A stretch of 64,000 bases of DNA from positions 1-64,000 of the forward strand of contig DATHMF010000009.1 in NCBI GenBank assembly GCA_035487355.1. The letters run 5' to 3'. Below, piece after piece: positions 1-64,000 of this stretch (positions are counted from its first letter, which is position 1; every line of letters starts with the position of its first letter). A program made the position numbers and the translations under genes. The notes below the pieces were generated by a model. It was not told the DNA's origin. It was given only the letters and a program-made list of their open reading frames with translations, and did not search any database. The stretch is from Terriglobales bacterium. GTDB taxonomy: Bacteria; Acidobacteriota; Terriglobia; Terriglobales; Acidobacteriaceae.

Positions 1-1161
1 AATACGGTGGATGGTTATCACCTTAAAGCGGGATCGCCCGCTGCGGGTTCTGGCGCGGTAATCGCCAATAATGGTGGCCGCGATTTCTTTGGAACAGCCT
101 TGCCGAGCGGCGCGCCCGACCGTGGTGCGGCTCAGGGAAGCCAAGTACCGCCCCCGCCCGATTTCTCCATCTCGGCAACGCCGTCTTCGCAAACCATAAA
201 TGCGGGGAGCATGACCACCTATACGGTGAATGTTACCGGATCGAATGGCTTCACCGGCACCGTAAACTTGGGGTTAAGCGGCTTGCCCAGTGGGGCAAGC
301 GATTTCTTCACTCCTGCCTCGGTGAGTGGCACAAATTCCTCCACGCTAACGGTTACGACTTCGACCGCGACGCCAGCCGGGACGACTACGCTCACCATCA
401 CCGGTACAAGTGGAAGTTTGTCGCATTCAACAACTGTCACTCTAACCGTCGCCGGCGCACCGGCGGCGCCAAGTCTGACAGGAACCGCCGGCAATGCGCA
501 AGTGAACCTCTCATGGACAACTTCGTCAGGCGCCACGAGTTATGACGTAAAGCGGAGCCTGGTAACGGGTGGTCCTTACTCGCTGGTTAATTCGGGCACC
601 GTCACGAACTTTGTCGATACTACGGTGACAAATGGGACGACATACTTTTATGTGGTTTCTGCGCTGAACGCAGTTGGTGAAAGTCCCAACTCCAACGAAG
701 TGAAACTGACTCCTACTGCCTTTAGCATCGCGATTAATTGCGGTGGGCCAGCGATAAGTCCGTTCGTTGCCGATATGGACTTCGCGGGCGGCACTACGAT
801 CAATCACGCCAACACGATCAATCTGACCGGGGTAACCAATCCGGCGCCTATGCAGGTGTATCAGACGGCGCGGATAGGGAACTTTACCTACACGATTCCG
901 GGGAGTACCGCGGGATCGAGTCATACCGTGCGGCTGCACTTTGCCGAGACCTTCTGGACGGCAGCGGGCAAACGCAGGTTCAATGTGTCGATTAATGGGA
1001 CGCAGGTGCTTACCAACTTCGACATCTTTGCAACAGCGGGAGCCATGAATAAGGCAACGATCCAGCAGTTCACGGTCAATGCCAATGCGGCCGGGCAATA
1101 CGTGATTCAGTTCACCGCGGTCATAGATAAGTCACTGGTGAGCGGAATCGAGATCCAATAA
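1..1161 (+). CDS. Secreted beta-helix/Ig-like/FN3/malectin protein, 5' end outside window
   Basis: The frame is open to the first base, so the N-terminus lies upstream; 386 residues are visible. The first ~45 residues (KAGSPAAGSGAV...PDRGAAQG) resemble the end of a right-handed parallel beta-helix surface protein. Then come a Ser/Thr-rich Ig-like domain (about residues 55-155), an FN3 domain (about 155-240) and a C-terminal malectin-type carbohydrate-binding domain (about 243-386, INCGGP...VRLHFAE...FNVSINGTQV). It is probably an extracellular carbohydrate-binding or adhesive protein; no catalytic motif is visible. The last 390 bp are nearly identical to the 3' end of the gene at 1419-3950. 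A 13-bp hairpin follows the stop. Domain calls are from pattern recognition. Confidence 0.8.
   Translation, partial: NTVDGYHLKAGSPAAGSGAVIANNGGRDFFGTALPSGAPDRGAAQGSQVPPPPDFSISATPSSQTINAGSMTTYTVNVTGSNGFTGTVNLGLSGLPSGASDFFTPASVSGTNSSTLTVTTSTATPAGTTTLTITGTSGSLSHSTTVTLTVAGAPAAPSLTGTAGNAQVNLSWTTSSGATSYDVKRSLVTGGPYSLVNSGTVTNFVDTTVTNGTTYFYVVSALNAVGESPNSNEVKLTPTAFSIAINCGGPAISPFVADMDFAGGTTINHANTINLTGVTNPAPMQVYQTARIGNFTYTIPGSTAGSSHTVRLHFAETFWTAAGKRRFNVSINGTQVLTNFDIFATAGAMNKATIQQFTVNANAAGQYVIQFTAVIDKSLVSGIEIQ
772..1161 (+). repeat. Malectin repeat, copy 1 (direct repeat with 3561-3950)
   Basis: This stretch matches 3561-3950 almost base for base without indels at a constant offset of 2789 bp, ending at both stop codons. 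It encodes the C-terminal malectin domain of the partial gene. Confidence 0.85.
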
Positions 1162-1174
1162 TTGTTTTCGGGTG

Positions 1175-1206
1175 CACGGACTCACAGTGAAAGCTGTGAG
1201 TCCGTG
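1175..1206 (+). terminator. Perfect 13-bp hairpin after the malectin gene
   Basis: Positions 1175-1187 (CACGGACTCACAG) pair exactly with 1194-1206 around a 6-nt TGAAAG loop, 13 nt after the stop codon. No U-tract follows, so it may be a stabilising 3' structure or a non-canonical terminator. Confidence 0.5.
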
Positions 1207-1418
1207 ATGTTGGTCATGGAAATCACCTGGATGCCAAACTCGCCGTTGAACTAGTACCAAGCCTAAGTAACAGAGCTACAGGAAAGCGTGTGGCGGAATA
1301 GGGCAGAGGCTGAAAGTAAGTCTCGCATACCCTACTCGGGTCGACCTTGGGGTCAGGTCGCAGTCCGCCGAGTCTGTCCAAAATTGTGAGAGCCGTTGTT
1401 CGCTAAAAGGAGCTGAAA

Positions 1419-3950
1419 ATGAATGCCTTCCAACTAAAACGTGCGTTTCGTCCGGTATTGATGAGCCTTTTTTTGGCCTTGACGTTCTTTGTCATGCTTT
1501 CTCTTCGTGGGTACTTGAATCCACCCAAGGTTGTAAGGGCCCAATCCGGTCCCACCATTACCGATTGGCAGCAATTCGGCGGCGACCCAACGCATTCGGG
1601 CGCCAACAATAGTGAGACCATAATTAATGCAAGCAACGTGAGTGGCCTTAAAAATGTCTTCACGTTTAACCTGGCAGCGGGCACCGATGCATCCGTTGTC
1701 GCTCTCACGGGCGTTTCGACATCCAGCGGCGTTAGAGATCTGGTCTTTGTTAATAGCAAGCTAGGAGATTTCTATGCGCTTGATGCGAAGACGGGGGCGG
1801 TAGTATGGACGGCAAAAGCGGCGGGAGGTTTCAATAATTCCAGTCCGGCCATCGATCCAAATCGACAGTTTGTCTATTTTCCAGGAGCAGATGGTTTCGC
1901 TCATAAATTTAACGTGGCGGATGGCGTCGAAGTCAAGGGTGGCGGTTTTCCGGCGATGGTAACCTCATGCAGCGGAACCAAGATTCCGTCAGCACTGGGA
2001 ATTGCAACCGACGCGAGTGGTGTTACCAGGCTTTACGGTTCGAGTTCGGGTTTTGGCGCCTGTCCCCACGGAAGCATTACGGCTATCGACCTGGCTACCG
2101 GCACACAACATGTGTTCAACGCGGCATGCAGCAACGTCGATGGGCACGTCGGGACGCCCGGCATCACAGGTTGCGCTAACGGGGGTTCAGGAGTGTGGTC
2201 ACGCGCCGGAGAAGTTTATGATCCCGCCACGAACCTGATTTATGTCGCCACCGCTGAATTTGGCGCTTTCAGTCCATCTACACACCGCTGGTCGCAGACG
2301 CTGCTGGCAATCAACCCGGACGGCACCACCAATAACGGTAATCCGGTCGACAGCAATACCCCTACAAATTTTGCGAGTGAAATCGCCGGCGATATTGACT
2401 ACGGCAGCAACAATCCGACTATAATGCCTGACTTGCCGGGCAGCACTGTCGCCCATGTGGTGTTAATGTGTGGAAAAGACGCCCAGATGCGGTTGCTCAA
2501 TGCGAATAATTTGAACGGCCACAATGGTCCTGGTTTCACCGGAGGCGATCTCTCGGATACCCCGCTGCCCCAGGGAGGCGAGGCGTTCTCCCAGATTGCG
2601 TTGTACACCGCTCCAGACGGCACCCATTGGGTCATTGCCCCAAGTACACATGGCATCGCCGGTCTCGTATATACGCTGAACGCGGCAAATCAACCGACCC
2701 TGATACCGAAATGGCATCTCACCAATGGCTGGGTCACTTCTCCCGTTGTAGCCAATGGCGTGGTCTTCGGTGCCAACGAGGCTGGACAGGTTTTCGCCCT
2801 GAACCTCACGACAGGAGCGCAGTTGTGGTCTGCAACGACAAACGGACGTCACTGGTCCAGCCCAGTTGTAGTCAATGGCATGCTTTACATCACAGATGGG
2901 TTTGGAGCTACAGGCGGCCGGCTATTGGCCTTTGGCTTGCCTTCCAGCGGCGGCAACCCGCCACCAGCGCCGGCGCTGGCAACGCCAAGTGCGGGTAACA
3001 ACCAGGTAAGTCTCTCCTGGTCGGCCTCGACGGGCGCCAGCAGCTACAACGTAAAACGCACCTTGACCAGCGGCATGAACTATGCGCTTGTAGCATCGGG
3101 CGTGACTGCAACCAGCTTCACCGATACGACCGTGACCAATGGCACGAAGTACTTTTATGTGGTCTCGGCACAGAACGCGGCCGGCGAGAGCGCTAACTCG
3201 AACGAGGTCTCCGCTACGCCAACGGGTGGGGTAACACCGCCCACGGCGCCGACGCTGGCAACGCCAACTGCGGGCAACAATCAGGTAAGTCTCTCCTGGT
3301 CGGCCTCGGCAGGCGCCAGCACCTACAACGTAAAACGCACCTTGACCAGCGGCGCCAACTATGCGGTTGTAGCATCAGGGTTGACTGCCACCAGCTTTAC
3401 CGATACGACCGTGACCAACGGCACGAAGTACTTTTATGTAGTCTCGGCACAGAACGCGGCTGGCGAAAGCCCTAACTCTAACGAGGTTTCGGCTACTCCA
3501 GCGAGTGGACCCGTGATTGCCATCAATGCCGGAGGACCGGCGGTAAGCCCGTTCGCGGCCGATATGGACTTCGTTGGCGGCACGACCATCAATCACGCCA
3601 ACACGATCAATCTGACCGGGGTAACCAATCCGGCGCCCATGCAGGTGTATCAGACGGCGCGGATTGGGAACTTTACGTACACGATTCCGGGGGGTACCGC
3701 CGGATCGAGTCATACCGTGCGCCTGCACTTTGCCGAGACCTTCTGGACGGCAGCGGGCAAGCGCAGGTTCAATGTTTCCATTAACGGAACGCAGGTGCTT
3801 ACCAACTTCGACATCTTTGCAGCGGCGGGCGCCATGAATAAGGCAACGATCCAGCAGTTCACGGTCAATGCCAATGCGGCCGGGCAGTACGTGATTCAGT
3901 TCACCGCGGTCACAGATAAATCCCTGCTGAGCGGAATCGAGGTTCAGTAG
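1419..3950 (+). CDS. Secreted PQQ-type beta-propeller protein with two FN3 domains and a malectin domain
   Basis: An 843-residue exported protein. An AAAGGAG sequence sits 6 nt before the ATG. A signal peptide/membrane segment occupies about residues 14-42 and ends near RAQSG. Residues ~45-510 carry PQQ-like propeller blades (e.g. FYALDAKTGAVVWTAKA, VFALNLTTGAQLWSA), then two near-identical FN3 domains (about 515-605 and 608-700) and a malectin domain (about 700-843). Such propellers occur in quinoprotein dehydrogenases and also in structural proteins; I see no clear catalytic Asp or PQQ/Ca ligand set, so enzyme activity is unproven. It is likely an extracellular sugar-binding or oxidising protein. 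A pqqA-like gene lies 170 bp downstream. Confidence 0.82.
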   Translation: MNAFQLKRAFRPVLMSLFLALTFFVMLSLRGYLNPPKVVRAQSGPTITDWQQFGGDPTHSGANNSETIINASNVSGLKNVFTFNLAAGTDASVVALTGVSTSSGVRDLVFVNSKLGDFYALDAKTGAVVWTAKAAGGFNNSSPAIDPNRQFVYFPGADGFAHKFNVADGVEVKGGGFPAMVTSCSGTKIPSALGIATDASGVTRLYGSSSGFGACPHGSITAIDLATGTQHVFNAACSNVDGHVGTPGITGCANGGSGVWSRAGEVYDPATNLIYVATAEFGAFSPSTHRWSQTLLAINPDGTTNNGNPVDSNTPTNFASEIAGDIDYGSNNPTIMPDLPGSTVAHVVLMCGKDAQMRLLNANNLNGHNGPGFTGGDLSDTPLPQGGEAFSQIALYTAPDGTHWVIAPSTHGIAGLVYTLNAANQPTLIPKWHLTNGWVTSPVVANGVVFGANEAGQVFALNLTTGAQLWSATTNGRHWSSPVVVNGMLYITDGFGATGGRLLAFGLPSSGGNPPPAPALATPSAGNNQVSLSWSASTGASSYNVKRTLTSGMNYALVASGVTATSFTDTTVTNGTKYFYVVSAQNAAGESANSNEVSATPTGGVTPPTAPTLATPTAGNNQVSLSWSASAGASTYNVKRTLTSGANYAVVASGLTATSFTDTTVTNGTKYFYVVSAQNAAGESPNSNEVSATPASGPVIAINAGGPAVSPFAADMDFVGGTTINHANTINLTGVTNPAPMQVYQTARIGNFTYTIPGGTAGSSHTVRLHFAETFWTAAGKRRFNVSINGTQVLTNFDIFAAAGAMNKATIQQFTVNANAAGQYVIQFTAVTDKSLLSGIEVQ
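2972..3509 (+). repeat. Tandem 279-bp FN3-encoding repeats
   Basis: Two consecutive FN3 units, starting at about 2972 and 3251, are offset by 279 bp (93 codons) and nearly identical in DNA, including long stretches with the same synonymous codons. This suggests recent tandem duplication inside the gene. Confidence 0.75.
3561..3950 (+). repeat. Malectin repeat, copy 2 (direct repeat with 772-1161)
   Basis: Partner of the 772-1161 copy. Synonymous sites are also largely identical, which points to recent duplication or gene conversion between neighbouring genes. More diverged malectin units lie at about 15610-16060 and 16980-17434. Confidence 0.85.
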
Positions 3951-4015
3951 TTCAGGTGTTGGGTACCCACTGGTTCGACCTGTGCGAGTTGAACAGGTTT
4001 GACCGTTCAGGAAAT

Positions 4016-4056
4016 CATCCTCCATGTGGCTTGGATGAGAAACCACATGGAGGATG
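4016..4056 (+). terminator. 14-bp hairpin downstream of the propeller gene
   Basis: CATCCTCCATGTGG (4016-4029) pairs perfectly with CCACATGGAGGATG (4043-4056) around a 13-nt loop, 66 nt after the stop of the upstream gene. No T-run follows. It separates that gene from pqqA. Confidence 0.5.
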
Positions 4057-4119
4057 GAAATGTCAGAACTGTATCAGAGCCCATCCCATTCCCAATGGGA
4101 CTAAAGGAGGTGGAGTAGA

Positions 4120-4197
4120 ATGATTTGGCAAAAACCCGGATTCGATGAAATCTCGCTGAGTTGTGAGATTAACTCTTACGCTTCGGCTGTGCTGTAA
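4120..4197 (+). CDS. pqqA: PqqA-like precursor peptide (25 aa)
   Basis: An ideal Shine-Dalgarno (AAAGGAGGTGG, 4103-4113) sits 6 nt before an ATG that opens 25 codons: MIWQKPGFDE then ISLSCEINSY then ASAVL. This fits the PqqA pattern: an aromatic residue near the N-terminus, Lys-Pro, then Glu and Tyr spaced E-x-x-x-Y (E16 and Y20, the two residues cross-linked by the radical-SAM enzyme PqqE during PQQ biosynthesis). Length and residue positions match the family, e.g. the EVTSYESAE-type core of methylotroph PqqA. It lies between a PQQ-type propeller gene and a TonB receptor. No pqqB, C, D or E is in this window, so maturation genes must be elsewhere; alternatively it is a PqqA-like RiPP. A hairpin and T-run follow. 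Confidence 0.75.
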   Translation: MIWQKPGFDEISLSCEINSYASAVL

Positions 4198-4245
4198 GGC
4201 GTAAACTAACGCAGCAAAAGGCAAGGATTCCCTCCGCGCCCTCCA

Positions 4246-4294
4246 AGGGAAGAAGTCGCTCTCCTGCGGATTCTTCCCTAGGGTCCGGATTTTT
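4246..4294 (+). terminator. Candidate terminator of pqqA
   Basis: AGGGAAGAA (4246-4254) pairs with TTCTTCCCT (4271-4279) across a 16-nt loop; GGGTCCGGA and five Ts (4290-4294) follow. It lies about 50 nt after the pqqA stop. The loop is long, so this is moderate evidence. Confidence 0.4.
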
Positions 4295-4528
4295 AAGATC
4301 TGTAGTCCGCGTCGACACATGGCCAGCACTTGGAACAACAACAAGTAATCCACATCATTTCACGCACGAGAGTTTGATCCTTCCAGCGTAGATTTTTGTT
4401 GCGATTCGCGACCTTAATGCCCCTGACACTGAACCAACTTCTTCCGGCTTTGGGTTCAAGAGCGCGCCGAAATAGATTGTTAAGCCTAAGAGAGGGTCGT
4501 TAAGTTAACCCGTTAAACAAAGACAATT

Positions 4529-4549
4529 TAACCCCATGAAACTTGACTA
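4529..4549 (+). promoter_or_regulatory. Upstream motif shared with 11774-11794 (copy 1)
   Basis: TTAACCC(C/T)ATGAAACTTGAC followed by T occurs here and at 11774-11794 with one mismatch in 21 nt. In both places a GTTAAC lies 22-24 nt upstream and a large secretome gene begins 220-310 nt downstream. Probably a promoter element or regulator site; function unknown. Confidence 0.45.
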
Positions 4550-4615
4550 TGCCTCGTGTGGCGGGAGAGACTGCACGCGACAAAAGTGCGGGCCGTAATC
4601 GGAGGTGTTCCTTAC

Positions 4616-4646
4616 AGGCTCTGCTGGTGAATGATCAGCAGAGCCT
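4616..4646 (+). other. 11-bp hairpin in the TonB receptor leader
   Basis: AGGCTCTGCTG (4616-4626) pairs perfectly with CAGCAGAGCCT (4636-4646) around a 9-nt loop. It lies 210 nt upstream of the receptor start and downstream of the shared motif at 4529, so it may be in the 5' UTR. No known riboswitch class was recognised. Confidence 0.5.
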
Positions 4647-4856
4647 CAGGTTCGCCGAGCACGCACACCACTACCAGGAAGAGGCTATCTTTGGGGAGCA
4701 AGACAATAGCGCAATCTGGCCAATTCTAGATTCAGCAAGCCGCTCTGTGCAAAAACCTGTACGAGTGACTACTTGAGCCCGAATTAGTTAAATACAAAAC
4801 AAAACATAGTAGAGACAGTAAAAACTTGGGAAAACTTCTGGAGGAGAGAACAGCTT

Positions 4857-7800
4857 ATGAAAATCAAACGACAGTCGAAACAAGGGCTACACGCGGGCAT
4901 GGCCAATCGCGGGTATTTGCAGAGCCCAGTCTTTTTACAAACGGGGAAACAATTCCGCTGGTTTGCGCTGGCGGCTTTCGCGGTTATAGTAACGGCCTTA
5001 TGCTTGGCCGCATTTGTACAGCCTGCCGCTGCCCAAGACGTCTTCGGACGTATCTCCGGGACGGTGACGGATACACAGGGTGCCGTTATTCCCGATGCGA
5101 ACATCACGATTACCAACGAGCAAACCAAGCTCTCACGGATCCTTAAGACCGATGCCAACGGCTTCTATGTCGCCGATGATCTGCCCGTGGGGCTCTATAC
5201 AGTAGGTGCGACTGCGGAACACGGATTTAAGGCCTTCAAGAAAACGGGCAATGATTTAACTGCAGGCACGCGCCTGACCGTTGACATAAAGCTGCAGGTC
5301 GGCGCCACTACCGATGTCGTAGAGGTGACCGCAACAGGTGAGACCGTCAATACGGTCTCCGGTGAGCTCGCGAGGACGGTGGATTCGTTACAGGTGCGGA
5401 CGCTCGCCTTGAATGAGCGCAACTACGTCCAGTTGGTCTCGCTTGTCCCGGGCGCCGCCCTTACTGCCTTTGACCAAACTGCGCTGACCACCGGAATGTC
5501 GACCACCGCCTCCAGCCTCAACGGCCGCCGCGCCGACGGAAACAACTTTACTGTGGATGGCGGCTTCAACATGGATTCGGGCTCCAATGCCACCCAGCTC
5601 AACAATGTGGGCATAGATTTTATTGAAGAGGTTTCTATTAAAACCTCCAACTTTTCCGCCGAGTACGGTCGTAATGACGGCGCCTCGGTTAACGTGGTGA
5701 CCCGCAGCGGAGGCGACCGGTTCCACGGGGGCTTGTTCGAGTATTTGCGGAACAACCAGTTTGACGCCATTCCTTCGATCAACAAAGTCAACATACCTGC
5801 GGGCGCGACCACCAAGAGCCTGGAGAGCATTCTGCACTACAACGACTTCGGATGGAACTTTGGCGGGCCCATCGTTCACAAGAAGCTGTTCTTCTTTGTT
5901 GGGCAAGAGTGGAAGCGGATTCGTCAGCTGGCACAGACGCAAAACCTCACGCTGCCAACTACGGCCGAACTGGCGGGCAACTTCACGGGTGCAGGAGTGA
6001 CCCTCAAGGCGCCGACAGCTGCAGGAAGTCTCCCGCCAGGCTGCACCATCACCGCCAATGTGCTGTCGCCGCAATGCATCACGCCCGACGGGGCTGCCAT
6101 TGCCGCGGTCTTTACAAAGATGGCGACGGTGGCTTCCACATTCAGTAATACGGACCAGGCTTCAAACGCGATTTTTCAGCCCAACAATCCGCAAAACTGG
6201 CGGGAAGATATCGCTCGTGTTGACTATCAGCTGAACAGCGCCCACGCCATCTTTGGCCGCTACATTCACGACGACCTTAACCTGATTGATGCGTTTGGAA
6301 CGTTTGTGCCTGGCAACAGCCTGCCTACCACTCCCACCAACCGCATACGTCCCGGATATTCCATCCAGGCTTCAGACGTATGGACCATCAATCCGCATCT
6401 CATCAACGAGGCGAAGTTCAACGTTTCCTGGAATAAACAGCGCATTCCGCCTTCGGGAACCCTGTGGGAGCGGTCAACTTATGGGTTCCAGTTCACCCCG
6501 CCGCTCGGGTTCGTGGGAACCTTCCCCAATGGAATTCCTCACATAACCTTTAACGGGCTCGGAGGCGCCGCAGCCACGTCAGGACCTGCCGGGATCCCGG
6601 GTCCATTCTTCTCGTTGCTCGCTCCTACCGTTGATATCAGCCCTACCGATAACCTGACTTGGACGCTGGGAAGCCACACTCTGAAGTTCGGGATGATGTT
6701 TGCCCGCAATCGTAAGGACCAGAATTCGCGCACGGACTCTTATGACGGCAGAATAGTTTTCGCGACCAGTGCAGCCACAACTGGCGTCACTTCTACGGGT
6801 GATCCTGTCGCCGATGCGCTCATGGGAAACTTCCAGAGTTTCTCACAGCCGTCAGCTGACCCGGTCGGCCATTTCCGCTACGACAACACCGAGGGCTATG
6901 TCAACGACAGTTGGAAGGTTGCCCGGAAATTGAGCCTGGAAATAGGTCTTCGTTATCAGTACATAGGGGCGACTTACGTTCAAGGCAATAACGTCGCCAA
7001 CTTTGACCCTGCCCTCTATGTTCCTGGCGTGACCGTGACGGGCAAAAATGCCAACATCCCTGGTGCCGGCAGTCCTGGTCTCTTCAACACGCCAACAGGT
7101 CCAATTTTGCTCAACGGGTTAGTGCGCCCGGGGAGTGTGCCTGCAGACCAATTGGTTCGTGTGCCTGGCGGAAACAGCCCTATCGTATTGGCTACTACTA
7201 GTGGAGGTTCCCGCGGACTCTATGCTCCAAAAAACCTCTTTGCGCCCCGTTTTGGTTTTTCCTTCTCGCCGTTTAACGATGACAAGACGGTGATTCGCGG
7301 GGGTTTCGGTATCTTCTACGATAAGCCCGAGGGCAACATTATCTTCGGGCAAACCGGGGTAGTGCCCTTTCTGTCGTCGGTGCAATACAACAATAGCAAT
7401 CTGTCGAACATTACCGGCGGCGCTGGGTCGGCTCCGACCATTTTCGGCATGAGTGCGGTCGACCCGAACTTCAAGAACGCCTATTCCATGCAGTACAGCT
7501 TTGGTATACAGCATGAGCTTCCGTATGGAGTGCTGGGAGAGGTGAGCTACGTCGGCAACCAGGGACGGCATGAGGTTCGCCAGCCCAATATCAATGTACC
7601 ATCATTGACTCTGACCGATGCCAATCCAACCATGCAGACCAATCAGTTACGTCCCTTCGTGGGCTATACGGATATCACCCAATTCCGCAGCGACAGCAAC
7701 TCGAACTACAACGGCCTGCAGTTTTTTGCCACCAAGCGGAAAGGCAACCTCCTGGCCAGCGTCAGCTACACCTGGTCGAGAGCGCTGGGCGATACCAGCG

Positions 7801-8498
7801 GCATCAATGACAACCCTGAACCGGAATGCGCTTTCTCCTGCATTCTGCCCAACGGACAGGCTATAACCTGGCGGCAATTCGACTACGGGCCGCTGACCTT
7901 TGACCGGCAGCACGTCCTGGTATTTACCTACAACTACGCATTCCCGTTCTTCCGGGCCCAGCAAGGTCCTCTCGGGGTTGCTCTTGGAGGTTGGGAGTTA
8001 GGCGGCATTACCCGCTTCCAGACCGGCGCACCCTTGACCGTAACGGCCGGCAATCTAAATGTTGGAAACTTGCCCTTCACTCGCCGCGCAGATTTCTTCC
8101 CGGGTGCACCGTTATATTCCGGATATACCTGCCCGTCGGTGACCAAGTGCTGGTTCAATCCGGGGGTTGTCAAGGACCCTATCACCAAACTGACGATCAA
8201 TAACACACCTGCTTTCCTGACATCGGGCGCGTTGGATCCAACCCTCGCCACTCAGATCGGCGATGCCCCGACAGGAAACATCATCGGTCCGGGATACTTC
8301 AACTGGGATGTTTCCGCGCGCAAGAAGTTTAACCTGCCCCACGAAGGCATGAATCTGATGTTTCAGTTAGATCTCTTTAACGTCTTCAATCACTCCAATT
8401 GGGGCAATCCAGGCACGAGTGCCTCAGGAGGTCTCGGCATCATCACCTCATCTGCACCTCCACGCCAGCTCCAGTTCGCTTTGAAGTTCAACTTCTGA
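4857..8498 (+). CDS. Oar-like TonB-dependent outer-membrane receptor
   Basis: 1213 residues, start supported by CTGGAGGAG 10 nt upstream. It has an N-terminal extension, a signal peptide (membrane segment about residues 38-58, cleavage near AAAQDVFG), a carboxypeptidase-regulatory-like beta-sandwich (about 60-150, GRISGTVTDTQGAVIPDA), a plug domain (about 150-290) and a long beta-barrel ending in an aromatic residue (LQFALKFNF), the usual BamA recognition end. This architecture is greatly expanded in Acidobacteriota. Such receptors import oligosaccharides or metal chelates with TonB energy; the substrate here is unknown. The neighbours are secreted propeller proteins and pqqA, not a catabolic operon. 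A strong hairpin follows. Confidence 0.9.
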   Translation: MKIKRQSKQGLHAGMANRGYLQSPVFLQTGKQFRWFALAAFAVIVTALCLAAFVQPAAAQDVFGRISGTVTDTQGAVIPDANITITNEQTKLSRILKTDANGFYVADDLPVGLYTVGATAEHGFKAFKKTGNDLTAGTRLTVDIKLQVGATTDVVEVTATGETVNTVSGELARTVDSLQVRTLALNERNYVQLVSLVPGAALTAFDQTALTTGMSTTASSLNGRRADGNNFTVDGGFNMDSGSNATQLNNVGIDFIEEVSIKTSNFSAEYGRNDGASVNVVTRSGGDRFHGGLFEYLRNNQFDAIPSINKVNIPAGATTKSLESILHYNDFGWNFGGPIVHKKLFFFVGQEWKRIRQLAQTQNLTLPTTAELAGNFTGAGVTLKAPTAAGSLPPGCTITANVLSPQCITPDGAAIAAVFTKMATVASTFSNTDQASNAIFQPNNPQNWREDIARVDYQLNSAHAIFGRYIHDDLNLIDAFGTFVPGNSLPTTPTNRIRPGYSIQASDVWTINPHLINEAKFNVSWNKQRIPPSGTLWERSTYGFQFTPPLGFVGTFPNGIPHITFNGLGGAAATSGPAGIPGPFFSLLAPTVDISPTDNLTWTLGSHTLKFGMMFARNRKDQNSRTDSYDGRIVFATSAATTGVTSTGDPVADALMGNFQSFSQPSADPVGHFRYDNTEGYVNDSWKVARKLSLEIGLRYQYIGATYVQGNNVANFDPALYVPGVTVTGKNANIPGAGSPGLFNTPTGPILLNGLVRPGSVPADQLVRVPGGNSPIVLATTSGGSRGLYAPKNLFAPRFGFSFSPFNDDKTVIRGGFGIFYDKPEGNIIFGQTGVVPFLSSVQYNNSNLSNITGGAGSAPTIFGMSAVDPNFKNAYSMQYSFGIQHELPYGVLGEVSYVGNQGRHEVRQPNINVPSLTLTDANPTMQTNQLRPFVGYTDITQFRSDSNSNYNGLQFFATKRKGNLLASVSYTWSRALGDTSGINDNPEPECAFSCILPNGQAITWRQFDYGPLTFDRQHVLVFTYNYAFPFFRAQQGPLGVALGGWELGGITRFQTGAPLTVTAGNLNVGNLPFTRRADFFPGAPLYSGYTCPSVTKCWFNPGVVKDPITKLTINNTPAFLTSGALDPTLATQIGDAPTGNIIGPGYFNWDVSARKKFNLPHEGMNLMFQLDLFNVFNHSNWGNPGTSASGGLGIITSSAPPRQLQFALKFNF

Positions 8499-8509
8499 AC
8501 TGTGGGGGA

Positions 8510-8550
8510 GGACTCTGTTGCGAGAACTACAGGTTCTCGCAACAGAGTTC
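8510..8550 (+). terminator. Long hairpin after the TonB receptor
   Basis: Sixteen perfect pairs (8512-8527 with 8533-8548), extended by a G-U and a G-C pair to 8510/8550, with a 5-nt TACAG loop. It begins 12 nt after the stop. No T-run follows, but stem stability suggests termination or transcript protection. Confidence 0.6.
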
Positions 8551-8751
8551 CAGGTTAACTGTTTCATATGTTGGCCTCTTGAGGAAGCGATCCTCCGAGC
8601 AGCCTTGGGAGGCCCTGGTGACTGATTCGCTGATGCTCGTACGGGGCAGTCGTGGCCCCCTCGCGCCAAACCCAGAGCTTGTCTATGCATGAAAATGTAA
8701 TGAAGCACCATCTTTTGCAACAAGAGAATTAAGAAGAATAAGGAGACGCCA

Positions 8752-9837
8752 ATGACATCAGTAAGGCGCATTTTACTACGGGCCAGCGCGTTGCTCGCAG
8801 GAGTCCTCATTTTACTGGCGGCTAAGCCCACGCATGCCGCCCCGAACAACCCCGCATGTAGCGGTGCCGGGCAAAGCAGCCAGACACTCTACGTGGCCAC
8901 GAGCAACAAGGTCTTTGTCTACTCCCTTGGAGAGACCAGTCCGCGCCTGATCATTACCGGCGGCCTTGCCAGCGTCACACAGATTGCGACAGATGCAGCG
9001 GGAAAGCGCTACGTCAGCAATTTCGGTACTGGGCCGAGTTACGCAGACAGCTCTGTCACTGAATATGAGCGCGGGCATACTTCGCCGACGTTCACGAGGA
9101 CAGTGGGTGCGTTCTCTGCTTCGGGCGTGGCCGTTGACGCCCAGGGAAACGTGTTCGTGAGCTCATATTACCGCAACACAGTTTCGGTCTATCACCCCGG
9201 TCAAGTCACTCCGTTTCTGGTCTTTGACAAGGGCATTACAAGCCCTGACCGGTTGGCGGTCAGCGGTACAAGTCTCTATGTAGCGGAATCAGGATTGGGA
9301 GAAATCCTGCAGTTCTCTTCCGGCTCGCCGGCCGCTACTCCCTTGACTCTCACTCTGAAGCCACCAGACACGTTGCCGCCCTTTGGCGGGCAAATTCTCG
9401 GCGGACCCTTTGTTGTTGGGTCCGATGGCACGGTATATGCCAGCGGAGCCGCCACCGGACCTGAGATGGGAGGCGGAGATTTTATCAATGTGTTCGCCCC
9501 GGATCAACCTTCGCCGCGTGCTAGCGCTGTGGTATTCACGGGACCCTCCGCGCAGTCTGCTCCCGGTGTCGCGGTTAGGGATGACGATCTTTATGCCGCC
9601 ACGAACGACAACAATGCGGCCTACCAGTATGAAGTAGACAGGAACCTGACGCTGGTCCGCACGATCACGACTGGTTTAAACCACTCGGGTTTGATCGCTC
9701 TCGACGCAGGCGGTTGCTTGTATGCCGGCAATATAGATGGCCGGGTGACTGTCTATCCGCCGGGTGCGACCAAGCCGTCGCAGATCATTACAGTTCCTGG
9801 TGGCGGCCCACTCTATACTCTCCTCATCGGGCACTAA
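8752..9837 (+). CDS. Secreted NHL/SMP-30-like beta-propeller protein
   Basis: 361 residues with AAGGAG 7 nt before the ATG and a clear signal peptide (RRILLRASALLAGVLILLAA, cleavage near THAAP). The mature part repeats blades of the type VxVDAQGNVFVSSYxxxTVSVY and GCLYAGNIDGRVTVY, typical of NHL or lactonase-like beta-propellers. No catalytic residues can be assigned. It is probably a periplasmic or extracellular binding protein of unknown ligand. It stands alone, with a 250-bp upstream gap that includes the receptor hairpin. Confidence 0.7.
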   Translation: MTSVRRILLRASALLAGVLILLAAKPTHAAPNNPACSGAGQSSQTLYVATSNKVFVYSLGETSPRLIITGGLASVTQIATDAAGKRYVSNFGTGPSYADSSVTEYERGHTSPTFTRTVGAFSASGVAVDAQGNVFVSSYYRNTVSVYHPGQVTPFLVFDKGITSPDRLAVSGTSLYVAESGLGEILQFSSGSPAATPLTLTLKPPDTLPPFGGQILGGPFVVGSDGTVYASGAATGPEMGGGDFINVFAPDQPSPRASAVVFTGPSAQSAPGVAVRDDDLYAATNDNNAAYQYEVDRNLTLVRTITTGLNHSGLIALDAGGCLYAGNIDGRVTVYPPGATKPSQIITVPGGGPLYTLLIGH

Positions 9838-9997
9838 TACCGCGGATGAGGATCTAGCTATTCCGCGGCGACCACGGAGATCACCCGGTGAGACCAAAAC
9901 CAAACACCTAGGTCCGTGCTCAAGGCAACTTATCAGCCGAAACGACTGGCCGCGGTGGCTCCGATGTGCAATCCGAGTCAATCGTGACCCTGCGCTC

Positions 9998-10030
9998 ATG
10001 CCAAATGGGGACAGATCACTTTTTGGCAAT
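9998..10030. repeat. REP-like imperfect palindrome
   Basis: CATGCCAAA (9997-10005) faces TTTGGCAATG (10022-10031) with one bulged base around the GGGGACAGATCACTT core. I recall GGGGACAGATCACTT-type cores from REP elements mobilised by RAYT-type transposases in many genomes. Only one copy is seen in this window. Confidence 0.35.
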
Positions 10031-10196
10031 GACAGGGGAGATGCCAGTGACGCGCCCCTTCACAGGAGCGGCGTCATTCTCTGTCCGGATGGTCAGTTCC
10101 TGCCCTAAACGTAACCGACTGAGAACATAATCTGGGGCGTCAAAGGCTATCTCCTTGGTACCATTGAATAATTGCCAGGCACTGAATCGCGCCGTT
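10016..10196 (-). pseudogene. Possible C-terminal relic of a HlyD-like protein
   Basis: An open stretch of ~60 codons without start codon ends at TGA 10018-10016. The product includes VLSRLRLGQELTIRTEND and AAPVKGRVTGISPVIAKK, similar in style to the beta-barrel region of membrane-fusion adaptors (LGQxVxVxxD...GxVxxIsPV). No N-terminal remainder is nearby. The reading is short and could be chance. Confidence 0.25.
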
Positions 10197-10217
10197 GATC
10201 AGATTAGGAGGACCAAA

Positions 10218-11066
10218 ATGAAAAATGCAAATTCGGGCGCTTACCCTGCTTACAAACAGCAGGCAAGTTCGCAAGCGTGCGCCGTTCTAAGGAATATGGC
10301 TACTTTGATTTTGCATGGACCTGCCTGGAAGACATTTGCTTGTCGAGGACTGGCCGCTTTCATTGTTCTGGCCGTCATGCTTCCGCCGGCCTGGGCAAGC
10401 GATAGCTGCAGCGCCAAGCAGGCTGCGTTAGAAATATTTCTCAACGCGCAACCAAACCATTGCGTCCAGGATGCTGAGTGCGACGGATATTACCTTAGCG
10501 TTGACGCTTGTGCCCCTCCCGTAGCCATGGCCAAGCCGGGAGTCATCAAGGCACAGGAACCACAACTATTAAAGCTGCAAGATGAGGTTCGCGAGGCATG
10601 CGCCGATTCCTGGAACCAGCGTCCGGCATGCTCGCCGATTTCTTTTCAAGCGAAGTGCCGTGAAAATCGCTGCGTCAACGCTGCGCCGGCGGCCAAGGCA
10701 GAATATCCTTATGCAGTTATCCGCCACGAGTGCGCGCCCTGGGATGGGCCAGCGATTGGAATTCACCTGACCCAATCGGAAGCCAGGGAACACGAGGTTC
10801 CTGCGCCTTCCCTCAACATATCGGTATGGCGCGGATTGCCGCCGCCCACCGACAAACCCATTCCCTTGCGCACCGGAGGAGTAGGTATAGCAACGCGCTG
10901 TCTCAGCCTTGAAAAGTGCGAGACTGCCACTAGCGCTACGATTACCTTCACGAGTTATGATGAAAACTCGGTTTCAGGAAGTTATGAGCTGAAATTCAAA
11001 AATGGCGATATCGAACGCGGATCGTTCCACGCGGATTGGCAGGATTATCATGAATTGTGTGGGTGA
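10218..11066 (+). CDS. Secreted cysteine-containing hypothetical protein
   Basis: 282 residues. The ATG at 10218 is chosen because TTAGGAGGACC lies just before it; a longer frame starts at 10155 without such a site. A hydrophobic segment (about residues 38-58, AAFIVLAVMLPPAWA) precedes a likely cleavage site before SDSCSAK. The mature region has about ten cysteines in small motifs (HCVQDAEC, DACAPP, EACADSW, ACSPIS, KCRENRC), suggesting disulfide-bonded extracytoplasmic folding. The beginning resembles short Cys-rich modules with a CxxDxEC pattern; the C-terminal half looks all-beta. I do not recognise the family. Confidence 0.65.
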   Translation: MKNANSGAYPAYKQQASSQACAVLRNMATLILHGPAWKTFACRGLAAFIVLAVMLPPAWASDSCSAKQAALEIFLNAQPNHCVQDAECDGYYLSVDACAPPVAMAKPGVIKAQEPQLLKLQDEVREACADSWNQRPACSPISFQAKCRENRCVNAAPAAKAEYPYAVIRHECAPWDGPAIGIHLTQSEAREHEVPAPSLNISVWRGLPPPTDKPIPLRTGGVGIATRCLSLEKCETATSATITFTSYDENSVSGSYELKFKNGDIERGSFHADWQDYHELCG

Positions 11067-11095
11067 GGCAGCGACCAATTAAAATATTCGCACCG

Positions 11096-11200
11096 ATGAG
11101 AGCCCTCTTCCGAAGCATTTTCTTCTTTGCAACAACGTGCACGGTTGTCTGGGCTGCGCCCCGGCAGCACACCGTAACCTTCGGCTATACTAAAATTTGA
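11096..11200 (+). pseudogene. Orphan signal-peptide fragment (34 codons)
   Basis: ATG at 11096 opens 34 codons: MRALFRSIFFFATTCTVVWA then APRQHTVTFGYTKI, then TGA. The beginning is a textbook signal peptide with an AAP cleavage site, and the PRQHTVTFG start of the mature chain resembles a conserved acidobacterial secreted protein that continues much further. The remainder seems lost or frameshifted, so this is probably the 5' end of a dead gene. Confidence 0.4.
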
Positions 11201-11445
11201 GCCGATTGAGCAGTTAGAAATTGGATTACTAAAAAACTCGACGACATCGTGGGCATCGCGTAGAACCCGACTGGCCACACGTTTAATTCAATCGAAAACA
11301 ACGATGCGCTTCGAGCCGGCTGCAACCGGTTGATCATAACTGATGACAACTTCGCAAGAATATCCCGGAGCCCTACTCCTTTGTTTTTGCCCGGCTCATC
11401 ATCCAAAACTTTGCGAGCGATATCCGAACCCCATCTTGCAGACGT

Positions 11446-11658
11446 GTGCCCGAGATAGCAATCTCGTGGGATGACCCAAAAAAACGCGGTCTAGCAGCCA
11501 AGCATGGAGGGCGAGTTCCAGCCAACGGCTGGACCTACGACCACTACCGCAATGAATACGATGCCCTTTGGAATGAAGGCTGGTGCCTCAAGTTCCTGCA
11601 GCCATACGTGGCGCCTGAAGATTCTGCAAGCATATTGAAGGGCCGGTATCTCCATTGA
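11446..11658 (+). pseudogene. Fragment of a bacterial tandem-repeat (BTRD1-like) domain
   Basis: A 70-codon frame without ribosome binding site contains VPANGWTYDHYRNEYDALWN followed by EGWCLKFLQPYVAPED. This matches the repeat of polyglycine-hydrolase-type proteins, in which YxxxYDxLWxxGWRLxxLQPYV units occur many times beside a serine-hydrolase domain. Only one unit is left here, so I read it as a relic. The region 11201-11445 shows no readable frame. Confidence 0.45.
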
Positions 11659-11773
11659 GCGGAGATCCCTGCTGAAGCATTCAGTACCGAACCAAGTCAG
11701 AGGTATCCAGGGGGTAAAACCATGAACTGTTTTCAGGTACCAGCCTGTTAGGTTAACTTTTCAAATTGTTAGA

Positions 11774-11794
11774 TTAACCCTATGAAACTTGACT
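11774..11794 (+). promoter_or_regulatory. Upstream motif shared with 4529-4549 (copy 2)
   Basis: Second copy of the 21-nt motif (one mismatch), preceded by GTTAGGTTAAC (11748-11757) and GTTAGATTAAC (11768-11777). It lies 217 nt upstream of the propeller/multicopper oxidase gene and probably belongs to its promoter region. Confidence 0.45.
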
Positions 11795-12010
11795 CAACTG
11801 GGTCCTAGACGGAGAATATCGAGGCCCTAACAGACAGCTAGACAATTTAAGACGACACTGGCGGAAGTGTGTGCTTTTGTGAGTTTGGCACTGCTTAAAC
11901 TTTCAAGGATGCATCGGGGCGGAAATGCTCTTCCAGGGGGTCGGGTAAGCGCAGAGAAAGACCATGAAGACCGTGAAAACGTCGGCAGAGGTAAATTCCT
12001 AGGAGAACCC

Positions 12011-15000
12011 ATGTTACAGCGAATGACTCTTACCCTTCAGCAAATTCCCGCGGGCAAGGCAATAAAACAAGCTGGCCAATTGGCGGCACTTCCATTCATT
12101 CTCGTTGTCCTGCTGGGACTCCTGGGCCTTCCAGCGCTTGGGCAGGTTAGTGTCCTGACCCAAAACGCCGATACCGAGCGCGATGCAGTCTACAGCAATG
12201 AGATACAGCTTACGCCGACCTCCACCATCCACAAGCTCTTTACTACGACGACGCTCGACGACCCCGTGATGGGACAGGCGCTGATTCTCGGCGGAGTGAA
12301 CGTGTCTGGCTTTCCAACCAACATCCTTTTGGTTGCCACCTCGCCGAACCATAACGCGGGCGGAACAAGCGCCTATGCATTCGACGCGGACACAGGAAGG
12401 CAACTCTGGCGATTGGGTCTGGGAACCAACGCCCCTTTCAATACGGCGACGCCCGTGTTGGACCCCAATTTGGGCCCGCATGGGGCGCTCTTCGTGGTGA
12501 CCAAGGATAGCGCCACCAATACGAACAGCTTGCATGCGATTGATGTTATTGCCGGAGCCGAACTCCCCGGAAGCCCAATCACCATCTCGGCCACGTCCAA
12601 CGGAGTCGGCTTCAATTCGGGCCAGGAGAATGCCCGCGCGGCGCTCTTGGACATAAACGGCACCATTTATGTAGCGTTCTGCCACATGACGGACTCAGGC
12701 ACCTATCACGGCTGGCTGATCGGCTACAAATACACGAACGGCTCTGGCTTCAGCCAGAACGGCGTATGGTGCGACACCTGCGCCAACGCCGGAAACCAGG
12801 GCGGGCTTTGGGGGGGCGGCGACGGCACCGCCTATGATGGGACGAACATCTTTGTCGAAACCGGCAACGGCTCGATTGGTAACGGGGACTGGTCGATGAG
12901 CATCGTGCAGATAAGCCCATCCGCGCTTGGCACCGTGACCTCCTCCTTCCTGCCGCCAAATGCGCAAACCCATAGCAACAGTGACCAGGATCTGAACGGC
13001 GGTGGCATGGTGATCATGCCGGGGACCGGAGGCAAGATCTTCCAGGGACCGAGCAAGTATGGCTCCCTGTATCTGGTGGATTCAGCGCATCTTGGCAACG
13101 CCGCCATCAACACCTACAGCACGAATTCGACCATTGGCCATTCCCCGATCGCTTGGAATTCCGGTTCCGCGCAGTATGCCTACATTTGGGCTAGCGGAAG
13201 TGCCCTCCAGCAGTTCTGCTATGCCGGAGGAAACACCGGCAGCGGGCCGTGCAAGCAATCCTCGTTTACCGGCGGCGGCACGCTGGCCATCTCCTCGACG
13301 CCTACCGGCGGGAGCGCCATTCTGTGGGCTTTTGGAGGCAGCGAGCTGCACGCCATGAATCCGGCGGATGTTTCCGCTCCCGATTATTGGAACAGCAATA
13401 TGTCCTCCGGTGATGCCACGGGAGCGGGCGGGGCATTTCAATACCTTGCCATCGCGAACGGCAAGGTTTATGTGCCGGCCGGCAACACGATCATCGCCTA
13501 TGGCTCGGTAAACACTTGCACTACGGTGCCGACGGCGCCGAGCGGTCTGGCGGCGTCAGCTGTTTCAAGCAATCAGGTGAACCTGAGCTGGACGGCCAGC
13601 ACTACGACCTGCACGGGAGGCGTTGTTTACAACATCTTCCGCAGCACGACCAGCGGCTTCACGCCTTCCAGCAGCAACCAGATTTCCAGCGGAGTAAACG
13701 GAACCACTTTCAGCGACACCACGGCTCAGCCCAGCACAACATACTTTTACGTTGTCGAAGGAGTCAATTCCGCTGGAAGCTCTCCAGCATCCAACCAGGC
13801 CTCTGCGACAACTCCTTCAGGCTGCATGCCGCCGACGGCGCCGAGTGGGCTTGCTGCCACGGCGACTTCAAGTAACGCGATTAGTTTAAGTTGGGGGGCG
13901 GTCACGACGACGTGTACGGGTGGGGTGACGTACGACGTGTTCCGCAGCACGACCAGCGGCTTCACGCCTTCCACCAGCAATCAGGTCGCCAGCGGGGTGA
14001 CGACGGCCTCCTTCGTCGACTCGGGACTGACGGCTTCAACTACGTATTTCTACTTGGTTGAAGCAGTCGACACCGGCGGCACCTCGGCCGCGTCGAACCA
14101 GGCTTCCGCGACAACTCTGCCGCCGGGGAATGTGTGTCCGCGATTTGCGCCGGGGAGCGTGGTGAATCCGCCAGTCGATCTATTCAGCTCGGGCGGGACG
14201 CTGACGGTGAACTTGGCGTACAACACGGATACAGATGCGGCCGGGCGAACGGTCTACTGCTTCACCACGTCCACTGGGGCGGAGTCGCCGACGCTGCATG
14301 TGAATCCAGGCGATCATTTGACGATCAATTTGACCAACGCATTGCCGCCGGCCACCGGCGGGATGACGGTGAACAGTCCCTGCGGGCCGTCGTCGCTGAT
14401 GAACGCCTCGTCGGTGAATATTCACTACCACGGGACGAACATGTCCCCGGCGTGCCATCAGGATGAAGTGATCCACACGCTGGTGAATTCGGGACAGAGC
14501 TTCACCTACAACGTAACGTTTCCAACCGACGAGCCGCCCGGACTCTACTGGTATCACCCGCACGTGCACATGAATTCGGAAACGGGAGTGCTGGGCGGAG
14601 CCACGGGCGCGATCGTGGTCGAGGGGATTCAGAACTTAGTGCCAGCGGTGGCCGGGTTGCCCACGCGCATTCTCGTGGTGCGCGACAACACGCTGGCGGG
14701 GACGGGCGGAGCGGGATCGCCCTCGAAGGACCTGTCACTCAACTACGTGGCCATTGATTCGCCGTCGGAGACGCCGGCGATCATCCAGATGAAAGCGGGC
14801 GAGCAGCAGTTCTGGCGCGTGCTGAACGCGTCGGCGGATACGCCCATGGACTTGCAGCTCGTGTATGACGGCGTGGTGCAGCCGCTGACGGTAGTGGCGC
14901 TGGACGGCGTGCCCACCGGCTCGCAGGACGGAGGCGGGCAGGGCACAGCCATCACCAAGCAGGACATTTTGCTTTCGCCAGCCGGCCGCGCCGAGTTCAT

Positions 15001-17434
15001 CATGACCGGACCAACGGCCTCGGTCAGCAGCGCTTCGCTGATCACACTGGCCGTGGATACAGGAGCGTCCGGAGCCAGCGTTCCGCAGCGCACGCTGGCC
15101 AACATTCAGCTCAGCGCTACGGCGCTGGCGCCGGTGCACTCGGCGGCAGTCGGCAAGGCGGGACCGCAGCGCTTCGCGGGATTGGCAGCGGCGACGCCGA
15201 ACACCACGCGCTCGCTGTACTTCTCCGAGTCGAGTCCGGACTTCTTCATCACCGTCAACGGGGCCACGCCCGCGGTCTTCAATCCCAACAATCCGCCGGC
15301 GATCGTGACCACGCAAGGATCGGTCGAAGACTGGACGGTGGAGAACCGCACCACCGAGGTGCACGACTTCCACATTCACCAGATTCACTTCCTGCTGTTG
15401 CAGCGCGACGGCGTGGCCGTCTCCACCGATGACATGCAGTATCTGGACACGGTGCACATTCCGGCGTGGACGGGAACAGGGCCGTATCCGAACGTGACCG
15501 TGCGCATGGACTTCCGCGGGCTGGACATCGGGGACTTCGTCTACCACTGCCACATTCTGTCCCATGAGGACAGTGGGATGATGGCCATCATCCGGGTGAT
15601 TCCGCCGGTGCAAATCAACGCGGGCGGCCCGGCGGTGGCTCCGTTCGTGGCCGACGCGGACTTCTCCGGCGGCGCGACCATCAACCACGCCAACACGATT
15701 GACCTGAGCGGGGTGACCAATCCGGCGCCCATGGCCGTGTATCAGACGGCTCGGGTCACGGCGGCGGTCGGCGCGGGCACGACGTTCAGCTACACGATTC
15801 CGGGCTTCGTTCCCGGATCAAGCCAGCTCGTGCGCCTGCACTTTGCCGAAACATTCCACACCACGGTTGGCTCACGCGTCTTCAACATAAGCATCAACGG
15901 CACGCAAGTGCAGGCCAACTTCGACATCTTCGCGGCGGCCGGCAACGCGGCCAACAAAGCGGTGATCAAGGAGTTCACGGCCAACGCCGATGCCAACGGC
16001 AATTACGTGATCCTGTTCACCACGGTCACCGACAAGGCGCTGGTGAGCGGCATCGAAGTGATGGCGGGCGAAACCAGCACTACATGCACGCCCCCGAGCA
16101 CGCCCACGAATCTGGCGGCCACGGCCGTTTCCAGCAGCCAGATCAATCTGACCTGGACGGCGAGCAGCTCGTCCTGCACGCCGACCTACAACGTGTACCG
16201 CAGCACCACGCCCAGCTTCACGCCGTCGTCGGCCAATCTGGTGGCCAGCGGGTTGACCACCACGGCGTTCTCCGATACTGGGTTGAGCGCTTCGACCACT
16301 TACTACTACCTGGTGGTGGCGGTGACCTCCGGCGGCATGTCGGCGGCGTCGAACCAGGCCAATGCCACCACGCAGCCGGCTGCATGCGGCGGTGCGCCCA
16401 CTACGCCTACTGGGCTGAGCGCCACGGCCATCTCGACCAGCGCGATCAACCTGGGCTGGACGGCGAGCACGGCTCCGTCGAACTGCACCATCACCTACAA
16501 CGTGTACCGCAGTACGACAGCGGGCTTCACGCCTTCGAGTGCCAACCAGGTGGCCAGCGGCTTGACCACTACGGCGTATTCGGACACGGCGCTGACCTGC
16601 AGTACCCCCTACTACTACCTGGTGGTGGCGGCAGACGCATTCGGTTCCTCGGCGGCGTCGAACCAGGCCACGGCCACAACCCAGGCCTGTGCTTGCAGTG
16701 CTGCGCCGACCACGCCTACTGGGCTGAGCGCGACGGCGGCATCGAGCAGCGCGATCAACCTGGGCTGGACGGCGAGCACGGCTCCGTCTGGCTGCACGAT
16801 CACCTACAGTGTTACGCGCAACGGGGCGGCGGCCGCGAGCGGCCTCACCGGCACGATGTTCGGTGATACTGGGCTGGCCTGCAACACGGCCTACACGTAC
16901 ACGGTGACGGCGGCAGACGCATTCGGTTCCTCGGCAGCGTCGAGTCCGGCCAGCGCGACAACGTCGCCCTGCGCGGGCGTGCAGATCAACGCGGGCGGGC
17001 CGGCGGTGGCGCCGTTCTCCGCCGACGTGGATTTCACCGGAGGCGCGACGATCAATCACGCCAACGCCATCAACTTGAATGGCCAGCCCAACCCGGCGCC
17101 CGCGGCGGTATACCAGACGGCGCGTGTGACGGCGACGCCCGGCGCGGGCACGACGTTCAGCTACACGATTCCCGGCTTTACCGCGGGATCGAGCCACACC
17201 GTGCGGCTGCACTTCTGCGAAACGTTCTGGACAGCGGTCGGTCAGCGCGTGTTTAACGTGAGCCTCAACGGGACGCAGGTACTCCCCAACTTCGATGTCT
17301 TCAAGACGGCGGGTGGGCAGAACCGCGCACTCATCCAGTCGTTCATGTCCAACGCCAACTCGAACGGCCAATACGTGATCGTATTCACCAGCGTCACCGA
17401 CAAGGCCCTCATCAGCGGCATTGAGGTCCAGTAA
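12011..17434 (+). CDS. Giant secreted PQQ-propeller/multicopper oxidase/FN3/malectin protein
   Basis: 1807 residues from the ATG at 12011 (TAGGAG 7 nt upstream); a longer frame from 11867 lacks such a site. Order: signal segment (about 25-47), PQQ-type beta-propeller (about 50-500), two FN3 (500-705), a full multicopper oxidase (705-1198), malectin (1200-1350), three FN3 (1357-1655), malectin (1655-1807). All copper ligand motifs are present: H805-x-H807, H849-P-H851 with H853, H1118/H1121/H1123, and H1179-C1180-H1181 with H1185 and M1190 (C-x4-H-x4-M), so type 1 and trinuclear sites with an axial Met are expected. It probably oxidises phenolics or metals outside the cell while bound to polysaccharide. 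Quinone binding by the propeller is unproven. A 17-bp hairpin follows. Confidence 0.85.
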   Translation: MLQRMTLTLQQIPAGKAIKQAGQLAALPFILVVLLGLLGLPALGQVSVLTQNADTERDAVYSNEIQLTPTSTIHKLFTTTTLDDPVMGQALILGGVNVSGFPTNILLVATSPNHNAGGTSAYAFDADTGRQLWRLGLGTNAPFNTATPVLDPNLGPHGALFVVTKDSATNTNSLHAIDVIAGAELPGSPITISATSNGVGFNSGQENARAALLDINGTIYVAFCHMTDSGTYHGWLIGYKYTNGSGFSQNGVWCDTCANAGNQGGLWGGGDGTAYDGTNIFVETGNGSIGNGDWSMSIVQISPSALGTVTSSFLPPNAQTHSNSDQDLNGGGMVIMPGTGGKIFQGPSKYGSLYLVDSAHLGNAAINTYSTNSTIGHSPIAWNSGSAQYAYIWASGSALQQFCYAGGNTGSGPCKQSSFTGGGTLAISSTPTGGSAILWAFGGSELHAMNPADVSAPDYWNSNMSSGDATGAGGAFQYLAIANGKVYVPAGNTIIAYGSVNTCTTVPTAPSGLAASAVSSNQVNLSWTASTTTCTGGVVYNIFRSTTSGFTPSSSNQISSGVNGTTFSDTTAQPSTTYFYVVEGVNSAGSSPASNQASATTPSGCMPPTAPSGLAATATSSNAISLSWGAVTTTCTGGVTYDVFRSTTSGFTPSTSNQVASGVTTASFVDSGLTASTTYFYLVEAVDTGGTSAASNQASATTLPPGNVCPRFAPGSVVNPPVDLFSSGGTLTVNLAYNTDTDAAGRTVYCFTTSTGAESPTLHVNPGDHLTINLTNALPPATGGMTVNSPCGPSSLMNASSVNIHYHGTNMSPACHQDEVIHTLVNSGQSFTYNVTFPTDEPPGLYWYHPHVHMNSETGVLGGATGAIVVEGIQNLVPAVAGLPTRILVVRDNTLAGTGGAGSPSKDLSLNYVAIDSPSETPAIIQMKAGEQQFWRVLNASADTPMDLQLVYDGVVQPLTVVALDGVPTGSQDGGGQGTAITKQDILLSPAGRAEFIMTGPTASVSSASLITLAVDTGASGASVPQRTLANIQLSATALAPVHSAAVGKAGPQRFAGLAAATPNTTRSLYFSESSPDFFITVNGATPAVFNPNNPPAIVTTQGSVEDWTVENRTTEVHDFHIHQIHFLLLQRDGVAVSTDDMQYLDTVHIPAWTGTGPYPNVTVRMDFRGLDIGDFVYHCHILSHEDSGMMAIIRVIPPVQINAGGPAVAPFVADADFSGGATINHANTIDLSGVTNPAPMAVYQTARVTAAVGAGTTFSYTIPGFVPGSSQLVRLHFAETFHTTVGSRVFNISINGTQVQANFDIFAAAGNAANKAVIKEFTANADANGNYVILFTTVTDKALVSGIEVMAGETSTTCTPPSTPTNLAATAVSSSQINLTWTASSSSCTPTYNVYRSTTPSFTPSSANLVASGLTTTAFSDTGLSASTTYYYLVVAVTSGGMSAASNQANATTQPAACGGAPTTPTGLSATAISTSAINLGWTASTAPSNCTITYNVYRSTTAGFTPSSANQVASGLTTTAYSDTALTCSTPYYYLVVAADAFGSSAASNQATATTQACACSAAPTTPTGLSATAASSSAINLGWTASTAPSGCTITYSVTRNGAAAASGLTGTMFGDTGLACNTAYTYTVTAADAFGSSAASSPASATTSPCAGVQINAGGPAVAPFSADVDFTGGATINHANAINLNGQPNPAPAAVYQTARVTATPGAGTTFSYTIPGFTAGSSHTVRLHFCETFWTAVGQRVFNVSLNGTQVLPNFDVFKTAGGQNRALIQSFMSNANSNGQYVIVFTSVTDKALISGIEVQ

Positions 17435-17446
17435 CCGCCGCTGCAA

Positions 17447-17485
17447 CGCTCAGCGGGCGCGATTTTTCATCGTGCCCGCCGAGCG
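17447..17485 (+). terminator. Hairpin terminator of the giant oxidase gene
   Basis: 17447-17463 pairs with 17469-17485 with one A-C mismatch and one G-U pair around a TTTTC loop, 12 nt after the stop. Very GC-rich stem; no T-run afterwards. Confidence 0.6.
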
Positions 17486-18391
17486 CATTCCAACTCCATC
17501 CACCACGGAGGGCGCTCGTTCGGCGACAAAGCCACTTCTGAGTATGTAACTCTACTCCTTGATGCCAAGCAGTTCTCTGAACGATCGACATTTTGCACTT
17601 TATCGTTTGCTAGAACCCTGCGAATCCGGAATTGTGAAGCGTCCCGCAACTGCACCCTGCCTTCAACCTCCCCGCGGTATAAATGGGAACATGGTGTGGC
17701 TTTTCTGGAAAGAAAGAGACGAGTAACATCTGGCGTCGTGCGGCCCAAGCCCATTCGCGCGGCGAAACGGTAACCCTCTTCGAGATGTCCTCCGTTTTTA
17801 CGTAACAATAATGTAACGATAAGGTGTTCTTGCTGGGTCTTAGACGTACTTACTGAGCCACCTGCGCCCACTAAGTTTGTTGTAAAGCCCGTTACGGTAT
17901 CGCCCTTTCACGGCGATACCTCAGACTAAGAATGAGTCAAGGCCCAGGAAAATCTGGGTCCAATAAGATATACGAAAGATTACATTAACGTACTTCAACA
18001 GGGCTAGTGAGTACCATCAGAAAGCGTTTCTATCACGGCAGTGGGCCTAACGTGCCCACGCGACGGCTTTGTCTTATCTATCCTTAATATATATCCCTAT
18101 AAGATGGTCTTCTCTGAAGGTAAGGCCCAAAACCCTTGCTGCCACCGCACTTAGTGAGTACAGGAAGAGGGCACGGCCGTCATCGTGCTTTCAACGAATC
18201 TGAAAACTCAGAAGTCAGCCTCAGATCGCTCGCCAGAGATAGGGAATTGTGTCCTTTTTGTGTCCTTCGCAGTCATACTCCATTCGATTTTCCCAACTTT
18301 TTCAACGCTTGCTGGAATCCGTCCATGCGGGCATTTAGTTGTCAAGTTAGTGTTAGAACTGCACTTAGTATCTGGGCAACCAATCGGGAAA
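17486..18391. other. Gene-poor stretch between the oxidase gene and the tRNA scar
   Basis: No credible gene. Frames of 134 codons (minus, 17467-17871) and 86 codons (plus, 18136-18396) lack ribosome binding sites and recognisable domains. Small stem-loops occur (GGTATCGCC 17896-17904 with GGCGATACC 17912-17920; GTGGGC near 18044 with GCCCAC). The AT-rich patches near 18085-18110 differ from the surrounding coding DNA. Consistent with decayed mobile-element DNA, but no integrase motif was found. Confidence 0.5.
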
Positions 18392-18441
18392 CCTGACTCT
18401 TAATCAGTAGGTTGAAGGTTCGATTCCTTCCCCGCTCACCA
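18392..18441 (+). pseudogene. 3' half of tRNA-Lys(CUU), probable attachment-site scar
   Basis: These 50 nt contain an anticodon arm (CCTGA, loop CTCTTAA with anticodon CTT at 18399-18401, TCAG), a variable loop, a perfect T-arm (GAAGG-TTCGATT-CCTTC), a 3' acceptor strand CCCGCTC, discriminator A and encoded CCA. The bases before 18391 form neither a D-arm nor the 5' acceptor strand GAGCGGG, so the gene is truncated. A 3' tRNA end is the usual product of integration by tRNA-targeting elements. The 205 nt that follow hold no recognisable gene. Confidence 0.7.
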
Positions 18442-18647
18442 TTTATCTAATATCAAAGGCAGCCAAAACAAGGCTGCTACACCCTGGCTTTTGATTCGCG
18501 CGGGACGGCGCTCATCAAAAGCTCATCAGTTTCTTGCTCAGGGTTTCGCCTGGCGGCTCAAACACAAAATTGAAACACGGACCGGCAGTATTCGGTCACG
18601 GCACACCGTAGGCATAGTTGGAATTCGGGCGATCAAAGCATCCAGCT

Positions 18648-19607
18648 TTAACGAACCGCCGCGGCTTTCAACGACAGACTTTGCAGGCTTTGCAGATAAG
18701 GCGTTATTGATATGCTTCGAGTCTTGCTAACAGGCGTTTTGAAAGATTTAGGATTCAGGATGGCAGCAGCATGAACAATGAATTCATTTACTGCACCCAG
18801 CAATGTCTCGGCTTCTTTTACGGTATAGACCTGCTTAGGTGTCATTGCAGCATCGCCCCAGGCTGTCTTCACGCTCTCAAGCAGAGAGACCATTTCGGTA
18901 TAGACTTCTTTCTTCTTTTTTAAGGCAGAGGTGCTCTCCGGCATTCGACTGACAGCTCCATTGAACTGGCTCAATATCTGCTGCCAGTTCTTGTTTTGCA
19001 TTTTCTGGGTCTTCAGTTTGGGACCCATTTTCTGCAGTCCGAAATCCATGATCCGCATGAGATGGAAGACACAGGCGGTTCCCCGGCCCACGGCCAGGCA
19101 ATTCCCCGCTTCCACGATGTCATTGGCAATTTCTGGATATATTTCAGCCACGAGCGGAGAAAAGCGCGGATTCTTTCCGTAGTAGTGAGGTCTTTCCATG
19201 CGCAGAAAAACATGATCTGAGAGTTCTTCCGCCAGACGGCTTTGCAGTTCGATGATGGACTGACTGTAGGTACGAACGTTATGGGAAGAGCGCAGCTCTT
19301 TCATGACTCTGCGAACATGTTCTCCGGTATCATGCAGGCCTAACTGATCACAGTATTGTTCTATTTCCTGGTAAGAAGGAAGCACCAAGTTAATGGCTTC
19401 AAGAGGAATCATATCTTCGGCTTCTCCGCAGCCGCCTCCATACTCGACCAGGGTGCGAATGTAATCTATCCCACGGACAAGCCGCACGAATTTGTCACCA
19501 TAAAATCTCAAGATTGTTAACAGACTCGAAGGCTTATAGCGCCAATGATGGGGCGGGTCCGCAACTTCGCTTGGTTGATAGCGGTCTGGTTTGATCATCA
19601 TGCGCAT
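18648..19607 (-). CDS. Hypothetical protein with HEPN-like C-terminal helical domain
   Basis: 319 residues, predicted cytoplasmic, mostly helical. The N-terminal part (DRYQPSEVADPP...YDxIRTLVEY) is not recognised. The segment at about 175-290 (ACVFHLMRIMDFGLQKMGPK, NWQQILSQF, SVKTAWGDAAM, EAETLLGAVNEFI) resembles the widespread HEPN/DUF4145-like helical domain found in many standalone hypothetical proteins, some near mobile or defence genes. The canonical RxxxxH RNase motif is not evident. It lies 200 bp from the truncated tRNA and points away from the upstream oligosaccharide operon, so it may be island cargo. Function unknown. Confidence 0.6.
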   Translation of the reverse strand: MRMMIKPDRYQPSEVADPPHHWRYKPSSLLTILRFYGDKFVRLVRGIDYIRTLVEYGGGCGEAEDMIPLEAINLVLPSYQEIEQYCDQLGLHDTGEHVRRVMKELRSSHNVRTYSQSIIELQSRLAEELSDHVFLRMERPHYYGKNPRFSPLVAEIYPEIANDIVEAGNCLAVGRGTACVFHLMRIMDFGLQKMGPKLKTQKMQNKNWQQILSQFNGAVSRMPESTSALKKKKEVYTEMVSLLESVKTAWGDAAMTPKQVYTVKEAETLLGAVNEFIVHAAAILNPKSFKTPVSKTRSISITPYLQSLQSLSLKAAAVR

Positions 19608-19895
19608 ATTGACTTCCCTCAGAAATTGCTCAGCCAGCGTTGCTCAGCTTTTCGTGTGCTTATTAATTCGAGTGCCTATTAGTTTTGTAGCCAGGCTCAG
19701 TCGTATATCGCTTCTGCTGGCAGAGTGCAACTTCTTTCCTCACAAATGAGTGCGTTTTTCAATGCAAAACAAATTGAACCCAAACTAGATGGCATAAGCA
19801 GTCTTGAATGAGTCGGTTAGAGGTTTGGTGTGGAATTTCAAGCACGGCAGCGAGATCGCTATCCTGTTTTATTGGACGAAACGTCAAAAGCTTCG

Positions 19896-22334
19896 TTATT
19901 CATTGCCAGTAGCTTGTGGAACGGTCTGTATTGTGAGCGTGCCATTAGCAAGACCGGGCGCCGAAGCATTGATAACAATCGGGCCGGAGGAACCGCTTGC
20001 CCTGAGAATGGCAAAGCACCGCCCCTGGAAGGCGTGACGTTCAGTAGCCTGGAACGGCTCGTGACTGGCATTATCTCCGCTGTCTACGGCCACAATTGTT
20101 CCCGGGCCGGAGGTTTTGAAGCTGATCAGATTACCGGCATCGGGCACCAGGACTCCGTTTTCATCTACGATTGTGGCTGTAATGTAAGAAACATCATCCC
20201 AAGAAGCGACAATTTTCTCGCGATCGGTAGTGAGCAAAAGTTTTGCTGGTTTGCCAGCAGTCTGGAGTTCGTGAGTAGCGGCGATTTTGCCGCGGTTTGT
20301 TCCCACCGCTTTAAGTGTTCCTGGTGCAAATGGGACAGTCCAGGTACGTGGTGTGTCATCGGAAGGACGCGGTTGCGAGCCCAGGGATTTCCCATTTAGG
20401 AAAAGCTCGACTTTGTCACAGTTGCTGTATACCTCAACGTCTTCTTCATGGTCGCGCCCAGTATTGGTTTGCGGCGTCCAATCAGGGAACAATACTTGTA
20501 CACGCCGTTGCATCCAAGCTTCGTTGCCAGCATCTGCCGGTGCAACCTTGATTGGATGCACACGCCGGGTGATGTACACCGTCGGTTTTTCGCTCCACCA
20601 ACTTTGTCTCTGGAAGGCAAGCGGGCGTGGCGTACCGGTGCGGTCCAGCAATCCGGCTCCGGCAGCGACGGTAGGCCATACATGCGCCTCACCCAGGTAA
20701 TCAACACCGGTCCAGAGGAACTGGCCGGCATATGGAGGATTGTCACGCAACGCCAGCCAGGCTTTGTAATCGTGGCCATTTTCAGTGCCCAGAATTGTAC
20801 GGCTCGGCTTGGCCTGATGAGCGGCGAGAATTTCGTTCTCACGATAGTTCTGGCCGACAACATCGAGCAGGTCAGCCAAGCCATTATCGTAGTCATGACT
20901 TACGTTGGGCCGAAAGAGCGCTTGCGTAACTGGCCGCGTAGGATCGAACTTATGGCACACTGCGACCAGTGAACTGAGCGTCTGTTTGGCAGATTCGGCA
21001 TTTGTGGTATCACGAATTTCATTGCCCACACTGTAAATCACGATGCTGGGATGATTGCGGTCTCTCTGCACGGTGTCGCCGGCATCGCGAAGGGACCAGT
21101 CTTGAAAGTAGAGATGGTAGTCGTAAGGATTCTTAGCGACAGTCCAGGCGTCGAACATTTCATCCATCACCAGGAATCCCATGCGGTCGGCCAAGTCAAG
21201 AAATTCAGGTGCTGGCGGATTGTGCGCGGCGCGAATCGCATTCACACCCAGTTGTTTCAATAATTCCAGCCGGCGCTCCCAGGCACGCAAAGGTACTGCC
21301 GCGCCCAGCGCGCTGGCATCGTGGTGCAGGCAAACGCCTTTGATTTTCAGGTTGCGTCCGTTGAGCCAGAAGCCGGTTGCGGCATCGAAGTGAAAATCAC
21401 GAATACCAAACGTGACGTCTTCGTCGTCAAAAGTGACATCTCCGGAACGCAGACGAACGATTGCGCGATAGAGATGCGGGTGCTCGATATCCCAAAGCGA
21501 TGGAGCACGCACGGTGATCTCCTGCTGAAAGTCGGCGGGTTTGCCCGGCGCAATGGTTTGCGATTTACTTTTAACGGTTTGCACCGGCCTCTGATCAGGA
21601 CCGAGTAAAGTGATTTCGAGTGTTACGTTCTGTGGCGTGTCCGATTGATTGACAACACTACTCTGCACGCGTACCGTCGCTTGGCCGGCAGTAACATTGG
21701 GCGTGGTGATGAATGTTCCGTAATGTTCGAAATGGACTTGGTTGGTTACCACCATGCGAACGTGGCGGTAAATGCCCGCGCCGCTGTACCAGCGAGAGGC
21801 GGGTTGGCCTGAGTTATCGGCCCGCACAGCGATCAGGTTGCTTTGGGTGCCACCGAAATTAAGGTGCCCGGTAAGTTCATAGCGAAAGCTGACGTATCCA
21901 TAGGGCCGCTTACCGAGATGGAAGCCGTTGATCCAGACGTCGCTGTTCGCCATGACACCATCGAAATCAATAAACACGCGGCGATCAGAGTAATCTGATG
22001 GCAGGGCGAAATGCTTGCGATACCAGCCGATGCCAGCGGGCAGGAAACCACCAGCGGCGCCAGCAGGGTTGGCACCGTCGAAGGGGCCTTCAATGCTCCA
22101 GTCATGGGGAACATTCAGAGTGTGCCATGCGGCATCATCAAATTGATTTGTTTCCGCGTCTGCAGAATCACCCTTGCTGAAACGCCAATCGCTGTCGAAC
22201 GAGTTGCTGACACGCACTCGCTCTGAATGCTGGGCCGACGGAACAGCACTCGCCGAAACCACAGCGAGTGAAACTGCAATCCAGATCTGAAATACTGCAC
22301 AAATGGCGAGTTGTGTATGAAGGTGCCGCTTCAT
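19896..22334 (-). CDS. Secreted GH2 beta-galactosidase-like glycosidase
   Basis: 812 residues with an N-terminal signal peptide. The GH2 order is clear: sugar-binding jelly roll (about 40-220), Ig-like domain (220-330), TIM barrel (330-620), then a DUF4982-like segment and an Ig-like C-terminal domain. The acid/base is E439 in YSVGNEI and the nucleophile E518 in LGTENGHD; WYRKHF, RDRNHPS and AAHNPP are standard. It probably removes beta-galactosyl (or related) residues, e.g. from galactan/arabinogalactan side chains of rhamnogalacturonan-I. Its ATG overlaps the TGA of the GH28 gene by 4 bp, so the two are translationally coupled. Confidence 0.9.
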   Translation of the reverse strand: MKRHLHTQLAICAVFQIWIAVSLAVVSASAVPSAQHSERVRVSNSFDSDWRFSKGDSADAETNQFDDAAWHTLNVPHDWSIEGPFDGANPAGAAGGFLPAGIGWYRKHFALPSDYSDRRVFIDFDGVMANSDVWINGFHLGKRPYGYVSFRYELTGHLNFGGTQSNLIAVRADNSGQPASRWYSGAGIYRHVRMVVTNQVHFEHYGTFITTPNVTAGQATVRVQSSVVNQSDTPQNVTLEITLLGPDQRPVQTVKSKSQTIAPGKPADFQQEITVRAPSLWDIEHPHLYRAIVRLRSGDVTFDDEDVTFGIRDFHFDAATGFWLNGRNLKIKGVCLHHDASALGAAVPLRAWERRLELLKQLGVNAIRAAHNPPAPEFLDLADRMGFLVMDEMFDAWTVAKNPYDYHLYFQDWSLRDAGDTVQRDRNHPSIVIYSVGNEIRDTTNAESAKQTLSSLVAVCHKFDPTRPVTQALFRPNVSHDYDNGLADLLDVVGQNYRENEILAAHQAKPSRTILGTENGHDYKAWLALRDNPPYAGQFLWTGVDYLGEAHVWPTVAAGAGLLDRTGTPRPLAFQRQSWWSEKPTVYITRRVHPIKVAPADAGNEAWMQRRVQVLFPDWTPQTNTGRDHEEDVEVYSNCDKVELFLNGKSLGSQPRPSDDTPRTWTVPFAPGTLKAVGTNRGKIAATHELQTAGKPAKLLLTTDREKIVASWDDVSYITATIVDENGVLVPDAGNLISFKTSGPGTIVAVDSGDNASHEPFQATERHAFQGRCFAILRASGSSGPIVINASAPGLANGTLTIQTVPQATGNE

Positions 22335-23617
22335 TGTTTGTCCCCAAGAGCATCTCGATTGATAACGGGTTCCCCCTGCTTAACTGTCAGCTTTAACCCG
22401 GAGATGTCGAGTTTTTCGGCGTGTTCAATCACCAGACCTTTTTCTGCTGACACATTGCAATTCTTGAACTTGATGTTTTGAATCGGGCTATCTTTCAAAC
22501 CGCGGATCACGCCTGCAGACTTAGCTGTGCCAGTAACGTTGATGAGGGTTATGTTGCGGAATACAGGCAAGGGCTTCGCCGGTGGAGCGATGGGTGGGAC
22601 CATTCGCCACTCCATGTTGAATTCAAACGCCTGGCGCACATCACGCATCTGAATGTTGCGGAAGACAATGTTTTCCACGATGCCGCCACGATTAGGCTGG
22701 GTTTTAAAGCGGACGACGGCCCAGTTGTCCGCTTCGGCGATGGAATCACGTACTTCAACGTTGCGTATGCCACCGGAAGTTTCGCTTCCCATGGCGACCC
22801 CGCCGTGTCCGTAGGCGAAGCGGCATTTCTCGATCACGATATCTTCGCTAGGCCGGTTGACCCGCAGCCCGTCGGCATCTTTGCCCGACTTGATGGAAAT
22901 ATCGTCATCGTTGACGTCAATGTCGCAGCGGCGGATGCGAACGTGACGGCTGGAATCCACGTCAATGCCATCTGAGCTGGGGATATTGTGCGCAGCACGA
23001 ATGTTGAGGTCTTCCACAACTACATCCTCGCTGTAGAGGACGTGCAGGCACCAGATCGCCTGGTTTAGCAAGTGCAGCCCCTTGATGCGCACTCGGCGGC
23101 TTTCCTGAAAGCAAATCAGTCGTGGGCGCCTTCTGCTTGGATCTTCCGGTGACACCGGGCCCTGATGTGGCTGGACAAGTTGCAGCCATTGGTCTCCCGA
23201 GCCATCGATCGTCCCTTCGCCGGAAAGTTCGACGCCGGTCAGATTGGTGGCGTTGACCAGGGCCGCCGGCCATTCACGCTCGACTCCTTCCCAGCGAGTG
23301 TTGACCAGCGGATAGTCGTTCAGGTCCGTGGAACCTTTCAGCACACCGTCTTTTTCAATAAAAAGATCAGCACCTTGTTTGAGGAATATCGCTCCGCTCA
23401 GGAATGTGCCCACTGGTATTATCACGACTCCGCCACCTGCGGCCGCGCAGCGATCAATTGCAGTTTGGATCGCGTTGGTGTTGAGTGTGCGACCATCGCC
23501 AACTGCGCCAAAGTCGGTGATGACATAAGCTTTCTTGTGGTTCGTGGCAGCGGCTGTAGCAGTGAACCCTGCCGTTAGTAGCAAAACTAAAAAAGCGGTC
23601 ATCACGGTTTTCTTCAT
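22331..23617 (-). CDS. Secreted GH28 polygalacturonase/rhamnogalacturonan hydrolase
   Basis: 428 residues with a signal peptide (about 1-24) and a right-handed beta-helix. GH28 catalytic motifs are intact: SSDGID (D216), NDDD (D237-D239), GHGG (H271) and RFK (R303/K305). The family hydrolyses alpha-1,4-galacturonic links in homogalacturonan, or GalA-Rha links in rhamnogalacturonan-I; the rhamnose catabolic genes nearby favour the latter or exo-action on its oligomers. First gene of the minus-strand pair with the GH2, transcribed divergently from a second GH2 gene across a 165-bp intergenic region that contains a small palindrome. Confidence 0.9.
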   Translation of the reverse strand: MKKTVMTAFLVLLLTAGFTATAAATNHKKAYVITDFGAVGDGRTLNTNAIQTAIDRCAAAGGGVVIIPVGTFLSGAIFLKQGADLFIEKDGVLKGSTDLNDYPLVNTRWEGVEREWPAALVNATNLTGVELSGEGTIDGSGDQWLQLVQPHQGPVSPEDPSRRRPRLICFQESRRVRIKGLHLLNQAIWCLHVLYSEDVVVEDLNIRAAHNIPSSDGIDVDSSRHVRIRRCDIDVNDDDISIKSGKDADGLRVNRPSEDIVIEKCRFAYGHGGVAMGSETSGGIRNVEVRDSIAEADNWAVVRFKTQPNRGGIVENIVFRNIQMRDVRQAFEFNMEWRMVPPIAPPAKPLPVFRNITLINVTGTAKSAGVIRGLKDSPIQNIKFKNCNVSAEKGLVIEHAEKLDISGLKLTVKQGEPVINRDALGDKQ

Positions 23618-23724
23618 TGTCGCTCACAAATTGGCGTGTTATTTCTCAACACCGGGTACCTTCGCAATTTTGTCCCGCGTATGTTATCTGCGCAGACAGT
23701 GAATGATCAAGGCAGAGTGATATT

Positions 23725-23739
23725 TTTCGCAGGGCGAAA
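23725..23739. promoter_or_regulatory. Palindrome in the GH28/GH2 divergent promoter region
   Basis: TTTCGC-AGG-GCGAAA is a perfect inverted repeat between two divergent hydrolase genes. A related half-site, TTTCGCAG, occurs at 37699-37706 ahead of the regulator gene. It may be the operator of the IclR/PBP-type regulator; only the palindrome itself is observed. Confidence 0.3.
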
Positions 23740-23782
23740 TTACATCGTTGCCGATTTTCAAACTTCTTCGCTGCAGGATAAG

Positions 23783-26761
23783 ATGGGGCGCATGTCGCAA
23801 TCGCGCGTCGTCGGTATTCGCTTTAAGAAATTTCTAGCCGCAGTCTGTTTGGTATTTCTGGCATTTGTCACTGTCGCCGACGCGGCAGAAAGGACCAAAT
23901 ACAATTTCAATCCGAACTGGAAAGTTAAGGCTGGTGACTTAGACGGCGCTGAAAAGGCAGACTTCGATGATAGCTCGTGGAAGACTGTCTCGACGCCCTA
24001 CGCGTGGAACGAAGATGACGCGTTTCGCAAGAGCATCCACGATCTGCCGGTGGGTATTGCGTGGTACCGCAAGCATTTCACGCTTCCTCCCGGGAGTGCG
24101 AACCAGAAAATCTTTTTGGAGTTTGAGGGCATTCGTCACGCGGGCGAGTTCTACCTCAACGGCAAATTCATCGGGCGGCATGAGAACGGCGTCATGGCTT
24201 TTGGCTTCGACATTACCGATGCCGCGAAACCCGCACCCGAAGAAAATGTTCTGACGGCGCGCGTTGACAACTCCTGGACATATCGCGAAAAAGCATCCAA
24301 CTCGACGTTTGAGTGGGCAGACAGAAACTTTTACGCTAACTACGGCGGCATCAATAAGAGCGTCTACCTGCACATGACTGACCGCTTGTATCAGACGCTG
24401 CCGCTTTATTCCACGCTTGGCACCACGGGCGTGTATGTCTACGCGCAGGATTTCGACATTAAGGGTGGGAGTGCGCGGATCACGGCGGAATCGCAGGTGA
24501 AGAATGAGTACTCCGTTGCTAAGAAATTCACGTACGAGATAAGGCTCGAGGACCTGGACGGTAAGACGGTTGCGGCCTTTTCGGGAGGAAGCTACACGCT
24601 GGCGCCCGACAAAACGAAAACCCTGACGGCTTCGGCGAAAGTGAGCGGGCTGCACTTTTGGAGTTGGGGGTACGGCTATCTTTACACGGTCCACAGTGTT
24701 CTCAAGGTTGATGGTCATGCGGTTGATGATGTGGCCATACGCACCGGTTTTCGCAAGACCGAATTTTCGAACGGAATGGTCAAGTTGAACGATCGCGTGA
24801 TCCATCTGAAAGGGTATGCACAGCGGACTACCAACGAATGGCCGGCCGTGGGGCTTTCCGTGCCGGCGTGGATGAGCGACTTCAGCAATCGTCTGATTGT
24901 CGAAGGCAACGGCAACCTGATTCGCTGGATGCATGTGACCCCGTGGAAGCAGGACGTGGAGTCGTGCGACCGCGTGGGATTGATGGAAGCGATGCCTGCA
25001 GGCGACGCCGAACGAGACGCGACCGGACGGCACTGGGAGATGCGCGTGGAGTTGATGCGCGACACCATCATCTACAACCGCAATAATCCCAGCATCCTGT
25101 TCTACGAATCGGGCAACAAAGGCGTTTCCGAGGAACACATGCGACAGATGAAGGCGCTTCGCGACCAGTTTGATCCGCATGGCGGCCGGGCAGCAGGTGC
25201 GCGCGAGATGCTCGACAGCAAGGTAGCCGAGTACGGCGGCGAAATGCTCTACATCAACAAGAGCCTTACCAAGCCGCTGTGGGCGATGGAATACTCGCGC
25301 GATGAAGGTCTGCGCAAATACTGGGATGATTTCACTCCTCCGTTTCACAAAGACAGCCCGGATTACAATCGGAACCAAGATTCGCATGCCATCGAAGATG
25401 TGCGGCGCTGGTACGACTATTGGCGTGAGCGTCCGGGAACGGGAGAGCGGACGAACGCCGGAGGTGTGAACATCATCTTTTCCGATTCCAACACCCATTT
25501 TCGCGGTGAGGAAAATTACCGGCGCAGTGGAGAAGTGGATGCCATGCGCATTCCTAAAGACGGCTATTTTGCCAACCAGGTGATGTGGGATGGCTGGGTG
25601 AATGTCGAAGAGCCGCGGATACACATCATCGGGCACTGGGATTATGCGCCCGGCGCGGAGAAGAACGTGTATGTGGTTTCGAGCGCCGAGAAGGTTGAAT
25701 TGTTCGTCAATGGCGAATCAAAAGGGTTCGGGGAGCAAAGCTACCGATTTCTTTACACATTTTCCAATATCAAGTGGCAGCAGGGCACGGTGAAAGCAGT
25801 GGGCTATGATGCGAGCGGTAAGAAGATCGCCGAAGCCGAGTTGAAGTCCACAGGTACGCCTGTGGCAATTCGCCTGAGAATACATACCGGACCTCAGGGT
25901 TTGCTGGCCAACGGCTCCGACCTGGCCTTGGTGGATGTTGAAGCTGTGGATGTAGACGGCAATCGCTGCCCAACGGTCCTCAACATGATTCATTTTGATC
26001 TTCAAGGGCCGGCGGAGTGGCGCGGTGGAATTGCGCAGGGACCGGAAAACTATATCCTCTCCAAAGACCTGCCGGTGGAGGGCGGCATAAATCGTGTGAT
26101 CCTCAGGGCTGGGCCACAAGCAGGAAAAATAACGCTCACTGCCAAATCCGATGGACTTCGACCGGCTTCGGCCGAGATTATTTCTCAGCCGGTGCAGGTG
26201 ACCGGAGGCCTCTCACTCGAACAGCGGGACGCAGGTTTGCACACCTATCTGCTGCGCGGCCCTACCCCGGCTGGTCCTTCGTATCAGATGTCGAGTGCCA
26301 TGGTGCACATCGCTTCAACAACCGCGGGCGCGAACTCTGAACAAGCCATTCGGAGTTTCGACGACAACGAAACCACTCACTGGGAGAACGATGGCAAGTT
26401 GGATACGGCATGGATCGAATACGCGTTTGATCATCCGGCGATGCCCGACGAAGTTGTGATGAAACTCATGAGCTGGCGCAACCGGTGCTATCCGATTCGC
26501 ATTACGGTTAACGGAAAAGAAGTATTTGCGGGTACGACGCCGGTCAGCCTGGGATATGTGCACCTGCCGCTGAAACCCGTTACGGGAACACACATGCGCA
26601 TCCAGTTGACCGCGCCCGCGCAGGGCCAAGGCGGAATCAATCTGACCGAGTTGGCGGATACCAAGGAGGGCGCGGCTACCGGCGTGGGCCTCACCAGCAA
26701 CGGAACACTGAGCATCGTCGAGGTGGAGATTCATCAGGCACAAACTCCTCGAGGCAATTGA
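23783..26761 (+). CDS. Secreted GH2-family protein with atypical acid/base region and C-terminal discoidin domain
   Basis: 992 residues from the ATG at 23783 (AGGATAAG upstream; ATG 23792 is an alternative); a longer frame starts at 23636. Signal peptide KKFLAAVCLVFLAFVTVADA, then GH2 sugar-binding, Ig-like and TIM-barrel parts, Ig-like/DUF4982-type domains and an F5/8-type carbohydrate-binding domain (about 865-990). Where GH2 enzymes have S-x-GNE, this protein reads NPSILFYESGNKG: the expected Glu is Lys, with another Glu three residues before the G. A Glu in WAMEYS fits the nucleophile. It may belong to a divergent GH2 subgroup acting on rhamnogalacturonan side chains. Divergent from GH28; 127 bp before the ABC importer genes. 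Confidence 0.8.
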   Translation: MGRMSQSRVVGIRFKKFLAAVCLVFLAFVTVADAAERTKYNFNPNWKVKAGDLDGAEKADFDDSSWKTVSTPYAWNEDDAFRKSIHDLPVGIAWYRKHFTLPPGSANQKIFLEFEGIRHAGEFYLNGKFIGRHENGVMAFGFDITDAAKPAPEENVLTARVDNSWTYREKASNSTFEWADRNFYANYGGINKSVYLHMTDRLYQTLPLYSTLGTTGVYVYAQDFDIKGGSARITAESQVKNEYSVAKKFTYEIRLEDLDGKTVAAFSGGSYTLAPDKTKTLTASAKVSGLHFWSWGYGYLYTVHSVLKVDGHAVDDVAIRTGFRKTEFSNGMVKLNDRVIHLKGYAQRTTNEWPAVGLSVPAWMSDFSNRLIVEGNGNLIRWMHVTPWKQDVESCDRVGLMEAMPAGDAERDATGRHWEMRVELMRDTIIYNRNNPSILFYESGNKGVSEEHMRQMKALRDQFDPHGGRAAGAREMLDSKVAEYGGEMLYINKSLTKPLWAMEYSRDEGLRKYWDDFTPPFHKDSPDYNRNQDSHAIEDVRRWYDYWRERPGTGERTNAGGVNIIFSDSNTHFRGEENYRRSGEVDAMRIPKDGYFANQVMWDGWVNVEEPRIHIIGHWDYAPGAEKNVYVVSSAEKVELFVNGESKGFGEQSYRFLYTFSNIKWQQGTVKAVGYDASGKKIAEAELKSTGTPVAIRLRIHTGPQGLLANGSDLALVDVEAVDVDGNRCPTVLNMIHFDLQGPAEWRGGIAQGPENYILSKDLPVEGGINRVILRAGPQAGKITLTAKSDGLRPASAEIISQPVQVTGGLSLEQRDAGLHTYLLRGPTPAGPSYQMSSAMVHIASTTAGANSEQAIRSFDDNETTHWENDGKLDTAWIEYAFDHPAMPDEVVMKLMSWRNRCYPIRITVNGKEVFAGTTPVSLGYVHLPLKPVTGTHMRIQLTAPAQGQGGINLTELADTKEGAATGVGLTSNGTLSIVEVEIHQAQTPRGN

Positions 26762-26888
26762 ACTTTGAAGCTGTTCAGTTAACAAACTTGACCGCTAACC
26801 GAAAAAGCTCATACGATACAGCCGCAACCCATTTGTGAGAGACAAGCTGGTTTGCATCTAAAGGAACATCAGAAGTCACATACGAATC

Positions 26889-28427
26889 ATGAGTAACAAC
26901 GGCTTGCTTCACGCCAGCAACATTACAAAATCTTACGACGGGGTTTGTGCGCTCAAAGGCGTTTCCTTTGAACTTCGCGCAGGCGAGGTGCATGCGCTGG
27001 TGGGTGAAAATGGAGCGGGCAAATCCACGCTCATCAAGATCATCACGGGCGCGGTGCAGGCGGATTGCGGCCAGATCAAAGTGAACGGCAAGACCATCAC
27101 GCACAATTCGCCCAATCTTGCAAAATCATTAGGGATCGCAGTCATCTACCAGCAACCAAGCGTTTTTCCCGGCCTCACGGTCGCAGAGAACATCGCACTG
27201 GGCCTTGAAAAAACGGAATTCTGGAGGACGGTGGACTGGAAAACCCGCCGCCGGCGCGCTTCCGAGTTGCTGGAGCGGATCAGCGCGAAGATTGATCCCG
27301 ATGCTGAGGCGAGTGAACTGACCATGCCTCAGCAACAGCTCATGGAAATCGCGCGGGCACTCGGCGCCAATGCCAAAGTCCTGATCCTGGATGAGCCAAC
27401 TGCATGCCTTTCCGAAAAAAATACTGAAAGTCTTTTCCGCATTTTGCAAGAGTTGCGTACCCAGGGTGTGGGGATCATTTACATTTCTCATCGTCTGGAT
27501 GAACTGGCAGTCATTGCCGATCGGGTAACAGTGCTGCGTGATGGTTCGGTCATCACCACGCGCTCCATGTCTGAGGTGAGCCGTCAGGAGTTGATTCATT
27601 TCATGGTTGGGAGGGAGCTCTCCGCGGTTTTCCCAAAAAAAACCGTCCCGCTTGGAGCAACGGTTTTGGAACTTCGCCAGTTCAAGCGCCCGAGTACGGG
27701 CGGCGCAGGAGTGAATCTTTCAATTCGAGCAGGTGAAATCGTGGGATTTGCCGGACTGGTGGGCGCCGGGCGGACCGGACTGGCCAAAACTATTTTCGGT
27801 TTAACGCCAGCGGAGTCTGGAGAGATTCTGGTACACGGCAAAGCCGTCAGCGTTCGTACTCCAGAAGAAGCGATCAGGCATGGTATTGCTTACCTGCCCG
27901 AAGACCGGCGCCATCACGGCGTGATTCCTCAGATGTCCATCAGCACGAATATTACGCTGGCTTCTCTCAACGCACTCGTGCGTCGAGGCGCCATCAACTT
28001 TCAAAGCGAAAGAGAGACAGCGATTGATTACGTGCGACGCTTCGCCATCAAGACGCCGGCAATTTTCGCTCCGGTGGCGACACTCTCCGGCGGCAACCAG
28101 CAAAAAGTCGTGCTGAGCAGGTGGCTGGCAACCAAGCCTGCAGTGTTAATCCTGGATGAGCCGACCCAGGGCATAGACGTGGGCGCCAAGTCGGAAATCC
28201 ACGCATTGATGGGCGAGCTTGCGGCTCAAGGTATGGCCATCCTCATGATCTCTTCGGAGCTGCCGGAAATACTTGGAATGTGCGATCGGGTTGCCGTGAT
28301 GTGCGCCGGCGTGATCGCCGGGATTCTGGAGCGCGATGAAGCTACGCAACAAAAAATTCTTGGGCTGGCGCTCGGGCATGGAGCCGGAGAAGCAATGACA
28401 CCTGCGGCAGATGGCAGCGTTCTGTAA
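26889..28427 (+). CDS. CUT2-type sugar ABC importer ATPase (rhamnose context)
   Basis: 512 residues with two tandem nucleotide-binding domains, as in RbsA/MglA/XylG and rhizobial RhaT. Domain 1: Walker A GENGAGKST (39-47), degenerate signature LTMPQQQ, Walker B VLILDEPT. Domain 2: degenerate P-loop GLVGAGRTG, intact signature LSGGNQQKV, Walker B VLILDEPTQG. One Walker A and one signature are thus degenerate, normal for the family. It couples ATP hydrolysis to monosaccharide import with the two downstream permeases; L-rhamnose is inferred from the adjoining rhamnose genes. Its stop codon shares one base with the next start (TAATG). Confidence 0.92.
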   Translation: MSNNGLLHASNITKSYDGVCALKGVSFELRAGEVHALVGENGAGKSTLIKIITGAVQADCGQIKVNGKTITHNSPNLAKSLGIAVIYQQPSVFPGLTVAENIALGLEKTEFWRTVDWKTRRRRASELLERISAKIDPDAEASELTMPQQQLMEIARALGANAKVLILDEPTACLSEKNTESLFRILQELRTQGVGIIYISHRLDELAVIADRVTVLRDGSVITTRSMSEVSRQELIHFMVGRELSAVFPKKTVPLGATVLELRQFKRPSTGGAGVNLSIRAGEIVGFAGLVGAGRTGLAKTIFGLTPAESGEILVHGKAVSVRTPEEAIRHGIAYLPEDRRHHGVIPQMSISTNITLASLNALVRRGAINFQSERETAIDYVRRFAIKTPAIFAPVATLSGGNQQKVVLSRWLATKPAVLILDEPTQGIDVGAKSEIHALMGELAAQGMAILMISSELPEILGMCDRVAVMCAGVIAGILERDEATQQKILGLALGHGAGEAMTPAADGSVL

Positions 28428-29431
28428 TGAGCCAACACAAACAACGCCGTCTGAGTTTCTACCTCAACCGTTACCGCCGAGAGCTTGCGGTCATGCTCGC
28501 CTACGCCGCGTTGCTGGCTGTGGCCGCTTTGGTTGCGCCTTCGTTCTTCAGCGCTGCGAACTGGCGCGATCTCATCATGAACAACATTCCCGTACTGGTG
28601 GTTGCAGTTGGAATGACCCTGGTAATCCTGGTGGCGGAGATTGACATTTCAGTTGGCTCGCAATTTGCGGTATGCAGTCTGACGGCAGCATGGCTGGCGA
28701 AGGCTGGAGTACCGATCATCCTGCTGATACCGTGCGTTCTTGTTGTGGGTGCGATCATCGGTAGTCTGAATGGTGTTTTGGTGGCGCGATTGCAGTTACC
28801 TTCGATCATCGTGACGCTGGCAACCATGGCAGTGTGGCGCAACTCATCGCAGTGGATCACACAAGGCGCCTGGGTTCAGGACTTGCCGGATAATTTTCAA
28901 TGGTTTGGCCTTGGCCAGAAGACTGGCGAAGCATTGATTGTGGCGATTGCGTTCGCCGTGTTCTTGATTTTTGCCTGGGGGCTGCGTCATCTGGTGGCCG
29001 GCCGTGCGGTGTACGCTGTTGGTTCTGACACAGAGGCAGCGCGGTTGGCGGGCATCAGCCCGAAACGCGCGGTCTTCAGCGTGTTCATCCTGATGGGTGT
29101 GCTTACGGGGCTGGCCGCAATTCTGAATGCGGTGCGCTTTTCAGCGGTGCCGAGCAACGCAGGTGTTGGCCTGGAGTTAAAGGTAATCGCTGCGGTTGTA
29201 GTCGGCGGGACTGCGATCAGTGGTGGACGCGGTACGCTGCTCGGAACTTTCATCGGTGTAGCGCTGCTGGGCACGATTGGTAACGCGCTGACGTTTGCCG
29301 GGATCAATCCATTTTGGGAAAAAGCGATTCAAGGAGCAATCATTCTGGCGGCAGCGGTTTCTGATGCTACGCTGGGACAACTGAAACATGGCAGATTCAA
29401 TTTCTTCTGCACGGCCCTCCATCAAGACTAG
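28427..29431 (+). CDS. CUT2-type sugar ABC permease 1
   Basis: 334 residues with about nine to ten membrane segments, including the family motif EIDISVGSQFA (about residues 74-84) and the C-terminal GGTAISGGRGTLLGTFIG loop typical of RbsC/BPD_transp_2 permeases. Translationally coupled to the ATPase (1-nt overlap). Its 3' end overlaps the start of the second permease by 44 nt. Forms the heteromeric channel with the fused permease 2; rhamnose specificity is contextual. Confidence 0.9.
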   Translation: MSQHKQRRLSFYLNRYRRELAVMLAYAALLAVAALVAPSFFSAANWRDLIMNNIPVLVVAVGMTLVILVAEIDISVGSQFAVCSLTAAWLAKAGVPIILLIPCVLVVGAIIGSLNGVLVARLQLPSIIVTLATMAVWRNSSQWITQGAWVQDLPDNFQWFGLGQKTGEALIVAIAFAVFLIFAWGLRHLVAGRAVYAVGSDTEAARLAGISPKRAVFSVFILMGVLTGLAAILNAVRFSAVPSNAGVGLELKVIAAVVVGGTAISGGRGTLLGTFIGVALLGTIGNALTFAGINPFWEKAIQGAIILAAAVSDATLGQLKHGRFNFFCTALHQD

Positions 29432-31481
29432 AGAGCCGTGGCGGGAACGGCTGTTTCCGAACTACGAATGGACTTTGTTGCTGGTCGTGCTCTTTGAGTG
29501 CGCCGTCTTCAGCCTGACGGGAAACAATTTTCTCAGCTCGGTCAACGCATTCGAGGTGCTCCGGTCGAGCGTGGAGATTGGACTGCTTGCCCTGGCACTC
29601 ACACCGGTGATTATCTCCGGCGGTATTGATCTCTCGGTAGGCTCCATGATGGGGCTGGCAGCAGTGGTCTTCGGAAGCTTGTGGCGCGACGCGCACCTGC
29701 CAGTGCCCGTGGCTGCAGGTGCTGCGCTGCTGGTTGGTCTGGCAGGCGGGGGATTGAATGCACTCTTGATCGCCCGTTTGAAGCTGCCTCCGCTGATTGT
29801 GACCCTGGGTACATTCTCGCTGTTTCGCGGTATGGCAGAAGGGCTGACGCGTGGCATTGAGAACTACTCGGGTTTTCCGCCAGGCTTCCTTTTTTGGGGC
29901 CAGGGTTATATTGGAAGTGTGGTTCCGGCACAGTTGTCGATCTTGCTGGTGGCAGTTGCAGTGACTGTCTGGTGCATGCATCGCACGGCATTTGGCCGTA
30001 CGCTTTATGCAATCGGGTACTCTGTGGAAGGAACGCGTTATGCCGGAGTGCCGGTTGCCCGCCGCCTGAGCGTTGTATATCTGTTATCAGGGCTGGCATC
30101 AAGCCTGGCGGCAATCATCTACGTGGCGCATCTCGGGCAAGCGAAATCCGATGCAGGAACAGGATACGAATTAATTGCGATCGCCGCAGTTGTGCTGGGC
30201 GGCGCTTCCATCACAGGAGGCCGGGGCACGGTACTCGGCACGGTGTTGGGTCTGTATGCCATCGTGATCCTGGAAAATGGATTGCGCATGAGCGGCGGAC
30301 CGGCGGAGCTGACTGGCATCCTAACGGGTGTGCTGTTGCTGGCCACGGTTGGGTTGAAGCGTTTCTCTACCAGTGACAGACGGACGGCACAAACTACTTC
30401 AGAGGAGATAGAGATGAAGAACTGGCAGGTTGGGGTCTTGACTGCCGCGATTCTGGCCGGAGCCTTGATTGTGGCAGGAAGTAATTGGCTGCTCGTGCAC
30501 TCGTTGCGGCAGGAGCTCATAGATGGACACAAGAGTGAGTCCGCCGCTTCAGGAACAGGAAGCACTCCACGAGCACACAGAACCCAGATTGCTATGATGC
30601 CCAAAGCGAAGGGTGATCCGTATTTCATCAGTTGCCGCCAGGGCGCTGAGGAGGCTGCCAAAGAGCTGGGCGTTGATTTGCTGTGGGATGGCCCGACCGA
30701 TCTCGACCCGGCAAAGCAGAACGAAGTTGTGGAATCATGGATCACTCGCGGCGTGGATGTGATTGCGGTCAGTGTCGAGAACAAAGCCGCAATTTCGACG
30801 GTGTTGCGCAAAGCCCGGGCCAAGGGCATCCGCGTTATCACATGGGATGCAGATGCCGAGCCGGATGCACGCGATTTCCTGATCAATCAGGCGACTCCGC
30901 AAGGCATCGGCTACGCGCTGACCGACGAAGCCGCGGGAATTCTCAACAGCAAGGGAGACTTCGCAATCGTCACGGCTAGCCTGAGCGCAGCGAATCAGAA
31001 CGAGTGGATCAAATACATCAGGCAGCGGCTGGCGGAGAAGTATCCTCAGGTCAAGCTCGTTGCCATCCAGCCCAGTGACGGCGATCGCGACCGCGCGTTT
31101 GCCGAGACGCAAACCCTGCTCAAGGTCTATCCTCAGGTGAAAGTGATCATGGCGATTGCGGCGCCGGCGGTCCCCGGAGCTGCCGAGGCAGTGAAGCAAT
31201 CGGGCCGCTCGGACGTCAAAGTCACCGGCCTGTCACTGCCCACAATGTGCAAGCCCTACGTCAAAGATGGCACCATCAAGAGCATTATTTTGTGGAACAC
31301 GGTTGATCTGGGTTATCTGACCGTCTATGCCTCCAACGCGCTGAGCTTGGGAGAGCTCAAGCGCGGCGACACCGGAATCAAAGCCGGAAGGCTCGGGAAA
31401 ATTGACGTTGTTGGCGATGAGGTCCGCTTGGGCGCGCCATTTGTGTTCGATAAAAATAACATTGACAACTTCAATTTTTGA
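29388..31481 (+). CDS. Sugar ABC permease 2 fused to its periplasmic binding protein
   Basis: 697 residues. Residues ~20-330 are a second RbsC-type permease (GGIDLSVGSMMG; GGASITGGRGTVLGTVLG). Residues ~343-697 are a complete RbsB/RhaS-like binding protein: a membrane segment (VGVLTAAILAGALIVAGSNW), a short Ser/Gly linker, then AMMPKAKGDPYFISCRQGAE, the hinge and VSVENKAAIS. With both permease termini cytoplasmic, the extra membrane segment would place the binding domain in the periplasm, so the fusion makes topological sense. There is no stop between the parts, but a Shine-Dalgarno and ATG lie in frame at the junction (30402-30416). No separate binding-protein gene is present in the operon. 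Confidence 0.88.
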   Translation: MADSISSARPSIKTREPWRERLFPNYEWTLLLVVLFECAVFSLTGNNFLSSVNAFEVLRSSVEIGLLALALTPVIISGGIDLSVGSMMGLAAVVFGSLWRDAHLPVPVAAGAALLVGLAGGGLNALLIARLKLPPLIVTLGTFSLFRGMAEGLTRGIENYSGFPPGFLFWGQGYIGSVVPAQLSILLVAVAVTVWCMHRTAFGRTLYAIGYSVEGTRYAGVPVARRLSVVYLLSGLASSLAAIIYVAHLGQAKSDAGTGYELIAIAAVVLGGASITGGRGTVLGTVLGLYAIVILENGLRMSGGPAELTGILTGVLLLATVGLKRFSTSDRRTAQTTSEEIEMKNWQVGVLTAAILAGALIVAGSNWLLVHSLRQELIDGHKSESAASGTGSTPRAHRTQIAMMPKAKGDPYFISCRQGAEEAAKELGVDLLWDGPTDLDPAKQNEVVESWITRGVDVIAVSVENKAAISTVLRKARAKGIRVITWDADAEPDARDFLINQATPQGIGYALTDEAAGILNSKGDFAIVTASLSAANQNEWIKYIRQRLAEKYPQVKLVAIQPSDGDRDRAFAETQTLLKVYPQVKVIMAIAAPAVPGAAEAVKQSGRSDVKVTGLSLPTMCKPYVKDGTIKSIILWNTVDLGYLTVYASNALSLGELKRGDTGIKAGRLGKIDVVGDEVRLGAPFVFDKNNIDNFNF
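30402..30416 (+). promoter_or_regulatory. Internal ribosome binding site and in-frame start inside the permease-SBP fusion
   Basis: GAGGAG (30402-30407), six bases, then ATG (30414-30416), in frame as residue 343. It is exactly where a separate binding-protein gene would begin (MKNWQVGVLT...). It may give a free, membrane-anchored binding protein of 355 residues in addition to the fusion, or be the relic of a formerly separate gene. Confidence 0.55.
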
Positions 31482-31558
31482 GAATGTGCGTGAGTTCGTG
31501 TATACATAATTTTATTTCGCTTAATTTTATTTTTTGCTCTCGTTGCAGGATGGTGTTT

Positions 31559-33766
31559 ATGAAGGTCCAAGAAAAGCTTCGCTATCTCGAAGATCGCTGG
31601 GATGACCAGATTGCGCGCTCGCTTGACGCTCCCGACCTTCTTCGCTACCGCTCGAATGTGCTGGGTTCAGATTTACGCATCACGAACTTCGGTGGGGGAA
31701 ACACGAGTTCAAAAATTACTGACGCCGACCCTATTGACGGCTCAAAGCAGACGGTGCTGTGGATCAAGGGAAGCGGTGGCGACATTGGCAGTATTCACAG
31801 AAAAGGGTTCGCGACGCTGTATCTTGGCAAGCTGCACGCACTGGCAGACCGCTATCGCGGTGTAGATTTCGAAGATGAGATGGTAGAGATGTATCCGCTG
31901 TGCGCATTTGGGAACAATACAGTTGCTGCTTCTATTGATACGCCGCTTCATGGGTTCCTGCCGTATGAGCACATTGACCACCTGCACCCTGATTGGGGTA
32001 TTGCGCTGGCAGCCGCGGCCAATGGATTGGAAAAAATGCAGGAATTCAACCGCCGCTTCAAACAAAAACTGGTATGGGTGCCATGGCAGCGTCCCGGGTT
32101 CGAACTGGCGATGATGCTGCGCAAGGCCGTCGAGGCCAATCCGAAATGCACTGGAATCGTCCTGGGCGGGCATGGCCTGTTCACCTGGGGTGAGACGCAA
32201 CGCGAGTGCTACCTGAATACGATCACCATCATTGATCAGTTGGGCCAATTCGTTCTTGAGCACGTGGAGCAGAAGGGAAGTGGTCTATTCGGTGGAACCC
32301 GATGCAAAACCTTGGAAACCCATCATGAGCTAGCGCTCGATGTTTTTCCTTTCGTGCGTGGCCGGGTTTCCAAAAACCAGCGGATGATCGGCAGTTTCAA
32401 TGATCTGCCAGAGGTGCTGCAATTCGTGAACTCCCAGGATGCCGGGGAACTTGCTCACCTGGGGACAAGTTGCCCTGATCACTTCATCCGGACCAAGATT
32501 CGACCGCTGTTTGTTTCCTGGGAGCCGACCAGCAACCTGGGTGGCTTGCGGGAGAGCATTGACGCAGCGTTGACAAAATATCGTGACGAATACAAGCAAT
32601 ATTACGAATCATTTGCTGGATCCGACTCTCCCAAGATGCGTGATGCGAGCCCCACGGTTGTGTTGATACCGGGAATCGGCATGTTCAGTTTTGGGAAGAA
32701 CAAAACCGAGGCGCGAATCACCGGAGAGTTTTATACGAATGCAATTCACGTGATGGAAGGGGCGACGTCGCTGGAATCGGGACGCGTGCCCAAGACCTTG
32801 CCGCAAGCCGCGCCTGCAGCGAAAACGAGTGCATTCAACGTGCATACGAACTACGTAGCGTTGCCTCCATCGGAAGCGTTTCGCATTGAGTACTGGCAAC
32901 TGGAAGAGGCGAAGATCCGCCGGCAGCCTCCGGAGAAGGAGTTAAGCAGGCGCGTACTCGTAGTGGTCGGCGGTGGCAGTGGAGTCGGACGAGCAGTCGC
33001 CGAGCTTGCTGCGCAACGCGGCGCACATGTCGTGGTTGCCGATCGTGACATAGATTCGGCGAGTAACGCTGCCTCGCAGGCGCAGAAGAGCATTGGCAAA
33101 GAAGGTGCAATGGCTGTTGCCATGGATATCCGGGAACGTGTTGCGATCCGAAAAGCTTTGCGCGAGGCAATCGCGTTCTATGGCGGCATAGATATTCTCA
33201 TTAATACAGCGGCGATATTTCCAGCGTCGCCGGATGGGCGCATCTCAGACGCTCAATGGGGCGTGACCCTCGATTTGAACGTTACCGCCAATCACCGGCT
33301 TGCTGAAGAAGCCGCATATGTTTTTCAAGAGCAGAACCTCGATGCGAGTATCGTGCTGACCAGCTCAGCGAACGCCGTGGTCCCGAAGTGCGGCAGCGAA
33401 GCCTATGATGTAAGCAAGGCCGCGGTGAACCATCTGGTCCGTGAATTGGCGATTTCTTTGGCGCCCAAGGTGCGCGTGAATGGGATCAGTCCGGCAACCG
33501 TAGTTAAGGGTTCCACCATGTTTCCGCGAGAGCGCGTGATAGCCTCGCTGACGAAATATGGAATTCCCTTTGAGACGTCGGCTACCTACGATCAACTCCG
33601 TAATTTACTGGCTGGCTTCTATGCCAAACGAACTCTGACGCATCAGCCAATTGATCCGGAAGATTGCGCAGCGGCAATATTGTTTCTTGCTGGACCGCAA
33701 TCGCGGTGCACGACCGGCCACCTGATTCCCGTAGACGGTGGCCTTACAGAGGCGTTCCTTCGATAG
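31559..33766 (+). CDS. rhaD: Bifunctional rhamnulose-1-phosphate aldolase / L-lactaldehyde dehydrogenase
   Basis: 735 residues from the ATG at 31559 (AGGATGG upstream; the longer frame from 31478 has none). Residues ~1-400 form a class II aldolase/adducin fold with zinc-binding candidates in LHGFLPYEHIDHLHP and GGHGLF. Residues ~460-735 are a short-chain dehydrogenase with a GGGSGVGRA nucleotide-binding loop, catalytic Ser (LTSSAN) and YxxxK (YDVSK). The architecture is that of the RhaEW/RhaD fusion enzymes that split L-rhamnulose-1-P into DHAP and L-lactaldehyde and oxidise the latter. Fourteen bases separate it from the kinase gene. Confidence 0.92.
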   Translation: MKVQEKLRYLEDRWDDQIARSLDAPDLLRYRSNVLGSDLRITNFGGGNTSSKITDADPIDGSKQTVLWIKGSGGDIGSIHRKGFATLYLGKLHALADRYRGVDFEDEMVEMYPLCAFGNNTVAASIDTPLHGFLPYEHIDHLHPDWGIALAAAANGLEKMQEFNRRFKQKLVWVPWQRPGFELAMMLRKAVEANPKCTGIVLGGHGLFTWGETQRECYLNTITIIDQLGQFVLEHVEQKGSGLFGGTRCKTLETHHELALDVFPFVRGRVSKNQRMIGSFNDLPEVLQFVNSQDAGELAHLGTSCPDHFIRTKIRPLFVSWEPTSNLGGLRESIDAALTKYRDEYKQYYESFAGSDSPKMRDASPTVVLIPGIGMFSFGKNKTEARITGEFYTNAIHVMEGATSLESGRVPKTLPQAAPAAKTSAFNVHTNYVALPPSEAFRIEYWQLEEAKIRRQPPEKELSRRVLVVVGGGSGVGRAVAELAAQRGAHVVVADRDIDSASNAASQAQKSIGKEGAMAVAMDIRERVAIRKALREAIAFYGGIDILINTAAIFPASPDGRISDAQWGVTLDLNVTANHRLAEEAAYVFQEQNLDASIVLTSSANAVVPKCGSEAYDVSKAAVNHLVRELAISLAPKVRVNGISPATVVKGSTMFPRERVIASLTKYGIPFETSATYDQLRNLLAGFYAKRTLTHQPIDPEDCAAAILFLAGPQSRCTTGHLIPVDGGLTEAFLR

Positions 33767-33780
33767 CCGAGGGGGAGCAG

Positions 33781-35238
33781 ATGAGTACACAAGCCCACGT
33801 GGCCGTTGATTTAGGTGCTGAGAGTTGTCGTGTATCGCTCTTGCGCTGGAGTAACGGAATTCCAGAAATACGGCTTGTTCATAGATTCCCGAACTCTCCG
33901 ATCTCTGAGCGAGGTGGACTCCGATGGGACTTGGAAAATATTTTGCTCGGTGTCGAGAAAGGACTGCGGCTCTGCGCCAACATTGCGGAAGAAGGAATCG
34001 CGGCGGTCGGTGTGGACGGTTGGGCGGTGGATTACGTTCGTCTCATGCCAGACGGGAAAATCGCTGGTAATCCATTTTGCTATCGCGACGAACGAACGAT
34101 TGCAGCGGAGAAAGAAGTCCGTCAGCGCATTCTGCCAGACCGACTGTACGCACTTACAGGAATTCAGTTGCTTTCTCTCAACACGCTGTACCAGCTCTAC
34201 GCAGACGGGCCAAGTGCGACAGACCAGAGCGCAAAGTGGCTTAATTTGCCTGAATTCATCACATACCGACTAGGTGGCAAGCCCGTTGCCGAGTACACGA
34301 ATGCAACCCACACGCAATTGGTAAGCCTTGGAACACATGAGTGGTGCGAGGAAATTTTTAAGGCTGCCGGGCTTGACCTCTCTGCCGCTCCCGAAATCGT
34401 GCCAACCGGGTCTGTTGTGGGAGCTATGGAGGGAAAATTAGCCGGTCGGCCCGCATTCAAGAATACGAAACTTATTGTCCCTGCTTGCCATGACACAGCA
34501 TCTGCGATTGCGGGCATCTCTGCTGATGGCGACGACTGGGCATTCATCAGTTCCGGGACATGGTCGCTGGTTGGGACGCTGCTCGATTCTCCCTGTATGC
34601 ATGACGCGGCACGTTCTAAGAACTTCACGAACCTGGGAGGCGCGGGCGGGAAGATCTGCTTTTTGAAAAATGTAAATGGGATGTGGCTCCTGCGTCAGTG
34701 CCTGCAACATTGGGAATCTCGAGGATGGAAGTGCGACATTGCAGAGCTGATCAAAGAATGCGAGACCCTGCCTGCGCCCGATTATTGTTTCGATGTGGAC
34801 GCTCCTGGTTTGCTCTCATCCGGGGATATGCCCAACAAAATCAATGCGCAGCGCCAACACGCCGGGTACCAACCCTTTCCTGAGGGAGACCAAGGCATAG
34901 CGCTCATGGTCAACAGCATTTTCCATAGCCTGGCCCTTCGTTACGCCAGCGTATTGAACGACATTGCAGACGCTACCAAAAAGAAAATGACCCGGTTGTA
35001 TATCGTGGGTGGTGGCAGTAAAAATGATTACTTGAACCGACTTACAGCCGAGCGCACCGGGCTGGAAGTTCTGGTTGGGTCAAGTGAGAGTTCGACGGTT
35101 GGCAATTTTGCAATCCAGCTTGCTGCTCTTCGGGGCGACATGACTGCAGCCGGGGTGAAACACTCATCGGTCGCCCAATGGGCTGGAGTGCTTGGTGCAC
35201 AGCCTGTAATCTGCTCTCTGGAAGGCGCAGCACGATAA
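33781..35238 (+). CDS. rhaB: L-rhamnulokinase
   Basis: 485 residues from the ATG at 33781, preceded by GAGGGGGAG; the longer frame from 33664 overlaps the aldolase gene. FGGY/ASKHA kinase: N-terminal phosphate loop VAVDLGAESCRVSLL, GVDGWAVDYVRL with the catalytic Asp region, ISSGTWSLVGT, and the C-terminal ATP site YIVGGGSKND. It phosphorylates L-rhamnulose to L-rhamnulose-1-P, between the isomerase and the aldolase. The order aldolase/dehydrogenase-kinase-isomerase is a compact rhamnose operon. Confidence 0.92.
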   Translation: MSTQAHVAVDLGAESCRVSLLRWSNGIPEIRLVHRFPNSPISERGGLRWDLENILLGVEKGLRLCANIAEEGIAAVGVDGWAVDYVRLMPDGKIAGNPFCYRDERTIAAEKEVRQRILPDRLYALTGIQLLSLNTLYQLYADGPSATDQSAKWLNLPEFITYRLGGKPVAEYTNATHTQLVSLGTHEWCEEIFKAAGLDLSAAPEIVPTGSVVGAMEGKLAGRPAFKNTKLIVPACHDTASAIAGISADGDDWAFISSGTWSLVGTLLDSPCMHDAARSKNFTNLGGAGGKICFLKNVNGMWLLRQCLQHWESRGWKCDIAELIKECETLPAPDYCFDVDAPGLLSSGDMPNKINAQRQHAGYQPFPEGDQGIALMVNSIFHSLALRYASVLNDIADATKKKMTRLYIVGGGSKNDYLNRLTAERTGLEVLVGSSESSTVGNFAIQLAALRGDMTAAGVKHSSVAQWAGVLGAQPVICSLEGAAR

Positions 35239-35286
35239 GCGGAAATCTCGGCTGGATTGAAGCTTCTGTGTTCGATTGGAGACACC

Positions 35287-36480
35287 ATGAGTAAAGATGA
35301 ATCAGCAACGGTCGTATGGCAAGCGCTCGATAAACTGAAAGTAGAACTGCCATCGTGGGGGTTTGCCAATACGGGTACCCGTTTCGGGAAATTCATCCAG
35401 TCAGCGGCGGCAACTTCAATCGAAGAGAAGTTCAGCGATGCTGCCCAGGTGCATGCGGTCACGGGTGCTTGCCCAACTCTGGCACTGCACGTGCAGTGGG
35501 ACCTTCCCCGAGGATTAAAAGACGTTGGAGCGGTTGAAGGTCTGATCAAGAAATATGGCATCCGCCCAGGTTCGATTAATCCGAACGTTTTCCAGGACCA
35601 GGAATATAAGTACGGATCCGCCGGCAATCCAAATCCTGAGATTCGGCGCAAAGCGCTGGATCACATCCTGGAATGTATTTCCATCGCCGATGCTCTAGGT
35701 TGCCGAGATATTTCTCCGTGGTTCGCGGATGGTTCCAATTATCCGGGAACGCAGAACATGCGAAAGAGAATCGAATACTTCGAAGAGGGACTGAAAGAAG
35801 TTCATTCTGCGCTCAAACCTGGGCAACGCTTGCTGATCGAATATAAGCCCTTTGAACCAGCCTTCTATCACACCGACATCGCCGATTGGGGCATGGCGTT
35901 TCTGTTGGCGAAGGCGGCTGGTCCTCAGGCCCTCGTGCTGGTTGATACCGGCCACCATTACCAGGCACAGAATATCGAGCAGATCGTGGCATGGCTGCTG
36001 CACTTTACGATGATTGGCGGCTTTCACTTCAACGACCGGCGCTATGCCGATGACGATCTGACTCTAGGTTCGATTGACCCCTATCAAGTCTTTCGGATTT
36101 TCCATGAGATTCTCATGTACCAGTGGGAGACCGAAGCCGCTGCAGATATTGCTTACATGGTGGACCAAAGCCACAATCTGAAAGGGAAGATTGAAGCGAT
36201 GATTCAGACGGTGTGCACGGCGCAAGAGCTCTATGCAAAGGCAGCGCTTGTAAACCATGAGCGGTTGTCAGCGTTCCAGAAAAACTGCTCTTTGGTGGAA
36301 GCCGAGGAGACCCTTAGAGGCGCATTCTGGCAGGATGTGCGCCCGGCAATCCGTGAGTGGAGAAAAGCCAAGGGGTTGCCCGAAGATCCGCTCAAAAGTT
36401 TCAAAGAGAGTGGCTACCTGGAACGTATTACTCGCGAACGTAAGGAGCGCAATCTGGGTGCGACCGTAAGCTACGTGTAA
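35287..36480 (+). CDS. rhaI: L-rhamnose isomerase (RhaI type)
   Basis: 397 residues from the ATG at 35287 (TTGGAGACACC upstream; the frame from 35257 is longer but unsupported). TIM-barrel sugar isomerase of the Pseudomonas-type RhaI family, distinct from E. coli RhaA. Metal and substrate residues lie in SINPNVFQD, IEYKPFEPAFYHTD, VDTGHHYQAQN and GGFHFNDRRYADDDL. It converts L-rhamnose to L-rhamnulose. Last gene of the catabolic operon, convergent with the regulator 43 bp away. Confidence 0.92.
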   Translation: MSKDESATVVWQALDKLKVELPSWGFANTGTRFGKFIQSAAATSIEEKFSDAAQVHAVTGACPTLALHVQWDLPRGLKDVGAVEGLIKKYGIRPGSINPNVFQDQEYKYGSAGNPNPEIRRKALDHILECISIADALGCRDISPWFADGSNYPGTQNMRKRIEYFEEGLKEVHSALKPGQRLLIEYKPFEPAFYHTDIADWGMAFLLAKAAGPQALVLVDTGHHYQAQNIEQIVAWLLHFTMIGGFHFNDRRYADDDLTLGSIDPYQVFRIFHEILMYQWETEAAADIAYMVDQSHNLKGKIEAMIQTVCTAQELYAKAALVNHERLSAFQKNCSLVEAEETLRGAFWQDVRPAIREWRKAKGLPEDPLKSFKESGYLERITRERKERNLGATVSYV

Positions 36481-36486
36481 GGGTTT

Positions 36487-36519
36487 CGGGTTTCTTTGCA
36501 GCAGAATTGAAGAGACCCG
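36487..36519. terminator. Bidirectional hairpin between rhaI and the regulator
   Basis: CGGGTTTCTT (36487-36496) pairs with AAGAGACCCG (36510-36519) with one mismatch and a 13-nt loop, in the 43-bp gap between two convergent stop codons. Confidence 0.45.
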
Positions 36520-36523
36520 TCGT

Positions 36524-37672
36524 CTAAGAGGGCGGAGTTAAACCCATGAGTGTGTCGTTGGGGTAGATGTGGTCCACGTTTTCCGGAGTAATCAACTGGT
36601 GCCGAATAAATACGGCTGGCGGCGTCAGTTTGTGGTCCAGAAGTTGTAAAGCAAGCCGCATCACGCTCGAGCCGTATTTTTCCGGAAAATAAGCAATCGA
36701 ACCGATGAGACGCGTATTGAGTTCACGTAACTCTGCGCGACCTTCGGGTTCGGCGTTGTGGCCAACGATGGCGCATTCGGAGGCGCGTCCGGCCTCCTGA
36801 AAAGCGCGCAGCGCGCCCAGGGCGCTGGAGTCGGTGGCGGCACCGACAAGAATGCGCTTGGATTTCGATTGCCGAAGATGTTTGCGCATGCGATCCTGGC
36901 TGACCCCGAACTGGCCGTCGCCATCAATGTGCAGGATGCGGCAGGAGTCGGGGACGCTCATCACCTCATGAATGCCGGTCAGCATGCCTCGAATTCGTGC
37001 CTGCGGTACTGAACCCGCACGAGAGATTTCCACCAGCACAATCTCATCGGCTGCACCTTGCCAATGCTTGCTAGCCCAGCGGCCCAGATGTCGTCCGCCC
37101 AGGAGGCCTGCTTCATAGTTGTTGGCGCCAAAATAAGTTGCTCCGGGATGTGGGATATCAATAGCGATGATGGGAATATTACACTCCAGATATTTTCTGG
37201 AAATCGCAGGCGCGACTGCCTCATCTGCCTGGAACTCAATCACCAGATCAACTGCTTCCCGAAGCAGGTAATCAGCATTGCGCAGGGCAATCTTGGCGTT
37301 ATAGCGGTTGTTCACCATGATCAATTCAACCTGTGCGCTTTCGGCAGCGCGAACCAGGCTGGCAGCGACCTCGCGCGGGAACGAGGCATCCTGGCCATGC
37401 CCGGCATACCCAATTCGGTAGCGGCGGCCGGGACGCAGATCAGATACCAGCCGGTATTCGTTCACACCTACTTTCTCGATGATGTTGCAGGCGTGCAGCG
37501 TGTAGAGAAGCCGGAAGCACAGCCCCTTGTTGAACCCGGTGCGGGCAACAACATCACGCAATCGCAACACTTCGCCCTTGTAGTGAAAGGCGGCAAGAAC
37601 CTGCGAAGCGTGTATTACCGACTGAACTATATAGCGATCGTGATTTGAAGGATTCACGTTTTTTATTTGCAA
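36524..37672 (-). CDS. Chimeric regulator: IclR-type HTH plus RbsB-like sugar-binding domain
   Basis: 382 residues if it starts at TTG 37672 (GGAG 5 nt upstream); a frame to 37840 exists but would include a likely promoter region. Residues ~10-75 (VQSVIHASQVLAAFHYKGEV, LRLRDVVARTGFNKGLCFRL, LYTLHACNIIEKV..YRLV) match the winged HTH of IclR regulators. The rest (YRIGYAGHGQD...IIAIDIPHPGATYFGANNYE...GHNAEPEG) is a periplasmic-binding-protein fold as in LacI-family effector domains. LacI proteins normally carry a different HTH, so this is an unusual combination. It sits between the rhamnose operon (convergent) and the TonB receptor (divergent), so it probably senses rhamnose or a derivative. Confidence 0.82.
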   Translation of the reverse strand: MQIKNVNPSNHDRYIVQSVIHASQVLAAFHYKGEVLRLRDVVARTGFNKGLCFRLLYTLHACNIIEKVGVNEYRLVSDLRPGRRYRIGYAGHGQDASFPREVAASLVRAAESAQVELIMVNNRYNAKIALRNADYLLREAVDLVIEFQADEAVAPAISRKYLECNIPIIAIDIPHPGATYFGANNYEAGLLGGRHLGRWASKHWQGAADEIVLVEISRAGSVPQARIRGMLTGIHEVMSVPDSCRILHIDGDGQFGVSQDRMRKHLRQSKSKRILVGAATDSSALGALRAFQEAGRASECAIVGHNAEPEGRAELRELNTRLIGSIAYFPEKYGSSVMRLALQLLDHKLTPPAVFIRHQLITPENVDHIYPNDTLMGLTPPS

Positions 37673-38043
37673 TTCCTCTCCAAGAATGCCCGAGCGCGTT
37701 TCGCAGTATATAACAAAATTGCAGGCTGTGTTAAAGCAAGGGGCGCACCTATCAGCAAGATTACATGCATCCAACTCCCTTGTTTGTAGGTACTTATCCA
37801 GCTCAGCGTTCGCCTTATCCTGTTTTGTAGGGCAAAACACAGGCTTATTGGAAGAAAGTGCTTGATTGAACGAAACAGGCGGGTAAATATGCTCACCGCG
37901 CAGTGTTCAGCGGGGGTTTGGGGTGGTTGATTGCTTTTGCGGCCGCTGGGTTCGCAGCACAACTGGCCCTTGGGTTGGAAATGTGGGGATAACAAACCAC
38001 TTTTTCCTGCACCGAAGTTGATTCCGGAGGGGGGAGTCTCGCA
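37673..38043. other. Divergent control region between regulator and TonB receptor
   Basis: No gene recognised. It contains a TATATAAC-type AT patch near 37706-37713 preceded by TTTCGCAG (similar to half of the 23725 palindrome) and the receptor's strong ribosome binding site (GGAGGGGGGAG, 38025-38036). A promoter for each direction is expected here. Confidence 0.5.
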
Positions 38044-41000
38044 ATGTTAAGAGCGTATCGAAGCAAATTGGTTTGTACATGTGTGATGGGTTTGATTCTG
38101 TTGCTGTCCGTCTGGGCCGCAGCCCAAAGCAACCGAGGCGGTATAAGCGGCACGGTTACCGATCAGCATGGTCTGATTGTGGCGGATGCAACCGTAGTGA
38201 TTACCAATGTGGGCACCAACGAAGGGATAAGGCTGCATCTATCGAGCGCCGGTTCATACAGCGCCCAGAACCTGGAGCCGGTTATTTACCGCATCGAGGT
38301 ACAGGCGCGCGGCTTCAAAAAGGAAGTCATTGAGAACGTCAAAGTGGATACCGCAACAACGGCAACCAAGAACGTTGTGCTGCAGCCGGGAGCGACCACT
38401 GAGACGGTTGATGTCACCTCGGACGCGCCGCTGATTGACACCCAATCGGGCACTGTTGGCCAAACCGTTACAGAGCGCCAGATCGCGGACATTCCGCTGA
38501 ACAACCGAAGCGTGCTTGACTTGGCCATCACTGCTCCTACGGTGAATGGAGTCGTTGGCACTGAAGATCCCGGCGTCACCGCGGGGGCACCGGTCCCTGG
38601 TTTCAATTTGAGTTTGGGTGGCGGCCGTCCGGGAAGCTCCGCGATCCTGGCCGATGGGGCCAACAATACGGGCATCGGAATTGCGCGCGAAGTCGTAAGC
38701 TTCACGCCCGAGACGGTGCAGGAGTTCACCGTACAGACCTCGGCCTATTCGGCGGAATACGGCCAGACCGGTGGCGGTGTTATTAACGCGACTACTAAAT
38801 CGGGAACGAATGATCTGCGCGGCACGGCGCTGTGGTATACACGCAACCCCTCGACCAGTGCAAGACAGTTTACGACACAGCTCAATCCTCCTCCCAACAA
38901 TCTGCGCAGCAACCAGGGTTCGCTGACGGTGGGCGGACCGGTGGTGATCCCAAAGCTTTATAACGGCCATGATCGGACTTTCTTCTTCTTTGCCTTCGAA
39001 CCCCGCTGGCGCCAGGACTTCCTGACGGTGGGCTCACTGCTTCCCACTGACGCCATGCGCAACGGGGACTTCACCGGCTTAACGCGCACGACCAGCGGCT
39101 GGCTGCCAAACAGTGTGGCGCAGCAATTTAGTCTCGCGTCGGTCGGGCCTGCCACAATTTTTCGGCAGTTCACTCTCGGAGCCAATGGCCAAATGACGCC
39201 TTTGACCACTCCTGTCCAGTTTGCCACACCTAACGTAATCCCCCAGAACTACTTGGACCCAACGGCGCTCAAGGCGCTGCAGTTCATGCCGCACGCGGGC
39301 GCATATTTCCTGGATGCGAATGGAAACGTAAAGAATTTTCTGGTCCATCGCTTTGTGCAGCAGAATGAAACCCGTTATACAGCCAAGGTAGACCATACCC
39401 TTACCAACTCGAACCATATGAGCTTCCGCTACACGCTGGTTCCGGCGGTAGGCACAACTGGTTTCGGCAGTGACGTGAATGGCAATGGCGGATCCTACAG
39501 CTATTCTCAGCAAGCTGTGATTTCAGATACTCAGACCTTTTCGTCCAGCATAATGAACGAGGTGCGTCTCGACTACACGCGCGGCACATTCAGCAACGAC
39601 TTTTCGCCGCGGTTCAACATCAAGTCAGGCGAAAACCTGGCCACGGAGTTGGGGCTCCCCAGTCTTACCAAGGGTGGAACGCCCCTCTTTCAAGTCAGCA
39701 CGGATGCGAATGGGTTCGACGCCTTTACTAATATCGGTTCTTCGGGATCTACGAACAATTACAACGTTGAAGAGCGATACAACATCGCGGACACGGTTTA
39801 CATGACCCGCGGCAACATGAACTGGAAGTTCGGCATTGATCTGGACCATTCGCTGCTGAATGTGATTCCATTTTTCGGCGCCTCGGGCGGCCGCTGGGAC
39901 TTCAGGACTGCCCAGACCAGCATGGTGTTCGGCTCAACGTCCACGGCCAACGGAGGGAATCCGTTTGCCAGCTTCCTGCTAGGAGTACCCAACCTGGTGT
40001 TGGATCGCCCAGTCCTGATTTCGTACCACTACCGTTGGAACAGCGCCGCTGCATTCATACAGAATGACTGGAAGCTGAAACCCAACCTTACGCTGAATCT
40101 GGGCGTGCGTTACTCCCTGCAACTGCCGCGCGTAGAGAAAAACAATCTGCAGGGCGAGTTCCTGCCGCAGTTGGCACAAAGCTTCGGGCTGACTACACCG
40201 GTCACACTTCCTGGCAGCGGACAAGTGGTTAGCTCCATCATTGTCCCCCCGTTTGCTTACGCCGGACTTGGTGGACGGTCAAAGTACCTCACTCCAATCG
40301 AGCGTTACAACTTCGAACCGCGCATTGGTTTCGCGTGGTCTCCATTCTCAGGAGGGCGAAGCCTTGTGATTCGAGGTGGTTACGGACTTTCTCACGTTCC
40401 TCTTACGGGAAACAACCGGCTACCCAATCCTGATTTTGGCGGGACGGTCAATATATCAACCACGACGACCGGATCAACCGGCGCAGTTGATCCGACCTCT
40501 GCGGTACGATTGTCAAGCAATCCGCCGCTCTTGAATCCTTCGCTTACGCCGCAGACCGCGCTGAACATCCCCACAAACGGGCTGGTTTATCTGGGCAGTT
40601 TGGGTATTCCGGGATTCGCGGTTTCGAATAATTCAAAGATCCCCTATGTGCAGAACTGGAATTTATCCATGACGTGGGAGCCGTTCCGCAATACCATCTT
40701 CCAACTGGGCTATCTCGGCAGCAAAGGAACGCATCTGTTCCTGCCGCAGATTAATTCCAATCCTCGTGACTTCAACCTTATCGAGGCCATGGACACCGCG
40801 ACGCAACTACCTCCCGGTGCTACGAAGACCGGTACTCCGGCAACGCCAGATACCACTATTGTTGATCCACTTGGCCGCAGAGATCTGGCTGGAAATCCGC
40901 TTTCGATACCTCTAGGAAGTCTGGCAAGTGTGTATGGAGGTTTCAATAATCTCTTTACCTATTTTGATTCGGGGGGAAGCAGCATCCTTCATGCCGGCTA

Positions 41001-42078
41001 TGTAAGTATGCAACGGCGAGTGGGCACAGGCCTGACGTTTACCGCCAACTATACCTACGGTAAATCCATTGACAATGCCTCCGACGCCGGTCCTGACAAG
41101 AACGTGCTTACGTCAGGCACGACGCAGGGCGGTGATGTAACCTTTGGAGCGCCGCTTAGCCTTGATCGCTCGGTATCTGCCTACGACGTCAAGAATGCGT
41201 TTAGCGCGACTTACATCTATGACGTCCCGTTCGGGCAGGGCCACAGGTTCCTGACCAATGCGGGGACACTGCTCAATACTCTACTGGGCGGCTGGACTAC
41301 GAGCGGGGTCTTCCGGCTGCAAAGTGAATATCCTTTCTTGCCGACAATCTCAGACGCGAACGGCCTGAACGCTACCCTGACGCACACCGTTCGTCCAGAC
41401 ATTGTTCCCGGCGTGCCGCTGATTAACCCAAATTACAACCGCAACTGCATAGCCAGCAGCGTTTGCGAACCTTACCTCAATCCCGCGGCATTTATGCGTC
41501 CCGTGAAGGGCCAATTGGGGAATGCCTCTCGTACTCTTGATGTCCGTGGACCGATACAGCAATACTTCGACGTCTCGGTGCAGAAGACTTTCAGTCTCGG
41601 CGGCGACGGTAAGCGCAGATTGCAGATCCGCGTGGATGCTGTCAACGTTCTCAATCATCCTATCCTCCAGTTGACTTCCGGTAACTCCGGTCCCGACTTT
41701 ATGGGCGCGCCCAATGAAGGTACTATCAGTGTCGCCTATCCGTCGGGCGTGGCAACCCCCACCAGTCTCACAAACGCAGAATACGCCGCTTGGGCGGCTT
41801 TCAACGGGCAACCGGTGTCAGCAGGTACCTTGAACTCGATTGAAGCGATGGTGGACAGTTTCCGGGCGAACGGTGGCAAGGGCGCGTTGCCACTGGACTT
41901 CTTCCATATTCAGCTTCCCACGGGCTTTGCCACCACAAACGCAAATGCCTTCGACATCAGAACTTTAAACGGGTACAAGCTATGGCGCCTGCGGCAAGCC
42001 TACAACCCCAACTTCGGACAACTTCGTGATCTCGGATTGCCGCGTTACATCCAGTTCGGTATAAAGTTTTATTTCTGA
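38044..42078 (+). CDS. Oar-like TonB-dependent receptor of the rhamnose/pectin locus
   Basis: 1344 residues, start after GGAGGGGGGAG. Signal peptide (membrane segment about residues 10-26, cleavage near AAAQSNRG), carboxypeptidase-regulatory-like domain (GGISGTVTDQHGLIVADA, about 30-120), plug (about 125-250) and a barrel ending in QFGIKFYF. Flanked by the rhamnose regulator and by esterase/glycosidase genes, it is the likely outer-membrane transporter for rhamnogalacturonan-derived oligosaccharides. No SusD-like partner is present, as is usual in Acidobacteriota. The 190-bp gap to the next gene holds a ~26-codon protein-like stretch (ending ALYEKIKNLA at 42183) with no start, possibly a relic. 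Confidence 0.9.
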   Translation: MLRAYRSKLVCTCVMGLILLLSVWAAAQSNRGGISGTVTDQHGLIVADATVVITNVGTNEGIRLHLSSAGSYSAQNLEPVIYRIEVQARGFKKEVIENVKVDTATTATKNVVLQPGATTETVDVTSDAPLIDTQSGTVGQTVTERQIADIPLNNRSVLDLAITAPTVNGVVGTEDPGVTAGAPVPGFNLSLGGGRPGSSAILADGANNTGIGIAREVVSFTPETVQEFTVQTSAYSAEYGQTGGGVINATTKSGTNDLRGTALWYTRNPSTSARQFTTQLNPPPNNLRSNQGSLTVGGPVVIPKLYNGHDRTFFFFAFEPRWRQDFLTVGSLLPTDAMRNGDFTGLTRTTSGWLPNSVAQQFSLASVGPATIFRQFTLGANGQMTPLTTPVQFATPNVIPQNYLDPTALKALQFMPHAGAYFLDANGNVKNFLVHRFVQQNETRYTAKVDHTLTNSNHMSFRYTLVPAVGTTGFGSDVNGNGGSYSYSQQAVISDTQTFSSSIMNEVRLDYTRGTFSNDFSPRFNIKSGENLATELGLPSLTKGGTPLFQVSTDANGFDAFTNIGSSGSTNNYNVEERYNIADTVYMTRGNMNWKFGIDLDHSLLNVIPFFGASGGRWDFRTAQTSMVFGSTSTANGGNPFASFLLGVPNLVLDRPVLISYHYRWNSAAAFIQNDWKLKPNLTLNLGVRYSLQLPRVEKNNLQGEFLPQLAQSFGLTTPVTLPGSGQVVSSIIVPPFAYAGLGGRSKYLTPIERYNFEPRIGFAWSPFSGGRSLVIRGGYGLSHVPLTGNNRLPNPDFGGTVNISTTTTGSTGAVDPTSAVRLSSNPPLLNPSLTPQTALNIPTNGLVYLGSLGIPGFAVSNNSKIPYVQNWNLSMTWEPFRNTIFQLGYLGSKGTHLFLPQINSNPRDFNLIEAMDTATQLPPGATKTGTPATPDTTIVDPLGRRDLAGNPLSIPLGSLASVYGGFNNLFTYFDSGGSSILHAGYVSMQRRVGTGLTFTANYTYGKSIDNASDAGPDKNVLTSGTTQGGDVTFGAPLSLDRSVSAYDVKNAFSATYIYDVPFGQGHRFLTNAGTLLNTLLGGWTTSGVFRLQSEYPFLPTISDANGLNATLTHTVRPDIVPGVPLINPNYNRNCIASSVCEPYLNPAAFMRPVKGQLGNASRTLDVRGPIQQYFDVSVQKTFSLGGDGKRRLQIRVDAVNVLNHPILQLTSGNSGPDFMGAPNEGTISVAYPSGVATPTSLTNAEYAAWAAFNGQPVSAGTLNSIEAMVDSFRANGGKGALPLDFFHIQLPTGFATTNANAFDIRTLNGYKLWRLRQAYNPNFGQLRDLGLPRYIQFGIKFYF

Positions 42079-42269
42079 TCGAAGCAGCATACATTAGCAC
42101 CTTCGTAATTCTTCAGCCGGTGGTGGGATCAAACCCGCCGCTGCCGCTGAACGCGCTTTACGAGAAAATCAAGAACCTGGCTTAAAGTGACATTAAAGCA
42201 TTGTGGATCCTGATTACATATCCGCAGAAATAGCGGAGGTAAGAGTATTTACACGTGGAGGATTTAATA

Positions 42270-43625
42270 GTGCAAACAAGGCGCCTTTCGGTTGTCGCCG
42301 TCGTTGCAATCGCCATGGCCTTGTTCCAGGGAATAGCCCCGAGAACCGCCCTGGCCCAGCCCAGCAAGACAAATTTCAAATTCAGTTTCGGACAGGGAAA
42401 GGCTGAACGGGATTATCTCCAGGTTTTGCCAACCGCCGCCTACGTCAAAGACCGTGGGTACGGTTTTATTGGCGCTTTGCCGGTGCCCGCAAAAGAGCCG
42501 GGTAAAGCGAAGACGCCGCCTGGCAGCTTATGTACTGACGGCAAACCATTTTTGTTTACGGTTGATGTGCCCGAGGGGAATTACAGCGTTTCGGTTACCT
42601 TGGGCGATAAATCGAGCGAATCCACAACCACTCTCAAGATGGAAGCGCGCCGTTTGGTGCTGGAAAAAGTGCATACGGCGTCGGGGAAGTTCGAAACTCG
42701 AAAGTTCACGATCAACGTTCGGCGTAGTCAATTGAACTCGGGCGAGATGGTCAGATTAAAGCGCGACGAGCAATCCAATCTGGATTGGGATGACCAGTTG
42801 ACCTTTGAATTCAACAATACCCATCCGTGTGTTCAAACGCTTGAGATCAGCAAGGCTGATGATGCCATCACCGTTTATATTGCGGGAGACTCTACCGTGA
42901 CCGATCAAGCGAAGGAGCCCTGGGCCGCCTGGGGACAAATGCTGCCCCGGTTCTTTAAGCAGGGTGTCGCCATCGCCAATCACGCTGAATCAGGAGAGTC
43001 TCTGAAGAGCTTCATGGGAGAGCACCGTCTGGAGAAGGTTCTGGAGACGATCAAAGCCGGCGATTATCTGTTCATCCAATTTGCGCATAATGACCAGAAG
43101 CCGGGCTCTTCTCATGTAGATCCATTCACCACTTATAGAGATACTCTCAAGCTCTACATTGATGAAGCACGAAAGCGCAAGGCCATTCCAGTGCTGGTGA
43201 CTTCAATGCACCGCCGAAACTTCGACGCAGACGGAAAGATAGTAAACACGCTCGGAGACTATCCCGAGGCCATGCGCTTGTTAGCCAAAGATGAAAACGT
43301 GCCGCTGATAGACCTGAATGCCATGAGCAAAACATTGTTCGAAGCCATGGGACCGGACGGAACATTGAAGGCTTTTGTGCACTATCCTGCGGGAACTTTT
43401 CCGGGGCAGGAGGCCGAACTTAAAGACAATACCCATTTCAATGCTTACGGAGCCTATGAGCTGGCCAAATGCGTGGTCGAGGGCATCAAAGAGAACAAGC
43501 TTGGTCTTACAAAATACCTAGTTGATGACCTGCGGCCTTTTGATCCCCGCCATCCCGACGCGCTTCCGGACTGGAGTTTGCCGACAAGTCCGATGAGTAC
43601 GGAGGCAAAGCCAGAAGGCAATTGA
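42270..43625 (+). CDS. Rhamnogalacturonan acetylesterase-like SGNH hydrolase (CE12 type)
   Basis: 451 residues from the GTG at 42270, with GGAGG 8 nt upstream (a GTG at 42255 is less well placed). Signal peptide to about residue 32 (TALAQ). An N-terminal galactose-binding-like module (about 35-190, FSFGQGKAERDYLQV) is followed by an SGNH esterase: nucleophile S208 in AGDSTVTD, block II Gly in AESGES, block III AHNDQ, and catalytic D386-x-x-H389 in DNTHFN. CE12 enzymes remove acetyl groups from rhamnogalacturonan-I GalA. First of four closely spaced plus-strand genes (gaps 8, 17 and 43 bp). Confidence 0.88.
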   Translation: MQTRRLSVVAVVAIAMALFQGIAPRTALAQPSKTNFKFSFGQGKAERDYLQVLPTAAYVKDRGYGFIGALPVPAKEPGKAKTPPGSLCTDGKPFLFTVDVPEGNYSVSVTLGDKSSESTTTLKMEARRLVLEKVHTASGKFETRKFTINVRRSQLNSGEMVRLKRDEQSNLDWDDQLTFEFNNTHPCVQTLEISKADDAITVYIAGDSTVTDQAKEPWAAWGQMLPRFFKQGVAIANHAESGESLKSFMGEHRLEKVLETIKAGDYLFIQFAHNDQKPGSSHVDPFTTYRDTLKLYIDEARKRKAIPVLVTSMHRRNFDADGKIVNTLGDYPEAMRLLAKDENVPLIDLNAMSKTLFEAMGPDGTLKAFVHYPAGTFPGQEAELKDNTHFNAYGAYELAKCVVEGIKENKLGLTKYLVDDLRPFDPRHPDALPDWSLPTSPMSTEAKPEGN

Positions 43626-43633
43626 AGAAATAA

Positions 43634-45205
43634 ATGACCTGCATGATGAATTGGAATAAGAAGCTTTCTTGGGCACTAATAATAACGATAACGGTGCTCG
43701 TCTCCGCGGCTTACGCGGATGTCACGCTGCCCGATATCTTGAGTGATGGAATGGTGCTCCAGCGCGACCAGCGTGTACCAGTTTGGGGCAAGGCCGATCC
43801 GGATGAGGCCATTACCGTTAGCTTCGCGGGCCAGGTCAAGAAAACCAAAGCCGACCAAGAAGGCAAATGGCGCGTTGACCTTGATCCCATGCCTGCCAAT
43901 GCAGCCTCCGCCACCATAACAATCACCGGACACAACGTGATCGAATTGAAAAATGTTCTTGTGGGCGAGGTCTGGCTTTGTTCAGGCCAGTCGAACATGC
44001 AGCGCACCTTGCCCGAGACCAATGACGGCGACGCCGCGATTGCGGCCGCCGATCACCCCACCATTCTTCTCTTCGACGTAAGCCGCGAGGTTGCGTTCAA
44101 ACGCAAGACCGGCAAGTTGGGGATGTGGCAGGTGTCTTCGCCAGAGTCAGTCAAGCCATTCTCCGCGGCATGTTATCACTTCGGGGTAGAGTTGCAGAAA
44201 GAGCTGCAGGTTCCTATTGGTTTGATTAATTCGTCATATGGCGGGTCGCAGGCCGAAGCTTGGACACCGGTGGAGTATATTCTGGCATCGGACGATCTTC
44301 GTCCGTGCGTGGAGCGCACCAAAATCTGGGACGAAGAGAGGCCCCGGGTCAAGGCTGAGTTTGATGAAAAGATGAAACAGTGGCGTGATGCGGTCGAGAA
44401 GGCAAAGGCCAACGGCACTCGCGCACCCAACGCGCCGCGCGATCCGGATGCGCTGCGCCCCTACCGCATTGCCGCTTCCATCTACAACGGCATGATTGAG
44501 CCACTCATACCATTCGCCATCCGCGGCGCGATTTGGTATCAGGGAGAATCAAACGAGGACCGTGCGCAACAGTACGGCATCCTCTTGCCCACAATGATTC
44601 GGGCTTGGCGAGAGCGCTGGGGACAGGGAGATTTCCCCTTCGGCATTATCCAGCTTCCGAGCTATCGAGACGTCCGCCCCGAGCCCACCGATGAGCCTTG
44701 GAGCTTTTTGCGTGAGGCACAGCGGCGCACCGCTTTGACAATTCCCAAAAGTGGACTCATTGTAACGATTGATATAGGTGAAGCTCATGACATTCATCCT
44801 AAAAACAAGCTTGAAGTTGGCAAGCGCATGTGCCGATGGGCGCTGGTGGATGTGTATGGCCGCAAGATGGTGAAATCAGGCCCAATGTTTCTCAAGGCAA
44901 AGATAAGTGGGTCGAAGATCATTCTTACGTTTGGCGAAGTGGGGCAAGGATTGAAAATCAAAGATGGCAGCAAACTCGACGAGTTTGCTATCGCCGGGGC
45001 GGACCATCAATGGCATTGGGTCGATGCGACGATTGCTGGAAAAGATCGGGTGGAAGTTCGGTCTCGTCTGGTGCCGCATCCCGAGGCAGTGCGGTATGCG
45101 TTCAACAATAATCCGCAGCATCCTAACCTTACCAACGAAACGGGACTGCCGGCGGCCCCGTTCCGCAGTGATGATTGGCCGGGACCAACGGACGGCAAAC
45201 GCTAA
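43634..45205 (+). CDS. SASA-family sialate O-acetylesterase-like enzyme
   Basis: 523 residues with a signal peptide (ALIITITVLVSAAYA). SASA/SGNH motifs: nucleophile S120 in CSGQSNM, WYQGESN, and catalytic D386-x-H388 in DIHPKNK. In plant-polysaccharide loci such proteins act as broad carbohydrate O-acetylesterases (xylan or pectin) rather than on sialic acid. It starts 8 nt after the upstream esterase stop and is followed by GH31 17 nt later, so it belongs to the same transcription unit. Substrate assignment is by context. Confidence 0.85.
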   Translation: MTCMMNWNKKLSWALIITITVLVSAAYADVTLPDILSDGMVLQRDQRVPVWGKADPDEAITVSFAGQVKKTKADQEGKWRVDLDPMPANAASATITITGHNVIELKNVLVGEVWLCSGQSNMQRTLPETNDGDAAIAAADHPTILLFDVSREVAFKRKTGKLGMWQVSSPESVKPFSAACYHFGVELQKELQVPIGLINSSYGGSQAEAWTPVEYILASDDLRPCVERTKIWDEERPRVKAEFDEKMKQWRDAVEKAKANGTRAPNAPRDPDALRPYRIAASIYNGMIEPLIPFAIRGAIWYQGESNEDRAQQYGILLPTMIRAWRERWGQGDFPFGIIQLPSYRDVRPEPTDEPWSFLREAQRRTALTIPKSGLIVTIDIGEAHDIHPKNKLEVGKRMCRWALVDVYGRKMVKSGPMFLKAKISGSKIILTFGEVGQGLKIKDGSKLDEFAIAGADHQWHWVDATIAGKDRVEVRSRLVPHPEAVRYAFNNNPQHPNLTNETGLPAAPFRSDDWPGPTDGKR

Positions 45206-45222
45206 CAGTGCTCAGGAGAAGA

Positions 45223-47343
45223 ATGATGATCAGAGAAAGTTTGGCAGCTTTGCTGCTGGTTTTGTTTTCGTCAACCGTTGGTTTTGGCCAGCAAGCTGCG
45301 TCCTCTCAGACTGGAGACGGCGAGGCTGCTTTGGTTTTGCCACAGGATCAAGGCGGTGGAAAACGCGCCTTCCGGCTCGACGGATTTTTCTATGAGACCA
45401 CCGAGGGACGCACAACCTTCCCCGCGCAAATTACTGGTAAGGAGCGAAGCCTTCAGAGCAAAGGATTCGAAAACCAAGCCAAGATGGCTGACGGCCGCAC
45501 GGTGAATATCTCGGTCAAACGGGAAGGCCACAATTTCATCATTCGCTTGGGTGCTCAGCCTGACTCCGGCATTACCAAATGGGGCTTTGCCGTGGCTTCG
45601 ACGCAGGAAGAATACTACACCGGGCTCATGGAACGTGTAGTGGACGGGCCGCAACAGGCTTCATGGGCGCCTGGCCTGAAGCAGGCCATGGATCTACGCG
45701 GGCAAACCATTGAGATGATCCTCAAGCCCACTACCTCTATATATGCTCCATTCTATGTTTCATCCCGTGGCTATGGTTTATTTGTAAAGAGCCTGTGGCC
45801 GGGTCGTGTTGATTTCGCCGCGAGCGATCCCCAGCGGGTCAAGATTGAATTTGAAGGTCCAAGTCTCGAATTCAAAGTGTATATCTCTGATGACCCCATG
45901 GAACTGGTACGTGAGCATGCGCTCGATGCCGGCCCGCCCTTCCTGCCTCCTAAGTGGATGTACACGCCTTGGCGATGGCGTGACGAGCACACGCAGTTGT
46001 CGGAGTACTATGACGGCACGCCAGTGACGGGTCCGTTCAACTCCCAGGTCATGGAAGATGTGCTGATGATGCAAGCCTTCGGCATTCCCGACGGTGTTTA
46101 CTGGATTGACCGTCCGTGGGGGCCAGGGCCATTGGGATACGACGATTTTGAAATTGATGCCAAGCGTCTGCCCAATTTTCCTGAGACGATCCGCTGGGTC
46201 AATGAAAAACATATGCAAATGATGATGTGGATCGGCCCGTTCTTCCAGGGCAACATGGCGAAAGAAGCCATGGCGAAAGGCTATACCTTGCCCGGCCAGA
46301 AGCCGACACGAAATAACTATCCACTGGCGGATTTGACCAATCCGGCGGCAAAGAAGTATTGGCAAGATGGTGTGGCGAAGTTGCTTAAGCTGGGAGTCGT
46401 TGGATTTAAGATGGATCGTGCTGAAGAGGACATCCCAGACGGCGGTCCTTACAACGTTTTTGATGGCCGCTCGCTCCGCGAAAACCGCAATGCTTATCCC
46501 GTCATGTACCTCAAGGCGACATATGATGTGACAAAAAAATATCGCGAGGATGATGATTTCGTCCTCATGCCTCGTGCCGCCTACACCGGCAGTTCACCCT
46601 ACGGAGTGTTCTGGGCTGGTGACATTACCGGCACCCAGGAAGGCCTGCGGGCGGCGATCATCGCCGTGCAGCGTTCTGCTGTGATGGGCTATCCCAACTG
46701 GGGTTCCGATACCTGCGGTTATACCAATAAGGCAATTGACCAGGAAGTCTGCGGACGCTGGCTGGCCTTCAGCAGCTTTACCCCGATCATGGAGGTCGGT
46801 CCAACCCAGAACGTTGGATTCTGGAACCTGCCACGTGATCCGAGTTACGACCCTGTACTGATCGCGCTCTGGCGGCTTTACGGAAGGGTGCATGTGCGCC
46901 TGGCTGACTACAGTTACAAGAGCGCTCGGACCGCGCATGACACAGGTACACCAATCGTGCGCCCGGTTTTTCTGGTTGATCCTAAGGCTTCACAGGCGTG
47001 GGCGAACTGGCATACGTATCTTTATGGGCCAGATTTGCTTGTCTCCCCAATATGGGAAAAGGGAAGGCGCACCCAGGAAGTCTACCTGCCCGCTGGTGAG
47101 CGATGGCGTTATGCCTGGCGGCCAGACAAGATTTACCAGGGTGGCCAGACGGTCACCGTTGATGCGGAACTCTACCAGATTCCGCTGTTCATTCGTGTGG
47201 GTTCGAGCGTTGACCTGGGCGACCTGAATCAGGAATATCAGGAATCACTCGCGATTGCCCAGAAGAAGCCGGACTTGAAGGCATTAGATGCAGAAGTAAG
47301 TGAGTGGTTCGCGAAGAACAAGCAGGGGACAGCGAAGAAATGA
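45223..47343 (+). CDS. Secreted GH31 alpha-glycosidase (xylosidase/glucosidase type)
   Basis: 706 residues from ATG 45223 (CAGGAG upstream; ATG 45226 is equally possible). Signal peptide [18 protein letters not shown]31 features: N-terminal beta-sandwich, barrel with [10 protein letters not shown], nucleophile D398 in [10 protein letters not shown], acid/base D496 in GSDTCGY, and the C-terminal beta domain (YLPAGERW). Family members remove alpha-xylose, alpha-glucose or alpha-galactose. A side-chain role in pectin or xyloglucan breakdown is likely; the exact substrate cannot be read from sequence. Co-transcribed with the esterases and GH106. Confidence 0.88.
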
Positions 47344-47386
47344 AGATGGCCGGCGTGAAACCCTGCAGACTCGGGAAGATGCATCA

Positions 47387-50221
47387 ATGCGATTGAAAAG
47401 AATTTTTCGCGACTCAGCTAAATTCCTAATATGGGACATTCTATTCTTAATGCTTTTCTCAGTTGCGGCGTTTTCACAACAAGCGTCGGTTCCGCCGGTC
47501 TTTACCAATCCCGAAATAGGAGGACTCCAGCGCCTCTTTCAAGATCCACCTGATGACAGCCGCATTATGATGCGCTGGTGGTGGTTCGGGCCGGCAGTGA
47601 CCAAGCCCGAGCTCGAGCGTGAAATGCGGCAAATGAAAGCTGCGGGGATAGGCGGTTTCGAGGTGCAGCCGGTTTATCCTCTTGTTCCCGATGATCCGGA
47701 TGTCGGCATAAAAAACCTTTCTTTCCTCTCCGACGAGTTTCTTGATGTGCTGAAGTTTACCTCTGAAAAAGCACACGAGCTCGGACTTCGAATGGATCTC
47801 ACCCTGGGAAGCGGGTGGCCTTACGGAGGGCCGCAAGTTCCCATCAATCATGCCGCCGGGCAATTGCGCTTGCAGCGTGTGAAGGTCGCGAGCGATTCGC
47901 AACGCGTGTCGGTGCCGAGTATGACTGCCGGCGAAAAATTGCTCGCGGTTTTTCTGGCTGATATCCAGGGACAGGCGATCGCACCGGAAAGTTTGCATGA
48001 GCTTACCGTCAACGGAGAAAACCTGGTCGAACTCCCTGCCGGCCTCAGTGGGCCTCACGAACTACTTTTCTTTATTTCGAGCCGCACGGGAATGACCGTA
48101 AAGCGGTCTGCAGTAGGGGCCGAAGGGTTCGTGGTGGATCATTACGATGCTGCGGCTGTTGCGGAGTATCAACAGAAAGTTGGTATCCGGCTCATGCAGG
48201 CTTTTCGCGGCACACCTCCGTATGCAGTTTTCTGCGACAGCCTGGAAGTATTTCAATCCGATTGGACGGGTGACTTCCTGGAGGAGTTCCAAAAGCGGAG
48301 AGGCTATGACCTCAAGCGGTATCTTCCTGCTCTGGTATTCGATATCGGACCAAAAACCGGGGCCATTCGGCATGATTGGGGGAAGACACTTACGGAGCTA
48401 TTCAACGAGCGTTTCGTTGTTTCCATGCGGGGGTGGGCCAAACAAAATAAAACATTATTTCGCATGCAAGGTTATGGCATGCCTCCGGCTGAGATGTCGA
48501 GCAATGCGCTGTCAGATCTGCCAGAAGGCGAGGGGCCGCAGTGGCAGGTGGTCCGCGGTTCACGCTGGGCTGCCTCGGCCAGCCATATTTATGGGCGTCC
48601 GGTAACGTCGTCAGAAACCTGGACTTGGATCCACTCGCCGGTTTTTCGCGCGACTCCTCTCGACATCAAAGCTGAGGCAGATCTTCACTTTCTGCAGGGA
48701 ATCAACCAACTGGTGGGGCATGGCTGGCCCTATACCGCGGAGGGTGTCGAGTATCCGGGATGGCGCTTCTATGCCTCGGGTGCTCTGGACGATAAAAATC
48801 CGTGGTGGATCGTGATGCCCGATGTGACCGCGTATCTGCACCGGCTTAGCTTCCTGCTGCGACAAGGAGAGCCTGCCAATGATGTCGCTCTGTATCTTCC
48901 CAACAGCGATGCCTGGGCGAGCCTTTCCGCTGGGCGAGTCCACCTGATTGAGACCCTTCGCGATCAAGTTGGCATCGATGTGATGCCGCAAGTTTTCGAA
49001 GCTGGATTCAATTTGGACTTTTTCGATGACGATGCTCTCAAGCAAACTGGCCACCTGGAAAAAAACAGTCTGACGCTTGGGCCGGGCAGATACCGGGTAG
49101 TCATTCTGCCCGATGTCGAACGCATACCGCTTGAGACGCTGCAAAAACTGGCGGACTTTGCTCACGGTGGCGGGGTGTTGATTGCCACACGCCGCCTGCC
49201 TTCGTTAGCCCCTGGCTTTCTGGCAGCCGACGCGGAAAACAGCCAGGTTCGTGATCTTTCGCGCAGTTTGTTCGAAGGCCCGTCGGCTGTCGCGCATTTC
49301 GTCGAAGACGAAAAGCAGCTTGGAAAACAACTGGCCAGCTTGTTGCAGAGCGACATCTCATTTTCCGCGCCTGCTCCGGATATCGGTTTTGTGCACCGTA
49401 GAACCAAGGACGCAGAAATTTATTTTGTGGCGAACACCGGCAATACACCTGTGAGTTTGAACGGCACCTTTCGCGTTGCAGCCGGGAACGCAGAGTGGTG
49501 GGACCCTATGACTGGGAGAGTTTCGAAGGCAAAAGCGCTGGTTCAGACAAAAGATCTGACAAAAAGAGGAATAACCATTCCGCTGAACCTGGAGCCTTAT
49601 GCTTCGCGTGTGCTGGTTTTTTCACGGCGTTCTCTGCCGCCGCTCACTGCGCGACGTGCGCCTGTGACTCCCGCCCCCGTTGATCTGAGCACGGGCTGGC
49701 AGATTTCGTTCGGCCAAGACAGCAAATCAAAAACGATAGACCGGTTGGAATCCTGGACCGATGACAAAGAGACGCGCTATTTTTCCGGTCTTGCCACATA
49801 TGAGAAAGATGTAACCGTGCCGGAAAACATGCTGCAACCCGGCCTCGCGGTGCGGCTCGACTTCGGGGAAGCGAAACCCATTCCGCCACAGAATCTGCGA
49901 GCAGGCATGCAGGCCTGGCTTGATGCCCCGGTGCGCGAGGCAGCAGTCGTCTATGTGAATGGCAGTCGCGCGGGATCGGTTTGGTCGCCGCCATATTCGC
50001 TGGATATTACGTCTTACCTGAAGCATGGCAACAATCACGTGAAGATTGTTGTAGGTAATCTCGCGGTCAACTACATGGCTGGCCACGCATTGCCCGATTA
50101 CCGGCTGCTCAACTTGCGTTATGGCGTACGCTTCGAAGCCCAGGACATGGACAAGATACGGCCAGTGCCCGCCGGTTTGCTCGGACCGATTCGCCTATTG
50201 TCTGTTGCTGAAGCGCCTTGA
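47387..50221 (+). CDS. Secreted GH106 alpha-L-rhamnosidase
   Basis: 944 residues from the ATG at 47387; a longer frame from 47300 overlaps the GH31 end. Membrane segment/signal peptide about residues 10-30. The start of the mature protein ([30 protein letters not shown]) and [12 protein letters not shown] are typical of GH106, an inverting alpha-L-rhamnosidase family; a C-terminal beta-sandwich (about 780-940) ends the chain. It would release L-rhamnose from rhamnogalacturonan or glycosides, feeding the isomerase-kinase-aldolase pathway encoded 11 kb upstream. Last gene of the four-gene unit. Confidence 0.9.
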
Positions 50222-50269
50222 AACTAGAGAGTGTCCGTAATTCGGAAGCTATTCCCGCGTCTCGCGTCG

Positions 50270-51133
50270 TCACATAACGGCCAACACACCGTTCACGTAA
50301 CCTACCGATTCCGCCAGGCCGGGCAGCGGGTCCTTCTCGTCTTTCTCGAATTCATAGTGGAAGGTTCCCGAGTACTTGAGCCGGTTTGCCTCCCGAAGCA
50401 ATTTAGCGACGTCGATCACGCCCCGGCCAATTTCAACTGTCGTGCCGCTAGGCTGGGACGCCGATTCGTCCTTGAGGTGAAAATCGTGTACTCGATCAAA
50501 GCACTTGGAGAACTGTTCCGTCGGATCCAACCCGATCCGCTGTGTGTGCCCGATGTCGATGCATAACCCCATCCGCTTGTCCATGTTGGCGACAGCCTTG
50601 TACACGCTCTCCGGGCTGGGGAAGTTGCGGTCTGTAGGCCCGTGATTGTGAATGGCACAAATAATGTCTGTCTCTTTAGCTGCGTGCTCGACCGCTGGGA
50701 GCAGCGCTGGCTCCGGACCGCCAATAATCATCTTCATGCCTGCCTTCTTCGCATACGCGAAGGCTCGTTGGACCTCTTCCTCGGTTTTCATGTAAACCAC
50801 ACCGCAGGAGTCAGCTTCGAGCCCGGCCTGCTTGATCTTCTCCACCGCCGCCTGGATTTGCTCATCCGAACTATTCAAAGGGAGATGCATCTCCTTTAAG
50901 GTGAGCTTCTTCAACCCTAAGCGTTTCGTCATCTCGATGGCGTCTTCCAGCTTGAACGTGCGAAAGGAGTAGGATGCGATTCCAAAACTGAATGGGAAAG
51001 TGCGATTCCGTGCAGCTTCCTTAACTCCTGCCTGAAGCGGTTGTCCTGGAAGCAAGGCTGAAATTGGAATAGATCCCGCCGCCGCCGCAATGCTGGCAGT
51101 CTTCAAGAAACCACGCCTGGTAACATTGTTCAT
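50270..51133 (-). CDS. Tat-exported sugar phosphate isomerase/epimerase-like TIM barrel
   Basis: 287 residues; GGAG 7 nt before the ATG. The N-terminus has a twin-arginine signal (TRRGFLKTASIAAAAGSIPI). The body is an AP-endonuclease-2/xylose-isomerase-like TIM barrel (KKLTLKEMHLPL, AIHNHGPTDRNFP, LCIDIGHTQRIG, DFHLKDES), with the metal-type H/D/E residues of the family. It is probably a periplasmic or exported epimerase/isomerase or lyase on sugar derivatives; many acidobacterial paralogues are annotated only at family level. Convergent with GH106 (49 bp gap). Confidence 0.8.
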   Translation of the reverse strand: MNNVTRRGFLKTASIAAAAGSIPISALLPGQPLQAGVKEAARNRTFPFSFGIASYSFRTFKLEDAIEMTKRLGLKKLTLKEMHLPLNSSDEQIQAAVEKIKQAGLEADSCGVVYMKTEEEVQRAFAYAKKAGMKMIIGGPEPALLPAVEHAAKETDIICAIHNHGPTDRNFPSPESVYKAVANMDKRMGLCIDIGHTQRIGLDPTEQFSKCFDRVHDFHLKDESASQPSGTTVEIGRGVIDVAKLLREANRLKYSGTFHYEFEKDEKDPLPGLAESVGYVNGVLAVM

Positions 51134-51328
51134 TGAGAGTCTCCGATTGGGTGAAATAGGTGCTAAATCCTGGACGTCGAGCGAATCCGGCGTATTGTAA
51201 CCCTCTCGTTCGTCAAAAGTCTAACTGCCAACTTTTGCGGGAAACTCCAGAGCTATCCTGTTCAGGTTGGGAATTCCTCGACACGGCACACGAAGCATGA
51301 CATCCGCGTAAATAATCGAAATGTGGCA

Positions 51329-51354
51329 TAGAGACGCAGCAAACTGCGTCTCTA
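51329..51354 (-). terminator. 11-bp perfect hairpin downstream of the 51384-51863 gene
   Basis: TAGAGACGCAG (51329-51339) pairs exactly with CTGCGTCTCTA (51344-51354) around CAAA, 30 nt beyond the stop of the minus-strand gene. No T-run on either side. Confidence 0.55.
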
Positions 51355-51383
51355 ACCAAAGATGTCAACAAAGCGAGATAGCT

Positions 51384-51863
51384 CTATTCAACCGAATCGA
51401 AGAGTTTTTCCAGTGAAGTGATCTGGACGCGAAGCTCGTTTCTGATCTTCTCAGCGCGGTCGTTAAAATCAGACTCTTTGTCGCCCGGCTTGTAGGCGAA
51501 AACCGTACCGAGGGCACCGATTGTCTTCCCAGAACGGTCCTGCAATACCAACTCTACTTCGAAACGGTCTCCCTTTTTGTTGATTTCCAGGTTGGACTTG
51601 CCGGTTTGAACCACTCGGAGATCGTCCTCGTCGGCCTTCTTGCCAATTCGTCCTATGTTAGAAGCGATAATAATGTTGTCAGAGCCGTTCGGCGGAGTGA
51701 CATGCATGGCGAGCACCAGCAAGTCGGGGTGCTTGGCAATAGCATCATCCACCAGTTTCTGTGCGTAGATTTTATTTTTTGGCGTCTGCGACAAAGCGGG
51801 ATGAACGCTGCCGAAAACGGCCAGAAGTGCAAATAAACCAACCAAATACTTAAATCGTGTCAT
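51384..51863 (-). CDS. Secreted hypothetical protein, about 159 aa
   Basis: The ATG at 51863 follows GAGGAG. Signal peptide FKYLVGLFALLAVFGSVHPA. The mature part alternates strands and helices (LVVDAIAKHPDLLVLAMHVT-like start, DRSGKTIGALGTVFAYKPGD) and ends in a charged helix (DRAEKIRNELRVQITSLEKL). The phrasing resembles a small secreted sensor-like domain for which I know no function. It lies 43 bp downstream of the TonB receptor on the same strand and may be co-transcribed with it from the TTCA-array promoter. Confidence 0.65.
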   Translation of the reverse strand: MTRFKYLVGLFALLAVFGSVHPALSQTPKNKIYAQKLVDDAIAKHPDLLVLAMHVTPPNGSDNIIIASNIGRIGKKADEDDLRVVQTGKSNLEINKKGDRFEVELVLQDRSGKTIGALGTVFAYKPGDKESDFNDRAEKIRNELRVQITSLEKLFDSVE

Positions 51864-51906
51864 TACTGTTCTTTCTCCTCTCAAAGTTTGTGGCCTTCGG
51901 CAACCT

Positions 51907-54900
51907 CTACCAAAGCACCTTTAGCGAAAACTGTAATTGCCGAGGGCTGGTTAGCGTGCTGGTCAGTTGGCCAGCCGTGGGCAAGAGGTTGCCGCCTCCA
52001 TTGAAAATCTGCTGCTGCGTGGTTAGTGGAGGCGCGAAGTTAACCCGGTTCAGCAAATTGAATGCCTGCGCCTGGAATTGAATTCGCCAACGCTCAGTAA
52101 AAGTAATCTCCTTGATGAGAGCCATATCCACGTCGAACAACCCAGGGCCGATGATGCTGTTTCTGCGATTATTTCCAAGCCGGGTACTGGGCGTAGGGAA
52201 AGAAAAGCAACTCAAATTGAGGTAGTTGACGCTTTGTGGATGAACAAGATTGCCGCATCCCGCGACCCGGTCAGGATAATCGAACGACGAGGTGCTGTTT
52301 GTTCCCAAAGGATCACCGCCGGTAATAACCGTAAAAGGCAGGCCCGTACGAGCAGAAAATATACCTCCCCAAGTCCATCCGCGTAAAGGCCAGGCCCAGG
52401 CAGGTTTTCCCGGAGCGGGAATTTGATACAGGTAGTTGGCCGAGAAGACGTGGCGAATATCGAAATCCGACAGGCTTTTATTTAGGGACATATCGAAGTA
52501 TGGCAAGTTCGCCGCCGAATTCGAGAAGGTAGCGCCGGCCACTGAGGATGAGCTGTCATCAATGCTCTTTGACCAGGTATAGGAGACGCGGCCTTGAAGC
52601 CTTTTGAAGAGGTTGTATTTGAATTCGGCCTGCATGGAGTGATAGGTGGAACTGCCTACCCATAATAGCCCGGTCACTGCTCCGACTGCCGGATTCTGCA
52701 CGGTACCGCTCCCGGCCGGTGACGGCCAGAGATATCCCAGCGGACTCTTGCTTGTTGGCAGAACGATATTCATGTCGTTTGAGTTGAACGGCTGGTGAAT
52801 GCCATGGGAGCCAATGTATCCAAGCGTGAAGACTGTGCTGGGCGAGAGTTGCTGCTGCATATTGAATGTCCACTGCATGACATAATTACGGCCCGGATTC
52901 GGCTGGATATACGCTTGCTTCGTCAGTGGGACCTTGCCGGCAAATCCGTTGGTCGGAAATGCGCCGAGCGGAACAGTGGTATTGCGGCCTTCCAGATAAA
53001 ATGGCGCCGACCCGATCGCAGGCAAATTGAAAAGGTAAGGCAGTGGCAGCACGTCATAGACGCCAAAGGCCCCTCTGAAAACGGTCAAGCCCTTGCGAAA
53101 GGGGGTCCAAGCAAAGCCAACACGAGGCTCGAAATTGTGAAGCGTTGGATTGGAGAAATAGCCAGACACAACTGTAGGTTGTGGATCAGTGAGTTGCTTT
53201 AAGACACCGAGCCTTCCTGCGGTTTCGCTGGGCACAGTGGCCATCTCGTAGCGCAAACCTAAATTCAACGTCAGGTTTTCACGCACGCGCCAATCATCTT
53301 GCACATAGAAGGCTGCAATCGTTGTCCGAAGATCACGCGGAGTGCGCGGCGTCGCCGGCAGAGCGGACTCGTAGAATGTCGCTTTATTCTGGAGAAAGCT
53401 CTTCAGTGATCCGAAGCTGTATTCGCCGAACGGGAGCACGCCGCCTAAAGCATTATTCTGAATCCGCTCGACGTACCCGCCAAACGAGATGGTTTGCTGC
53501 CCGTGAACGAAAGTTGCGTCGTCGTAAAGCTGGTAAGAGTTGTAGTGATAGAAGAATGGCCCCAATCCTCCCGGCCCTCCTTCAAACCGGGAGATGCCGG
53601 TAATGAGTATTTGCCCCGGAGGGCTGTTGGGAATGAATCCGAGGGCGGTGTTGACCGCCGCCGGATTGATAACCGACGCGGTGGTGGGCGCTCCCACCGC
53701 AGAGCGCGTATACCCAAAACGAACCACGTTGGCGAGATGCGGCGAGAAAACATGCGTTTCTTCGAGAATGCCTGCCGCACGGCGTGAAACTGCACCGAGG
53801 ACCAGTTCGTCGAGGTTATCTGGAGAACTGCTGGAACTGGTGTCATAAAGCGCTGTTGCGCGGAAGGTGTCATTCTGGGAAAAATTGTGGTCCAGGTGCG
53901 TGGTAATGAGGTCTTCATTGGTGACTTGCTGCCCAACAAAGTTGTATTGCCCGATGTCGCCTGATATTGCGCCATTAGGCAATGCGTAAAGAGAAAAGTA
54001 GGGCACTACATTCGGGTTCACGATTACGTTGCCTGAGGCCAGGTGTCCTTGCCGAGCGGCGCCCGTGGGCACAATCGCAATCTGGCTGACACCGAGGCTC
54101 TGCCGGACCCCTTCATAGTCGGCAAAGAAGAACGTCTTCTTCCTGATGATCGGACCGCCAATGGAGCCGCCAAATTGATTTCTGCGGAACGAGGGCACGC
54201 TGGGACCGTCAAAGAAATTACGTGCGTCAAAGACGCTGTTGCGCAAGAATTCATATACCGACCCATGGAACGAATTCGTTCCGGAACGAGTGATGGAGTT
54301 AATGACCCCTCCCGAGCTGCGGCCGTACTGAGCGGGCGCATTGCTGGTAATGACGGAAAACTCCTGGACGGCGTCAACTCCCAGAGTTGCTCCCAGGGCG
54401 CTTCCTGGTCCGCCGTTTGCATAGTCGTTCACACTGATGCCGTCAAGCCGGTAATTATTCTGTTGCGGGCGGTTGCCTCCAATGGTCAGTTGTGAAGCAA
54501 GTCCCCGGTTGGTGCGGGCGCTTCCGGTTGCAATATCACCTGACAGGTTGAAAATTTGCGAAACGCCTGGCTGAAGCGCCGCAAGACTGGTCCAGTCGCG
54601 CCCATTGAGCGGCAACTCGCGCACGGTTTTATCATCCACTACCCCTTGGACTGAAGAGGTCGCAGTTTCCACAGCCGGTGCGCTGTAACCGCTGGTTGCA
54701 GTTACTTCAACCTGTGTCGTGTTCGCCGCCAAACTCAAAGTAATATCAACAGTCCGGACGGCGCCGACGGTCAGGACTAATCCAGTGATCCCTCTCTCAT
54801 GGAAACCGGTTGCTGTTGCCACCACGCGATAACTTCCTGCTGCAAGATTTTGCGCAGAATAAACTCCAGCAAAGTTCGTCTCTGAGTTTCGTATCGCGCC

Positions 54901-55200
54901 GGTAGCTTCATTGGTGATGCTGATGGTTGCGTGGGGAATGACCGAATCTGTTGGATCACTGACCGTGCCCTGAAGGGTTGCGCCTTCCGCCTGGCACCAC
55001 GAAGTGCCGCGAACGCTCAGCAGCATGAGGCAAAGCAGTGACACCTGGAAGAATTGCCGCCCATACCCTGAACAAAGCCAATTGCGTTGGGCGGCTGTGC
55101 CCGCTGCTGAAGCTGATCTCTGGAAAAACAGGCTTTCTTGATTGAAGGATTGATGCGGTCTGCCACTGGCCCGCGACGTACCTGTCTTCGATAGGGACAT
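51907..55200 (-). CDS. Oar-like TonB-dependent receptor under a TTCA-array promoter
   Basis: 1097 residues; GAGG 8 nt before the ATG. Long N-terminal extension, membrane segment (VSLLCLMLLSVRGTSWC, about 53-69), carboxypeptidase-regulatory-like domain (TLQGTVSDPTDSVIPHA), plug (REL-PLNGRDW motif, SRSGG-like linker) and barrel ending QFSLKVLW. A three-fold TTCA array with 11-bp spacing ends 91 nt upstream, as for the PstS-like gene behind it. Substrate unknown; the PstS-like and phosphodiesterase neighbours suggest a phosphorus-containing compound, which is inference. Confidence 0.9.
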   Translation of the reverse strand: MSLSKTGTSRASGRPHQSFNQESLFFQRSASAAGTAAQRNWLCSGYGRQFFQVSLLCLMLLSVRGTSWCQAEGATLQGTVSDPTDSVIPHATISITNEATGAIRNSETNFAGVYSAQNLAAGSYRVVATATGFHERGITGLVLTVGAVRTVDITLSLAANTTQVEVTATSGYSAPAVETATSSVQGVVDDKTVRELPLNGRDWTSLAALQPGVSQIFNLSGDIATGSARTNRGLASQLTIGGNRPQQNNYRLDGISVNDYANGGPGSALGATLGVDAVQEFSVITSNAPAQYGRSSGGVINSITRSGTNSFHGSVYEFLRNSVFDARNFFDGPSVPSFRRNQFGGSIGGPIIRKKTFFFADYEGVRQSLGVSQIAIVPTGAARQGHLASGNVIVNPNVVPYFSLYALPNGAISGDIGQYNFVGQQVTNEDLITTHLDHNFSQNDTFRATALYDTSSSSSPDNLDELVLGAVSRRAAGILEETHVFSPHLANVVRFGYTRSAVGAPTTASVINPAAVNTALGFIPNSPPGQILITGISRFEGGPGGLGPFFYHYNSYQLYDDATFVHGQQTISFGGYVERIQNNALGGVLPFGEYSFGSLKSFLQNKATFYESALPATPRTPRDLRTTIAAFYVQDDWRVRENLTLNLGLRYEMATVPSETAGRLGVLKQLTDPQPTVVSGYFSNPTLHNFEPRVGFAWTPFRKGLTVFRGAFGVYDVLPLPYLFNLPAIGSAPFYLEGRNTTVPLGAFPTNGFAGKVPLTKQAYIQPNPGRNYVMQWTFNMQQQLSPSTVFTLGYIGSHGIHQPFNSNDMNIVLPTSKSPLGYLWPSPAGSGTVQNPAVGAVTGLLWVGSSTYHSMQAEFKYNLFKRLQGRVSYTWSKSIDDSSSSVAGATFSNSAANLPYFDMSLNKSLSDFDIRHVFSANYLYQIPAPGKPAWAWPLRGWTWGGIFSARTGLPFTVITGGDPLGTNSTSSFDYPDRVAGCGNLVHPQSVNYLNLSCFSFPTPSTRLGNNRRNSIIGPGLFDVDMALIKEITFTERWRIQFQAQAFNLLNRVNFAPPLTTQQQIFNGGGNLLPTAGQLTSTLTSPRQLQFSLKVLW

Positions 55201-55290
55201 GAAGAATACCTCGTTTCAGATAGATTTCTTACTTCCGGTGAGGGAATGCCGGTCTTTCCGGTGACCGTTCAGCACAATAAATTGCCGGAA

Positions 55291-55327
55291 TGAACCAATC
55301 CTGAACAAAAGATGAAAATTCATTCAT
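55291..55327 (-). promoter_or_regulatory. TTCA-array box A (TonB receptor promoter)
   Basis: On the sense (minus) strand: ATGA (55327-55324), TTCA (55316-55313), TTCA (55305-55302), TTCA (55294-55291), each start exactly 11 bp apart. A -10-like TTTATT follows after 9 nt; the receptor ATG is 91 nt away. The spacing is that of tandem OmpR/PhoB-type operator half-sites. Confidence 0.6.
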
Positions 55328-55339
55328 GCACTGACGGCC

Positions 55340-56440
55340 TCAGTAGCCATGAGAGAGTTCATTCACTCTGGCATGCTGGCCTACCTTATCTGGCCCTGAG
55401 TGTTCTTCGATTTTCTGAAGTTCCTCTTTTACCATTTGCTGGGGGAGCGGCAGGAAAACTCCTTCTTTCTCCACATCCTGCTGCCCCTGTTTGCTCAGGA
55501 CAAATCTCAAAAATTCCCTGATCTTCGGGTCGAGTGCCTGTCCTGGAGCGAGGTTCAAGTAAATGTAAACAACGCGGCTCAAGGGATACGTCTGGGGTAC
55601 CACCTCCTGGAATGTACCTTTGTAGTAGGGGCCGTTATCGTTGACGGCCAGAGCAAGCGGCTGCGTGCCTTTTATGACGCTGCTGAATCCCGAGTAGCCA
55701 ATGGCGTAAGGGTCAGCAGCGACGCCTTGCGCGATCGCGTCGAGAGCAGGCAGGGAACCGACAGTCGTGCGTTCGGTGATGCCGTCTTTGTATTCACCGT
55801 TTTCCAATACCCGCTCCTGCACAAAGTTGGCAATACCATTGGGCCGAATCAGGCCCCAGAGATGGATCGGTTTGTTGACCCATTCACCTTTCGCCCCCAC
55901 ATCACCCCAAGTGGTCACCTCTTTGTAGCCGCGCTTGCGGGTCTTGGAATAAATTGCGTCCAATTGCGCAAACGTAAGCTTGTGAATCGGGTTCTGGGCG
56001 TTGACCAGGAATGCAATCGCATGGGTCTTGCCCGGAGTCCGAAAGCTGCCCCCGGCGACCCTCACTGCGAAGGGCGCGTATCCGAATTTTTGCTGGAAGG
56101 GAGCGATCTCGTTGGGCAGCATCTCGCGCGCAACCGGACCGAGCTGGGCCCTGCCTTCGGTGAGCGCAGGAGCGGCTGTGCCCGAGGCCTTAGCTTCCAT
56201 GTCAATGGTGACATCAGGATACATCTGGCGGAAATCGGCGATCCATAGCTTCATTAATGCTTCCATGGTGTCGGCGCCCACACTTTTCATAGACCCGGAG
56301 AGGGTTCCAGCGCTCTTATAAACAGGGAGATTGGGGTTGGCTTTGGCGTGCAGCGTCTCGTTAAATTTTGGGTGCTCGGCGGCCAACGCAGACATACACA
56401 GAAGAACCACACCAACAAAAAACAATTGCACTCGTCGCAT
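55340..56440 (-). CDS. PstS-like periplasmic phosphate-binding protein 1
   Basis: 366 residues from ATG 56440 (GGAG upstream; 7 codons shorter than the longest frame). Signal peptide QLFFVGVVLLCMSALA. The PBP-like/PstS fold is recognisable from GSMKSVGADTMEALMKLW, KASGTAAPALTEGRAQLGPV, HAIAFLVNAQNPIHKLTFAQ, GIANFVQERVL and DPYAIGYSGF. No pstC, pstA or pstB is nearby, so it is an orphan binding protein, possibly a scavenger or sensor. It shares about half of its residues with the protein at 57773-58801. TTCA-array box B lies 90 nt upstream. Confidence 0.85.
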   Translation of the reverse strand: MRRVQLFFVGVVLLCMSALAAEHPKFNETLHAKANPNLPVYKSAGTLSGSMKSVGADTMEALMKLWIADFRQMYPDVTIDMEAKASGTAAPALTEGRAQLGPVAREMLPNEIAPFQQKFGYAPFAVRVAGGSFRTPGKTHAIAFLVNAQNPIHKLTFAQLDAIYSKTRKRGYKEVTTWGDVGAKGEWVNKPIHLWGLIRPNGIANFVQERVLENGEYKDGITERTTVGSLPALDAIAQGVAADPYAIGYSGFSSVIKGTQPLALAVNDNGPYYKGTFQEVVPQTYPLSRVVYIYLNLAPGQALDPKIREFLRFVLSKQGQQDVEKEGVFLPLPQQMVKEELQKIEEHSGPDKVGQHARVNELSHGY

Positions 56441-56529
56441 TTTGCTTCTCCAGTTTGTCATGAGTCACATGCTGATTTACACGTTCAATTCCCGGCTTTC
56501 TTGGCCCGTGTTACTACATACCCGCAGGA

Positions 56530-56566
56530 TTAAACGATTCTGAACCGAAGATAAAAACTTGTTCAG
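56530..56566 (-). promoter_or_regulatory. TTCA-array box B (PstS-like 1 promoter)
   Basis: Sense (minus) strand: CTGA (56566-56563), TTTA (56555-56552), TTCA (56544-56541), TTAA (56533-56530), 11 bp apart, two elements degenerate. A TATGTA -10 follows after 9 nt and the PstS-like ATG is 90 nt away, the same geometry as box A. Confidence 0.5.
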
Positions 56567-56617
56567 AAATAAAAAGCGAATGTCGGGACAACCTGCTTTG
56601 CGATATGCTGGGCGCTC

Positions 56618-57760
56618 ATGCCGACCGCTGCAACCCTCTTCGTGCCACGCCTTTTCGTACTTGCGTCCTTGTTTTTACTTCCGTTTGCAATGAATGCACA
56701 GGAGCGGACTGGTTCCAAGTTGCTTGCGGGCACGATTGACACAATTGTGCGCAAGCAGATGCAGATGCACAGGATTCCTGCGTTATCAATTTCAGTAATG
56801 CGCAACGGTAAGACCGTATTTTCGCGGGCCTATGGATGGGCCGATCTCGAGAATCAGACGCCCGCCACTCGCGATACGCTGTACCGTATCGGGTCCATCG
56901 CAAAACCGATCACCTCGACTGCCGCGATGGTCCTGTCGCAACAAGGCAAGCTCAACCTCGATGCGCCCATTCAGGATTACTGCCCCGCATTTCCCCAGAA
57001 ACCATGGAGGGTTACGACTCGACAGTTGCTGTCGCATTTGAGCGGCGTTCGGAATTTTCGCGCCGACTCCGGCGCAGTTCCGGAGTTATTCAGCGACATC
57101 CATTACGCGAACATCACCGACAGCCTGGCCATCTTTGCGGATGATCCTCTGATTGCCGCGCCCGGCACAAAGTTCGAGCCCAGCAACTACGGATACGATG
57201 TAATAGGTTGCGTGCTGGAGGGAGCATCAAAAAAGCCGTTTTCTGACTTGCTTCAGGAAGTAGTCTTCAAACCGGCAGGGATGGTTGCAACCCGGACCGA
57301 TGATGTTTTTGAGATTGTTCCGCACCGCAGCCGCTCGTATTCACTCGCATCGAACGGCAATATTCAGAATGCGCGCCCCACTGACACCAGCAACAAGGTT
57401 CCGGGAGGAGGGCTGTTGTCCACCGCTGACGATCTTACCCGCTTCGCCATGGCGCTTGAATCGGGGAGGTTGCTGGACCCAACACTCATTCAACAAATGT
57501 GGACGCCACAGTTCACCACTGACGTCACACCCACCAATTATGGTCTGGGGTGGATGATTCGGAGCTATGAGGGAGTGCAGGTCATGGCCCATACCGGTGA
57601 GCAGCCGGGTGCGAGCTCGATCCTTTATCTCATTCCCAACCGGAAGCTTGCATTCGCAGTGTTGACCAATGCTGATGCCGCCGGATTATGGAAGCTGGCA
57701 GATCAGCTCGCAGGCGTGCTTACCCATCCCGACAGGAAGTCGCCCGTGAAAGGTCGTTGA
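56618..57760 (+). CDS. Secreted serine hydrolase of the beta-lactamase/class C family
   Basis: 380 residues with a signal peptide (LFVLASLFLLPFAMNAQ). The SxxK motif is S93-I-A-K96, and the KTG-like triad is HTGEQPG near the C-terminus. At the position of the usual Y-S/A-N motif it has P188-S-N-Y-G-Y, so the canonical catalytic Tyr is replaced by Pro; Y191 or Y193 might substitute. Family members include D-aminopeptidases, esterases and EstB-like hydrolases, and true beta-lactamase activity is not implied. It is transcribed divergently from PstS-like 1 and convergent with PstS-like 2. Confidence 0.82.
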   Translation: MPTAATLFVPRLFVLASLFLLPFAMNAQERTGSKLLAGTIDTIVRKQMQMHRIPALSISVMRNGKTVFSRAYGWADLENQTPATRDTLYRIGSIAKPITSTAAMVLSQQGKLNLDAPIQDYCPAFPQKPWRVTTRQLLSHLSGVRNFRADSGAVPELFSDIHYANITDSLAIFADDPLIAAPGTKFEPSNYGYDVIGCVLEGASKKPFSDLLQEVVFKPAGMVATRTDDVFEIVPHRSRSYSLASNGNIQNARPTDTSNKVPGGGLLSTADDLTRFAMALESGRLLDPTLIQQMWTPQFTTDVTPTNYGLGWMIRSYEGVQVMAHTGEQPGASSILYLIPNRKLAFAVLTNADAAGLWKLADQLAGVLTHPDRKSPVKGR

Positions 57761-57772
57761 TCAGGCGTCTTT

Positions 57773-58801
57773 TTATTCGAGCTTTTTCAGTTCCTGTTGT
57801 GCATATGCTTCGGGCAGAGGCAGGAAAATTCCATCTTGAACCACGGCCTGCTGGCCTTCCCGGCTGAGAATGTATCGCACGAACTCTTTCAGGACTGGAT
57901 TGAGCGGTTTTCCCGGCGTCCGATTCGCGTAAATATAGATGACGCGACTCAGCGGATATTTCTGCTCCGCTACTTCCTCGAACGTGCCTTTGTAATAAGG
58001 ACCTCCATTTGTTTTCGCCAGTGCCAGCGGTTTTACGCCATCGTTGAGATAGCCAAAGCCGGCATAACCAATCGCATATGGATCAGAAGCAACCATGGAG
58101 GCCAGCGGAAACACCGTGTCTTGCACCGTGATCCCGTCTTTCCACTGTCCATCGCCAAGAATGCGCAAACGCAGGAAGTGCTCAAAGCCGTTCGGTTCTT
58201 TCACTCCAACGAGGTGGATCGGTTTATCCGCCCAGTCCCCCTTTAAGCCAAGCTGCCCCCATTTCGTGATATCTTCCTTCCCGCCGCGATTTCTGGTTTT
58301 GGAATAAATCGCGTCAATCTGGTTGAAAGAGAGTTTTTCAAGAGGGTTCTGCTTGTTCACAAAGAACGTCAGGGCGTCGGTAAAGGCCACGGTCCGGTAA
58401 CTTCCCCCAGCGATAGCAACCTCAAGGGGCTTATACCCGAACTTTTGTTCGAATGGGGTTTCTTCCTTCTCCATCATCTCGCGCGCGATGAGTCCAAATT
58501 CCGCGGTTTGCTCGGTAAGCACCGGTCCGGCAGCGCCCGATCCTTCGATGGAGGCTTTTATTTCGACATTCGGATAATACTTCCTGAATCCTTCGATCCA
58601 TAGAGCGACAAGTCCCGGAGTGGTATCAGATTGAACTCCGTTGAGCGAGCCCGAGAGCTGGCCGCGCGGCTTGTAGGCAGGAAGTTTTGGATCAAGAGTG
58701 GCATGGAAGGTTTCAGGGTTAGGCCTGGCATGCGGCGGTCTTTCCGAAAACATCGGGACCGCCCATGCCAATACGAAAACCATCAGTAGAGTTTGCTTCA
58801 T
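57773..58801 (-). CDS. PstS-like periplasmic phosphate-binding protein 2
   Basis: 342 residues, signal peptide LLMVFVLAWAVPMFS, ATG after AAGGGGGATTGC. Paralogue of the 55340-56440 protein with the same landmarks (GSLNGVQSDTTPGLVALW, GAAGPVLTEQTAEFGLIARE, FNQIDAIYSKTRNRGGKED, DPYAIGYAGF, GPYYKGTFEEV). Again no transporter genes adjoin. It lies 45 bp downstream of the YVTN-propeller gene on the same strand, so both probably use the promoter with TTCA-array box C. Confidence 0.85.
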   Translation of the reverse strand: MKQTLLMVFVLAWAVPMFSERPPHARPNPETFHATLDPKLPAYKPRGQLSGSLNGVQSDTTPGLVALWIEGFRKYYPNVEIKASIEGSGAAGPVLTEQTAEFGLIAREMMEKEETPFEQKFGYKPLEVAIAGGSYRTVAFTDALTFFVNKQNPLEKLSFNQIDAIYSKTRNRGGKEDITKWGQLGLKGDWADKPIHLVGVKEPNGFEHFLRLRILGDGQWKDGITVQDTVFPLASMVASDPYAIGYAGFGYLNDGVKPLALAKTNGGPYYKGTFEEVAEQKYPLSRVIYIYANRTPGKPLNPVLKEFVRYILSREGQQAVVQDGIFLPLPEAYAQQELKKLE

Positions 58802-58846
58802 GCAATCCCCCTTTTTAACGCTTGGAATTCTAACGCCGGGAAAAGT

Positions 58847-59863
58847 CTATTCAATTTGGAATGTGAGAACCTTGGCCCCAACTTTTCCTTCGCCGGGAGA
58901 CACCGCGACATACAGCCGGTTCAGTTGAGGTACCAGCAGAGCAGTTTTCGCTCCTACAGCGCTTGGGACCTTGGAGATCAGCTCATAGTGATCGGGATCT
59001 TTTTGCTGATAGACGCCAATATAGCCTTCTCCGCCGGTGATGTAGACGCGGTGGCGCTGCGCATCAAAAGCAACGTCATCGGCTCTTTCGGGTGCAGGAA
59101 GGCTGGCGACCGATTTCCCGGTGGAGGTATCGAAGACCACCAGCATTCCAGGTTTGCGGCACACGACGAATAGTCTGTGGTTAGGCTCGTCCAGAGCTAT
59201 CGGCGAGTTTTGCTGGCACTCGTTGACTGGCCAGCGATCAATGATTTGGCGTTTGTTTTTGTCAACGACGGCAATGTGGTTTTGATCGGTAACATTGATA
59301 AACAATCTTTGCCCACTCTGCTCAATGGCCATTGCCTCGACGTGGTTGGCGTCAAAGGGAATATCTCCGAGGTGCTTGCCGTTGACCGGATCAACAATGG
59401 ATAAAAAAGAGTGATCCATCTGCACATCTTTGCCGCCGGTAACGATATAAAGTTGATGAGCGCCACGGTCAAAGCCGATGGAATCCGCGCCTTGTGTAAT
59501 TTGTACGGTCTTGATTACCTTGAAGCTATTGGCGTCCAGAATCTTGGAAAGACCTTTGCCGCTGTCGGTAACAAGCAACCGGTCGGCTTGCGGCATGAAA
59601 AGAAAGCTGTGAGGAGCTTCGAAGCCCTCAATGGTCCGCATCTTCGTTCCACTGTTCAAATTGAAAACTTCTACTGTGCCGTGGTCTTCCGCGGCCAGGA
59701 ACAGGCGCTTGCCATCCAGATCTACGGCGAAGTGGTCAAAATCGCCGGAATAGTTGGGCAGATCAACGGATTGGACGAGTTTGAGAGGGGCATCATCCAC
59801 TGATTTCGCCTGTGGAGTCATAGCAAGCAAGAAAGCAAAGAGAGCTAATAAAAGTTTTTTCAT
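58847..59863 (-). CDS. Secreted YVTN-type beta-propeller protein
   Basis: 338 residues from ATG 59863, signal peptide LLLALFAFLLAMTPQAKS. Repeated propeller blades (VDLDGKRLFLAAEDHGTVEV, RLLVTDSGKGLSKILD, GQRLFINVTDQNHIAVVDK, HRLFVVCRKPGMLVVFD) are typical of YncE/YVTN seven-bladed proteins. No catalytic residues are apparent. First gene of a probable two-gene unit with PstS-like 2; divergent from the two-component system. Confidence 0.78.
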   Translation of the reverse strand: MKKLLLALFAFLLAMTPQAKSVDDAPLKLVQSVDLPNYSGDFDHFAVDLDGKRLFLAAEDHGTVEVFNLNSGTKMRTIEGFEAPHSFLFMPQADRLLVTDSGKGLSKILDANSFKVIKTVQITQGADSIGFDRGAHQLYIVTGGKDVQMDHSFLSIVDPVNGKHLGDIPFDANHVEAMAIEQSGQRLFINVTDQNHIAVVDKNKRQIIDRWPVNECQQNSPIALDEPNHRLFVVCRKPGMLVVFDTSTGKSVASLPAPERADDVAFDAQRHRVYITGGEGYIGVYQQKDPDHYELISKVPSAVGAKTALLVPQLNRLYVAVSPGEGKVGAKVLTFQIE

Positions 59864-59910
59864 GGTCAATCCCTTTCCAACAGAGATTCCCAGACACTAC
59901 GCAAGATGTA

Positions 59911-59947
59911 TGACTCTCTTCTGAAAGCAAAATGAAATTCTGTTCAG
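59911..59947 (-). promoter_or_regulatory. TTCA-array box C (between YVTN gene and two-component system)
   Basis: Minus strand: CTGA (59947-59944), TTCA (59936-59933), TTCA (59925-59922), GTCA (59914-59911), at 11-bp steps, with TAGTGT 11 nt downstream. It lies between the propeller/PstS-like 2 unit and the response regulator gene, so it could control one or both, including autoregulation. Confidence 0.55.
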
Positions 59948-60031
59948 AATTAGCGGCACCATGAATCAGCAAAATTTCCCTTTTTAGTTCATGCGGTGTT
60001 CGGCGATACGTTATGATTGGGTCGTATCGAA

Positions 60032-60712
60032 ATGCGCATTCTCTTGATTGAAGACGAAGTAAAGATGTCTGGCTTCATCAAACGGGGATTGGTCGCAGAG
60101 CGGTATGCAGTAGACGCAGCGCGCGACGGGCGCAGCGGACTCGAACTCGCTACTACATATCAGTACGATCTGATCATCCTCGATCTGATGTTACCCGAAC
60201 TCGACGGCAGTGAAGTGTTGCGAAAGCTCAGGCGCCAAAATTCTGCTGTTCCTGTCCTTATTCTCTCCGCCCGCGACGCGGTGCAGGACAAGGTGGCCAA
60301 CCTCGAACTGGGGGCTGACGATTACATTACCAAGCCTTTTGCCTTTGCCGAATTGCTCGTAAGAGTAAAAGCGCTCATGAGAAGAGGGCCGGTAAACCGA
60401 GCCAGCACGGTGCGAATTGGCGATTTGGAACTCGACCGGCTGACCCAACAGGTAAAAAGAGGTGGGCACCGCATCGAACTTACCGCCAAAGAATATGCTC
60501 TTCTGGAATACCTGATGACCAATGCCGGCCGTGTACTCTCACGCAACATGATTATCGAACACGTGTGGGACCAGAGTTTCGACGGGATCACCAACATTGT
60601 GGATGTGTACATTCGGCATCTTAGAAACAAAGTGGACAGCGGACATGATCTCAAGTTGCTGCGCACCGTGCGCGGCGTGGGCTACAGTATCCGGGAAGGG
60701 GTGGAAGCATGA
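60032..60712 (+). CDS. OmpR/PhoB-family DNA-binding response regulator
   Basis: 226 residues from ATG 60032 (MRILLIEDE); a longer frame from 60017 is less likely. Receiver domain with acidic pocket E7/D8, phospho-acceptor D51 (LIILDLMLPELDG), Thr/Ser in LILSARD and K in DDYITKPF; winged-helix effector at about 125-226 (ELTAKEYALLEYLMTNAGRV, VDVYIRHLRNKVD, TVRGVGYSI). The C-terminal ATGA overlaps the kinase start. Probable binder of the TTCA arrays, whose 11-bp repeat matches tandem binding by this subfamily; this is inferred. Confidence 0.92.
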   Translation: MRILLIEDEVKMSGFIKRGLVAERYAVDAARDGRSGLELATTYQYDLIILDLMLPELDGSEVLRKLRRQNSAVPVLILSARDAVQDKVANLELGADDYITKPFAFAELLVRVKALMRRGPVNRASTVRIGDLELDRLTQQVKRGGHRIELTAKEYALLEYLMTNAGRVLSRNMIIEHVWDQSFDGITNIVDVYIRHLRNKVDSGHDLKLLRTVRGVGYSIREGVEA

Positions 60713-62178
60713 ACATCCACTCGTTGCGCTTTCGCATGGCGGTCTGGTACGCGGGAGTTCTGGGAGTTTGCCTGGTCCTCTTTAGCGTCAGCGTATATCT
60801 GGGGCTTTCCGGTTACCTGAACAGAAGCTTGCGAAATTCTCTTCTCGACGATGCCCAATCCATTGGCGACAAGCTGCTGGTAGATGTTGACCGCAAAGGC
60901 GAGGCTTTTGTGGTTGGAGAACTTAACGAGATGGCGCCGGAGATCACCGGCCGTTTCATTCGCGTTACACGCAGCAATGGCACGGTGATGTACGTCTCGC
61001 CCGCGCCTCTCGATAAGCGTTTTGATCCTGCCCTGGTTCCTCCGGTCAAAGGGACTGTGCGTAGTGAGCTCTGGCGTGAAGAACACGGAGCCGCCCATTA
61101 CGGCGTACTGATTACCGCCATTCCCTTTGTTAATCGGGACGGCCGCTCTTTCCTGATCGAAGTTGGAGCTTCTTCCGAAGCCAGTGAAACCGTGTTGCAT
61201 GCGCTCGTCCTTATGCTTGCGCTAGGGATGCCGCTCATTATCGCGGGCGCGGTTTCCGGCGGCTACATCGTGATGAAGCGCGCTTTGAAGCCGCTTGATG
61301 AGATCACACAGAGGGCCGAGAAGGTCAGCTCCCACAACTTCGGGGAGCGCTTGCCTGTGGTCCACACCGGGGATGAAATCGAACGGCTCACGACGTCGCT
61401 GAACCGCATGATGACGCGCCTGGAAGAATCGTTCCAACACATCTCCCGCTTCTCGGCCGATGTCTCGCATGAGTTGCGTACACCGCTTGCGATCTTGCGG
61501 GGTGAGCTGGAATCCGTTGCCGAGCACCAGCAGCTTTCCCCGCAGATGCTTGAGACCATTGGCAGCGCCTTGGAGGAAATTGAGCGTCTCACCAAGATCG
61601 TGAATCACTTGCTCGAGATATCGCGTTTAGAAGCAGGCCAGGCGGTTCCGGAATCTGTAGTGATTGATTTGGGCGAGCTGGCCATGAGCACAGCGGAACA
61701 GATGCGATTGCTGGCGGATGAGAAATCCATTCACGTCCTCTATCTCATTGCGCCTGACGTTATGGTGAGAGGTGACTCGGCGTTATTGAAAGAGGTTGTC
61801 GTCAACTTGTTGGACAACGCATTCAAATACACGCCGGACGAAGGCTCTGTGCGCCTGATTGTTGAGACGAACGATAAGCATTCGGTGCTGGAGGTTCAGG
61901 ATACTGGAGTGGGCATTCCCACAGAAGCATTGCCCCACATCTGTGAGCGTTTTTACCGCGCCGATAAAGCTAGGTCACGGCATTCTGGCGGTGCCGGTCT
62001 GGGACTTTCAATTGTGAAGTCCATTTGCACGGTTTTAGGCGGAGAGATAAAAGTTTCCAGCAAAGAAGGGGAGGGGACCCTGGTGCGTATTGAATTGCCG
62101 CGAATACCAGCGAAAAAAGCAGAACCAGCCAGTGCCGATCCCTTGCTCGGAGCATTGTCTTCGTTGCGAAGAGATTGA
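60709..62178 (+). CDS. Membrane sensor histidine kinase, partner of the response regulator
   Basis: 489 residues with a 4-bp ATGA overlap to the regulator. Two membrane segments (about 13-34 and 165-187) flank a ~130-residue periplasmic sensor domain; then HAMP (about 188-240), HisKA with H254 (DVSHELRTP), and HATPase_c with N box NLLDNAFKYTP, G1 DTGVGIPTE, F box RFYRADKARSRHSGG and G2 GLGLSIVKS. It resembles the CusS/QseC-type kinases; the ligand is not readable. PhoR-like PAS architecture is absent, so a direct phosphate sensor is not implied. Confidence 0.92.
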   Translation: MNIHSLRFRMAVWYAGVLGVCLVLFSVSVYLGLSGYLNRSLRNSLLDDAQSIGDKLLVDVDRKGEAFVVGELNEMAPEITGRFIRVTRSNGTVMYVSPAPLDKRFDPALVPPVKGTVRSELWREEHGAAHYGVLITAIPFVNRDGRSFLIEVGASSEASETVLHALVLMLALGMPLIIAGAVSGGYIVMKRALKPLDEITQRAEKVSSHNFGERLPVVHTGDEIERLTTSLNRMMTRLEESFQHISRFSADVSHELRTPLAILRGELESVAEHQQLSPQMLETIGSALEEIERLTKIVNHLLEISRLEAGQAVPESVVIDLGELAMSTAEQMRLLADEKSIHVLYLIAPDVMVRGDSALLKEVVVNLLDNAFKYTPDEGSVRLIVETNDKHSVLEVQDTGVGIPTEALPHICERFYRADKARSRHSGGAGLGLSIVKSICTVLGGEIKVSSKEGEGTLVRIELPRIPAKKAEPASADPLLGALSSLRRD

Positions 62179-62188
62179 ATCTTCGCAA
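62164..62188 (+). terminator. 9-bp hairpin spanning the kinase stop codon
   Basis: TTGCGAAGA (62164-62172) pairs exactly with TCTTCGCAA (62180-62188); the kinase TGA (62176-62178) lies in the loop. A T-rich run comes only 50 nt later (62248-62254). Confidence 0.45.
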
Positions 62189-62298
62189 TATGTTACAGCC
62201 GCTCCCTTGGGGTTAGGCAGTGTTAAAAGCAGTCTCAAATTCGTCCTCTTTTTTCTTGCGCCCGGCGCAGAAGTCATACTTAACACCCCCGGCGGAAT

Positions 62299-62335
62299 CT
62301 GAAAGTATTTTCATTCAGGCTTCAGCGTCGCTTCA
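62299..62335 (+). promoter_or_regulatory. TTCA-array box D (phosphodiesterase promoter)
   Basis: Plus strand: CTGA (62299-62302), TTCA (62310-62313), TTCA (62321-62324), TTCA (62332-62335), exactly 11 bp apart, with TACGAT 11 nt downstream. The phosphodiesterase ATG at 62435 is 100 nt away. Best copy together with box A. Confidence 0.6.
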
Positions 62336-62434
62336 TTATCAAATCCTACGATTATTCGGGTTTTAAGAAACAGTCATAGATTAATGATGAATGCACTCGT
62401 CTTTCGTAACCAGTGCAACGGGGGAAAAAGAAGA

Positions 62435-63979
62435 ATGAAGAAACCGCAAATTGCGGTGACGCTGTTTTTGGCCTGCAGTGTAATTGTGACCGCGCAGACG
62501 GAGCTTCCCAAGAAATCCAGGAACTCTGCAGCCAAGTCCGCTGCGGGCAAGCGGGGTGCAGCCAAGCAGGGCGCAACAAAGAAAAGCGCTACCAAAATCA
62601 AGCATGCCCTGCTCATCAGCATTGATGGTCTTCATGCACTCGACCTCGCGACCTACATAGCGAACCGGCCCGATTCGACTCTCTCCCAACTCAGCAAACG
62701 AGGAATCATTTACTCGAATGCGTCAACTCCGATTGCAGACTCCACGCCGGGACTGCTGGCGTTGGTTACCGGGGGGACTCCAAACTCGACCGGCGTTTAC
62801 TACAGCGATGGATACGATCGCACCCTGTCTCCGCCCAAATCGGGATGCGCGACCCGGGGCGCAGTCATCACTTTTGACGAAACCGCAGACAAGGACCCCG
62901 ACGCCGAAGATGCTGGCGGAGGAATGGATCCAGAGAAGATGGCCCTCGATCCTCAGAAGAATTGTTCACCGGTATTTCCCCACAATTTTTTGCGCGTCAA
63001 CACAATCTTTGAAGTCGTGAAGAAGAGCGGTGGCAAGACGGCTTGGTCTGATCAGCATCCGACTTTTGGCGATTTCCTGCTGGGTCCCTCGGGAACCGGC
63101 GTTGATGATCTCTATACGCCGGAAGCACACGCGCCAGGAGTGAAGAAGGGCATTGCCGGTGCTGAAAAACACGACGCATTGAAAGTGCAGGCGGTGCTCA
63201 ATCAGATCAAAGGGCTTGACCACACGGGCGCCAGACAGAGCGGCGTTCCCAAGCTCTTTGGAATGACGTTCATCACCGTGAGCGTGGTGCAAAAATTGGC
63301 GGGAAACGGGTACCTGGATGGCAGGGGCACACCCAGTCCAGGACTGCAAGGTGCGATGGACTGGACGGACAACGCCATCGGCCAAATGGTAAAAGAACTT
63401 AAAGACCAGAGTATTTTTGACTCTACACTGATCGTCATAAGCGCCAAGCACGGCCAGTCTCCGATCGATCAAACCAAACGCAAGCTGATGGACGAAGGCA
63501 CTGTTCCCGATATTGTCGAATGGGTGCAAAAGGGATTGCTCGCCCACTCCACCGTGGATACAGTCGCATTTCTTTGGCTGAAAGATCAGAGCAAAACAGC
63601 AGAGGTAGTGAAGGCCATAGAAACAAAACAAGTGGAAGCGGGAATTCAGGAGATATATTCCGGCGAATCTTTGAAGCTCAAATTTCCTGATCCTCAACAC
63701 GATCCACGCGCGCCCGACATTATCGTTCAGCCCATTTTGGGAGTGATGTACAGCGAGCCCAGCACCAAACTTGCGGAGCACGGAGGGTTCCTCGAGCAGG
63801 ATACGAACGTTGGTCTGTTGGTCTCCATACCGGGAGCGCAAGGGCAAACCGTCAAGACCCCGGTTGCAACCACCCAGGTTGCGCCCACGATTCTTAAAGC
63901 ATTGGGTTTAGATCCAAATTCTTTGCAGTCGGTCCAGCTGGAACACACTGAGGTGCTGCCATGGTTGCCGCTGCAATAA
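62435..63979 (+). CDS. Secreted type I phosphodiesterase/nucleotide pyrophosphatase-like alkaline phosphatase
   Basis: 514 residues from ATG 62435 (an ATG at 62384 would add 17 residues with no signal-like start). Signal peptide IAVTLFLACSVIVTAQ, then a Lys/Ala-rich linker (about 25-55), then an alkaline-phosphatase-superfamily domain: metal-site Asp in LLISIDGLHALDL, nucleophile Thr/Ser region STPGLLALVTGG, metal residues in WSDQHPTF, SAKHGQSP and KLAEHGGF. It would hydrolyse phosphodiesters or phosphate esters in the periplasm or outside the cell. Its promoter carries TTCA-array box D, linking it to the two-component system. Confidence 0.82.
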   Translation: MKKPQIAVTLFLACSVIVTAQTELPKKSRNSAAKSAAGKRGAAKQGATKKSATKIKHALLISIDGLHALDLATYIANRPDSTLSQLSKRGIIYSNASTPIADSTPGLLALVTGGTPNSTGVYYSDGYDRTLSPPKSGCATRGAVITFDETADKDPDAEDAGGGMDPEKMALDPQKNCSPVFPHNFLRVNTIFEVVKKSGGKTAWSDQHPTFGDFLLGPSGTGVDDLYTPEAHAPGVKKGIAGAEKHDALKVQAVLNQIKGLDHTGARQSGVPKLFGMTFITVSVVQKLAGNGYLDGRGTPSPGLQGAMDWTDNAIGQMVKELKDQSIFDSTLIVISAKHGQSPIDQTKRKLMDEGTVPDIVEWVQKGLLAHSTVDTVAFLWLKDQSKTAEVVKAIETKQVEAGIQEIYSGESLKLKFPDPQHDPRAPDIIVQPILGVMYSEPSTKLAEHGGFLEQDTNVGLLVSIPGAQGQTVKTPVATTQVAPTILKALGLDPNSLQSVQLEHTEVLPWLPLQ

Positions 63980-64000
63980 GCATAGTTCGATCGCAAGGAA

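Follow-up and report, generated by a model that had tools for sequence, protein, structure and literature searches.

Dispersed pqqA genes are already known from methylotrophs: Methylorubrum extorquens carries pqqA2 and pqqA3, and Methylovorus sp. MP688 has five copies, with PqqA supply reported to be rate-determining in Methylovorus (PMC11317620). The same paper speculates on a role of PqqA in lanthanide uptake. In Pseudomonas, the quinoprotein alcohol dehydrogenase genes of the ped cluster have as neighbours pqqD-II and, in some species, the pqq operon (PMC12997753). No report of several pqqA copies in acidobacteria was found in the open-licence literature.

The locus described here resembles both arrangements in part. 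As in methylotrophs, there are additional pqqA genes outside the operon, but the phylum is a different one and the acidobacterial copies recur beside one secreted propeller family. As in the ped cluster, PQQ synthesis is represented next to a (probable) quinoprotein gene, but by a lone pqqA rather than by a pqqD copy or an operon, and the adjoining propeller does not belong to the methanol/ethanol family by score. As far as the open-licence literature shows, the recurrent pairing of pqqA with a secreted propeller family that is barely recognised by Pfam and NCBIfam is new.

An extra pqqA gene outside the pqq operon

The window (the whole 64-kb stretch of DNA analysed, taken from contig C9; the host genome is 5.4 Mb in size and 96.6% complete) contains a 25-codon gene encoding MIWQKPGFDEISLSCEINSYASAVL (Table 1). 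The PqqA hallmarks on which the original prediction was built (W3, K5-P6 and E16-x-x-x-Y20) can all be read in this translation, and the ribosome binding site that it described is in place. The peptide passes the curated thresholds of both Pfam PF08042 (22.1 vs 21.1 bits) and NCBIfam TIGR02107 (28 vs 20 bits, E 1.4e-6) and is thus no chance resemblance; PqqA is its sole family match in these two collections. The Glu and Tyr that are cross-linked in the PqqA family correspond to E16 and Y20. The gene agrees with that family in length, in W3, P6 and the E16-xxx-Y20 spacing, in passing both cut-offs and in the presence of PqqE and PqqD in the genome, and differs in its location, away from the pqq operon and 3' of a gene for a secreted propeller. 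We conclude that it is a genuine extra pqqA copy, presumably translated.

Table 1. Features in and around the pqqA copy of the window.
Feature	Position	Strand	Basis
PQQ-type eight-bladed propeller, secreted, with two fn3 and one malectin domain; probable quinoprotein	1419-3950	+	Pfam, profile and fold matches, conserved D286 and K312 (aligned-core numbering)
Perfect inverted repeat, 14-bp arms, between propeller stop and pqqA	4016-4056	+	Sole copy in genome; stem in 169-nt spacer (folding)
Shine-Dalgarno AAAGGAGGT, strong	4103-4111	+	8-9 nt upstream of the pqqA ATG; sequence
pqqA paralogue, 25 codons plus stop	4120-4197	+	PF08042, TIGR02107, three own-genome paralogues
Terminator-like hairpin with T-rich tail, 3' of pqqA	4267-4295	+	Consensus match only, not above chance expectation

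A search of the host genome with the peptide recovered three paralogues (E 5e-7 to 6e-6), so that four pqqA genes are present in total. The copy in the window is the most divergent of them (G7, D9, S12, S14). It differs from the other three (loci L016, L017 and L018) by 6-11 silent codon differences and 7-9 residue changes, with dN of 0.15-0.20 and dS either saturated or 1.2. Ten positions are invariant over 22 aligned PqqA copies (M1, W3, P6, C15, E16, I17, N18, S19, Y20 and A23). Invariant residues combined with diverged codons form the pattern of a gene selected for its PqqA sequence, here over only 25 codons.

Genes for the rest of the pathway are encoded elsewhere. As originally claimed, no pqqBCDE lies near the gene in the window, and the label of orphan is apt for the locus but not for the genome, in which pqqA, C, D and E are grouped on contig C27. 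The operon pqqA (C27:12544) is separated by only 15 nt from pqqC (324 bits vs a cut-off of 240). pqqD (53.7 vs 23.4 and 56.8 vs 46 bits) lies immediately 5' of pqqE (C27:13694, 523 vs 381 bits), whose product is the single PqqE above cut-off in the host genome. Also on C27, about 9 kb downstream of pqqA-pqqC, is pqqB (C27:23878-24798, 352 vs 245 bits). Further pqqA copies occur at C27:88304 and C115:76291. The genome search suggested with the prediction thus returned pqqB, C, D and E together with three further pqqA copies. The host places pqqC directly after pqqA (L016, 7545-9804), and most relatives have pqqB between A and C; in another genome, G045, a pqqA-pqqB pair and pqqE are on separate contigs.

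The peptide is conserved in relatives, the other point on which the prediction could have failed, with related copies in MAGs named Acidobacteria gp1, Terriglobia, Acidobacteriaceae and Candidatus Sulfotelmatobacter. The sole congener, a genome that is 76% complete, yielded no one-to-one relative. Among 150 genomes of the host family, pqqA was identified in 43 and pqqE in 39 (both in 38, neither in 106, discordant in 5 and 1), and the majority of the 6 discordant genomes are incomplete. From this co-occurrence, PqqA-type peptides are as a rule accompanied by their modifying enzyme. One MAG titled Alphaproteobacteria bacterium (L171) holds an operon containing pqqABCE with a CEINSY-type PqqA, attributable to horizontal transfer or binning error.

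The adjoining propeller as a candidate quinoprotein

The gene had been described as lying between two genes for PQQ-type propellers. The upstream one, on the same strand and about 170 nt away, is a true neighbour; the other (11867-17434) is 7.7 kb off, and the intervening ORFs include one for a TonB-dependent receptor. This more distant ORF encodes 1855 residues comprising a PQQ-type propeller, a multicopper-oxidase, five fn3 and two malectin domains, and its propeller retains the family's conserved W, N, D-x-D and K columns.

The N-terminus of the adjoining propeller protein is hydrophobic and signal-like, as judged by eye. In a PDB search with its full-length sequence, matches to the fn3 and malectin domains dominated. 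When 13 propellers of this kind (20-25% identity to the window's protein) were combined into a profile, quinohemoprotein alcohol dehydrogenases came top in the PDB (E 5e-12 to 2e-10), with BamB just behind. Without the window's protein and that of L138 the matches were far weaker (best E 3e-4), and 1kb0 was equal to a BamB fragment. Only nine columns are invariant across the 13 propellers. D286 and K312 are among these and fall on Asp308 and Lys335 of 1kb0 in three alignments (counted in HMMER coordinates); the column of 1kb0 Asn263 holds N, D or E in every propeller, and Glu in the window's. We take Asp308 to be the catalytic base, Lys335 to contact PQQ and Asn263 to bind the metal. W219 is invariant as well, with an uncertain match to the stacking Trp. 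In lanthanide-type enzymes the catalytic Asp is followed, two positions on, by an additional Asp. A lanthanide-type reading of the invariant D284-x-D286 is not supported, since it is the second Asp, D286, that aligns with the catalytic base in the three alignments.

AlphaFold2 produced propeller models of middling confidence (pLDDT 64 and 71). PQQ dehydrogenases rank first for both in Foldseek; geometric Z-scores from VIA-align place YxaL and BamB on top, with no PQQ dehydrogenase among the best 50. Pfam and NCBIfam match propellers of this type weakly, mostly to BamB-type repeats, or miss them. The protein falls below the cut-offs of TIGR03075 (methanol/ethanol-family PQQ dehydrogenase; 49.3 vs 480 bits) and TIGR04528 (acido-empty-quinoprotein group A; 38 vs 650 bits), and neither model has a match in the host genome at E 1e-20, although the E. 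coli control matches both.

With the quinohemoprotein alcohol dehydrogenases (1kb0, 1kv9, 1yiq), which lead its profile and Foldseek matches, the protein would share a predicted eight-bladed propeller and the aligned Asp, Lys and metal-ligand columns; unlike them, it has fn3 and malectin domains and no haem domain, and by TIGR03075 score it falls outside the methanol/ethanol family. The acido-empty-quinoproteins are likewise acidobacterial propellers related to PQQ enzymes, but by score the protein is not a member, and PQQ synthesis genes are present here. The protein probably works as a PQQ-dependent dehydrogenase, with PQQ binding judged from residue conservation.

Retention of four pqqA genes and of pqqBCDE implies that a client is needed, and the propellers are the best candidates seen. 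Because no methanol/ethanol-family PQQ dehydrogenase was identified in the host genome, its approximately 15 propellers are likely PQQ clients, perhaps alongside others such as a six-bladed soluble glucose dehydrogenase.

A gene product in G045 (C9:200258-201775) scores above the TIGR03075 cut-off (569 vs 480 bits) and reaches 527 vs 650 bits on the acido-empty-quinoprotein model. Given this high score in a genome with PQQ synthesis genes, the 'empty' label may fail for some relatives.

Recurrence of pqqA beside propeller genes

We surveyed 80 related loci in public genomes, together with the copies in the host and the congener, giving about 84 distinct pqqA loci, of which 27 stand at the head of pqqBC(DE), the remaining 57 or so being orphans. 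Thirteen of these orphans have a propeller or BNR gene no more than 300 nt away; in 11 cases pqqA is the 3' partner, in the same orientation, with a spacing of 20-170 nt. Orphan pqqA genes 3' of a propeller gene, or of the BNR gene that often follows one, occur in several genera. Another 34 orphans lie in one conserved block that has no propeller, largely in a Sulfotelmatobacter-like clade. That block (L101, L105, L113, L120, L127, L154 and about 28 similar loci) encodes a membrane protein resembling glycosyl-phosphotransferases and a radical-SAM-like protein bearing the motif CxxCGHCCPxP.

In G045, six pqqA genes lie away from pqqB; two are directly 3' of a propeller gene and three are 3' of a propeller-BNR pair, in one of which only a propeller remnant is left. 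Genes for secreted BNR-repeat proteins (sialidase-like fold) stand exactly 20-25 nt 5' of pqqA at L109 (6536-7978), L096, L104, L125 and L144. Propeller, BNR and pqqA possibly form a three-gene operon. Operon copies of pqqA can also have opposite-strand propeller genes nearby, at 95 nt in L093 and at about 430-530 nt in L103, L106 and L107.

The host genome has one other close homologue of the adjoining propeller (46% identical, C27:88744), with a pqqA about 260 nt 5' of it, and about 13 of its 15 propeller genes have no pqqA alongside. G045 has about 13 propeller genes. Taken as guides only, since gene numbers were estimated and duplicated operons are not independent, the chance that a random intergenic slot touches a propeller gene is p ~0.006, two of three in the host genome gives p ~1e-4, and the value for G045 is far lower. 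Of seven genomes searched, four have about 12-15 genes of the family each and the others 2-4; fn3, malectin or multicopper-oxidase domains are attached to some members, and some have no Pfam or NCBIfam match at all.

Secreted quinoprotein dehydrogenases may form a large family in host-family acidobacteria, most of it unannotated, in which individual members are followed on their 3' side by a pqqA cistron of their own; we give this proposal slightly less than even weight. If true, the cofactor precursor would be made together with the enzyme.

Role of the extra copy and alternative explanations

The explanation that we favour, with fair confidence, is that the gene in the window supplies an extra PqqA substrate for PQQ, and that this supply is coupled to the probably PQQ-dependent propeller behind which it sits. 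On the simplest reading, the peptide feeds the single PqqE/PqqD of the genome, and hence PQQ: PqqD would hand it to the sole PqqE, which would cross-link Glu16 with Tyr20, and the remaining pqq products from contig C27 would complete PQQ, as expected for the operon copy. With pqqA 3' of the propeller gene, co-expression would raise PqqA supply as the propeller is made, and because the propeller is probably a PQQ-dependent dehydrogenase, this position would match supply to demand. The suggestion in the original prediction that the gene supplies PQQ for secreted quinoproteins fits all findings, with use of PQQ by the neighbour resting on its conserved residues.

Alternatively, the copy may only add dosage to a common PQQ pool. 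In that case its adjacency would be left over from a duplication, and the propeller would work without PQQ, being either BamB-like or an 'empty' quinoprotein. The many orphan copies that have no propeller neighbour are consistent with this, as are the BamB-type repeats of the propeller, its geometric matches to YxaL and BamB, and the existence of an NCBIfam model named for empty quinoproteins. Set against these are the recurrence of the adjacency in several genera, the fact that none of the 13 diverse propellers has lost the Asp, Lys or metal-ligand column, and the failure of the window's protein, and of everything in its genome at E 1e-20, to match the empty-quinoprotein model. We consider a pure dosage role unlikely, although it is the strongest of the competing explanations.

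The prediction had also offered a separate PqqE-modified RiPP, in which the peptide would be the precursor of another product with a signalling or metal-binding role. Its divergence from the other own-genome copies and the speculation on lanthanide uptake (PMC11317620) could be read in this way. However, the length and C-E-I-N-S-Y core equal those of the operon copy, the cross-link residues are the same, the genome has one PqqE above cut-off, and no maturation gene (protease, second PqqD or radical-SAM) was recognised beside the locus, so a separate RiPP is not favoured and we regard it as very improbable. We give equally little credence to a decaying, untranslated duplicate. Such a gene could well be the most divergent copy and lack a one-to-one relative in the single congener, but it would not be expected to have an intact frame, a strong ribosome site, and invariant residues retained while silent sites diverged.

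A PQQ-making acidobacterium in which no methanol/ethanol-family PQQ enzyme was seen raises the question of what PQQ is used for. The pqqA-propeller pairing provides a direct and testable answer, and marks a secreted soil protein family that current profiles miss or match weakly. A 25-codon pqqA outside the operon is a possible genomic flag for unrecognised quinoproteins.

The inverted repeat between the propeller gene and pqqA has no T-run. The propeller-pqqA pair of the congener (L020) also has a hairpin (about 10710-10740, located by eye) in its 103-nt spacer. The hairpin in the window may set differing levels of propeller and pqqA message.
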